The position numbers and the translations under genes were made by a program. From a virus, in the IMG/VR virus record IMGVR_UViG_3300028596_000035, positions 1-37,436 of that record: 37,436 nt of DNA. One strand, written 5' to 3'. This document shows, piece by piece, positions 1 to 37,436 of this stretch (the first letter of the stretch is position 1; each line of letters begins with the position of its first letter). The notes beneath the pieces were generated by a model. The model was given only the letters and a program-made list of their open reading frames with translations, searched no databases and was not told the origin of the DNA.

Positions 1-210
1 CATTTCCGCGGCTTGGTTGAGGGCAAGGTTTAGGGCATCGTCAGCCGAGCCTCCTTGAACCTTAAACACGTCAATCACATCGCAAGCAGAAGCTTTAGGG
101 GCGGTGACAAGGTTCACCCTGGCACCTTCATTCGTTAGCTGCGTGGTGCAGCCAGTGAGGAGGGCGGTCAGGAGCAGTGCCGGGAATATGGTGGGGTTGG
201 TTGGGGGCAT
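1..210 (-). CDS. DUF4156-like lipoprotein, C-terminus beyond the window
   Basis: An open frame runs leftward off the edge: 70 codons are visible and no stop is seen. The N-terminus has a hydrophobic stretch ending in a lipobox (LLTGC, Cys21), so the product should be exported and lipid-anchored in the cell envelope. The mature start, CTTQLTNEGARVNLV, resembles DUF4156 lipoproteins (from memory). The start at 210 is preferred because AGGAGGAG lies about 9 nt upstream; an in-frame ATG at 234 is possible. It begins 3 nt after the repressor stop, so both are probably one leftward, lysogeny-expressed operon. A role in lysogenic conversion is inference. Confidence 0.75.
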   Translation of the reverse strand, partial: MPPTNPTIFPALLLTALLTGCTTQLTNEGARVNLVTAPKASACDVIDVFKVQGGSADDALNLALNQAAEM

Positions 211-212
211 GG

Positions 213-1025
213 CTAGAGATCTCCTCCTCGCCATATTACCTTGCCGATGATCCGGTGCTCGTTCGTATCGCTACGCAGGAAGGAGCGATCTGGATGGTCT
301 TCTTTGTTTTCGTTGTCACTGCGTAAGTACCAGCCGTCGAGAGAGGTCTTTACGAGACGCTTAACGATGGTCTTCTCACCATGTGCGAGGACGAAAATCT
401 GCCCGTCCACTGGTTCGACCTTGGATCTATCAATCAACAGCACGTCGCGATCATTGATCGTCGGCCACATGCTTTCGCCCTCGGCGTAAATGACGATCAG
501 GTGATCTGCTTTGGCGCCCTTAACCCTCAGCCATTCACGCTTGAATGCAAGCGTAGACCTGACCTCGACATGCGGGTTCTCGCTCCCGAGGCCAGCGGCC
601 GCCTTCGCGTCGTACTGCGGAATGAACGCATAACGGTCGTCAAGGGTTGCATTGGCCTCATCGCCAGCGGGGAATGGTGTATTGGCAGCAACTCCGTCAC
701 TGACGAATCTCTTGCGCGTATCTTCATTCCCCGGTGAAAGCGAAGAGCTTAATTGCTCTAGCTCTGCGGCAAGCGTTGGGCTGAATTCGGAAACTGGAAC
801 CTCAAGCATCCTGGCGAACACTGCCGCAGCTTTCAGGCTGAGAGCGGTCCTGCGATTCATGAAATGACTGACCGCACCCTGGGTCACTCCATCCCCTAGC
901 TCGGAAGCGATCTTTTCTTGGGTCAGCTTTAGGAGTGCGCGTTTCCTCTGAAAAATCTCTTTCAGGCGGTCGCTGTCTTCCAATTGCCAGTCGGCAAGCG
1001 GGAGTCTTCGGGAGTCTTTAGTCAT
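213..1025 (-). CDS. cI: CI-type phage repressor with S24 autopeptidase domain
   Basis: A 270-residue lysogeny repressor. Residues about 20-80 form a helix-turn-helix DNA-binding domain (TQEKIASELG, then TQGAVSHFMN). Residues about 135-265 are a LexA/UmuD-type S24 peptidase: an Ala-Gly cleavage site in AKAAAG (A144-G145), the catalytic serine in GESMWPTI (S185) and the general-base lysine in TIVKRLV (K222). RecA-stimulated self-cleavage after DNA damage is the established behaviour of this family. It faces away from the cro-like gene across the 1034-1102 operators. No good ribosome-binding site precedes the ATG, and a possible -10 (TACTAT) ends 6 nt upstream, so the mRNA may be leaderless, as for lambda PRM. 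Confidence 0.93.
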   Translation of the reverse strand: MTKDSRRLPLADWQLEDSDRLKEIFQRKRALLKLTQEKIASELGDGVTQGAVSHFMNRRTALSLKAAAVFARMLEVPVSEFSPTLAAELEQLSSSLSPGNEDTRKRFVSDGVAANTPFPAGDEANATLDDRYAFIPQYDAKAAAGLGSENPHVEVRSTLAFKREWLRVKGAKADHLIVIYAEGESMWPTINDRDVLLIDRSKVEPVDGQIFVLAHGEKTIVKRLVKTSLDGWYLRSDNENKEDHPDRSFLRSDTNEHRIIGKVIWRGGDL

Positions 1026-1033
1026 TTATGAAT

Positions 1034-1103
1034 AGTATTACCTGAGGTATTCGCGCTTCCAATATCGCCGGTATTGACTGCAAACAATACCGGCGGTCAT
1101 ACT
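1034..1103. promoter_or_regulatory. CI/Cro operator region with rightward early promoter
   Basis: Three related sites share the half-site AATACC/GGTATT: 1034-1051 (imperfect palindrome AGTATTACC/GGTATT), 1061-1075 (AATATCGCCGGTATT) and 1086-1102 (AATACCGGCGGTCAT and onwards). A rightward promoter fits between them: TTGACT (1074-1079), 18-nt spacer, CATACT (1098-1103), about 30 nt before the cro-like start. The leftward promoter for cI would overlap the 1034-1051 site. This is the three-operator OR layout of lambdoid phages. The sites are seen directly; who binds which one is inference. Confidence 0.7.
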
Positions 1104-1135
1104 TGAGATGAGAAACCTATGAAGAGGACGTCGCT

Positions 1136-1330
1136 ATGCGCCGTATCCCGCTTTCCGAATTTGCAAAAGAGCACGGCCACACCAAGGCAGCTCAAATGCT
1201 TGGCTGCACGCAAGGGGCGCTAAGCAAGGCCATCCGCGTGGGCCGAGATGTTTTCGTGACCCTCGAAGAGGACGGCAGCTTGTCGGCTCAAGAGCAGCGT
1301 CCGTTCCCGTCCCAGAAAAACGCCGCCTAA
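1136..1330 (+). CDS. cro: Cro-like repressor
   Basis: A 64-residue basic protein with a compact helix-turn-helix (HTKAAQMLGCTQGALSKAI, residues about 14-32), typical of Cro/YdaS-like regulators. It is the first gene right of the operator region and is divergent from cI. AGAGGA lies 8 nt before the ATG. Its expected role is to occupy the shared operators and shut down repressor and early transcription during lytic growth. Function is assigned from size, the DNA-binding motif and position. Confidence 0.82.
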   Translation: MRRIPLSEFAKEHGHTKAAQMLGCTQGALSKAIRVGRDVFVTLEEDGSLSAQEQRPFPSQKNAA

Positions 1331-1360
1331 CCAATTCCAACAGCAAGGAGCAATCCCCGC

Positions 1361-1549
1361 ATGTACGCCAATCCGAAGCACCTGCATGACCGCGAGATCA
1401 AGGTCCGGGTCGACGAGGACACATTTGAACTGATTCAGGCTCTGGCCAAGTTTCATCGCACTCAGCGTGCGGTTCTGTGCCGTGAGTTGCTGGAAGCGCA
1501 GCTGGCTGCCTTGGCTTCGGAGAATACCGGCGATCAGCACGTGGCCTGA
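1361..1549 (+). CDS. Small possible ribbon-helix-helix protein in the cII position
   Basis: 62 residues with a good ribosome-binding site (AAGGAG). The sequence EIKVRVDEDTFELIQALAKF followed by a helical RAVLCRELLEAQL segment looks like a ribbon-helix-helix (CopG/Arc type) DNA-binding fold: a short beta strand with alternating charges, then two helices. It sits between cro and the replication genes, where lambdoid phages carry cII, so an early regulatory role is plausible. No cII similarity is seen. Function is inference. Confidence 0.7.
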   Translation: MYANPKHLHDREIKVRVDEDTFELIQALAKFHRTQRAVLCRELLEAQLAALASENTGDQHVA

Positions 1550-1567
1550 AGGCCCGGAGGAGGGCCC

Positions 1568-1747
1568 ATGCCTACTGAACAGGTCGGGTTGGACCAGGGA
1601 GGGCTGGAGCAGCTTGAGCGGGAGGCGGAACGGAGGGGGGTAACCCCTGAGGCGCTTGCAGCAGAGTTGATTCGTCGAGAACTGGCCAACCGCACCAAAC
1701 CCCGGAATCCACGGGGAACCGTAACACCGTTTCACCGGAGGGCCTGA
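1568..1747 (+). CDS. Small helical protein, possible RHH regulator
   Basis: 59 residues from an ATG preceded by CCGGAGGAGG, ending in TGA at 1745-1747. The central part (REAERRGVTPEALAAELIRR) is amphipathic and looks like the two helices of a ribbon-helix-helix protein; the C-terminus is basic and proline-rich. It lies 18 nt after the preceding small gene and 87 nt before the O-like gene, so all three share the early transcript. I do not recognise a named family. Coding status rests on the strong ribosome-binding site and operon position. Confidence 0.6.
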   Translation: MPTEQVGLDQGGLEQLEREAERRGVTPEALAAELIRRELANRTKPRNPRGTVTPFHRRA

Positions 1748-1784
1748 GCAGGCCCTGATAAGCCCGGAAGACGGGCACAAAAAA

Positions 1785-1803
1785 GCCGACGGACGAGGTC
1801 GGC
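1785..1803. other. Hairpin before the O-like gene
   Basis: A perfect 6-bp stem GCCGAC/GTCGGC with a 7-nt loop. On the minus strand it is followed by six T, so it would terminate leftward transcription; on the plus strand it is followed only by GATTTCG. A second small hairpin (CCCG/CGGG, about 1763-1775) lies just upstream. It may attenuate rightward transcription or block antisense transcription. Confidence 0.45.
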
Positions 1804-1834
1804 GATTTCGTTACAGCAAGTTGTGTGAGGAATC

Positions 1835-2683
1835 ATGACAAACATCATCCCAATAGACAAGTCCAGGGGGTTTACCCGTATGGACAACCAGCTGATGGAT
1901 GGCCTGATGGCTATCGACTTGTCGGCGCGCGAGATAAAGATCGTGCTGTACGTGGCCAAGGCCACTCTGAACTTCAACGAAGGCGCACAGCGTATCCCGG
2001 CCACGGCGATCGCCAGAGCCACCCACATTCACCCCGATACTGTGTCCAAGGCCATCTCTAGCCTGCTGCGCCGCCGCGTCCTGTTCCGTGAGGGCGGGGC
2101 GCGTGGTGACATCGGCCTGTGCGACCCGAAAGAATGGGTATTTGTTGAAGAGCCGAAACAGACCAAATCGTCTGACTCGGCTCAAATCGTCCGAATCGGC
2201 TCCATCATGAAACAGACCAAAACCGACGACTCCCTTCTCTATTCCAAGAAAGAACCCCCCTTAGTAACTCTTCCTTCGGAAGAGATTACTTCCCCCCCAG
2301 AGCAACCGGCACCGGCCAAGGCTGATCGCAAAGCTCCGTACGGAATGACCCAGTTGCTGGCCGACAATCCGCACCAGGTGCCCGAGCAGCTGCTGGCTGA
2401 CTGGCTGGCACAGCGCAAGGCCAAGCGCGCAGCAGTGACTGCCACCGTCTGGTCAACTGTGAACGCCGAGCTGGCCAAGTGCGCCACCCATGACATTGAC
2501 GCTGCCACCGCGATCACCGAAGCGCTCACCGCTGGCTGGCAGGGCTTCAAGGCGTCCTGGGTGATCAAGCGCCTGAACGAATCGGCCCCTCCGGCAGCCT
2601 TGCCATCCCGTCACACTGGTTTCGATCAACGTGATTACCACGCTGGCCTGATCCAGCGAGAGGACGGTTCCTATGCGTTCTGA
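1835..2683 (+). CDS. O-like replication initiator
   Basis: 282 residues. The first 100 form a winged-helix domain typical of the phage replication protein O N-terminus (FTRMDNQLMDGL, then ATAIARATHIHPDTVSKAISSLLRR as the recognition helix). A low-complexity linker (about residues 105-165) follows, then a helical C-terminal domain (QLLADWLAQRKAKRAAVTATVW) that would contact the helicase loader. TGAGGAATC precedes the ATG. It overlaps the DnaC-like gene by 11 nt. In lambda, O binds iterons inside its own gene; a comparable repeat cluster lies here in the linker codons. Confidence 0.85.
   Translation: MTNIIPIDKSRGFTRMDNQLMDGLMAIDLSAREIKIVLYVAKATLNFNEGAQRIPATAIARATHIHPDTVSKAISSLLRRRVLFREGGARGDIGLCDPKEWVFVEEPKQTKSSDSAQIVRIGSIMKQTKTDDSLLYSKKEPPLVTLPSEEITSPPEQPAPAKADRKAPYGMTQLLADNPHQVPEQLLADWLAQRKAKRAAVTATVWSTVNAELAKCATHDIDAATAITEALTAGWQGFKASWVIKRLNESAPPAALPSRHTGFDQRDYHAGLIQREDGSYAF
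2156..2290. repeat. Candidate phage replication origin (iterons in the O-like gene)
   Basis: Two adjacent 19-bp direct repeats at 2164-2182 and 2183-2201 start CAAATCGTC and end TCGGCT, with 17 of 19 bases identical. AAACAGACCAAA occurs at both 2156-2167 and 2210-2221, the second leading into a degenerate third copy. An A-rich and pyrimidine-rich stretch follows (about 2230-2290). Iterons plus a skewed, easily melted tract inside the linker of the O gene is the lambda oriO arrangement. The repeats are visible; origin function is inference. Confidence 0.5.
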
Positions 2684-3479
2684 GCCGATCCCTTCAAGCA
2701 ACGACCTGCCGCCGGGCACGCGCATTCAGCCCGCTGAGTGCGAAACCCACGGGGCTTACGACCAGAAGGTCACCCTGGTGCTGGGCCGAGAGTTCAAGGC
2801 TGGCTGCCCGGAGTGTTCCCGTATTTCCCGCAAACAGCGTGAAGAACTGGAGCGTCAGGCCGAGGCCGCACTTGTCCGTCAGGCTATGGCGCGCAAGCTG
2901 GGTGCCGCGTTGATTCCAAAGCGCTTTGCCACCAAGACTTTCGCGACGTACCGCGCAGAGAACCCGGGGCAGACCAAGGCCCTGGCCAAGTGCAAGGCCT
3001 ACGCGGATAGCTTCCCTGAACACCTGAAGGCCGGTCGCTGCATGTTGTTGTTGGGTAAGCCCGGTACCGGCAAAACCCATCTGTCCGTTGCGATCGCCAA
3101 CGCCATCATGGCCACCAGCTCGGCTACTGCGGTGTATCGCACCATCGGCACTGTCCTGCAGGCCATCCGTGCCACCTACGACCGAGCCAGCGAGCAGACC
3201 GAAGCGCAGATATTCGCCAGTCTGATCGAACCGTCTCTGTTGGTCCTCGACGAGATCGGTGCATCGAAGGAGAAGCCCAGTGACTTCGAACTGTCGACCC
3301 TGTTCTCGATCATCAACGGCCGCTACGAACAGCAGCTACCGACCATCATCGTGTCCAACCTGGGCGCCCAGGAACTGCCAGCCGCCATTGGCGAACGTTG
3401 CGCCGATCGCCTGCGTGAAGGCGGGGTAATCGTCCTTCCGTTTACCTGGGAATCTCAACGCGGCAAGGAGGGGTTCTGA
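2673..3479 (+). CDS. DnaC-like AAA+ helicase loader
   Basis: 268 residues. An N-terminal Cys-rich segment (C23, C45, C48; GCPEC) could bind zinc. The AAA+ core has Walker A GKPGTGKTH (128-136) and Walker B LLVLDE (189-194), with SNL and CADRLREGG further on as sensor-1 and arginine-finger regions, as in DnaC/IstB-type ATPases. It should bring the host DnaB helicase to the O-bound origin, replacing lambda P. It overlaps the O-like gene upstream and shares TGATG with the next gene. Confidence 0.88.
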   Translation: MRSEPIPSSNDLPPGTRIQPAECETHGAYDQKVTLVLGREFKAGCPECSRISRKQREELERQAEAALVRQAMARKLGAALIPKRFATKTFATYRAENPGQTKALAKCKAYADSFPEHLKAGRCMLLLGKPGTGKTHLSVAIANAIMATSSATAVYRTIGTVLQAIRATYDRASEQTEAQIFASLIEPSLLVLDEIGASKEKPSDFELSTLFSIINGRYEQQLPTIIVSNLGAQELPAAIGERCADRLREGGVIVLPFTWESQRGKEGF

Positions 3480-3700
3480 TGAACATCGACAAATCGAAGT
3501 TGCAACCGTTGCTTTGGTCCGTGGTGGCCGCTTGGAAGGGTGGGGACGCAGAACTGCAGAAGCACACCGACGCCCTTGACGAGTTCCTCGGCGAGCAGAC
3601 GGTGGAGGAGGTCGCTCTGGAACTGCTCGAAGAGATCCGGCAGCTGACTAGCCGGGTGCGCGCGGCGGAGCAAGAGCGGCAGGAGGTGGCCCATGGCTGA
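3479..3700 (+). CDS. Small hypothetical early protein
   Basis: 73 residues, translationally coupled to the DnaC-like gene (TGATG overlap) and overlapping the NinB-like gene by 8 nt. Residues about 38-70 are highly charged and probably helical or coiled-coil (VEEVALELLEEIRQLTSRVRAAEQERQE). No family recognised. Tight coupling on both sides supports it as a real gene. Confidence 0.7.
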   Translation: MNIDKSKLQPLLWSVVAAWKGGDAELQKHTDALDEFLGEQTVEEVALELLEEIRQLTSRVRAAEQERQEVAHG

Positions 3701-4163
3701 CCGCATCAGCGTCAACTGCCAGGCCAGGCTGTCCGAGGCAATCACCTGCCTGACCACCATGTACCGCGACAAGAAGTTCGTGGTGGTAAGCCTGCGCCCG
3801 GGCAAGGACCGTACCCTGGATCAGAACGCCCTGTGGTTCGCGTTCTACAAGCGCATTGCCGAGATGACCCAGGTCGGCGACCCGGCCGATGCCCGGCGCT
3901 ACTGCAAGCTGCACTTCGGCGTGCAGATTCTGCTCAACGATGACCCGGAATTTCAGAAGGCCTGGTATCGCGTCATGCGCCACCTGCCGTACGAGGAGAA
4001 GCTGGCGATGATGGGCAACTGCAAGCTGTTCGGGCCGGACGGCTTTCCGGTGACCAGCCTGTTCAACCGCTCCCAGGGCATCGCCTACACCGATCGCATC
4101 GTGGCTGAGTTCTCGGCCAAGGGTGTGTTCTTCGGTGATCTGCTGGGGGAGGAGGCCGCGTGA
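3693..4163 (+). CDS. NinB-like recombination protein
   Basis: 156 residues. The segment VVVSLRPGKDRTLDQNALWFAFYKRIAEM (about residues 30-58) matches the NinB/Orf-like pattern, where a core strand is followed by R(S/T)LDQN and an aromatic-rich helix. NinB-family proteins bind single-stranded DNA and help load recombinases. It sits directly before ninG, as in the nin region of lambdoid phages, with AGGAGGT before its ATG. The family assignment rests on this one motif and the neighbourhood. Confidence 0.65.
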   Translation: MADRISVNCQARLSEAITCLTTMYRDKKFVVVSLRPGKDRTLDQNALWFAFYKRIAEMTQVGDPADARRYCKLHFGVQILLNDDPEFQKAWYRVMRHLPYEEKLAMMGNCKLFGPDGFPVTSLFNRSQGIAYTDRIVAEFSAKGVFFGDLLGEEAA

Positions 4164-4762
4164 GGACAGCTCTCAAGGAAGTGAAGCAGAAGACTTGCAA
4201 GGGTTGTGGCGGCAAGTTTCGGCCATCGCTGTCGACGCAGAAGGCCTGCAGCGTGAAGTGCGCCATGGTCCTGGCAAAGCAGCCGGCGAACCTGAAGGTA
4301 GCCCGGAAAGCGATCGACCAGCGCGAGCGCCGCGAGATCCAGGTGCGCAAGGAGAAGCTGAAGACCCGGGGCGACCACATGCGCGAGGCCCAGGTGCTGT
4401 TCAACGAATACATTCGCCTGCGCGATAGCGGTCAACCATGCATCAGCTGCGATTCGTTGCCCAGCGATCACGATCTGATCACCGGCAGCCGCTGGGACGC
4501 CGGCCATTACCGTTCCGTGGGTGCCTGCCCGGAGCTGCGCTTTGAACCGCTCAATGTCCACCGGCAGTGCGTGAAGTGCAACCGCAACCTGTCCGGCAAC
4601 GCGGTCGAGTACCGCATCCGTCTGGTTCACCGCATCGGCGCTGACCGGGTGACATGGCTGGAAGGGCCTCATCAGCCCCGCAAGTACACCATCGAAGACC
4701 TGAAGACCATCAAGGCCGAGTGCCGGGCAAAGATCAAAGACCTAAAGGGAGCTGCAGCATGA
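4160..4762 (+). CDS. ninG: NinG (Rap) recombination endonuclease
   Basis: 200 residues from a GTG start that overlaps the previous stop; GGGGGAGGAGG lies upstream. The N-terminus has a zinc knuckle (C13, C16, C30, C34). The C-terminal half has the NinG signature: PCISC, WDAGHYRSVG, LNVHRQCVKCNRNLSGN. NinG/Rap cleaves branched recombination intermediates such as Holliday junctions and D-loops. It is the best-supported gene of the early recombination cluster. Confidence 0.9.
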   Translation: MRTALKEVKQKTCKGCGGKFRPSLSTQKACSVKCAMVLAKQPANLKVARKAIDQRERREIQVRKEKLKTRGDHMREAQVLFNEYIRLRDSGQPCISCDSLPSDHDLITGSRWDAGHYRSVGACPELRFEPLNVHRQCVKCNRNLSGNAVEYRIRLVHRIGADRVTWLEGPHQPRKYTIEDLKTIKAECRAKIKDLKGAAA

Positions 4763-4890
4763 CCTGGACACCACTCGACACCGCCCAGCTGCTTCTCTTG
4801 GGCATGACCATCCTGGGGGCCTACTGCATCGTGCGCGGCTTTGCCATTGCGGCCAAGCGCAAGCGTGAGGAGGGCGGCCCATGCAACTGA
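4759..4890 (+). CDS. Small single-pass membrane protein
   Basis: 43 residues whose ATG overlaps the ninG stop (ATGA) and whose end overlaps the next gene by 10 nt. It has one predicted membrane helix (LLLLGMTILGAYCIVRGFAIAA, about residues 11-32) and a basic tail (KRKREEG), giving an inside-positive orientation. Small inner-membrane proteins are common here in lambdoid phages. Function unknown. Confidence 0.65.
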   Translation: MTWTPLDTAQLLLLGMTILGAYCIVRGFAIAAKRKREEGGPCN

Positions 4891-5471
4891 ACAGTGCTCG
4901 CCAAGCATGGCACGACTGCCTATACACGGCCTGGGATAGCCAGGGTGCCTTCATCGAGCAGTTGGGCCTTCTGGGCGCCATGGTGCAGACCACCGACAAG
5001 CAGCGCAGTGCGAGCCATGCCGTTCACCAGGCACTGGCCGGGCGAGTGCAGTCAGCAATCGGAAAGCTGCACAGCCAGGTCCGTGCCTTCGGCAACTTTA
5101 TGTACAGCCCGAACTTAGGCGACGACACCCGTGAGATCGCCGAGGAGCTGATCTTCAACCTGGTGCAGCGCAAGTCGCCACGCATGACATCGGCCAAGCG
5201 CGAAAAGCTCGAGTATGTGGTGAAGGGGGTAATGACCCGATACCGGTACATGCACCAGGGCGGGCAGTCGGCCAATGACGATCCGCTGGAGTCGCCAGAG
5301 GGGTTCAGGGCCTGGCTGAATGCTCACTACGGGGTCAGGTTGGATTCGGCGAACTGGGAGCGCGATTGGGGTGGTTTTGTGCGCTCGGCGTTCGACTGCT
5401 GCGAGGACGTGGACAGGATGGCGCTGAGTCCCGTGGCTGCCGCAATCTACGAAATGAAGAGTGCCGCTTGA
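4881..5471 (+). CDS. Probable late regulator in the position of antiterminator Q
   Basis: 196 residues, last gene of the early operon, with GAGGAGGGC before the ATG. It is mostly helical; a basic middle section (QRKSPRMTSAKREKLEYVVKGVMTRYRYMHQ, given here only as landmarks near residues 92-122) could contact nucleic acid. There is no zinc finger or recognisable lambda Q motif. The call comes from context: it is followed at once by a promoter-like sequence and then a strong terminator, as for Q-pR'-tR', and the late operon holds several further terminators. Confidence 0.5.
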   Translation: MQLNSARQAWHDCLYTAWDSQGAFIEQLGLLGAMVQTTDKQRSASHAVHQALAGRVQSAIGKLHSQVRAFGNFMYSPNLGDDTREIAEELIFNLVQRKSPRMTSAKREKLEYVVKGVMTRYRYMHQGGQSANDDPLESPEGFRAWLNAHYGVRLDSANWERDWGGFVRSAFDCCEDVDRMALSPVAAAIYEMKSAA

Positions 5472-5478
5472 GGGCCTA

Positions 5479-5507
5479 TTGCGTTCCCGTGCGGCTGATG
5501 GCATAGT
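5479..5507 (+). promoter_or_regulatory. Candidate late promoter
   Basis: TTGCGT (5479-5484), a 17-nt spacer and CATAGT (5502-5507) lie 8 nt after the Q-like stop. A tight hairpin (TTCGCC-TTT-GGCGAA, 5525-5539) and a terminator follow within 70 nt. This matches the lambda pR' layout in which Q modifies polymerase near the start. Seen by eye only. Confidence 0.5.
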
Positions 5508-5542
5508 TTCCCCATCGTGATAATTTCGCCTTTGGCGAAGAT

Positions 5543-5580
5543 CTAAAAAACCCGGCCATTGTGTCGGGTTTTTTTGTTTT
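5543..5580. terminator. Intrinsic terminator after the Q-like gene
   Basis: AAAAAACCCG, a spacer (GCCATTGTGT) and CGGGTTTTTTT form an A-tract/stem/T-tract structure that should end transcription in both directions. It stops read-through from the early operon, and in reverse it lies beyond the end of the leftward cargo gene at 5607. Late transcription starting at 5479-5507 would have to pass it, so it is the natural target of antitermination. Confidence 0.75.
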
Positions 5581-5606
5581 CAGCAGATGGAAAGCAGGTA
5601 AGGCTG

Positions 5607-6122
5607 TTACGGGAACATCTCGCTTGTTTGCCGAGGTTGCTCAGAAATCTCCCGGCTTAACTCCGCGCGGATACTCCTAACACGCTTGTCGGAAAGCAAT
5701 GCGCCGCGAAGGTGCAAAATGTGGCCATTCACGTGCTGTCTATATGAGCTGTACTCGGCTATGACTGAGTGAGGAATTGCTACAGCTTCAACTACTTCGT
5801 ATGACTCATTGAAAATCACTGCAACTAGTTCGTCGAAATCGTTCTTTTCCAGATTTCGTATAACACTCAGCTGCCTTGATTTGTTTCCGGGGCTCATCCG
5901 GCGCGCTTTTATTTGTATTTTTTTGCCTGTTTCAGATTCCGCGTCGTGACCTGCTACTGAGTTTTTGGCGAGCTTCAAATCTAGAGCTGATGCAACCAGC
6001 CACTCAGCGTAGTCGCCGGTGGGATTATTCATGGTTCTCAAGATCCCTCGATTTCTAAGCTCGCTTATCACATCAGACTGAAGCCTGAGCAGGTCTTTGG
6101 TTTGCAAGTTGCTGAGATTCAT
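5607..6122 (-). CDS. DUF6998-like PD-(D/E)XK nuclease-fold protein, antisense cargo gene
   Basis: 171 residues from the ATG at 6122, chosen because AAAGGA lies about 10 nt upstream; the frame stays open another 36 codons. A helical N-terminus precedes GDYAEWLVA (E40), NSVAGHDAES (D60) and KKIQIKARR (Q70-I-K72). The E...D...QxK spacing is the restriction-endonuclease-like core, and the segment around KSRQLSVIRNL recalls DUF6998 (from memory). It lies opposite to all late genes, between Q-like and holin, so it is a moron. A DNA-targeting role such as superinfection exclusion is possible but unproven. Confidence 0.72.
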   Translation of the reverse strand: MNLSNLQTKDLLRLQSDVISELRNRGILRTMNNPTGDYAEWLVASALDLKLAKNSVAGHDAESETGKKIQIKARRMSPGNKSRQLSVIRNLEKNDFDELVAVIFNESYEVVEAVAIPHSVIAEYSSYRQHVNGHILHLRGALLSDKRVRSIRAELSREISEQPRQTSEMFP

Positions 6123-6347
6123 TCTGTGAGAGTCCTTTAACTCAGGGCAGATGGGACATTCTCTATGAAAGTCTGGACACTGATAAGCCGGTAGTACAGT
6201 GCTACGGAAAAACACCGGCAGCCCGCGCATTCATGCCTTGTCCGCTTCATGGGTGGCGCGAGATCGGGTCGGCGAGACTGGTGCAGTAGGGTGCCAGCGT
6301 CGTGATGGTCTTTGGCAGACGGCGGGAAAGACCGCGCACCTATTCAG

Positions 6348-6379
6348 GGCCTCGACATTGATCGGGGCCTTTCTGTTTT
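6348..6379 (+). terminator. Terminator upstream of the holin genes
   Basis: An 8-bp stem GGCCTCGA/TCGGGGCC (one G-U pair, 6-nt loop) is followed by TTTCTGTTTT. It faces the direction of late transcription and lies about 80 nt before the holin-like start, so lysis and head genes need read-through. Confidence 0.65.
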
Positions 6380-6461
6380 CGGCTCCGCCACACCCATTGC
6401 TCCGAGCTGGGAGTGCTGTGTGAGCCGTTCTAATTCCAGTCGTGCCATCGGAGTCGAGCGC

Positions 6462-6791
6462 ATGGAGTATCTGCACCGCCTGCTCGACAGGCTTGATCTG
6501 CTGATTGCTGGTCTGTTCGGCGTGATCGTTGCCAGTTGGTGGCACAAGGACGACCTGACCGACTGGCGCGCCTGGCTGATCTTCCTAATTACAGGTGTCG
6601 CCTGCGCCCTGTACCTGACAGGTATGGTCAGTGCGTACCTCGGCGTCACTGAACCGAACATTGTTGCCGGGGTAGGGTTCCTGCTCGGCACCTTCGGCGG
6701 ATCTCTGCTGGCTGCCATCAATCGCGCTATCAGAGCCGCTGACCTTTGGGCGCTCATCCGCCAGAGGTTCGGGGGAGGCAACCAGCCATGA
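6462..6791 (+). CDS. Holin-like membrane protein
   Basis: 109 residues. The ATG at 6462 is chosen over upstream in-frame starts because GGAG precedes it by 7 nt and the protein then begins with a normal amphipathic end. Three hydrophobic segments (about 12-27, 38-60, 67-87) and a basic C-terminus (RAIRAADLWALIRQRF) fit a class I type phage holin, which opens the inner membrane at a set time. It overlaps the next membrane protein by ATGA. The endolysin is 27 kb away. Holin function is inferred from topology and position. Confidence 0.7.
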   Translation: MEYLHRLLDRLDLLIAGLFGVIVASWWHKDDLTDWRAWLIFLITGVACALYLTGMVSAYLGVTEPNIVAGVGFLLGTFGGSLLAAINRAIRAADLWALIRQRFGGGNQP

Positions 6792-7138
6792 ACCTTGAAC
6801 TGATCAACTCCATCGCCTGCGGCCTAATCGCTTTCTGGGCGACCTGGTGCGTGCTGAGCGGGAAGGTGCGAGACGGGATCATCGGCAAGCTGATTTATTC
6901 GACGATCGCTATCAGCGGGTTTGTGGTGATGGCTAGGAACCAGAGCATCTTCTTTGGTGAGGGCACCGCTGTTCTCACCCTGCACGTCACGCTGGCCTTG
7001 GCGGGTGCCAGGCACATCTTCATGGTCATTTGGTGGCAGCGGGTCAAGGTTTGGCTTTGCCACACCCTTCACTGCGAGCACTGCCTGAAAGATTGCCGGT
7101 TCGGTCCAGGCGGGATTGAGCGGCGCCGTCAAGGCTGA
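6788..7138 (+). CDS. Second small membrane protein, holin partner
   Basis: 116 residues, coupled to the holin-like gene by ATGA. Three hydrophobic stretches (about 6-24, 33-49, 58-83) are followed by a Cys- and Arg-rich tail (C91, C96, C99, C103; GIERRRQG), probably cytoplasmic. Paired small membrane proteins at this point are typically holin and antiholin, or a holin with a modulator. I do not recognise the exact family; the Cys-rich tail is unusual for a holin. Confidence 0.62.
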   Translation: MNLELINSIACGLIAFWATWCVLSGKVRDGIIGKLIYSTIAISGFVVMARNQSIFFGEGTAVLTLHVTLALAGARHIFMVIWWQRVKVWLCHTLHCEHCLKDCRFGPGGIERRRQG

Positions 7139-7384
7139 GTCATCGATGTGGTTTGGATAAAGCAGTGTGAAAGCTACAGCCACAGCTTTTAGTGTTGTTC
7201 TGCGGGTAAAACGGGGCATTGTCGATACCTGTGATTGGTGTGTTCGACTAAGTAAAACTCCCCAGAAGAATCTTTTTGCTTGAGTTGGGCCCAGGTAGTG
7301 GGGCGGATTGCCGGCTACAGAATCGCGGCCATCCAGATTGCGCCACAAATTCAAAGTGCGCCGTTTCGTGGCGCGGGAGTGAGT

Positions 7385-7666
7385 ATGAGTGATTACAAGA
7401 ACCCAGTTTGCCGTGGTAGCTGGGCGCTCGGCTCAGCCTGCGGCAGGTGCGAGCGATGCAAGGAAACGGCTTCAGGTGGAAACGTCACTCCAATGCATGG
7501 GCCGACCACCATCGGTCACGGCATCAGCAAGGCAGTGGGCGAGCTTGATGCCACCATCGCCCAGGCGATTGACGCTGCCAAGACTGCTGGGCTGCCGCAT
7601 GGCCTGATCGTTGGCCTGCTGCACGGCCATGCCCATGCCGAAACTCACAAGATGGTGACCAGATGA
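7385..7666 (+). CDS. Cys- and His-rich small protein
   Basis: 93 residues from ATG at 7385 with GGGAG upstream; an in-frame extension to about 7280 lacks such a site. The N-terminus has C9, C19, C22 and C25 (CGRCERC), suggesting a zinc knuckle, and the C-terminus has GLLHGHAHAETH. It is coupled to the next zinc-ribbon gene by a 4-nt overlap. Function unknown; proteins here may assist packaging or lysis. Confidence 0.68.
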   Translation: MSDYKNPVCRGSWALGSACGRCERCKETASGGNVTPMHGPTTIGHGISKAVGELDATIAQAIDAAKTAGLPHGLIVGLLHGHAHAETHKMVTR

Positions 7667-7968
7667 ACGTGGTTGAGCTGAAGGCGCGGGATCGTGGCGA
7701 ACCGTACGCCGCAGGCGAATGCATCTGTGCGAACTGCCGGCATGAGTGGGTAGGTGCAGCTCCGGCGGGTACCACGCAACTGGAATGCCCAGCATGTAGC
7801 ACGCATCGCGGCGCCTTCAAGTATCCATTCGGCCCGCAGCCAGGTGATGAGGCATATCACTGCAACTGCGGGTCCGAGACGTTCTTCATCATGCGCAAGA
7901 CTGGGCAACCCAGCGGCGCTGCCTACTGCCGCAGTTGTGGTTTAGAGGCCACTGGCTGGTTTGGATAA
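7663..7968 (+). CDS. Zinc-ribbon protein
   Basis: 101 residues with two likely zinc ribbons: C22/C25 with C42/C45 (ICANC, ECPAC) and C67/C69 with C89/C92 (CNCG, CRSCG). It overlaps the previous gene by 4 nt. Such small zinc-ribbon proteins often bind nucleic acid or partner proteins; no specific role can be read from the sequence. Confidence 0.75.
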   Translation: MNVVELKARDRGEPYAAGECICANCRHEWVGAAPAGTTQLECPACSTHRGAFKYPFGPQPGDEAYHCNCGSETFFIMRKTGQPSGAAYCRSCGLEATGWFG

Positions 7969-8037
7969 ACGCATCAGGATCTATCCGCACTAGATAGCTG
8001 ACGGCATACTTCTGGCTCAGTCAATCAGGAGGATGCC

Positions 8038-8541
8038 ATGCAATTTGAAAAAGTGCTTACTAATGAGTTCGACAAAGTTCGTGACGCCAAGGCTGGCACG
8101 GATAGGGTCTCCCGCTACGCCGAGCGGCTGACCAAAGTGCTCGAGAAGCTTCTGAACAGTGAGTATCCAGTGGAAGCGTGGGGAACCTCATTGGTTGTGA
8201 GGGAGGATGGTCGGTCGGCATTAATTGACAGCCCATATGGGCAAATCCGGGCAGTGACAGTGCCTATGTTGGGGCGAAGTGGCGCAGAGGCTCGATTTGT
8301 TTTCGAGAAGCTAACGGCTTCTGAGCAAGGGACTCGGATGTACGTTCCTGTTTGGGCCGTCCGCATCAACTCCAACGGTGCCGTGGTAACGGACGATGGC
8401 GCTGAAGAAATCTTCAGCCTGCATGCCATGTCAGAAAACGAGCGAGATCGAGGCGCAGTAACTGTTGCGCTTTCGGCCCTGTACGCGGCGGCAACGCATG
8501 AAGGCTACTGGGTAGATGAGAACAGTGATTTTAAAGGGTAA
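8038..8541 (+). CDS. Hypothetical protein before the terminase
   Basis: 167 residues with a strong AGGAGG 6-7 nt before the ATG. It is an acidic, soluble protein with no motif I recognise; the middle (AWGTSLVVREDGRSALIDSPYGQIRAV) looks beta-rich. A 69-nt gap before it with a small inverted repeat (CTATC/GATAG) and the strong ribosome-binding site suggest it could also be expressed separately. It ends 2 nt before the small terminase gene. Confidence 0.7.
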   Translation: MQFEKVLTNEFDKVRDAKAGTDRVSRYAERLTKVLEKLLNSEYPVEAWGTSLVVREDGRSALIDSPYGQIRAVTVPMLGRSGAEARFVFEKLTASEQGTRMYVPVWAVRINSNGAVVTDDGAEEIFSLHAMSENERDRGAVTVALSALYAAATHEGYWVDENSDFKG

Positions 8542-8543
8542 GT

Positions 8544-9140
8544 ATGTCAAAGCAACCCGACTGGGAGGCGATCGAACGAGCCTACCGGGCCGGGGCGCTT
8601 TCCATCAGAACCATCGCTGAGCGCCAAGGCGTGAGTGACACCGCGATCAGGAAGAAGGCCAAGGCCTTGAACTGGACGCGGGACCTTTCCGGCCAGGTGC
8701 GCAAAGAGGTTCGCAGCAAGCTGGTTCGCGGAGAGGTTCGCAACGGCCAAGGCGCGAACCGCGAACTCGACGCCGAGATCATCGAAGAGGCGGCAGAAGA
8801 GGGCGCGACAGTAGTTCGCAGCCACCGCCGTGATATTCGCAAGGCCACGAACCTTGCGAACCTGCTCATGGATGACTTGCTCACAACGATCAAGCGCCGG
8901 GAGGAAATTGAGGAGGCAATCGACGAAGAGACCGCCGAGGACAGCAACGGCATGCGCCGCGCCTCGATGCTTGCCGCGGTGGCCCTCCCAAGTAACTCCA
9001 AGACCCTGTTCCAGCTGTCAGCTGCAATGAAGAACCTCCAGGTGCTCGAGCGCCAGGCATTCGGCCTGGACGAGAAGGAGAAGACGGACGAAGCGGACGA
9101 ACTGTCCAAGCTGATGGATGAACTATCGAAGGAAGCCTGA
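8544..9140 (+). CDS. Terminase small subunit
   Basis: 198 residues. A helix-turn-helix at about 16-40 (SIRTIAERQGVSDTAIRKKAKAL) would recognise the phage packaging site, followed by long charged helices for oligomerisation (IIEEAAEEGATVVRSHRRDIRK, residues about 75-100). It lies 3 nt before the large subunit. Size, motif and location fit small terminases that start DNA packaging. Cos or pac type cannot be told from sequence alone. Confidence 0.85.
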   Translation: MSKQPDWEAIERAYRAGALSIRTIAERQGVSDTAIRKKAKALNWTRDLSGQVRKEVRSKLVRGEVRNGQGANRELDAEIIEEAAEEGATVVRSHRRDIRKATNLANLLMDDLLTTIKRREEIEEAIDEETAEDSNGMRRASMLAAVALPSNSKTLFQLSAAMKNLQVLERQAFGLDEKEKTDEADELSKLMDELSKEA

Positions 9141-9143
9141 CCC

Positions 9144-10634
9144 ATGAAGCCCGAGCACCTGAAACTGCTCCGGGACCGGTTCTGGCGGCTGAACAACCTG
9201 TACTTCATCACCGACAAGCAGGGGAAGAAGGTCTGCTTCCGCATGACGCAGGAGCAGGTCGATTACTTCCAGGGGATGCATACCCGCAACATCATCCTGA
9301 AGGCGCGGCAGTTGGGGTTCACCACCCTGGTGTGCATCGTCCAGTTGGATGCAGCGCTGTTCGAGGCGGCAAAGTGCGCGCTGATCGCCCACACACTGAA
9401 CGACGCAAAGCGCCTGTTCAGGGAGAAGGTGAAGTACGCCTACGACCACCTGCCCAAGGAGATCAAGGCGGCCAATCCGGCACGCAACGACGCCGCGGGT
9501 GAGCTGGTGTTCAGCAAGGGCGGATCGCTCTACGTCTCCACCTCGTTCCGGGGCGGCACACTGCGTTACCTGCATGTGTCCGAGTTCGGGAAGATCTGCG
9601 CCAAGTTCCCGCACAAGGCGCGGGAGATCGTCACCGGTGCGTTTGAGGCTGTGGCCGCTGAGTGTTTCGTCACCATCGAGTCGACGGCAGAAGGCCGGGC
9701 CGGGTACTTCTTCGACTACAGCCAGTCTGCCGAGAAGCAGCAATTGGCCGGCGTGCCCCTTGGCCTGTTGGACTGGAAGTTCTTCTTCTTCAGCTGGTGG
9801 CGGAACCCGCTGTACTGGCTTGACCCGACCGATGTCACCATCCCGGATCGGCTGACAAAGTATTTCGACGACCTGGCCGCCAAGCACGGCATCGTCACCA
9901 ACCCAGGCCAGCGTGCCTGGTACAGCGCCAAGGAAAAGACGCTCGGCGATGACATGAAGCGTGAGTACCCGTCGATCCCTGCTGAAGCATTCCAGCAGAC
10001 GATCGAAGGCGCGTACTACGCCAAGCAATTCACCAAGCTCTACGCCGCCCAGCGCATCGGCAAGCTGCCCGACAACAGCCACCTGCCGGTGCACACATTT
10101 TGGGATATCGGCGTGGGGGACTCGACCGCTATCTGGTTTGTCCGGATCGTTGGCGAGGAATACCACGTCGTCGACTTCTATCAGAACAGCGGCGAAGGCC
10201 TACGGCACTACATGAAGGTGCTAAAGGACCGCGGCTACACCTACGGTGAGCACTGGGGGCCGCACGACATCGACAATCGCGAGTTTGGCAGCGATGGCAA
10301 GACCCGCCGAGAGCTGGCCCGCGAGGGTTATGAGATCGACGGAGAAAAGTACCGGATGACATTCCTGGTCGTGCCCAAGCTCGGCATCGATGAAGGCATC
10401 GAGCAGGCGCGAGAAGTGTTACCGAACTGCGCCTTCGACGAAGCCAAATGCGGAGAGGGCATTACCGCCCTGGAGAGCTATCGCAAGGAATGGGACGACA
10501 AGCGCGGGTGTTGGAAGGACAAGCCACTGCACGACTGGTCATCCCACCCGGCCGACGGTTTCCGCTATTTCGCCGTTGCCATGGCGCGACGTAAACGCAC
10601 AGGCGGTGTCCGCCGTATCGGAGGTTTGGCGTAA
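9144..10634 (+). CDS. Terminase large subunit
   Basis: 496 residues. The ATPase part has the deviant Walker A KARQLGFTT (53-61) and, further on, FSKGGSLYVSTSFRGGTLRYLHVSEFG with the Walker B/coupling region. The C-terminal RNase H-like nuclease has its aspartates in FWDIGVGDST (D321), PHDIDN and DWSSHPADGFRYF. It cuts concatemeric DNA and pumps it into the prohead. The stop overlaps the portal start (TAATG). Confidence 0.93.
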   Translation: MKPEHLKLLRDRFWRLNNLYFITDKQGKKVCFRMTQEQVDYFQGMHTRNIILKARQLGFTTLVCIVQLDAALFEAAKCALIAHTLNDAKRLFREKVKYAYDHLPKEIKAANPARNDAAGELVFSKGGSLYVSTSFRGGTLRYLHVSEFGKICAKFPHKAREIVTGAFEAVAAECFVTIESTAEGRAGYFFDYSQSAEKQQLAGVPLGLLDWKFFFFSWWRNPLYWLDPTDVTIPDRLTKYFDDLAAKHGIVTNPGQRAWYSAKEKTLGDDMKREYPSIPAEAFQQTIEGAYYAKQFTKLYAAQRIGKLPDNSHLPVHTFWDIGVGDSTAIWFVRIVGEEYHVVDFYQNSGEGLRHYMKVLKDRGYTYGEHWGPHDIDNREFGSDGKTRRELAREGYEIDGEKYRMTFLVVPKLGIDEGIEQAREVLPNCAFDEAKCGEGITALESYRKEWDDKRGCWKDKPLHDWSSHPADGFRYFAVAMARRKRTGGVRRIGGLA

Positions 10635-12088
10635 TGCCTGTTCAATCTACCAACCCAGACTACGACGCTCACATCGAAGAGTGGCGGATGATGGATGACG
10701 CCCTGGAGGGCGAGGGCGCTATCAAGCGCAGTCCGCGCAATCTGCCCAAGCCGAGCGGCATGGTCGAGGCCGAGAAACTGGACGGACAAGGCAATACCTA
10801 CCTCTACCGCAACTACACCGATCGCGCGCAGTACGAGCACTGGGTACGCGACTCGTTACGATCGATGATGGGCTTGGTCTCACGATTGATTCCCGAGGTG
10901 AAGCTACCCACCGGACTGAAGCAGCTGGAGGAGAACGCCACGGCCGACGGGTTTGGTCTGACCCAGCTGTTCCTGCGTATCGTGCGCCAGGCCATCTCCC
11001 ACGGCCGGGTACCGCTGGTGGTCAACGTCGACGACGCGGGGCAGCCGTATTTCTCCACCTACGCCGTGCGCAACGCTATCAACTGGGACACCGCCGATCA
11101 GGGTGGTCGCCAGGATCTGGTTCTGTCGGTGTTCCGTGAGTTTCGGAAGAAGGATGTAGAGGACCGCTACAGCCATGAGTGCGTGACGGTTTTCCGCGAG
11201 TTCTACATGGATGGTGAGGTCTGCTTCACCGCCGTGCGCAATGAGGCCGGCGAGCTGATTGAGGGCGCGCGTCCTCTGGGTACTGTCGGCACCGACAACC
11301 AACTGGTGCGCGGCCTGGAGTACATCCCGGTCATCTATTGCGGATCGACCGACAACTCCCCGGATGTGGACGAGATCCCGCTCCTGACCATGGCACGGGC
11401 CGCGAAGAAGTCCTATCAGCTCAGCGCCGACTACTTCACCGCGCTACACCAGACCAGCCACCCGCAGCCGTGGGTGGCGGGGCTCGATGAAAGTGTCGAG
11501 CTAAGCGTCACCGGCCCCTCTGCGGCTTGGGACCTAGGTCCGAATGGTCAATGCGGCTACTTGGAGTTTCAGGGCGCCGGCATCCAGGCAGTTCGGACTG
11601 CTATGGAGGATCAGAAGAATGCCGCTCTGGAAGCTGGCGCCAAGGTTATGGACGTGTCCGGTACTGAGTCCGGCGAAGCGCGCAAGACGCGCCAGAACGA
11701 CCAGCACGCAACGCTGCACAGTATCGTCATCACCGCGGCGGCAGCCATTGAACAGGCACTGCGGTACGCGGCGGAGTGGACAGGCTACGACCCGGATGAC
11801 GTCGTCTTCACGGTCAAGCCGGAGTTTGTGATCCCAGAGGTCAACGCCCAGGTGCTGGCCGAGCTGCAGAAGAGCGTCATGGCCGGCACCATCAGCGCTG
11901 AAACCTACTGGCAGTACCTCACCACCGGCAAGCTGCCGGAGCGACCCTACGACGAAGAGGCAGAGCTGATCAGCGACGAGCGCGAGTCGGCCGGCATCAA
12001 CCTGGACAAAGACAATGGCGACGAAACTGGAGCAGACGGCGGACGAGAAGCTGCTGGAGCAGGTAAGCCGCCACTCGGTTCTGCTTGA
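10634..12088 (+). CDS. Portal protein (DUF4055-type)
   Basis: 484 residues, the length of a portal. It begins with loop-rich sequence, then YLYRNYTDRAQYEHWVRDSLRSMMGLVSR (landmark near 54-82) and long central helices, and ends with a Gly/Ala-rich acidic tail. The segments match my recollection of the DUF4055 portal group. It forms the dodecameric ring through which DNA enters. Position between TerL and the MuF-like gene is canonical. Its 3' end overlaps the next gene by 74 nt in another frame. Confidence 0.85.
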   Translation: MPVQSTNPDYDAHIEEWRMMDDALEGEGAIKRSPRNLPKPSGMVEAEKLDGQGNTYLYRNYTDRAQYEHWVRDSLRSMMGLVSRLIPEVKLPTGLKQLEENATADGFGLTQLFLRIVRQAISHGRVPLVVNVDDAGQPYFSTYAVRNAINWDTADQGGRQDLVLSVFREFRKKDVEDRYSHECVTVFREFYMDGEVCFTAVRNEAGELIEGARPLGTVGTDNQLVRGLEYIPVIYCGSTDNSPDVDEIPLLTMARAAKKSYQLSADYFTALHQTSHPQPWVAGLDESVELSVTGPSAAWDLGPNGQCGYLEFQGAGIQAVRTAMEDQKNAALEAGAKVMDVSGTESGEARKTRQNDQHATLHSIVITAAAAIEQALRYAAEWTGYDPDDVVFTVKPEFVIPEVNAQVLAELQKSVMAGTISAETYWQYLTTGKLPERPYDEEAELISDERESAGINLDKDNGDETGADGGREAAGAGKPPLGSA

Positions 12089-13106
12089 GCGGCTCAAGGT
12101 GGGCGAGGTCAAGAAGTTCGAGACTGTTCTGCGGAAGGTGGACACCCACGTTCGTGACCAGCTCACCCGCAAGGAGCTGACGACCTACAGTCGCAGTCGA
12201 CTTGAAGAGTTCCTGGGGCGGGTAGGCGGCAAGCTGCTGGAGATCTACAAGGCGTTCGGCGACCGAATGCAGGCCGACCTGGTGGACATCGCCCTGTATG
12301 AGGCCGCCTTCGAGGGTCGCAGCCTGGCGAAGGCGCTGCTGATCGACGCGGCGATGCCAGCGGACTCCCTGATCAGGGCGGCCATCAACACGCAGCCGCT
12401 GCAGGTGTCGGGGATCGACGGCGGCACAATGCTCAAATCGTTCCTCAACGGCTGGACGCGCACCGAGTCGAACAGGGTAACGAACGCCATCAGGCTTGGC
12501 GTGGTGCAGGGGCAGACTAACGCCGAGATCACCCAGACCATTCGCGGTACCGCGGCACAGAACTTCACTGATGGCGTCCTAGCAGTCAGCAACCGGAATG
12601 CTCGTTCAATTGTTCAGACCGCAGTCCAGCATGTGGCCACCACGGCGCGCATGGAGACGCTCAAGGCAAACGCCGATGTCATACCGGGCTATCGCTGGGT
12701 GTCGACGCTTGACCGCAAGACCAGCACCCTTTGCAAGAGCATGGACGGTCGAGTGTTCGAGGTAGGGAAGGGGCCGCTGCCGCCGGCGCACGTCAACTGT
12801 CGATCAACCACAGTGCCTGTGACCAGACTGTCCGGGTTGTTCGCTGAAGGTGCCACGCGCGCATCGGTGGGCGCCGGTGGAGGTGCTCAGGTCTCGGCAG
12901 AGCTCAGCTACTACCAGTGGCTCAAAACGCAGCCAGCAGCGTTTCAGGATGCGGCGCTGGGGCCGGTGCGCGCCAAGCTGTTCCGCGATGGCGGCCTGAC
13001 GGCCGAACGCTTCGCCGCGTTGCAACTGGACAAGAGCTTCAAGCCGCTGACTCTCGATCAGCTCAAGGAGCTGGAACCGTTGGCGTTTGAGCGGGCCGGA
13101 TTGTGA
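12015..13106 (+). CDS. MuF-like minor head protein
   Basis: 363 residues. The C-terminal half has the phage Mu gpF/SPP1 gp7 signature: STLCKSMDGRVFEV (C240) and PPAHVNCRST (C262). Proteins of this family sit inside the prohead near the portal and may be ejected with DNA. It starts inside the portal gene. Its last 44 nt are overlapped on the other strand by a leftward cargo gene. Confidence 0.88.
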   Translation: MATKLEQTADEKLLEQVSRHSVLLERLKVGEVKKFETVLRKVDTHVRDQLTRKELTTYSRSRLEEFLGRVGGKLLEIYKAFGDRMQADLVDIALYEAAFEGRSLAKALLIDAAMPADSLIRAAINTQPLQVSGIDGGTMLKSFLNGWTRTESNRVTNAIRLGVVQGQTNAEITQTIRGTAAQNFTDGVLAVSNRNARSIVQTAVQHVATTARMETLKANADVIPGYRWVSTLDRKTSTLCKSMDGRVFEVGKGPLPPAHVNCRSTTVPVTRLSGLFAEGATRASVGAGGGAQVSAELSYYQWLKTQPAAFQDAALGPVRAKLFRDGGLTAERFAALQLDKSFKPLTLDQLKELEPLAFERAGL

Positions 13107-13533
13107 TTGGCTGGTTGAGAAAATCCCGAATGAGGTGCCAGGCTTCTTTGTAGTCGCCAAGACCTGGCAAGCCACGCACAGAAACCTTGCCCCAGTCAGC
13201 TGATCGTGGAAGTGCGCTGATCACGGCCACGGGGAAAACGTAGAACTCCGGTGCCAAAACCTCTTTCGCCTGGTCCTTTGAGCCGCGATTCAAGAACGCA
13301 GCCACAACGAAGTCGCAGTCGAAGTTTTTAATCGGAAAGCCGCTTGCTCCAGTTCTCCAGCGACTCTTGATCTGGATCCTTGCAGACGTGTGGTTTTCGG
13401 CGTTGGTGGCAATTAAGTCGTATCCGGGCATGTTCGTGTACGTCTTGTAAGCCGCTATCCGGTTTAAAAGCAGATGCCCTAGTACTAGGAACTCGGCGCC
13501 TTCGCTCTCGAGTCGCGTATCCAAGCGCGGCAT
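13063..13533 (-). CDS. PD-(D/E)XK nuclease-fold protein, second antisense cargo gene
   Basis: 156 residues from ATG at 13533, GAGGG upstream. Motif order: a Glu-bearing helix SEGAEFLVLGHLL (E11 or E14), MPGYDLIAT (D39) and ARIQIKSRW (Q54-I-K56), followed by FDCDFVVAAFLN. This is the E...D...QxK restriction-endonuclease-like core. It is antisense between MuF and scaffold genes, overlapping the MuF end by 44 nt, and has its own likely promoter at 13567-13594. It recalls a widespread family of unnamed stand-alone proteins. Biochemical activity is unknown; a defence or exclusion role is inference. Confidence 0.75.
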   Translation of the reverse strand: MPRLDTRLESEGAEFLVLGHLLLNRIAAYKTYTNMPGYDLIATNAENHTSARIQIKSRWRTGASGFPIKNFDCDFVVAAFLNRGSKDQAKEVLAPEFYVFPVAVISALPRSADWGKVSVRGLPGLGDYKEAWHLIRDFLNQPITIRPAQTPTVPAP

Positions 13534-13561
13534 TTTTTAACCCTCATCCGTTTCAGTTACA

Positions 13562-13584
13562 GCCCGTTTATAGCGGGTTTTTTT
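13562..13584 (+). terminator. Terminator before the scaffold gene
   Basis: CCCG/CGGG stem with loop TTTATAG followed by TTTTTTT, on the late strand. The stem is short (4-5 bp) but the T-tract is good. Late transcription must pass it to reach scaffold and capsid genes. Confidence 0.55.
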
Positions 13585-13594
13585 ATGCCCGCAA
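13567..13594 (-). promoter_or_regulatory. Candidate promoter of the second antisense cargo gene
   Basis: Reading leftward: TTGCGG (13594-13589), 16-nt spacer, TATAAA (13572-13567), ending 33 nt before the ATG at 13533. The -10 lies in the loop of a rightward terminator hairpin, so promoter and terminator share DNA. Seen by eye. Confidence 0.5.
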
Positions 13595-13627
13595 GGCGGG
13601 CCCATCCAATCCCAAGGGGATAGCCAC

Positions 13628-14401
13628 ATGCCTTTTGACTTCGACCCGGCCGCCCACGGCCTCACCCTCGACGAAAACCAAACTGCTGCGCTGAAGGCAG
13701 CGCTGGGCGGCGAGGTGCAGAAATTCCTAGACGGCGAGGTCTCGGGCCTCAAGTCCAAAAACACCGAGCTGATCGGCTCCAACAAGGCCATCAAGAGCGA
13801 ACTGGACAAGCTGAAAGGCCAGTTCGACGGCCTGGACCTCGAAGCGGTCAAGGGCCTGCTGGCCAAGGCTGGTCAGGACGAAGAGACCAAGTTGATCGCC
13901 GAGGGCAAGCTGGACGAAGTCATCAGCCGCCGCACCGAGCGCCTGCGCACCGACTTGGACAAGCAGGTCAAGGCCGCCAACGAGCGTGCGGACAAGGCCG
14001 AAGCCTTCGCTGCCAAGTACAGCGACAAGGTGCTGGCTGACTCCATTCGCGCTGCCGCCATCAAGGCCGGTGCGCTGCCTGAGGCTGCCGAGGACATCAT
14101 CCTCCGCGCCCGAGGCACCTTCAAACTGAGCGAAGACGGCGAGCCCGTTGCCACCGACCGTGCCGGCGAAGTCGTGTATGGGAAGGACGGCAAGACCCCG
14201 CTGTCTCCGCTCGAATGGGCGGAATCGCTGCGCGAGACCGCAACCCACCTGTGGCCAAGGGCTCAGGGTGCCGGGCAGACCGGCGACAACGGTGGCAAGG
14301 CCACGAAGAAATGGGGTGAGTACACCGAGACCGAGCGCGCCGCGATCGCTCGCGACAACCCCGAAGCGTTCAAAAAACTCCAAGCCACCCGAGGAACCTA
14401 A
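13628..14401 (+). CDS. Scaffolding protein
   Basis: 257 residues, rich in Lys/Glu/Ala and mostly helical, with coiled-coil stretches (about 45-60 and 95-145: RRTERLRTDLDKQVKAANER and on). The C-terminus is basic and Gly-rich. It lies directly before the capsid gene, 3 nt apart, where scaffolds are found. Scaffolds guide prohead assembly and are then removed. Composition and position support the call; no catalytic motif is present. Confidence 0.75.
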   Translation: MPFDFDPAAHGLTLDENQTAALKAALGGEVQKFLDGEVSGLKSKNTELIGSNKAIKSELDKLKGQFDGLDLEAVKGLLAKAGQDEETKLIAEGKLDEVISRRTERLRTDLDKQVKAANERADKAEAFAAKYSDKVLADSIRAAAIKAGALPEAAEDIILRARGTFKLSEDGEPVATDRAGEVVYGKDGKTPLSPLEWAESLRETATHLWPRAQGAGQTGDNGGKATKKWGEYTETERAAIARDNPEAFKKLQATRGT

Positions 14402-14404
14402 CTC

Positions 14405-15382
14405 ATGCCAACCACCCAACTGTCGGACATCTTTGTCTCCGACTACTACGGCACCCTGGAGCCGGTAAACTCCCCCGAGAAGACCGCCGTCTTCGAATCG
14501 GGCATCATCACCCGCTCGGCCACCCTGGACGACATCGCCAAGAACGGCCAGGGCACCTCCGAGATCAGCTATTGGCAGGATCTCGACGCCGACGAGGCGC
14601 CGAACATCTCCAACGACGACCCTGACGACCAGGGCGCGGTTGGCAAGGCCGAGCAGGGCAGCATGCGTGCCCGGACCCTGTACCTCAACAAAGGCTACGG
14701 CGTCTCCGATCTCGCTGCCGAGCTGGCCAACTCCGAGCCGATGCAGCACATCCGCAACCGCTTCGGCACCTACTGGACCCGCCAGTGGCAGCGCTACCTG
14801 ATGGGTGCCGGCCGCGGCATCATCGCGGCCAACATCGCCCAGAACGGCGGCGACATGGTCAAGGACTCGGGCGCCTCGATCAGCGCCAATGCCTTCCAGG
14901 ACGCCGCCTTCACCGCTGGCGATGCCGCCGACATGTTCGCCGCCATCGGCGTGCACTCGGTCGTCATGAACCAGATGGTGAAGCAGGACATGATCGAGTA
15001 CCTGCGCGACTCGCAGGGCAAGATCATCCTGGCGACCTACCTGGGTAAGCCGGTGTTCATGGACGACGGCCTCACCTACGCACCGGGCCAGTACCTGTCG
15101 CTGTTCTTCGGCCAGGGGGCTTTCGGCTACGGCGAAGGTGACCCGACCAAGCCGGTCGAGCTGGAGCGCAAGCCCAGCGGCGGCAACGGTGGTGGCGCCG
15201 AGGTCCTGTGGGAGCGCAAGACCTTCATCCTGCAGCCGGCCGGCTTCAGCTGGCAGGGCAGCGAGAACCGCAACCTCAGCCCGACCGCAGCCCAGTACGC
15301 CGCAGCAGCGAACTGGAAGCGCGTCTTCGACCGCAAGCAGGTTCCGTTCGCCGCAGTCATCAGCGGCACCGCCACCCTTTGA
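14405..15382 (+). CDS. Major capsid protein
   Basis: 325 residues, the expected size for an HK97-fold capsid subunit without a separate delta domain. Landmarks: TYWTRQWQRYLMGAGRGIIAAN (spine-helix region), VHSVVMNQMVKQDMIEYLRDSQ, and GKPVFMDDGL. It follows the scaffold and shows strong use of preferred GC-rich codons, as expected of the most abundant virion protein. CCCC/GGGG hairpin sequence lies just after the stop (15385-15400), without a T-tract. Confidence 0.85.
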   Translation: MPTTQLSDIFVSDYYGTLEPVNSPEKTAVFESGIITRSATLDDIAKNGQGTSEISYWQDLDADEAPNISNDDPDDQGAVGKAEQGSMRARTLYLNKGYGVSDLAAELANSEPMQHIRNRFGTYWTRQWQRYLMGAGRGIIAANIAQNGGDMVKDSGASISANAFQDAAFTAGDAADMFAAIGVHSVVMNQMVKQDMIEYLRDSQGKIILATYLGKPVFMDDGLTYAPGQYLSLFFGQGAFGYGEGDPTKPVELERKPSGGNGGGAEVLWERKTFILQPAGFSWQGSENRNLSPTAAQYAAAANWKRVFDRKQVPFAAVISGTATL

Positions 15383-15429
15383 CCCCATGATGCGGGGCGA
15401 CGACCTGGCGCCCTGCGCAGGAGATCAGC

Positions 15430-15870
15430 ATGAAAGTCATCTACACCAACACCCCGGGCAGCGAGCGCGGCACCTGCTATCGCCGCCTGGATCAGTTCTT
15501 CGGCGTGATCGACGGGGCGACCTCGGTGTCTGTGCAAGGCGAGGCTCCGCATATTGGCGAGGCCTACCAGCGACAGGGCATCAGCGTCAGCGAGATCGAA
15601 GAAGGACTGCGGCTGGACGGACCGACCATCGCCCAGTGGGTAGCGGAGGGCTACAAGGCGTCGGCCTACCCGCCGAACGGCTATGCCTCGGTCAGTAGCC
15701 AAGCGGAGATCGACAAAGCGATCGACGACGAGGGCGGCGGCGACGATGAGACCGACCCGCACAAGATGAAGGTCCCGCAGTTGAAAGCCTGGCTGACGGC
15801 CCAGGGCATCACCTTCGACGCCGCCCTCAATAAGCCCGAGCTGCAGGCCCTCATCCCGTCGAAGGAATAA
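15430..15870 (+). CDS. HeH/LEM-domain protein of the head module
   Basis: 146 residues with AGGAG upstream. The N-terminal two-thirds has no motif I know; an acidic Gly/Asp linker (98-109) leads to a C-terminal helix-extended-loop-helix motif (about 113-142: KMKVPQLKAWLTAQGI ... NKPELQALI) like the HeH/LEM domain. Such domains bind DNA or proteins. Location just after the capsid suggests a head decoration or completion role, which is inference. Confidence 0.75.
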   Translation: MKVIYTNTPGSERGTCYRRLDQFFGVIDGATSVSVQGEAPHIGEAYQRQGISVSEIEEGLRLDGPTIAQWVAEGYKASAYPPNGYASVSSQAEIDKAIDDEGGGDDETDPHKMKVPQLKAWLTAQGITFDAALNKPELQALIPSKE

Positions 15871-15873
15871 GCC

Positions 15874-16251
15874 ATGACCGACTTCATCACCGTTGCTGAC
15901 GTCGACCAGGCGCTCGGGCAGGGCTGGTCAGGCGACGGTGATGCAGTTCTCGCCGTCTCCATGGCCAATGGCTGGCTCACGGCCAAGATCAAGCGGGCGG
16001 TGCCAGATCCGGTGCCGAACGCGATCGTTACCGCTGGCGCGCAAGTGGCCAAGCTTGCTGCGGCCGGCAAGCTCTACAAGGACACCCAGCGCGAGGTGCA
16101 GAGCAAGTCGGTGTCGGCCCAATCTGGCACCTCGACCAGCAAGACCTATGTCGCGGGCTCCGTCGACCGCTCAGCTGGCGAAAACTTCGCCCTTGACCTC
16201 ATCGCTCCATGGATCCGCCGCTCTGGCACCGTGATGCTCAAGAGGACATGA
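15874..16251 (+). CDS. Head-tail connector (DnaT-like/gp6-type adaptor)
   Basis: 125 residues, helical and compact. The opening TDFITVADVDQALGQGW followed by ANGWLTAKI and IVTAGAQVAKLAAAGKLY fits adaptor proteins that bind under the portal; some databases describe such proteins as DnaT-like (from memory). It lies 3 nt after the HeH protein and 3 nt before the next connector gene. Confidence 0.65.
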   Translation: MTDFITVADVDQALGQGWSGDGDAVLAVSMANGWLTAKIKRAVPDPVPNAIVTAGAQVAKLAAAGKLYKDTQREVQSKSVSAQSGTSTSKTYVAGSVDRSAGENFALDLIAPWIRRSGTVMLKRT

Positions 16252-16254
16252 CCT

Positions 16255-16647
16255 ATGGGCATGCGCGATGAAATCCAGGCAGACCTGGCGGAAGCGTTTG
16301 ATGATCCTGATGGGCTGGCCGACACGGTAAAGCCCGTTGCTGGATCCCGCACGGTGAAGGGCGGTTACGACCCGGATATCGGTGGGACGGTGCCTGCCTC
16401 GACTTTCCACTACGCCGGTCGTGGCGTGTTCGGCAGCTATCTGGCCAAGGAGATCGACGGCACACGCATCCTAACCGAGGACGTGAGGCTGCTGGTGCTC
16501 CAGAACGAGCTTTTCGAGGTGCAGGTTGGCGCCGTCACCGACGTTACGGCGGCGCCCAAGATCGGCGACCAGGTGAGCGGGTTCCGCGCGCTCAACGTTT
16601 CCGAGGACCCGGCCCAGGCGACCTGGACCATTCAGTTGAGGAAGTGA
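16255..16647 (+). CDS. Head-closure/stopper protein
   Basis: 130 residues, beta-rich, with DDPDGLADTVKPVAG at the start and EVQVGAVTDVTAAPKIGDQV in the middle, a layout like small head-tail joining proteins (lambda FII/SPP1 gp16 type). ATG at 16255 and ATG at 16261 are both possible. Assigned mainly from size and order between connector and gp10-like gene. Confidence 0.65.
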   Translation: MGMRDEIQADLAEAFDDPDGLADTVKPVAGSRTVKGGYDPDIGGTVPASTFHYAGRGVFGSYLAKEIDGTRILTEDVRLLVLQNELFEVQVGAVTDVTAAPKIGDQVSGFRALNVSEDPAQATWTIQLRK

Positions 16648-16648
16648 A

Positions 16649-17323
16649 ATGGCGCGCGGCTCACACATGGCCCAGCGGTACGGCGGGCAGCAGGGCGGCT
16701 TCGCTGAAGCCATACGGGCATTCGCCGAGCAGGCGGAGCAAGCCCTGGACGCTACCTTCCGCGAGATCGTGATCGAGATCGGGAGCAGCGTTATCCGCAT
16801 GTCGCCTGTAGGTAATCCTGAGCTATGGGCGGCCAACGTGGCCCACCGGGCCAGGGCCAACAAAGCCGCTGATGAGTACGACTTCAAGGTCGCGGTGCGC
16901 AACACCCTGATCAACCTGAACCAGGACAACTTCACCAAGGCCGGTATGCTGCGCAAGAGCGTCAGGTACGCCAGGCCGCTGACCAAGGCAGAGCGCGAGC
17001 AGAACTTCTCTGTGAATGGTTTTGTGGCGGGCCAGGGGTATGTCGGCGGGCGCTTCCGTGGCAACTGGCAATTCTCCATCGATGCTCCGGTAACTGGCGA
17101 GCTCGATCGGATCGACCGATCTGGTAATGAGACCATCGCCGAACTGAAGGCGCAGGTCGCGGCGCTTACGGTCGGCCAGACCGCCTACATCGTGAATAAC
17201 CTGCCGTACGCAATCCCTCTCGAATACGGCCATTCGACCCAGGCGCCAGGCGGGATGGTCCGCGTAACACTGGCACGCTTCAAGGCCATCGTCGAAGAAG
17301 CCGTCAGGAGCAACCAGGTATGA
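16649..17323 (+). CDS. HK97 gp10-like neck/tail completion protein
   Basis: 224 residues; GAGGAAGTGAA precedes the ATG. The C-terminal part, YIVNNLPYAIPLEYGHSTQAP followed by GMVRVTLARF, is the hallmark of minor tail proteins of the lambda Z / HK97 gp10 type. These act at the head-tail interface, ending tail assembly. It overlaps the tail terminator gene by 4 nt. Longer than usual by an internal charged helix region. Confidence 0.8.
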   Translation: MARGSHMAQRYGGQQGGFAEAIRAFAEQAEQALDATFREIVIEIGSSVIRMSPVGNPELWAANVAHRARANKAADEYDFKVAVRNTLINLNQDNFTKAGMLRKSVRYARPLTKAEREQNFSVNGFVAGQGYVGGRFRGNWQFSIDAPVTGELDRIDRSGNETIAELKAQVAALTVGQTAYIVNNLPYAIPLEYGHSTQAPGGMVRVTLARFKAIVEEAVRSNQV

Positions 17324-17748
17324 GCCACGCGCGCGCACGCCAGGCGATTGAGATCAAACTGGTCGCCTGGGCAGCCGCTCGCCCGATCCGGGTTGCGCAC
17401 ATGGAGGAGGGCTTCGAGGCCGCTCCGGGCGAAACCTACCTCCGGGCTTTCCTACTGCCGGCCAGCACCATCACCCGCTACTTGGCTGCAGAGGCCTATG
17501 AGTACCGGGGCATCTACCAGATCAGCATCGTCTGCCCGGCGGGCCAGGCCCTGGCCACTGCCGAGACTCTGGTCGATGAGCTCAGCACGCTGTTTCGCGT
17601 CGACACTGAGCTCAGCCGCAACGGCTTCGAAGGACTGATCGTCGAGCCGCTAGAGCAGGGGCCCACCATCACCGAGCCGGCGATCTACACGGTCCCGGCC
17701 AGCGTCACCTACCAGGGTGTCGCAGACCAACCGCCCGCTGGGGCATAA
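17320..17748 (+). CDS. Tail terminator protein (lambda U-like, DUF4128-type)
   Basis: 142 residues. Alternating strands and helices (AIEIKLVAWAA, YLRAFLLPA, YRGIYQISIV, LVDELSTLF) match the tail terminator fold. It caps the tail tube when the tape-measure length is reached. It lies between the gp10-like and tube genes, as in lambda Z-U-V. A hairpin without T-tract (CCGCCG/CGGCGG, 17753-17766) follows it. Confidence 0.78.
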   Translation: MSHARARQAIEIKLVAWAAARPIRVAHMEEGFEAAPGETYLRAFLLPASTITRYLAAEAYEYRGIYQISIVCPAGQALATAETLVDELSTLFRVDTELSRNGFEGLIVEPLEQGPTITEPAIYTVPASVTYQGVADQPPAGA

Positions 17749-17787
17749 CCAACCGCCGCCCGGCGGGCATCAATGAGGAAATACACC

Positions 17788-18447
17788 ATGGCCGCACGCT
17801 TCCCGCTGCCGAACGGAGCTACGCTCGAGATCGCCAGAGTCATTGGCGCCGCCGTAGCGTTCTCGGCACTCACCAACGCAAAGCCGCCGGTGGCGACCGC
17901 TGCCGGTCACACTATCCAGAACGGCGACGTACTGCTTGTTAATTCCGGTTGGGCGCTCATCAGCGACCGCGCCGTCAAAGCGTCCAACGTCGCCGATGAC
18001 GCTTTCTCCCTGGCCGGCCTCGATACCAGCGACGCAGAAAAATTCACCGCAGGCGCTGGTGCGGGGTCCGTGTACCCGCTTTCCGACTGGGTTCAGATCT
18101 CGAAGGTCACGTCGTTCAATTCGGCCGGTGGCGAGCAGCAGTACGCGACCGTTGGTTATCTGGAAGATGACGACGACAAGCAGTTCCCCACCAACCGAAG
18201 CCCGACCACCTTGTCGATCGTGGTCGAAGACCAGCCAGCCGCCCCATACGTGCAGGCCGTCGAGGGTTACGACGCTTCCAAAGAGCTCGCGGTGATCCGC
18301 ATGAAGTTGCGCAATGGCGACCAGATCCTCTATCCGGGTTACGTGAGCATCACTCCCGATCCGACCATGGAACGTAACAACGTCATGACGCGCACCATCA
18401 GTGTCGGCCTGTCTGCTCGCTCCCTCCGTTACCTCGCTGGCGCCTAA
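17788..18447 (+). CDS. Major tail tube protein
   Basis: 219 residues from ATG at 17788. An ATG at 17773 is in frame but forms part of the ribosome-binding sequence (TGAGGAAA), so the later start is preferred. The sequence is beta-rich (ATVGYLEDDDDKQFP, TLSIVVEDQ, VIRMKLRNGDQILYPGYVSI) as for tube proteins of the lambda V type. It forms the stacked rings through which DNA passes. Confidence 0.8.
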   Translation: MAARFPLPNGATLEIARVIGAAVAFSALTNAKPPVATAAGHTIQNGDVLLVNSGWALISDRAVKASNVADDAFSLAGLDTSDAEKFTAGAGAGSVYPLSDWVQISKVTSFNSAGGEQQYATVGYLEDDDDKQFPTNRSPTTLSIVVEDQPAAPYVQAVEGYDASKELAVIRMKLRNGDQILYPGYVSITPDPTMERNNVMTRTISVGLSARSLRYLAGA

Positions 18448-18455
18448 GGAATCCC

Positions 18456-18839
18456 ATGGCCAAGATCAAGATTGCCCAAGACCCAACCTTCAAGGCTGAT
18501 GTGCAGATTCCTCGTGTTGGCTCCGACCCGGTAACGGTCAGCTTCGATTTCCGCTATCTGGACCGTGTCGCTCTGGCCGAGATGTTTGATCGCTGGAACA
18601 CAGCCCGCGACGCCTGGGCCGACAAGGCAAAGGAAGAGGGCATCAGTTGGAAGGAGGCCACGGCTGCCGAGATCCAGCTTCAGGCCGAACAGCTCAAGGA
18701 TATCTTGGTCGGCTGGGATCTCGACGACGCGTTCAGTGACGATGCCATCCTCGACCTGGTGCGTACCTGCACGAGTGCGCCAAGGACTGTCATCGAGGTG
18801 TTCCAGAATGCATACAGCCCGGCTCGCTTGGGAAACTGA
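18456..18839 (+). CDS. Tail assembly chaperone, short form (G-like)
   Basis: 127 residues ending at TGA 18837-18839. The last codons are TTG GGA AAC TGA, which carry the slippery heptamer G GGA AAC. The first domain (PTFKADVQIPRVGSD, VSFDFRYLDRVALAEMF) matches tail assembly chaperones placed between tube and tape measure. In lambda, gpG and gpGT coat the tape measure and recruit tube subunits. Confidence 0.85.
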   Translation: MAKIKIAQDPTFKADVQIPRVGSDPVTVSFDFRYLDRVALAEMFDRWNTARDAWADKAKEEGISWKEATAAEIQLQAEQLKDILVGWDLDDAFSDDAILDLVRTCTSAPRTVIEVFQNAYSPARLGN

Positions 18840-19153
18840 GGGCGGCGGCCCGAGCCTGCTATGAGCGTGGCCCGTCTGCCGAGCAGCTAGCGGTCTTGGG
18901 GCTTACGCCGGACGACATCGATGAGGAAGCGGTAGAGGTCTGGCCGGACGCCTGGCCAGCCTTTCGCCTGTTCGAGGCAATGTCCACCCAGTGGCGGACG
19001 GGTATGGGCGGTGCTTCGGGTCTTGATTACTCAATCATCCCGGCCATCGCCTCGATGCTCGGTATCAAGCGTCGCGACCTTCCCGACATTTTTCCCGACC
19101 TCCGCGTTATGGAGGCCGAGGCCTTGGCCGTCATGGCTGAATCAGTGGAGTAG
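18456..19153 (+). CDS. Tail assembly chaperone, -1 frameshift fusion (GT-like)
   Basis: A ribosomal slip of -1 at 18830-18836 joins the G-like frame to a frame that stays open to TAG 19151-19153, giving about 232 residues. The added part continues KLRAAARACYERGP and contains LGLTPDDIDEEAVEVWPDAW, resembling DUF1799-type second domains (from memory). The second frame has only a TTG (18896) and no good ribosome-binding site, which supports production by frameshift. It ends 3 nt before the tape measure gene. Confidence 0.85.
18830..18836 (+). other. Programmed -1 frameshift site GGGAAAC
   Basis: The heptamer is in the correct phase (X XXY YYZ) for tandem slippage, and the zero-frame stop follows it directly. 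Lambda uses GGGAAAG at the equivalent position. A GC-rich stretch with GGCGGCGGCCCGAG downstream could add structure. Confidence 0.85.
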
Positions 19154-19156
19154 AGC

Positions 19157-22066
19157 ATGACCACCATTGCCGAACTGGGCATCCGGGTTGATTCCGGCGA
19201 TGCCGCGCACGCCGCGACGGACCTGGACAAGCTGGTTGAGGCTGGTGGTCGCGCCGAAAAGGCTGCTGCTGGTGTCGAGCAGAGTGCGAAGAAGGCTGGC
19301 CAGGCCCTTCGCGGGCAGGCTGATGACCTTGGCCAGCTGCTCGGCGAGATCGATCCGACGGTTAAAGCGCTGGGCCGCCTGGACGAGCTGGAAAGCCGCT
19401 TGGCCAAGCAGAAGAAGTTCCTCGACCCCGAGATCTTCAGCGAGTACCAGGGCAAGATCCAGCAGTCCCGAGAGGTGCTGACCCGTTTTGACGATTCGCT
19501 GACTCGCACCGGTAATACCGCCAAACAAAACGCCGCGGCGCTCCGTGGTGTGCCGGCGCAGTTCACCGACATCTTTGTCTCGCTGCAGGGCGGCCAGGAA
19601 CCGCTGACCGTACTGCTGCAGCAGGGCGGCCAGCTCAAGGATATGTTCGGCGGCATCGGGCCGGCGGCGAAGGCCTTGGGCGGCTACGTGCTTGGCCTGG
19701 TCAACCCGTTCACCGTCGCTGCCGCTGCCGCCGGTGCGCTGGCCTTGGCCTACCACAAGGGCAGCCAGGAGGCCGACGAGTACAACAAAGCGATCATTTT
19801 CACCGGAAACGCCGCGGGTACTAGCGCCGATCAGCTGGCATCCATGGCCCAGCAGGTGAGTGCCACTATCGGCACAACTGGCGCCGCGGCCGAAGTACTG
19901 ACCAAGCTCGCCGGTAATGGGAAAATCGCTACCGTTAGCTTCGAAGCGATCACCGAAGCCGCAATCAGTATGGAAAAGGCCACAGGCCGTTCCATCGATG
20001 AAACTGTTGCCGAGTTCGCCAAGATCGCCAAAGACCCAGTCGCGGCCGCCAAAGAGCTGAACGACCAGTACAACTTCCTGACGGCATCCGTCTACTCGCA
20101 GATCGTGGCCTTGAAGGAGCAGGGCGACACCATCGGCGCAACCAGACTGCTGACCGACAGCTACGCCGACGCCATCAGGACCAGAACTGGAGAGGTCACG
20201 CAAAACCTCGGCCTGATCGAAAGCGCCTGGAAAGGAATCAAGAGTGCCGCTGCTGAGGCTCTCGACGCCACGCTGGGTGTTGGTCGGGCGCAGACCTTGG
20301 AGCAGCAGGCGGAGGTGATTCGCCAGCGGCTGCAGACCAACCAGGGCCGTGGTGGGCGCGCCGCTGCCATGGGAATCGAAACCCGGGACACCGAGAACGA
20401 CCAGAAGCAGCTTGCCTTTCTGGAGATGCAGATTGAGGCAGAGCAGAACAGGGTCAAGTTCGTTGAGGAGTACCGGGAAAGCCAAAGGAAGTCGATTCTC
20501 GCCCAGGACGCGCTGAACGGTCAGCTGAAGGCCAGCGACAGCAATGCGGTGAAGCTGAAGGTACGATTGGTAGAGATCGGCAAACTGGCCAAGGATTCGG
20601 CTTCCGGGAATGGTGGCAGGATTTATACCGAGGCTGAGTTGAATCAGCTCCGTGAAGCCGCCAAAAAGCAGTTTGCCGATAAACCTGTCAGCGGCGGATC
20701 GGTCAACCTGGCCGGTTTCAACGACTCCAAGAACTCGCTCACCTCGATTCTCGCCGAGTACAAGAACCACCAGAAGGAGCTGGATGCAGCCCAGAAGGCC
20801 GGCATCATCTCCCAGGAGTCGTACGCGGCACAGCGCGCGGCGATCATCGAGCAGCAGAAGGGCGAGGTAACCAACGCCTACCAGGCGGAGATTGCGGCGC
20901 TAGAAGCTGTAAAGGGCAAGGCAGACACCTCCGCCGCCCAGCGGGTCCAGTTGGACCAGAAGATTGCCGATGCCCGGGCCAACATGGTCAAGGCGCAGAA
21001 GGACGCCGATTCGGAACTGGCGGTACTGGCCACGAACGAGGAAGGGCGACTGCGCAAGCAGGCCCAGGCGGTGCAGACCTACACCAGCGCGCTGGGCCAG
21101 CAGGTGGAGGCGCTGCGCTCACAGGGGCAGCGATCTGCTGAAGGCCTTGGCCTGGGTGACCGCCAGCGCGGCTTACAGGACCAGCAGAACGGTATCACCG
21201 ACCGGATCAACCAGCAGAAACTGGACTTGGCCAACCAGTACGGTGATGGCTCCCGCGGCATGAGCCTCGACGAGTACAACCAGAAGCTGGCGGCGCTCGA
21301 CAAGACCCAGCGGGACATGCAGGAAACTGCGATCGCCAACTACAACGACATGACCGCTGCCCAGGGCAGCTGGAGCGCTGGCGCGTCGTCGGCCTTTCAG
21401 AACTACCTGGAGTCGGCACGGGATGTTGCCGGCCAGACCAAGAGCCTGTTCACCAACGCCTTCAGCTCGATGGAAGATGCTGTCGCGAATTTCGCCATAT
21501 CCGGCAAGTTCTCGTTCGGGGACTTCACCAAGTCGATCCTTGCGGATATGGCTCGGATTGCTACCCGACAGGCTTCTTCCAGCCTGCTGTCGAGCATCGG
21601 CGGTAGCGCGCTGAGTGCTTGGTTCGGTGGCGGCGGTACACCGGCGTCAGCAGGCTCCACTCAGGCCGGTTACAGCCCGCAGATCATGGACAGCTTTGTC
21701 TCTGGTCAACGTGCCGTCGGCGGCCCGGTAGCGGCGAACTCGCTCTACCAGGTCAACGAACTGGGTCCGGAGCTGCTGAATCAGGGAGGGAAGACCTACC
21801 TGATGATGGGGGCTGAGGGCGGCACGATCACGCCGCTCGGAACCGGGCCTTTTTCGGCCGCAGCTGCTGGTGGGGGAGGTGGAACGGTGATCCATGTGTC
21901 GGTGAGCATTGATGGCGAAGGAAACGCCGCTTCGTCGACCGATACCGCTGGATACGAGCAGTTCGGCAGCGAGCTCGCGACTTTTGTCGAGCAAAAGTAC
22001 AACCAGATGATGGCCAAGGATCTCAGGCAGGGTGGCCGCATCAACACTGCATTGAAGGGGCGCTGA
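19157..22066 (+). CDS. Tail tape measure protein (lambda H-like)
   Basis: 969 residues, the longest helical protein of the tail module. Long coiled-coil regions (about 30-115 and 400-720), a hydrophobic segment near 175-202 (GGYVLGLVNPFTVAAAAAG) and the C-terminal lambda-type domain (SFGDFTKSILADMARIATRQASSSL, landmark near 785-810; then GGP and GPELL motifs). It sets tail length and enters the host envelope during DNA injection. It overlaps the M-like gene by one base (TGATG). Confidence 0.93.
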   Translation: MTTIAELGIRVDSGDAAHAATDLDKLVEAGGRAEKAAAGVEQSAKKAGQALRGQADDLGQLLGEIDPTVKALGRLDELESRLAKQKKFLDPEIFSEYQGKIQQSREVLTRFDDSLTRTGNTAKQNAAALRGVPAQFTDIFVSLQGGQEPLTVLLQQGGQLKDMFGGIGPAAKALGGYVLGLVNPFTVAAAAAGALALAYHKGSQEADEYNKAIIFTGNAAGTSADQLASMAQQVSATIGTTGAAAEVLTKLAGNGKIATVSFEAITEAAISMEKATGRSIDETVAEFAKIAKDPVAAAKELNDQYNFLTASVYSQIVALKEQGDTIGATRLLTDSYADAIRTRTGEVTQNLGLIESAWKGIKSAAAEALDATLGVGRAQTLEQQAEVIRQRLQTNQGRGGRAAAMGIETRDTENDQKQLAFLEMQIEAEQNRVKFVEEYRESQRKSILAQDALNGQLKASDSNAVKLKVRLVEIGKLAKDSASGNGGRIYTEAELNQLREAAKKQFADKPVSGGSVNLAGFNDSKNSLTSILAEYKNHQKELDAAQKAGIISQESYAAQRAAIIEQQKGEVTNAYQAEIAALEAVKGKADTSAAQRVQLDQKIADARANMVKAQKDADSELAVLATNEEGRLRKQAQAVQTYTSALGQQVEALRSQGQRSAEGLGLGDRQRGLQDQQNGITDRINQQKLDLANQYGDGSRGMSLDEYNQKLAALDKTQRDMQETAIANYNDMTAAQGSWSAGASSAFQNYLESARDVAGQTKSLFTNAFSSMEDAVANFAISGKFSFGDFTKSILADMARIATRQASSSLLSSIGGSALSAWFGGGGTPASAGSTQAGYSPQIMDSFVSGQRAVGGPVAANSLYQVNELGPELLNQGGKTYLMMGAEGGTITPLGTGPFSAAAAGGGGGTVIHVSVSIDGEGNAASSTDTAGYEQFGSELATFVEQKYNQMMAKDLRQGGRINTALKGR

Positions 22067-22404
22067 TGGCGATCGAGACATACACCTGGCGGCTGCAGTC
22101 CGGCGATCAGGGCGAGTTCACCTTTGCGGTTCGGACCAAACGCTTCGCGGATGGATACGAGCAGTCAGTGGGCGAAAGCTTGAACAATCGTTCGCAGTCC
22201 TGGCCTATCACGTACACCGGCACCAAGGAGCGAGTGAAGGTCGTTAAGGCCTTCCTCGATCGCCACAAGGGTGCCAAGGCCTTTCTGTGGACGCCGCCGC
22301 TGGGAGAGTTGGGCCTATACAAGTGTGCCGGCTATCAGCTCAGCAATCGCGGCGGCCTGATCTACGCCCTGACCGCAACCTTCACTCAGACATTCCATCC
22401 GTAA
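22066..22404 (+). CDS. Minor tail protein M-like
   Basis: 112 residues. ETYTWRLQSGDQGEF, RTKRFADGYEQSVG and a C-terminal ALTATFTQTF strand match the lambda minor tail protein M family. It is part of the distal tail/tip assembly and follows the tape measure directly, as in lambda H-M-L. Confidence 0.88.
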   Translation: MAIETYTWRLQSGDQGEFTFAVRTKRFADGYEQSVGESLNNRSQSWPITYTGTKERVKVVKAFLDRHKGAKAFLWTPPLGELGLYKCAGYQLSNRGGLIYALTATFTQTFHP

Positions 22405-22413
22405 GGCCGACCC

Positions 22414-23166
22414 ATGCCCCTGATCAGAGATATCCAGAAGCTGGAGCCCGGCGACGAGGTGATCCTCTTCGAAATAGACGGCTCCGAATACGGTGCCGAC
22501 GTGCTGCGTTTCCACGGTCATGCGATCCCACACTCGCCGGAAGAGTTGGCTGCAGCTGGGGCTGATGCCGATCAACTGCCGGCCAAGTCGATCTTCTGGC
22601 AGGGCAACGAGTATGCGGCCTGGCCAGTGCAGATCGAAGGTATTGGGGCGGACAGCAACGGCTCTGCAACCCGGCCGACATTGTCAGCCGGCAACGTCAA
22701 CGGCCGTATCACTGCGCTGTGCCTGGCGTTCGACGACCTGCTGAAGTTCCAGCTGACCGTGCGCGAGACCCTTGCCCAGTACCTGGATGCTGAGAACTTC
22801 CCGGGCGGTAATCCCGAAGCGGACCCGACCCAGGAAGCGCTCGAGATCTGGTATATCGACCAGAAGACCGGCGAAGACGGCGAGATGGTCGTGTGGGAGC
22901 TCTCTTCACCGGGCGAAATCGACGGCTTTGGTCTGCCGGGCCGGCAGATGACCACCTTCTGCCACTGGGCCATGACCAATGGCTATCGGGGCCCTGACTG
23001 CAACTACACCGGCGCCGCAATGTTCGACGACGAGGACAACCCCACGGACGACCCTTCGAAGGACCAGTGCAAGGGCTGCCTCAGCTCCTGCAAGTTGCGC
23101 TTCGGCGAAACCAACGAGCTTTCCTTCGGCGGCTTCCCGGCCGTATCCCTGATCGCACGGAGCTGA
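22414..23166 (+). CDS. Minor tail protein L-like, probable Fe-S protein
   Basis: 250 residues. A C-terminal cysteine cluster (C183, C196, C219, C222, C226; CKGCLSSCK) corresponds to the cysteines of lambda gpL, which bind a [4Fe-4S] cluster. The N-terminal part (DIQKLEPGDEVILFEIDGSEYG) is the tail-hub domain. It helps build the tail tip with M, K, I and J. Confidence 0.9.
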   Translation: MPLIRDIQKLEPGDEVILFEIDGSEYGADVLRFHGHAIPHSPEELAAAGADADQLPAKSIFWQGNEYAAWPVQIEGIGADSNGSATRPTLSAGNVNGRITALCLAFDDLLKFQLTVRETLAQYLDAENFPGGNPEADPTQEALEIWYIDQKTGEDGEMVVWELSSPGEIDGFGLPGRQMTTFCHWAMTNGYRGPDCNYTGAAMFDDEDNPTDDPSKDQCKGCLSSCKLRFGETNELSFGGFPAVSLIARS

Positions 23167-23168
23167 CC

Positions 23169-23924
23169 ATGCGCAAACACATCCTGACCGCCGTGCAAGC
23201 GCACGCCGCGGCTGAGTACCCACGCGAGTGCTGCGGTCTGATCCTGGCCGTAGGCCGCAAGCAGATCTATGTGCCGTGCACCAACACTGCGAGCGACCCG
23301 GGCGAAGAGTTCCGGATCGCGCCGGAGGAGTACGCTGCCGCGGAAGACCAGGGCGAAGTGATCGGCATTGTGCATTCTCACCCTGACGCTACCAGCAGGC
23401 CGTCACCGCGCGACCTGGCGATGTGCGAAGCCACAGCGCTGCCTTGGCATATCTTGTCTTGGCCGGAGGGTGACCTTCGGACTATCACCCCAAGTGGCAG
23501 CGTGCCGCTGCTTGGCCGGCCATTCGTGCACGGTGCCTGGGACTGTTGGCAGGCCTGCGCGGACTGGTACCAGCGGGAGTGGGGGCTGGAGTTCCCGGCC
23601 TATGCCCGGGAGGACGGGTGGTGGGAGCGGGCAGCCGGGCCAAGTTTGTACGAGCAAGCCTACGAGGCGGCGGGGTTCTACCAGGTCGACCGGCCGCAGC
23701 GCGGCGACATGATCGTCATGGAGGTGGGGCGCACGGCGCACCCGAACCATGCCGGGATTTACCTGGGCACTGACCCGCAACTACCGGGCGAGCAGGTCCA
23801 GGTGTTTGGCCAGGGGCCATTCCTGCTGCACCACCTGTACGGCAGGCCATCAGAAATTATCGTGTTCGGCGGGCCATGGCTCGACCGGACGCGCCTTGTG
23901 TTGCGCCATCGAGACGCGAAGTGA
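23169..23924 (+). CDS. Tail tip peptidase K-like (JAMM plus NlpC/P60)
   Basis: 251 residues from ATG at 23169 (GGAGCTGACC upstream; the frame remains open to 23067 without a good start). Domain 1 is a JAB/MPN metalloprotease with H69-S-H71-P and S79-P-R-D82. Domain 2 is NlpC/P60, with catalytic C126 in GAWDCWQ and H194 in PNHAGIYLG. This two-domain arrangement is that of lambda gpK, thought to process tail tip proteins or cut peptidoglycan on entry. Confidence 0.92.
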   Translation: MRKHILTAVQAHAAAEYPRECCGLILAVGRKQIYVPCTNTASDPGEEFRIAPEEYAAAEDQGEVIGIVHSHPDATSRPSPRDLAMCEATALPWHILSWPEGDLRTITPSGSVPLLGRPFVHGAWDCWQACADWYQREWGLEFPAYAREDGWWERAAGPSLYEQAYEAAGFYQVDRPQRGDMIVMEVGRTAHPNHAGIYLGTDPQLPGEQVQVFGQGPFLLHHLYGRPSEIIVFGGPWLDRTRLVLRHRDAK

Positions 23925-23949
23925 AGCGGCAAGGCCGCAGGAGAAGAAC

Positions 23950-24384
23950 ATGCAGCGTTACATGCTGACGATTTTTGACCTGTTCACGATGAACGGGAGC
24001 GACGCGTGCAGCGCCCAGGCCGTGGTTGCGATCATAGATGGTGAGCAGGAGGTCGACCGTTTCACCATCAGCGGCAAGTGCCAAAATCCGAACGGGTACC
24101 GACGCGGCTACACCGGTAAGCCTGGCCTTACCGCGCAGTTGCTATCTGGCCCAGATGGGGCCAGTTTCGCCTGGGCCGTGGATGAAGCTGGCCCGTATCA
24201 GACTACCATCGCCTGGCGTCGGCACCTTAGCAACCCTCCTGATCGCGCACCAATCGAGGTGGATGTGCAGGATGGGCGCGCCGAGTACTTGCTCAACGGC
24301 CCATATACCTTGGGTGAAGGGGGAAAAATCGAGGTCATCAACGGCAAGCTGCTCTTCACTGGGGGCAGCTTCAAGGTCACCTGA
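23950..24384 (+). CDS. Hypothetical protein between K-like and immunity locus
   Basis: 144 residues from ATG 23950 with AGGAGAAG upstream. It is soluble, with several short beta strands (YMLTIFDLF, AVVAIIDGEQEVDRF, SFAWAVDEAGPYQ) and ends GGSFKVT. No family recognised. Lambda has gene I at this point; here the I-like gene is 2.6 kb further on because of the inserted locus. It could be a phage tail accessory protein or the first gene of the insertion. Its end overlaps the leftward gene below by 8 nt. Confidence 0.7.
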   Translation: MQRYMLTIFDLFTMNGSDACSAQAVVAIIDGEQEVDRFTISGKCQNPNGYRRGYTGKPGLTAQLLSGPDGASFAWAVDEAGPYQTTIAWRRHLSNPPDRAPIEVDVQDGRAEYLLNGPYTLGEGGKIEVINGKLLFTGGSFKVT

Positions 24385-24631
24385 GGCTGCCGAACACTCG
24401 AGCGAAGTTTCCATCTCCGAAGAAGTTGAGGTTGTCGGCAAGAATCAGCGCGAACCCAGAGCCAATGGCCTTGAGTTCATCGTAAATGGTGGCGAAGTCA
24501 GATTCGGAAAGAAAGGTAATAGCTCCGCATCCAACCGCTACTCCACGGTAGGCATGTTTCTCGGCAACGGGGATGTATTCTTCCTTCGTGGTCACAATCA
24601 CGTAAGGGAAAATCGTCTGTCCTGGGTTCAC
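24377..24631 (-). CDS. Small hypothetical protein, leftward
   Basis: 84 residues from GTG 24631, with AGGAGG 5 nt upstream, a strong sign of a real start. The protein is soluble: IFPYVIVTTKEEYIPVAE, then a central GVAVGCGAITFLSESDFATIYDELKAIGSGFA. No family recognised. It lies downstream of the mnt-like gene on the same strand, with a 181-nt gap holding an 11-bp inverted repeat, so it may be expressed in the lysogen. Confidence 0.65.
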   Translation of the reverse strand: MNPGQTIFPYVIVTTKEEYIPVAEKHAYRGVAVGCGAITFLSESDFATIYDELKAIGSGFALILADNLNFFGDGNFARVFGSLR

Positions 24632-24652
24632 ATCGACCTCCTAGGTCATCAA

Positions 24653-24691
24653 TGCCCCAGTCCATGGGCTTTCCAGCAACGGACTGGGGCA
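24653..24691. repeat. Perfect 11-bp inverted repeat
   Basis: TGCCCCAGTCC at 24653-24663 and GGACTGGGGCA at 24681-24691 with a 17-nt loop, in the gap upstream of the leftward 84-residue gene. Read leftward it lies in the probable 5' untranslated region, ending 17 nt before the ribosome-binding site. There is no T-tract on either side. It could be an operator or an RNA hairpin controlling expression. Another small hairpin (CATCC/GGATG) lies near 24750. Confidence 0.5.
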
Positions 24692-24812
24692 GTTCGTTGG
24701 AGGTGCAACGCTACTATGGTGGAATGATGGCGTGGTACTGGCTTTCCATCCATGCTGGATGCCTGGTCAGGTGTGTTGAATTGCTCGGGTACATACCTCT
24801 CCGGCAGCGAAC

Positions 24813-25193
24813 TCAACTCTTTGGTCGCTCCTTTTGGACAGGGACAGCCGTAAGTCCAAACACCTGATTTAGCTCCTTCAAAGCCTTGAATGCTCGTTTC
24901 AACGACTCATTATCTGTTTCGGCCAGTTCGGGAGCAGAGGTTCTATGCGCTTCGTCGCCAATGATGACCATTCCATCCATAGCTTGCTCTTGAGCTTCGG
25001 ACTTGAAGATACCCTGACCTTTCAGCCGCTCGCTATCACTCCAGCCCATTTCGTTTGGCTCGGAGAAGCTGCGCTCAAGCCTTGCGAGGATCTCGGCAGT
25101 GGCCGACCGCTTGTTTTCCCTTGCGGCAGCAACCACGAGATCCTTTAGTTCTTCCGGTATGCGCAGATTGAATTGGGGGTCGGTGCGGCTCAC
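24813..25193 (-). CDS. Mnt-like ribbon-helix-helix repressor
   Basis: 126 residues from GTG 25193; a longer form from GTG 25241 is possible, and neither has a clear ribosome-binding site. The N-terminus, DPQFNLRIPEELKDLV followed by NKRSATAEILARLE, is an Arc/Mnt ribbon-helix-helix, with the Gln-Asn-Arg strand that in P22 Arc contacts DNA bases. A longer C-terminal region ends in a helix (NESLKRAFKALKELNQVFGL) that may oligomerise, as in Mnt. It faces the arc-like gene across a shared operator and should hold the ant operon off in the lysogen. Confidence 0.82.
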   Translation of the reverse strand: MSRTDPQFNLRIPEELKDLVVAAARENKRSATAEILARLERSFSEPNEMGWSDSERLKGQGIFKSEAQEQAMDGMVIIGDEAHRTSAPELAETDNESLKRAFKALKELNQVFGLTAVPVQKERPKS

Positions 25194-25248
25194 GAATACC
25201 ACGCAAAGTTTGGTTGACAGGTATTCGCAAGGATGCACCACGGTGGTA

Positions 25249-25302
25249 TTGACAGCAATGCATCACGGTTATACATTCGGTAAATGTACAACGGTGATGC
25301 AT
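25249..25302. promoter_or_regulatory. Shared operator and divergent promoters of the arc/mnt/ant locus
   Basis: An imperfect 45-bp palindrome centred at 25280 (25258-25302) has outer arms ATGCATCAC/GTGATGCAT and inner arms TACATT/AATGTA; 18 of 20 arm positions checked agree. A near-consensus rightward promoter overlaps it: TTGACA (25249-25254), 17 nt, TACATT (25272-25277). A leftward -10 TATAAC reads at 25273-25268. A further palindrome ACCAC-G-GTGGT lies at about 25237-25247. This fits cooperative binding of ribbon-helix-helix dimers, as at P22 immI. Confidence 0.75.
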
Positions 25303-25314
25303 CAGGAGGGAGGC

Positions 25315-25470
25315 ATGGCCAGGAAAGATCCGCAGTTCAATCTGCGCTTACCAGAGGAGCTCAAACAGTGGGTCGAAACACAGGCGCAGAAGAACCATCG
25401 ATCTCAAACAGCAGAGTTGGTCTATCTGATTTCGGAGGAGAAAAGACGGCAAGAGCAGGCGGCAGCCTGA
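25315..25470 (+). CDS. Arc-like ribbon-helix-helix repressor
   Basis: 51 residues with AGGAGGGAGG before the ATG. DPQFNLRLPEELKQWVE, then NHRSQTAELVYLISEE, is almost a minimal Arc protein (P22 Arc is 53 residues), keeping the Gln-Asn-Arg beta strand. It shares DPQFNLR(I/L)PEELK with the divergent Mnt-like protein, so the two are related by descent. It lies 71 nt before ant and should limit ant expression, as Arc does in P22. Confidence 0.88.
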   Translation: MARKDPQFNLRLPEELKQWVETQAQKNHRSQTAELVYLISEEKRRQEQAAA

Positions 25471-25541
25471 AAACGAAGAAGCCCCAGTGCGGGAACACTG
25501 AGGCTTCGAGAAACGAGATCAACTTCGAGGAAGAAATCGTC

Positions 25542-26432
25542 ATGGCGAATAGTAGCACAGCTGTATCTAGTGTCATCCCGTTCCGTACAAGCAAGCTTTT
25601 GCTCGTTGAGCGAGACGGGCAGCCATTCGTTCCAATGAAGCCAGTGGTTGAGGGAATGGGGCTTGCTTGGCAGACCCAGCATCGCAAATTAATGGCTGGC
25701 AGGTTTGCTCCAGTTATCACCATGATGGTGACAACTGGTTTGGATGGTAAGCAGTATGAAATGGCTTGCCTTCCACTGAAAAAGCTCCCGGGCTGGCTAA
25801 TGTCGATCCACGCAAGCAAGGTCAAGCAACCTCTTCGTGAAAACGTGCTTGCGTATCAGGACGAGTGCGACGATGTGCTTTGGGCCTATTGGAACGATGG
25901 CCGTGCCGTGAATCACCGTGACTCAAATCAGTCCATGACAGTTCTTGGGCAGACCATTGGTACAGATGGCTTTCACATGCTCGGCGCCATCGTAAAAGGA
26001 AAGGTCTCCGGATTACCCGCGCCGGTCCAACGGCGCGCCATCTCGAAGATTTGGTCTCAGGTTCATGCTGCGTTCGGTGTGCGCTCCGCTGCTGACATTC
26101 CGGCGGACAATTTGGACTCAGCCCGAAATTTCGTCGCAGCCTACACCATTGAAGGGGAGCTGCTGCCGAAGCGTGAACAGGCCCAGATCATCGGCGAGCC
26201 GTTCAAGCGCTACCTCGTCGCCTTCAACCACAAGGGCGAACAGAGTGTTGAAGAGGTTCCGGATAATGCCTACGTGCTCTCGCAACATGATCTGATCACT
26301 GGGATGGTGGCTACACCCGGAGATATCCCAGTTTCCCATATGGACATGTTCAGATTCATGGAAGCCGGTCTGGCTAACCTCAAAGCGAGGGCCATGTTCC
26401 TTACTCGGAGGGCTGGTGCGGCGGGCGGCTGA
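25542..26432 (+). CDS. ant: Antirepressor (P22 Ant-like)
   Basis: 296 residues; GAGGAAG precedes the ATG. The N-terminal domain (VIPFRTSKLLLVERDGQPFVPMKPVVEGMGLAW, landmark near 11-45, with LPLKKLPGWLMSI at about 80) matches the P22 antirepressor N-terminal family (P22_AR_N); a distinct C-terminal domain follows. Ant proteins bind CI-type repressors and block their DNA binding, which induces prophages. The likely target is the repressor at 213-1025 or those of related phages. A terminator follows 44 nt later. Confidence 0.88.
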   Translation: MANSSTAVSSVIPFRTSKLLLVERDGQPFVPMKPVVEGMGLAWQTQHRKLMAGRFAPVITMMVTTGLDGKQYEMACLPLKKLPGWLMSIHASKVKQPLRENVLAYQDECDDVLWAYWNDGRAVNHRDSNQSMTVLGQTIGTDGFHMLGAIVKGKVSGLPAPVQRRAISKIWSQVHAAFGVRSAADIPADNLDSARNFVAAYTIEGELLPKREQAQIIGEPFKRYLVAFNHKGEQSVEEVPDNAYVLSQHDLITGMVATPGDIPVSHMDMFRFMEAGLANLKARAMFLTRRAGAAGG

Positions 26433-26476
26433 ACTGTCACGCATCGGTTGTCGCAATAACGCTAGCACTACCCACG

Positions 26477-26498
26477 AACCCCGCCTATGCGGGGTTTT
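26477..26498 (+). terminator. Terminator after ant
   Basis: 8-bp stem AACCCCGC/GCGGGGTT with loop CTAT and a short T-run. It closes the arc-ant operon and separates it from the lipoprotein gene, and it blocks late transcription unless antiterminated. Confidence 0.75.
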
Positions 26499-26550
26499 GG
26501 CGCTTCCTACAGATGGTGTTAGATTCCTGCTATCAACAAGGAGGGATCAC

Positions 26551-26898
26551 ATGCGAATTCTGATTGGGATGCTGGCGGTGGCGTTGCTGGCGGGGTGCAC
26601 AACCGCCTCTGACTTGAAGTCCAGCGATCCAGTCTTTGTGGGTAGCACGAATAAAACGAGCAAGCAGTATGCCCTGTGCGTTTACCCCAAGTGGCAAGAT
26701 CTGAACCTGGGTTCGACTATGTCGGAAACTGAGAACGGCTACCGTCTGGTGATGGGGAGTTCGGCAACCGGGCAAACCGACGAACTGCTCGAAGTAACAA
26801 CGACCGCCGACGGGGCTAGGGTTACCCATTTCCAGAGGATTGCTTGGCAGCAACTTGGCCGCGGCACTGTATCTGAGGCGGTAAAGACCTGCCTGTAA
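26551..26898 (+). CDS. Small lipoprotein in the tail module
   Basis: 115 residues with AAGGAGGG before ATG 26551. A signal peptide ends in lipobox LLAGC (Cys16), so the mature protein is lipid-anchored. Two more cysteines (in ALCVYP and KTCL) could form a disulfide. It stands alone between two terminators, typical of a moron expressed in lysogens. Phage lipoproteins here, such as Cor of T1/N15-type phages, can block receptors against superinfection; for this protein that is only a possibility. Confidence 0.78.
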   Translation: MRILIGMLAVALLAGCTTASDLKSSDPVFVGSTNKTSKQYALCVYPKWQDLNLGSTMSETENGYRLVMGSSATGQTDELLEVTTTADGARVTHFQRIAWQQLGRGTVSEAVKTCL

Positions 26899-26914
26899 GG
26901 CAGAAATTCCTACT

Positions 26915-26939
26915 AAGCCGCCATCAAGGCGGCTTTTTT
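26915..26939 (+). terminator. Terminator after the lipoprotein gene
   Basis: 8-bp stem AAGCCGCC/GGCGGCTT, 5-nt loop, then a run of T. The next gene's ribosome-binding site (CTGGAGAAA) follows directly. Confidence 0.8.
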
Positions 26940-26955
26940 GTTCCTGGAGAAAAGC

Positions 26956-27564
26956 ATGTCGGCTCTGGCCATTTTTTATCAGCCTCTTACTACTATCCGT
27001 CTGTTCGGCCAATTGCGGCAGTTTGGCAAGAGCTATCGATTGGCTGTCAGCTCGCCAGCCGAGGCAATCAAAGCCCTGTGCGTACAGATTCCTGGCTTCG
27101 AGCGCTTCCTTTCAAATGCAAAGTCTCGTGGTCTTGAGTTTGCGGTATTCCGAGGGAAAAGGAACATAGGAGAAGGTGAGCTCACCTATCAGGGGGCAGG
27201 GGATATACGGATCGCCCCTGTCGTTGTTGGTAGCAAGCGTGCCGGCCTACTCCAGACAGTTATAGGTGTAGCCATGATCGCTGCATCCTTTTTCGTTCCA
27301 GGCAGCACGCCTGCCGCCCTTGCAGCAGCAAACGGCTTAATGGCAGGGGGAATTGCGCTGGCAGCTGGCGGCGTCATCCAGATGCTCAGCCCCCAAGCCA
27401 AGGGCCTGAAGACCAGCGCCGCCCCTGAGAACACTCCGGGCTATGCCTTCGGTAGTGCCAAGAACACCACTGCCAGCGGCAACCCCGTACCGCTTTGCCT
27501 GGGCCGCCGACGTTGGGGCGGCGCGATCATCAGCGCTGCGATCTACGCCGAAGACCAGATGTAG
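26956..27564 (+). CDS. Tail assembly protein I-like
   Basis: 202 residues from ATG 26956 (CTGGAGAAAAGC upstream). TTIRLFGQLRQFGKSYRLAV and IKALCVQIPGF are typical of lambda gpI. Hydrophobic, Gly/Ala-rich stretches (about 98-145) are followed by a C-terminal NPVPLCLGRRRWGG. It works with K and J to initiate the tail tip and is not kept in the mature virion in lambda. Confidence 0.88.
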   Translation: MSALAIFYQPLTTIRLFGQLRQFGKSYRLAVSSPAEAIKALCVQIPGFERFLSNAKSRGLEFAVFRGKRNIGEGELTYQGAGDIRIAPVVVGSKRAGLLQTVIGVAMIAASFFVPGSTPAALAAANGLMAGGIALAAGGVIQMLSPQAKGLKTSAAPENTPGYAFGSAKNTTASGNPVPLCLGRRRWGGAIISAAIYAEDQM

Positions 27565-27582
27565 CCCGCAGACAGAACACCG

Positions 27583-27604
27583 ACCGCCGCCTGGCGGTTT
27601 TTTT
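27583..27604 (+). terminator. Terminator before the J-like gene
   Basis: 6-bp stem ACCGCC/GGCGGT, loop GCCT, six T. The J ribosome-binding site (GGAGGAAAGG) starts 8 nt later. Confidence 0.75.
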
Positions 27605-27620
27605 ACGCCTGGAGGAAAGG

Positions 27621-30600
27621 ATGGGCGCAGCACTGCAAATGGACATTCATGGCGCGAAGAGTGGTAGCAGCAAGCCCAAGCAGCCAACCGAGGCACCTGA
27701 CAGTCTGCGCTCGATTGCCGTGGCCAAGATGCTGATCGCCGTAGGGGAGGGTGAGTTTGAGGGTACGCCAACTGCTCGGGACATTTACCTGGATAACACC
27801 CCTCTGGCCGACCCGAGCGGAAATCTGAACTTCCCCAATGTGAAATGGGAGTGGCGCAGCGGGTCAGTAGAACAGGGTTACATTCAGGGCATTCCGTCGA
27901 TCGAGAACGAGATCAGTGAAGGTGTGGAGCTTCGCAGCGATACGCCCTATGTCCGAGCGATTGACCGCCTGGAGCTCGATGCCATCCGCTTGCGCTTCGC
28001 GTGGCCAATGCTGCAGTCCATCGATTCCGGCGGTAACGTCAAGGGTTACCGCATTGAGTATGCGGTGGACCTGGCCACTGATGGTGGGGCTTATCAAGAG
28101 GTGCTGCGCGAGGCTGTCGATGGCAAGAACACCAGCGTCTACGAGCGTACACGGCGCATTGATTTACCGAAGGCCACGTCGGGCTGGCTGTTGCGTGTTC
28201 GCCGGCTGACGCCGAACCAAAACAACAACAAGATCGCTGACACCATGCAGATTGCTGGTCGTACGGAGGTGATCGACGCCAAGATCCGCTACCCGAACAC
28301 TGCGCTCCTATATATCGAGTTCTCGTCCGAGCAGTTCCGCAATATTCCAGCCGTCACCGTGGAGTGTGATGCTCGCAAGTGGCAGGTGCCGAGCAACTAC
28401 GACCCGCGCACCCGAACTTACACCGGCGTGTGGGATGGCACCTTCAAAGAGGCCTGGACCGACAACCCAGCCTGGCACACCTACGGCATCACAGTGAACG
28501 ACCGTTTCGGCCTGGGTAAGCGCATCAAAGCCTGGCAGGTCGACAAGTGGGAGCTGTACCGGATTGCCCAGTATTGCGACCAGTTGGTGTCGAACGGAAA
28601 GGGTGGCCAGGAACCTCGCTTCATCTGCAACTTGAACCTGCAGAGCAAGGCCGATGCCTGGAGCCTACTTCGAGACATCAGCGCGATTTACCGCGGCATG
28701 ACCTATTGGGCCCAGGGTCAGGTCATCAGCTTGGCCGACATGCCACGGGCTACCGATTTCGACTTCGCCTATACCCGGGCGAACGTCATCGACGGCAAGT
28801 TCACCTACTCCAGTGCATCTGAACGCACTCGCTATAGTCGCGCCCTTATCAGCTACGACAACCCGCAGATCAGCTATGACACCGATGTCACGTCGGTGAC
28901 CGATCAGAAGCTACAGCGTCGTTACGGCGACAACGTACTGGAGATCAGTGCGATCGGCTGCACGCGGGAGTCCGAGGCGCAGCGCCGCGGCAAGTGGGCG
29001 TTGCTGACCAATTCCCGTGACCGCGCCGTGACATTTCGTGTTGGTCTTGATGGTCGTATTCCACTACCTGGTTATGTGATCCCGGTGGCGGATGAGTTGC
29101 TGGCAGGCCGGCCGATTGGCGGGCGAATTTCGGCGGTGAGCGGGCGCACCATCACCCTGGATCGGGACACTCAGGCCAAGTCGGGTGACCGGTTGATCCT
29201 GAACCTGCCCGACGGCACATGCCAGGGTCGTACCGTGCAATCCGTTGCCGGTCGCAAGGTGACGGTCACTACCGCCTACTCAGCGGTGCCTGAATCGGAG
29301 CTGGTTTGGGCGCTCGACGCTGATGACCTGGCCGTACCGCTGTATCGCGTGACCAGTGTCAGCCGGCCGGAGCCCGGTGTATTTGAGATCAGCGCCGTCC
29401 AGTACGACCCAAGCAAGTTCGCCCACATCGATACCGGCGCCCGCCTGGAAGAGCGGCCGATCAGCGTGATCCCGATCACCGTCGTTCCGCCGCCGGCGAG
29501 CGTGACCCTAACTTCGAACTACGCCGTGGACCAGGGCATCGCGGTCAGCACCATGACCATCGCTTGGCCCGCCGTGAACGGGGCTGTGGCCTACGACGTG
29601 GAGTGGCGTAAGGACAACGGCAACTGGATCAAGGTGCAGCGCACCGGCTCAATGTCGGTCGATGTGACTGGCATCTATGCCGGCGCCTACCTAGCTCGCG
29701 TTCGGGCGGTGAGTGCCTTTGATATCTCGTCAATCTGGAAGAGCTCCAACCTGACAGAGTTGAAGGGCAAGGAAGGAGCGCCGCCCGCGGTCACCCACCT
29801 GACGGCCTCCAGCGAGCTTTTCGCTATTGGTCTGAAGTGGGGCTTCCCTGCTGGCGCCGAGGACACCCAGCGCACGGAAATTTGGTACAGCCCGAGCAAC
29901 AGTCTGGAGACCGCCACCAAGCTCACCGATCTGGCCTATCCGCAGAGTGACTACAAGCTGCAGGGTCTGGCTGCAGGCGTGTCGTTCTTCTTCTGGGCGC
30001 GTCTGGTGGATCGCACTGGCAACATCGGGCCGTTCTACCCAGTTACCAATGGCGTGCTGGGGCTGTCTAGTTCTGACGCAAGCTTGATCCTCGACATGAT
30101 CTCCGGGGAGATCGACGAGTCCATGCTGGGCCAGGAACTCAAGGACAAGATCGACGGCCTTCAGGGCCAGATTGATGCACTGGATGGGCTCAAGGCGTAT
30201 GACCCTGAGCTGGCGTACGAGCAGGGCGAGATGGTGGTGGTTGACGGCCGGATCTACCAGGCCATGCACGACGTCCCAGCGGATCCGGGCGGTGGCAATG
30301 CCCCCCCGAATGCGGATTTCTGGATCGACGTTGGTCAATCGATCGAATCGGCAAACGGCCTGGCTCAGCAGGTATCGACCAATACGACGATGATCAGTGA
30401 AATCGACGGAGAGGTCACAGCTACCGCTGAAAGTCTTCAGGCCTTGCGTGCGTCCTACCGTGATGACGACGCTGAGGGCGATCTTGCGGGCGCACTGAAA
30501 CAGTGGGACACGACTGCCGCTTTTGCTGTGGAGGTGAAGGCGAGCGCTTCCCGTGATGCAGCCATTGTGCGCAAGCAGGAAACGCTCGAAGCATCCGTAG

Positions 30601-31088
30601 GGGATACGAATGCGGCGGTGCAAACCATCAGCCAGGCCCAGGTCGCGCTGGACGGTAAGACCAGCACGATGTGGGCGGTCAAGATGCAGCTCAATGCCCA
30701 GGGGCAGTATGTGGCTGCGGGAATTGGTCTGGGGATCGAGAACGGGCCCGCTGGTTTGCAGAGTCAGTTTCTGGTGAGCGCTGACCGGTTCGCTGTAGTG
30801 AACGACATCAACGGCACGCTGGCATCGCCCTTTGCGGTGCAGGATGGTCAGGTGTTTATGAACTCCGCGTTCATCATGGACGGCACGATCACCAACGCCA
30901 AGATCGGTAGCTACATCAGCTCCACCAACTATGTGGCCGGCCAGCAGGGCTGGATCCTCAACAAGAACGGCACCCTTGAGATCAACGGAACGGTCCCAGG
31001 CCAAGGGCGGCTGACGATTACCAACCAGAGAGTGCGGATCTATCACGCCAACGGAAACCTGGCGATCGATCTGGGGGTAAACGTATGA
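27621..31088 (+). CDS. Tail tip/host specificity protein J-like
   Basis: 1155 residues from ATG 27621 with GGAGGAAAGG upstream. The N-terminal two-thirds builds the baseplate-hub (IYLDNTPLADPSGNLNF; WHTYGITVNDRFGLG). Two fibronectin type III-like units follow (about 624-712 and 721-806), then a small carbohydrate-binding-like module (about 866-905: YEQGEMVVVDGRIYQA ... FWIDVG) and a C-terminal DUF1983-type region (about 1014-1130) ending in receptor-side sequence. It determines host range by receptor binding. Confidence 0.92.
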   Translation: MGAALQMDIHGAKSGSSKPKQPTEAPDSLRSIAVAKMLIAVGEGEFEGTPTARDIYLDNTPLADPSGNLNFPNVKWEWRSGSVEQGYIQGIPSIENEISEGVELRSDTPYVRAIDRLELDAIRLRFAWPMLQSIDSGGNVKGYRIEYAVDLATDGGAYQEVLREAVDGKNTSVYERTRRIDLPKATSGWLLRVRRLTPNQNNNKIADTMQIAGRTEVIDAKIRYPNTALLYIEFSSEQFRNIPAVTVECDARKWQVPSNYDPRTRTYTGVWDGTFKEAWTDNPAWHTYGITVNDRFGLGKRIKAWQVDKWELYRIAQYCDQLVSNGKGGQEPRFICNLNLQSKADAWSLLRDISAIYRGMTYWAQGQVISLADMPRATDFDFAYTRANVIDGKFTYSSASERTRYSRALISYDNPQISYDTDVTSVTDQKLQRRYGDNVLEISAIGCTRESEAQRRGKWALLTNSRDRAVTFRVGLDGRIPLPGYVIPVADELLAGRPIGGRISAVSGRTITLDRDTQAKSGDRLILNLPDGTCQGRTVQSVAGRKVTVTTAYSAVPESELVWALDADDLAVPLYRVTSVSRPEPGVFEISAVQYDPSKFAHIDTGARLEERPISVIPITVVPPPASVTLTSNYAVDQGIAVSTMTIAWPAVNGAVAYDVEWRKDNGNWIKVQRTGSMSVDVTGIYAGAYLARVRAVSAFDISSIWKSSNLTELKGKEGAPPAVTHLTASSELFAIGLKWGFPAGAEDTQRTEIWYSPSNSLETATKLTDLAYPQSDYKLQGLAAGVSFFFWARLVDRTGNIGPFYPVTNGVLGLSSSDASLILDMISGEIDESMLGQELKDKIDGLQGQIDALDGLKAYDPELAYEQGEMVVVDGRIYQAMHDVPADPGGGNAPPNADFWIDVGQSIESANGLAQQVSTNTTMISEIDGEVTATAESLQALRASYRDDDAEGDLAGALKQWDTTAAFAVEVKASASRDAAIVRKQETLEASVGDTNAAVQTISQAQVALDGKTSTMWAVKMQLNAQGQYVAAGIGLGIENGPAGLQSQFLVSADRFAVVNDINGTLASPFAVQDGQVFMNSAFIMDGTITNAKIGSYISSTNYVAGQQGWILNKNGTLEINGTVPGQGRLTITNQRVRIYHANGNLAIDLGVNV

Positions 31089-31399
31089 GTGCAGGGATGA
31101 AGGTCTATGACCCGAGCGAGCTGCTGTTGCTCGACATGACCAGCTCTATCAGCCAGATGATCGGATATGTCGACACCAATGCTGCAAATGGTTCGGCGAC
31201 GATACCGCTGGCACCTGCCGGAAAGACCTTGTTTCACGCGGTTTCAGACTTGAGCGCTCAAAACAAATCCCTGGGCAAACGTCCGGGGGTGACCCTGACC
31301 ATTGGCGCATCGAGCGCAACCCTCAGCTGGGCATACTCCTATCAATCCGGTTGGGGGTTCTACTCGATGAACTGCCGCATTCATTACGGGTATTACTGA
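31085..31399 (+). CDS. Small tail-fibre-linked protein
   Basis: 104 residues, coupled to J by ATGA and to the next gene by one base. Beta-rich and low in charge (GVTLTIGASSATLSWAYSYQSGWGFYSMN). No family recognised. Its position between J and fibre genes suggests it attaches to the central tail fibre. Confidence 0.75.
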   Translation: MSAGMKVYDPSELLLLDMTSSISQMIGYVDTNAANGSATIPLAPAGKTLFHAVSDLSAQNKSLGKRPGVTLTIGASSATLSWAYSYQSGWGFYSMNCRIHYGYY

Positions 31400-32235
31400 T
31401 GGCGGCAGGCTTGCAGGTCTACAAGGAGGACGGAAGTCAGCTTTTTGATACCGAGAAGATCACCTATGGGTTGCTGAAGAGCGGATATTTGTCCTTGCAA
31501 ACTTCGTGGCCACGCCTGCTCTTGAAGTCTGGGCAGCTGGATCCTAACGATGGCGGCAACTGGACGGAGGACACCTCGCGGATGGAGCCGGTTCTTGGCT
31601 TCTCGGTGACCGGCGCGGTCGCTCCGATAGTTTTTATCAGCGGGGACGGCTGCCCGGCGGGCTCGTCAAGGAGTGGGAGCACAACAACCTTCTACTTTGT
31701 TGGCTGCTCCACCACGACCAAGTACTACTACTTCGACACGATGCGGGACACGCTGAGCGGCGCGGGGCTGAAGACATTCAGGGAGTCGGATGGGGTGCTT
31801 ACCTTCAACTCGCTCCAGTATCCGCTCAACATCGTCGCAGCGGTCCAGCCTCCCGCCCCGGGGACGCCCTACACGCCGGGTTATTGGACCTCGCCCTACA
31901 ACGGTGGAGTGACAACGAACGGTGCGCTTATCTCGGGCGCCCCAGCGAATATCGTATCTAGGGTCACTGTCCCTATCTCGGCGGGCGAGTTTGCCGCAGC
32001 TATTACGTTTACCCGCGGCTGTGGCATCTGGGGCTCGAACTACTACCCGTACACGGTTGCAGCATCTGAAGGTGCTGGTGGCGTGTCCGGCGGCGTGAGG
32101 TTCATGTTTTCCGTTGCGACCAGGACAACCCAGCTAGCCGGCAACGCAACAGTAAACCTGTACTTCGACATTCCCAGCGTCCGGCCAACGGCGCTCATTA
32201 TTCGCACAGAAAACCTCCCCTTCCCATTCAATTGA
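31399..32235 (+). CDS. Tail-associated beta-rich protein
   Basis: 278 residues from ATG overlapping the previous stop. It starts AAGLQVYKEDGSQLFDTEKITYGLL, a pattern seen in tail-tip proteins downstream of J, and continues with Gly/Ser/Thr/Tyr-rich strands (PGYWTSPYNGGVTTNGALISGAP). The neighbouring 104-residue protein has a related opening (MKVYDPSELLLLD). Probably a virion surface protein. Exact role unknown. Confidence 0.72.
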   Translation: MAAGLQVYKEDGSQLFDTEKITYGLLKSGYLSLQTSWPRLLLKSGQLDPNDGGNWTEDTSRMEPVLGFSVTGAVAPIVFISGDGCPAGSSRSGSTTTFYFVGCSTTTKYYYFDTMRDTLSGAGLKTFRESDGVLTFNSLQYPLNIVAAVQPPAPGTPYTPGYWTSPYNGGVTTNGALISGAPANIVSRVTVPISAGEFAAAITFTRGCGIWGSNYYPYTVAASEGAGGVSGGVRFMFSVATRTTQLAGNATVNLYFDIPSVRPTALIIRTENLPFPFN

Positions 32236-32247
32236 TTGGAGCAATCG

Positions 32248-33039
32248 ATGCCCTGGTACAGACAAGGGACGGTCGCGATCACGGCCGGCCAAACCACGGT
32301 GACCGGTAACGGCACCAACTTTTCTGCAAACTCCCGAGTGGGCGATGCGTTTCAAGGGCCTGATGGCCGCTGGTATGAAGTCACCAACATCACGAGCGCT
32401 GCGGTGCTCAGCATTCTCCCGGCCTACCAGGGTGCCACTGTAGCCAATGGCTCCTACGGCCTGGCACCTATGCAGGGCTATGTGAAGGAGTCAGCTGATC
32501 GCCTGCGGCAGATCGTCAACGACTGGGGGAGCACGCTGGCTGGTTTGGGCGCGGTCTCGACCGAGGACGTAGTGCCGGTGGCAAAGGGTGGTACCGGTGG
32601 CACGACGCCGGACGCCGCGCGTAACGGGCTCGGCCTGGGGGCCGCCGCAGTGGCGGCAATACTTGGCACGGTAAGCCAATCGGGCGGGATCCCGACCGGA
32701 TCTATCATCGAGCGCGGCAGCAATGCCAATGGGGAATACGTCAAGTTCGCTGATGGGCTGTTGATTTGCACCAGAAGCGAAAACACAACAAAGGGGCCAT
32801 TCGTAGCCAACGGTAATGTTTTCACCGTTGCAATGGGGCCAGTTGCGATGCCTGCCACCTTCGCATCCACTCCAAGGATCTCGATTGAGATAGTCAGTGG
32901 CGGGACTCATATGACCTGGCCGGCCGGCATGGGGGCAGCAGGGGTCAGTGCGTGGGGCGGGTTTTACTTCGTGGATTCCATTGCGCGCGCTGCAACGTCA
33001 TACAACATCCACTATCTCGCCATCGGGAGGTGGTTCTAA
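32248..33039 (+). CDS. Tail fibre protein
   Basis: 263 residues; ATG 32248 is chosen over an upstream TTG because TTGGAG lies 6-11 nt before it. The N-terminus (WYRQGTVAITAGQTTVTGNGTNF, landmark 3-25) is typical of phage fibre attachment regions; the middle has the AKGGTGGTTPDAARNGLGLG fibre motif and the end is a beta-rich receptor-binding tip. It overlaps its probable chaperone gene (TAATG). Confidence 0.85.
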   Translation: MPWYRQGTVAITAGQTTVTGNGTNFSANSRVGDAFQGPDGRWYEVTNITSAAVLSILPAYQGATVANGSYGLAPMQGYVKESADRLRQIVNDWGSTLAGLGAVSTEDVVPVAKGGTGGTTPDAARNGLGLGAAAVAAILGTVSQSGGIPTGSIIERGSNANGEYVKFADGLLICTRSENTTKGPFVANGNVFTVAMGPVAMPATFASTPRISIEIVSGGTHMTWPAGMGAAGVSAWGGFYFVDSIARAATSYNIHYLAIGRWF

Positions 33040-33644
33040 TGATTATCAAGCTTTCACCGAATTCTCCGCTTTCGCCAACCGCGACCCTGATCGTTTCAAA
33101 GCAAGGCGAAGCGATCACCTTAAATGGTGTCCAGTTCGATTTCAGCAGATTGGAGAATGGCGCCACATTGCCCGCTGAAGCCGTATGGTCCGACTGGATC
33201 GGTAGCCCAGTCGAGCGTATTGGCGGGGAGTTGGTCCTCACGCTCACGTTGCCTTGCCGCGCCGACGCTCCAGAATCTGCACGCTTTCCCGTCGATATTG
33301 TCAGCCCCGCTGACGGCCCGGTTAGATTGCCAGGCCTTGAGCCGTCTACTGTTTCGCAGTCTGTCGAAGGTGTTATCGACTGGGCGCAGGTCGTCACTCG
33401 CGAAATGAAAGACCAGGCATCCGCCGAGCAGTTGTTGGTTGCCGTGGTCGCCGAGACTGCCACGCGTCGCGCGGTCGCCGACTCCGCCATTGCACCGCTG
33501 CAGGATGCTGTCGATTTCGATGTGGCCACCGAAGCCGAAGCTGTCGAACTCACAGGCTGGAAGAAATACCGCATCGCACTGAATCGCGTGCCGGACCAGC
33601 CGGGCTATCCCGCAACAATCGACTGGCCAGCGCCTCCGGCCTGA
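33039..33644 (+). CDS. Tail fibre assembly chaperone
   Basis: 201 residues, coupled to the fibre gene by one base. The C-terminus ELTGWKKYRIALNRVPDQPG ... IDWPAPP is the conserved end of phage tail fibre assembly proteins (lambda Tfa type). The N-terminal half (TATLIVSKQGEAITLNGVQFDF) is a separate beta domain. It helps the fibre fold or trimerise. Confidence 0.85.
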   Translation: MIIKLSPNSPLSPTATLIVSKQGEAITLNGVQFDFSRLENGATLPAEAVWSDWIGSPVERIGGELVLTLTLPCRADAPESARFPVDIVSPADGPVRLPGLEPSTVSQSVEGVIDWAQVVTREMKDQASAEQLLVAVVAETATRRAVADSAIAPLQDAVDFDVATEAEAVELTGWKKYRIALNRVPDQPGYPATIDWPAPPA

Positions 33645-33663
33645 CATCTACCGCACCCACAGC

Positions 33664-33689
33664 ACCCGCCATTGAGCGGGTTTATTTTT
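33664..33689 (+). terminator. Terminator between fibre and lysis genes
   Basis: 6-bp stem ACCCGC/GCGGGT, 6-nt loop, then TTATTTTT. The endolysin ribosome-binding site (CCTGGAGAAA) follows at once, the same arrangement as before the I-like gene. Confidence 0.7.
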
Positions 33690-33703
33690 GCCTGGAGAAA
33701 ATC

Positions 33704-34198
33704 ATGGCTCGTATTTCTGACTCACTGGCGGGCAGCAAGAATGCGCTCGCCTTCCTCGACATGCTGGCCTGGTCGGAGGGTACATCCACCAGCAAGCACA
33801 GTCGCGACGACGGTTACGACGTTGTCGTAGGCGGCATCAACAGCCCGAACACCTTCAAGAACTACGCCGATCACCCGGGCGTGCTGGTCACGGTGAACAG
33901 CAAAGGCCTCAAATCGACGGCAGCGGGGCGGTACCAGCAGCTGCAGCGCTACTGGCCGCATTACCGCGACCTGCTGAAGCTTCCCGACTTCGGGCCCGTT
34001 AGCCAGGACAAGCTGGCGCTGCAGCTGATCAAGGAGCGCGGCGCGCTGCCTGACGTGCACGCCGGCCGCATCCAGTCCGCGATCGAGAAGTGCCGGAATA
34101 TCTGGGCCAGCCTGCCCGGGGCCGGGTACGGCCAGCATGAGCGCAAGCTGGACGACTTGCTGGCGCACTACATCGCCGCAGGCGGGAGGCTGGCGTGA
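33704..34198 (+). CDS. Endolysin, lambda R-like lytic transglycosylase (GH104)
   Basis: 164 residues. FLDMLAWSEGTS holds the catalytic Glu (E25) of lambda R-type transglycosylases, and STAAGRYQQLQRYWPHYRDLL is the conserved substrate-cleft region. It has no signal peptide, so it needs the holin to reach peptidoglycan. It is coupled to the Rz-like gene (GTGA overlap). Confidence 0.92.
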   Translation: MARISDSLAGSKNALAFLDMLAWSEGTSTSKHSRDDGYDVVVGGINSPNTFKNYADHPGVLVTVNSKGLKSTAAGRYQQLQRYWPHYRDLLKLPDFGPVSQDKLALQLIKERGALPDVHAGRIQSAIEKCRNIWASLPGAGYGQHERKLDDLLAHYIAAGGRLA

Positions 34199-34713
34199 TC
34201 AGCGCTCGCACAGCCGGCGCTGCCGTGTCGCTGGCCCTGGTGCTCGCAGCTTTCTGGGGTACCTACCAACACGGGCGCTCGACTATGGATGCCCAGTGGC
34301 AGGTGAAGAGCGCCGAGCAGGCCGGCGCATATGAGCAAGAGCGAGAGGCTACTGCCGTAGCGGTGATCGACTGGCAAGAAGCCGAGCAGTCCCGGCGCCG
34401 AGCCCTTGAGGACCAGTTGCAGGCCAACGACAAAATCTACTACCAGGAGCTGACGAATGCTCAAAAAGACCAGGCTCGCCTGCGCGATCGCCTCGCTACT
34501 TCTGATCTCCGGCTGTCAGTCCTACTCGCCGCCCCGGGTGGTGGCTGTGGGTTGCCAGCCACCACCGGCGCCGGCGGCGTGGTTCATGGAGCCTCGCGAG
34601 GCGAACTTGACCCAGCGGCTGCTCAACGAATTGTCGCCATCACCGGTGACGGTGACGAAGGATTGAAAGCGCTTCAGGCCTGCCAGGCCTATGTGCATGA
34701 AGTTATGCGGTGA
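34195..34713 (+). CDS. Rz: Inner-membrane spanin Rz-like
   Basis: 172 residues from GTG 34195. One N-terminal membrane segment (about 7-24) is followed by a long periplasmic coiled coil (EQEREATAVAVIDWQEAEQS to DQARLRDRL), as in Rz i-spanins that fuse inner and outer membranes. The C-terminus ends LQACQAYVHEVMR. Its reading frame contains Rz1 in the +1 frame. Confidence 0.88.
   Translation: MISARTAGAAVSLALVLAAFWGTYQHGRSTMDAQWQVKSAEQAGAYEQEREATAVAVIDWQEAEQSRRRALEDQLQANDKIYYQELTNAQKDQARLRDRLATSDLRLSVLLAAPGGGCGLPATTGAGGVVHGASRGELDPAAAQRIVAITGDGDEGLKALQACQAYVHEVMR
34457..34666 (+). CDS. Rz1: Outer-membrane spanin lipoprotein Rz1-like, nested in Rz
   Basis: 69 residues in the +1 frame, wholly inside the Rz-like gene. 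It has a signal peptide with lipobox LISGC (Cys20) and a short proline-rich mature part (PPPAPAAW), both typical of Rz1. Together with Rz it completes lysis by disrupting the outer membrane. Confidence 0.88.
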   Translation: MLKKTRLACAIASLLLISGCQSYSPPRVVAVGCQPPPAPAAWFMEPREANLTQRLLNELSPSPVTVTKD

Positions 34714-34895
34714 GTTGAAGTTTGCAGTCCTTGTCGATATCCACCACCGGCCGCTTTCGACCCAAAGCTGCCATCCGCCGAACTCGGTCAACGGCAAGGA
34801 TCTGCCGAGAAAAATATATCCGACCGCGGGCAATCACGCGAAAGATTGATCAACGTGATAACCATAATTAGTTTAATAGTCATTCGGCTTTAAAA

Positions 34896-35231
34896 TCACG
34901 TATATCCGCACTTTGAACATTTCGCCCCAAAGTCCTGATATCGTTCATATGAACCACAGCCACCACAAGTATGCACTTTATTGTCGCACGAATTGCAAAT
35001 GAAGTTCTTCCACTTGCCGCCAGAAACTGCGTCTACGGCAAAGTCAGCTGCTGTTTTAGCCTTGCTAAAAAGGCCACCTGCTAAGAATGATGCCCCAACA
35101 CTAAATATGCTGCCCATGTTTTCGCCAAAAGTCCACTCCCTAAAAGTTGTATCCTCTTTACAGTAAGGGCAAATTTCTTCACCGAAAGGGTTATAATTTT
35201 CACCGCCAGGCTTATGGCTATCGTCGCGCAT
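34896..35231 (-). CDS. Zinc-knuckle protein in AT-rich accessory DNA
   Basis: 111 residues, AAGGAAG before ATG 35231. Four CxxC pairs (C21/C24, C79/C82, C89/C92, C105/C108) should bind two zinc ions, flanking a Gly/Ala-rich, weakly hydrophobic middle (SIFSVGASFLAGGLFSKAKTA, landmark near 41-61). The gene and its flanks (about 34800-35400) are clearly more AT-rich than the phage core, a sign of separate transfer. No family recognised. Confidence 0.72.
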   Translation of the reverse strand: MRDDSHKPGGENYNPFGEEICPYCKEDTTFREWTFGENMGSIFSVGASFLAGGLFSKAKTAADFAVDAVSGGKWKNFICNSCDNKVHTCGGCGSYERYQDFGAKCSKCGYT

Positions 35232-35627
35232 TTTTCTTCCTTAAAAATGATTTGAAAACCATTATTGTTATCGGCGGCGCCTTGAATTTCTTTAATTCTT
35301 TCGCAGGCTCTTATTTTTCTATTTCTGGGAGAAATATTCTAGAAACGCCAAGCCATAAGCCCAGCAATAATTTCACACATAAGACACCGGATGCTCGTTG
35401 CTTTCGACGTTGAGCGGTTACGTTGCGAACTGTTGCTGTTGTCTGAGAGCGGCGGGCGAGCCATCCAATGGTGCAGGTGCGTCCGTGTACTGTGCTCGTC
35501 ATATCCTTCGAAGCAGATCACGGCGAGCACTGAAGGTCAGTGGATCGCTCCAGCGGCAGCAATCGACCCATTGCAGCCGCTCACAGCCGTTCCGTTGAAT
35601 GGGGAGTTACGCCTTCTACGATTCCTA
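35232..35627. other. 396-nt stretch without a convincing gene
   Basis: AT-rich at first (to about 35390), then GC-rich. Open frames exist on both strands but none has a good ribosome-binding site or recognisable product. It holds one copy (35554-35580) of a 27-nt sequence that recurs in inverted orientation at 36108-36134. Confidence 0.5.
35554..35580 (+). repeat. 27-nt imperfect repeat, copy 1
   Basis: It begins CGGCAGC and ends GCAGCCGC. About 21 of 27 positions match the reverse complement of 36108-36134. From memory this resembles degenerate short sequences common between bacterial genes; not verified. Confidence 0.4.
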
Positions 35628-35999
35628 TCACGGTTCGTGCCATTCCTTGACAGTGCGGCTGTTGGCATCGAATTGCACCCGCCCGCCATCCTCGCCGTAG
35701 TTCCAAATCGTGAATGTGCCAAACACATCTACCTTCGTCGGGCTACCGAGCAACCTCTCCACATCGGCCTCCGATAGCCCCCTTTGAAGTCTTCGCCAGT
35801 TGACTTTGTCTGGTGGAATGGAGGGAGCAGCGTTTCGCTGGCGCAGTTGATCCTCAAGTGAGGCTACGCGACGCTCCAGGGTTCGAACGGTTTCCTCAAG
35901 CTTCTCCACTCGAGATTCGGTACTCGACTGCGCAATGGCCTGTCCGCTGGAGACGAAGAACAAGACGGAAAGTGCAAAAAGATATCGCTGTGCGGTCAC
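35628..35999 (-). CDS. Secreted coiled-coil protein with BamE/SmpA-like domain
   Basis: 123 residues from GTG 35999 with AGGAG upstream. A signal peptide (about 1-23, cleavage after AIA) is followed by a coiled coil (29-55: RVEKLEETVRTLERRVASLE) and a C-terminal domain (LQRGLSEADVERLLGSPTKV, then WNYGEDGGRVQFD) like SmpA/OmlA/BamE proteins, which bind outer-membrane partners. Export to the periplasm is likely. It is leftward and isolated, so probably expressed in the lysogen. Confidence 0.75.
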   Translation of the reverse strand: MTAQRYLFALSVLFFVSSGQAIAQSSTESRVEKLEETVRTLERRVASLEDQLRQRNAAPSIPPDKVNWRRLQRGLSEADVERLLGSPTKVDVFGTFTIWNYGEDGGRVQFDANSRTVKEWHEP

Positions 36000-36107
36000 T
36001 TTGCTCTCCTAGTGTGGTTCAAGCGGAACGCATCCCGATGTTTACCGATCATGTTAGCCACTTAATGAGGGGACGGTGAACCTTGCCTGCTTCTCTAGAG
36101 GTTTTGA

Positions 36108-36134
36108 GCGTCTGCTTTTGGCCGATAGCTGCCG
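36108..36134 (-). repeat. 27-nt imperfect repeat, copy 2
   Basis: Read leftward it begins CGGCAGCTATCGGCC and ends GCAGACGC; about 21 of 27 positions match 35554-35580. The two copies flank the secreted protein gene in opposite orientations. Confidence 0.4.
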
Positions 36135-36232
36135 TTGGGAGCTGGAGCTGAGTTGACCGTTTGCAGGAAGGAACGGGCACTCCAATAACTTGAATCCTAT
36201 ACTGCCCTGACCAAATAGCAGGGAGCTGGATC

Positions 36233-36436
36233 ATGGATGACCTGGAAGAGAAGATCGCTGCCGGCGAGCCACTGATGCAGCAGGCAATGGATGCGCTTCG
36301 GCAGTACAACGAAGCCAAAGGCCACGCCGCACCCCAGGAGGTAGAGCGCTTACGGCTGGAGGCTGAGTCTCTGTTCGAGGCAGTTCACGAATATCAGCGC
36401 CGTGCTCTTGGCAGGCCTGCGCATCCACTTCACTGA
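36233..36436 (+). CDS. 67-residue helical protein, tandem paralogue A
   Basis: 67 residues with AGGGAG before the ATG. It has an acidic helical N-terminus, PLMQQAMDALRQYNEAKGHA, then EVERLRLEAESLF and a C-terminal EYQRRALGRPAHPLH. It shares this pattern, and exactly the same length, with the next gene. Possible promoter TATACT lies just upstream (about 36199-36204). Function unknown; similar small proteins are, from memory, common in Pseudomonas. Confidence 0.78.
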   Translation: MDDLEEKIAAGEPLMQQAMDALRQYNEAKGHAAPQEVERLRLEAESLFEAVHEYQRRALGRPAHPLH

Positions 36437-36481
36437 CAATCTCGCAACTCCGCGTAAGCAGTGCCATCAGAGGTCAGGGAA

Positions 36482-36685
36482 ATGAAGGGTTCGACCAGGG
36501 AGACAACGACGGCGGAACTGTTGATGGAGCAAGCGCTGGATGCGCTTCGCCGATACAACGAGGCTAAAGGTCACGCTTCACCGGAGGAGGTGGAGCGCCT
36601 TGGGATTCGGGCGGTTTCGCTCATGACTGAGGCTCAGGAGTATCAGCTACGGATGTTTGGCGGGCCTATACATCCCCATGGCTAG
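36482..36685 (+). CDS. 67-residue helical protein, tandem paralogue B
   Basis: 67 residues from ATG 36482 (AGGTCAGGGAA upstream; GTG 36461 is an in-frame alternative). ELLMEQALDALRRYNEAKGH, then EEVERL and EYQLRMFGGPIHPHG align with paralogue A without gaps over most of the length. The pair arose by duplication. It converges on the LexA-box gene, overlapping it by 4 nt. Confidence 0.78.
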   Translation: MKGSTRETTTAELLMEQALDALRRYNEAKGHASPEEVERLGIRAVSLMTEAQEYQLRMFGGPIHPHG

Positions 36686-36981
36686 GGCGGTTTCCCGCCC
36701 CATGTCGGTGAGCAGCCGCCCAGCTGCTTGTTCATCAGCGCAGTGTTTTCTACGTGAAGCCTGGACACATCCGAGTTCAGCCGCTCGATCCTGCTGTTCA
36801 GCTGAGTGATCTGATCGGCCTGGCCCTGGTTGATCACCACCAGCTTCTCGATGTTCTTCCGCGCCTGGGAAAGGTCGTGCTGCAGCTGCTCGTTCTCTCC
36901 CTGGAGCAGAAGAGCGTGTTGCTCGAGCATCTCCATGGGTGTGGGCATGCCCAGCGAAAAGCTGTCGTCGTCGATGATCAC
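36682..36981 (-). CDS. LexA-regulated coiled-coil protein
   Basis: 99 residues from GTG 36981 (TAGGTGG upstream). An open frame continues to 37134, but this start places the LexA box just ahead of the gene. Residues about 18-87 form a continuous coiled coil (EMLEQHALLLQGENEQLQHD, then QITQLNSRIERLNSDVSRL). Coiled-coil proteins of this size can act as scaffolds or partners. SOS induction is indicated by the operator at 36999-37014. No family recognised with certainty. Confidence 0.7.
   Translation of the reverse strand: MIIDDDSFSLGMPTPMEMLEQHALLLQGENEQLQHDLSQARKNIEKLVVINQGQADQITQLNSRIERLNSDVSRLHVENTALMNKQLGGCSPTWGGKPP
36685..36700. terminator. Hairpin between convergent genes
   Basis: GGGCGG-TTTC-CCGCCC lies at the meeting point of paralogue B and the LexA-box gene. 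The stem is strong but there is no T-tract, so termination is uncertain. Confidence 0.4.
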
Positions 36982-36998
36982 GGTGCCACCTACCAATA

Positions 36999-37014
36999 CT
37001 GTTTGTATATACAG
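36999..37014. promoter_or_regulatory. LexA (SOS) box
   Basis: CTGTTTGTATATACAG: CTG, ten bases, CAG, with the central TATATA run of the consensus. It lies 18 nt upstream of the GTG at 36981. LexA should repress the leftward gene until DNA damage, the same signal that triggers CI cleavage. Confidence 0.85.
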
Positions 37015-37316
37015 TAATCGAGGCAAGCCAATGCTGACCAGCTCGGGGTGACGAGCTGTAGGAGGAGGGGGAATGTGTTCGGTCGGCAGAACGCCGAAAA
37101 AGAGCGCGGCAAGTGATACCAATTTTGATACCAATGCATGCGTTTTGGTGGGTGGCTATGGGGGATTTAGCCCAATGAATCCAACGCTTCGGCACCCGCA
37201 AACGCCCGTGCTAGACAGCATGGTGATGTTAGCGGTAGAAATCAAGTGCTTATCCTGCGGGGGTTCCAGAGGTGTGTTTAGGTGCCGTCGTCTGTTTTGG
37301 GCCAATTTTTGGCCAA
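37015..37316. other. 302-nt region, likely to hold the attachment site
   Basis: Intergenic between the SOS gene and the 3' end of integrase. It includes near-repeats (GATACCAATTTTGATACCAA, about 37115-37134) and GGCCAATTTTTGGCCAA (about 37300-37316), which is an inverted repeat. Lambda attP lies beside the 3' end of int, so the core could be here, but no identity to a host site can be tested. A rightward open frame (37073-37327) lacks support. Confidence 0.35.
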
Positions 37317-37436
37317 TCAGACGCTAGCCGGCAGCTTCTCCAGCTCCCTCCAATCCGAGGAGGAGCTGATCCATTTTGCGTAAGTAGAGAGCAACATCTC
37401 GACGCTATGGCCGAGCTGGTTCGCGATGAACGCGGG
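37317..37436 (-). CDS. int: Tyrosine integrase, C-terminal 39 residues
   Basis: The open frame enters from the right edge and ends at TGA 37319-37317. It reads FIANQLGHSVEMLLSTYAKW, the LGH...Y end of the tyrosine recombinase catalytic domain, in which the Tyr attacks DNA. The N-terminus lies outside the window. It would catalyse insertion and excision of the phage. Confidence 0.88.
   Translation of the reverse strand, partial: PAFIANQLGHSVEMLLSTYAKWISSSSDWRELEKLPASV

Follow-up and report, generated by a model that had tools for sequence, protein, structure and literature searches.

The virus record analysed here, which we call the window (37.4 kb, taken over its whole length), probably carries an immI-type 'ant moron' among its tail genes, that is, an independently transcribed cassette in the late (tail) operon built on two ribbon-helix-helix (RHH) proteins (R1 and R2), a sar-type antisense RNA, and the antirepressor Ant. 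We give this reading a probability of about 0.7. Divergent Mnt-like and Arc-like RHH genes lie upstream of ant, Ant has a P22_AR_N domain, and the antisense RNA is recognizable by sequence, structure, and covariation. These features are shared with immI of phage P22 (mnt, arc, ant, sar), where the antisense RNA likewise lies between arc and ant. The first-pass annotation had called the locus immI-like, and its gene families and their order are indeed those of P22.

Genes of the cassette and their setting in the tail operon

The gap between tail genes K and I carries a leftward RHH gene, a rightward RHH gene, ant, and other cargo. It is bounded on the left by a K-like gene (23169–23924, plus strand; Prok-JAB plus NlpC/P60) and on the right by an I-like gene (26956–27564, plus strand; Lambda_tail_I, 6e-5; PHROG 32 tail assembly, 2e-71). 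R1 is a Mnt-like RHH repressor of 126 aa (24813–25193, minus strand; Pfam Arc PF03869, 7e-15), for which a start at 25241 was set aside and the GTG at 25193 is the likely start. R2 is an Arc-like RHH protein of 51 aa (25315–25470, plus strand; PF03869, 1.6e-10), and ant encodes a P22-type antirepressor of 296 aa (25542–26432, plus strand; P22_AR_N PF10547, 7e-43; PHROG 524 anti-repressor Ant, 1e-60). All three reading frames are intact. The Pfam and PHROG matches thus bear out the earlier description of divergent Mnt-like and Arc-like genes with a P22 Ant-like gene between K-like and I-like genes. In a sequence search of solved structures, R1 was nearest to Arc (1u9p, 1arq) and R2 was near both Arc and Mnt. 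An AlphaFold2 model of Ant, based on a 14-row alignment, had a mean pLDDT of 61 and a pTM of 0.36 and was rejected as a basis for a fold search. PADLOC gave no defence-system match among the ORFs tested.

The C-terminal tail of R1 is longer than that of its P22 counterpart and unrelated to it. Residues 67–123 (window 24816–25193) resemble helicase motifs II–III of restriction enzymes (VIIGDEAHRT...FGLTAVP), with a match to PF04851 at E 1.4e-4, just under the cut-off. This helicase-like tail was not found in other R1 homologues, whose tails differ, and the tails seem to be swapped as modules among homologues.

The remaining cargo of the gap comprises a 144-aa ORF (23950–24384, plus strand; PHROG 38193, no assigned function), a small gene of 84 aa (24377–24631, minus strand) with relatives in loci L111 and L130, and a lipoprotein gene (26551–26898, plus strand; PHROG 914), a Cor-like candidate that adjoins tail I in many relatives. 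The order K, lipoprotein, I and the Cor-like reading of the lipoprotein are known from phiAH14a (PMC4936722). A likely terminator, CCCCGCCTATGCGGGG followed by TTTT, was found by eye 3' of ant (26479–26498, plus strand), and another terminator lies 3' of the lipoprotein gene (26915–26935, plus strand). The G+C content of the gap is 54.6%, compared with 62.3% for the structural genes on its left side. A conserved 37-base core, TACTGGCATTCCATCCACGCTGGATGCCTGGACAGG, is present in the window (within 24652–24867) and in 44 loci, once per locus and always on the plus strand; it sits in K-I, I-J, and pre-tape-measure cargo, and one possible reading is RYYG...YWHSIHAGCLDR in a small ORF that matches no family.

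We compared this gap with that of 67 relatives that were fetched through tail I and carry both K and I. Its length ranged from 432 to 5333 bp (median 1811), K and I adjoined in none, and even the shortest gap contained a lipoprotein gene. The claim that the module splits a K-I pair is therefore unsupported in this phage group, and the idea of an insertion at a K-I junction that would otherwise be empty is rejected, because the gap was always occupied by cargo. A window-type ant was present in the K-I gap of one of the 67 (L125), and also in two tail-I loci (L116 and L161) whose fetched stretch has no K. Most close relatives thus lack the module, and judging from these genomes it is accessory, movable cargo of the K-I gap.

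Placement was then counted on loci fetched by Ant plus L125, the counts being records of which several are near-identical. The module lies between K and I in 21 loci, among them the records of P. aeruginosa PA7 and P. lundensis DSM 6252; in 17 loci it precedes the tape-measure gene, and in 11 it sits between L and K. A contig end cuts off 5 loci, and 59 were given no placement. In L011 and L044, its neighbours are a large virion (ejection-type) protein on one side and a tail spike or fibre on the other, as in P22. The RHH-RHH-ant order and a near-constant spacing recur across relatives, including loci with P22 Arc and Mnt operators. The switch appears to occur in many DNA-binding specificities and at several sites among phage structural genes.

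A variable cassette in the late operon has a precedent, since P22-like podophages were described as carrying an 'ant moron' in their late operon, next to the tailspike gene (PMC2629481). Like those morons, the window module is a late-operon cassette that has a predicted promoter of its own and varies among close relatives, and it shares with P22 immI a location among the structural genes of the late operon. It differs in its address, which is K-I in a siphophage tail operon and, in relatives, also upstream of the tape-measure gene or between L and K, rather than beside the tailspike. The K-I address given by the first-pass annotation is real, but the P22 late-operon precedent had been missed (PMC2629481). 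A close counterpart, the cassette g19-g21 (Arc, Arc, antirepressor) of Pseudomonas phage UFJF_PfDIW6, shares 69% DNA identity with the window and has the same QFNLR strand in R1 and the same operator type, whereas it is located between the tail spike and integrase. Its description goes no further than membership of a lysogeny module (PMC8951688).

A single operator type between the RHH genes

The 121 bases that separate the R1 and R2 starts contain a part of the switch overlooked in the first-pass annotation, namely three near-identical 19-bp imperfect palindromes. These predicted operators, ATGCACCACGGTGGTATTG (25233–25251), ATGCATCACGGTTATACAT (25258–25276), and ATGTACAACGGTGATGCAT (25284–25302), all given on the plus strand, have the consensus ATGYAYMAC-S-GTKRTRCAT and a centre spacing of 25 and 26 bp. 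No further copy was found elsewhere in the window at up to three mismatches. A shuffle control of the pattern is circular, as the pattern was built from the sites themselves; an independent three-site similarity score was 41, versus a maximum of 36 in 1000 dinucleotide shuffles. The second copy lies within a promoter-like site that points rightward to R2 and ant (TTGACA, 17, TACATT; 25249–25277, plus strand), although the promoter scan yielded 2 such sites versus 1.3 in shuffles, which is about equal.

To see which RHH protein sets the operator type, we compared 75 divergent RHH pairs from 71 loci of relatives, many of them near-identical. An R1 with the strand QFNLR (window, L002, L016, L032, L035, L116) was accompanied by operators of the ATGCATCAC type, while the R2 strand under this one combination was QFNLR, QINMR, or QVIFR. 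An R1 with QVNFR (L012, L013, L026, L022, L025, L038) was accompanied by operators of the AAAGCAC type, and R1 with QFKLR by two further types (L008 and L010; L021 and L168). Over 20 pairs, with kinship ignored, operator similarity was correlated with the identity of the R1 strand (Mantel r 0.56, 0 of 5000 permutations; partial r 0.55) but not with that of R2 (r 0.19, p 0.10; partial r given R1 0.08). The array is of a single type and this type tracks R1, so R1 is the likely reader of the array, as far as sequence comparison can tell; binding of R2 is possible but not implied.

The first-pass annotation had noted DPQFNLR(I/L)PEELK in R1 and R2, which is present in both translations, and had proposed from it that both repressors may bind the same operator, unlike in P22. 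The single-type array does set the window apart from P22, in which Arc and Mnt have separate operators; the two control loci of P22 type, L064 and L068, show separate, differing sites, which we take to be the P22 Arc and Mnt operators. In the narrow sense of P22's own immI, then, the window differs in having one operator three times. The shared motif, however, is no proof of shared binding: in L012, L013, and L026, R2 begins with SRKDPQFNLR, near-identical to that of the window, yet the operator is of the quite different AAAGCAC type.

An alternative is that R2 lacks a dedicated operator and works by mixed dimers or by competition with R1, which would make the module a switch with one operator instead of one with two repressors. 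The tracking of R1 rather than R2, the three R2 strands over one operator type, and the occurrence of a QFNLR R2 with two types are consistent with this, whereas the strand residues of R1 and R2 in the window are identical, so that direct binding by both is possible, and P22 Arc binds an operator of its own. We regard such a division of labour as a tentative possibility.

A predicted sar-type antisense RNA over the ant leader

A second part overlooked earlier is a sar-type antisense RNA (25474–25541, minus strand) that spans the predicted ribosome-binding site of ant (GAGGAA at about 25527–25532, found by eye). The Rfam sar model (RF00262) matched 25541–25474 on the expected minus strand over its full length with 25.6 bits (E 0.0092), short of its gathering score of 43; the model exceeded its cut-off in L044 and L064. 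The RNA ends in a terminator hairpin of 13 pairs (25478–25507, minus strand) followed by T-rich sequence. In an alignment made leftward from the ant start, the hairpin was kept across 25 Pseudomonas-type loci, with both-sided changes in 8 pairs. G-U occurred in 41 of 325 cells, where the opposite strand would give A-C mismatches, indicating a minus-strand RNA.

Our own covariance model, made exclusively from the Pseudomonas-type set, gave the window RNA 74 bits and matched the P22-type sar at the corresponding place (L064, 9e-8; L068, 1.5e-7) as well as distant loci L044, L050, L051, L055, and L072. In the ant-less loci L003, L090, L095, L098, and L105, it found nothing better than E 0.3. Away from ant, the sar model also matched the plus strand of the tail I-J gap in L020, L042, and L043, though more weakly (30.5 bits). 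RNAalifold on a MAFFT alignment gave no consensus for a 5' hairpin, and the claim is confined to the terminator hairpin. A candidate promoter, Psar (ATGACA, 16, TACTAT, with a TG extension; 25549–25576, minus strand), lies inside ant; because the match overlaps ant codons, its conservation is inseparable from protein constraint. Sequence, structure, and covariation thus point to a sar-type RNA that is presumably expressed.

The predicted circuit and the probable targets of Ant

Put together, these parts suggest the following circuit, in which each regulatory and binding step is a prediction. In a lysogen, R1 would occupy the three copies of one 19-bp operator overlapping the rightward promoter and keep R2 and ant off. 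Entry of the DNA into an R1-free cell, or loss of R1, would allow synthesis of the R2-ant mRNA. R2 would then damp the operon, either by weaker binding to those operators or by mixing with R1. The antisense RNA of about 68 nt, transcribed leftward from inside ant and stopping at the hairpin between R2 and ant, would pair with the ant leader and block its translation, also on late read-through transcripts. Ant made in the meantime would inactivate CI-type repressors, probably acting in trans and on a broad range of them, such as those of resident or co-resident prophages.

The first-pass annotation had instead seen Ant as a dedicated second input to induction of its own phage, binding the CI-type primary immunity repressor at 213–1025 (minus strand; HTH_3 plus Peptidase_S24). 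In P22, Ant does inactivate the phage's own C2 repressor (PMC3121763; PMC11016777), and the window CI is an S24-type repressor. Identities of Ant and CI over 20 phages were weakly correlated (r 0.36), which close relatives could cause and which may be driven by P. aeruginosa prophages in this sample that are related to one another. On the other hand, the nearest Ant proteins (L005, 83%; L006 and L007, 71%) come from phages whose CI is 19–25% identical to that of the window, whereas the nearest CI among 40 records searched (L129, 66%) belongs to a phage with a K-I gap of 1405 bp that has no ant. Ant is thus not tuned to the window CI by shared descent. No LexA box was found within the module, and LexA control of ant was rejected; the sole exact LexA-type box in the window, CTGTTTGTATATACAG (36999–37014), precedes a leftward ORF close to the end of the window. 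P22 Ant has several repressors as targets and was reported to be dispensable for P22 induction, its need in P22 itself being unclear (PMC3121763). The proposal of two inputs to induction is therefore unsupported, and we consider it rather unlikely; a role in trans on other repressors is the better guess here and fits the comparison better. Cross-prophage action is known for the Gifsy antirepressors GfoA and GftA, which are likewise encoded outside the immunity region (PMC3121763). Those are small LexA-controlled genes, whereas the window module has no such box before its antirepressor gene and possesses RHH genes and a sar-type RNA.

That the module is a passenger or decaying cargo without a present immunity role is highly improbable, for although the K-I interval is a high-turnover cargo site and the distribution of ant is patchy, the three genes are intact, compensatory changes keep the sar hairpin in relatives, and the module is found again at several late-operon sites.

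The immI-type ant moron is itself known from P22-like phages; here it has a late-operon address for which we found no description in the literature, and a one-operator design. The finding widens the range of the P22 immI circuit and its antisense RNA to a broad set of lambda-like Pseudomonas-type prophages, and offers a natural series of repressors with matching operators in which the Mnt-like and Arc-like roles are separable. The purpose of Ant, an old question, also becomes testable through it; that Ant is not co-inherited with CI speaks for a role against the repressors of other phages. More speculatively, the Pseudomonas-type ant morons might form a diversifying second immunity system, in which each phage has one operator type set by the Mnt-like protein, the Arc-like protein works through mixed dimers or competition instead of through an operator of its own, and sar silences ant on late read-through. 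If this were true, an incoming phage could fire Ant at resident prophages by virtue of its differing specificity.
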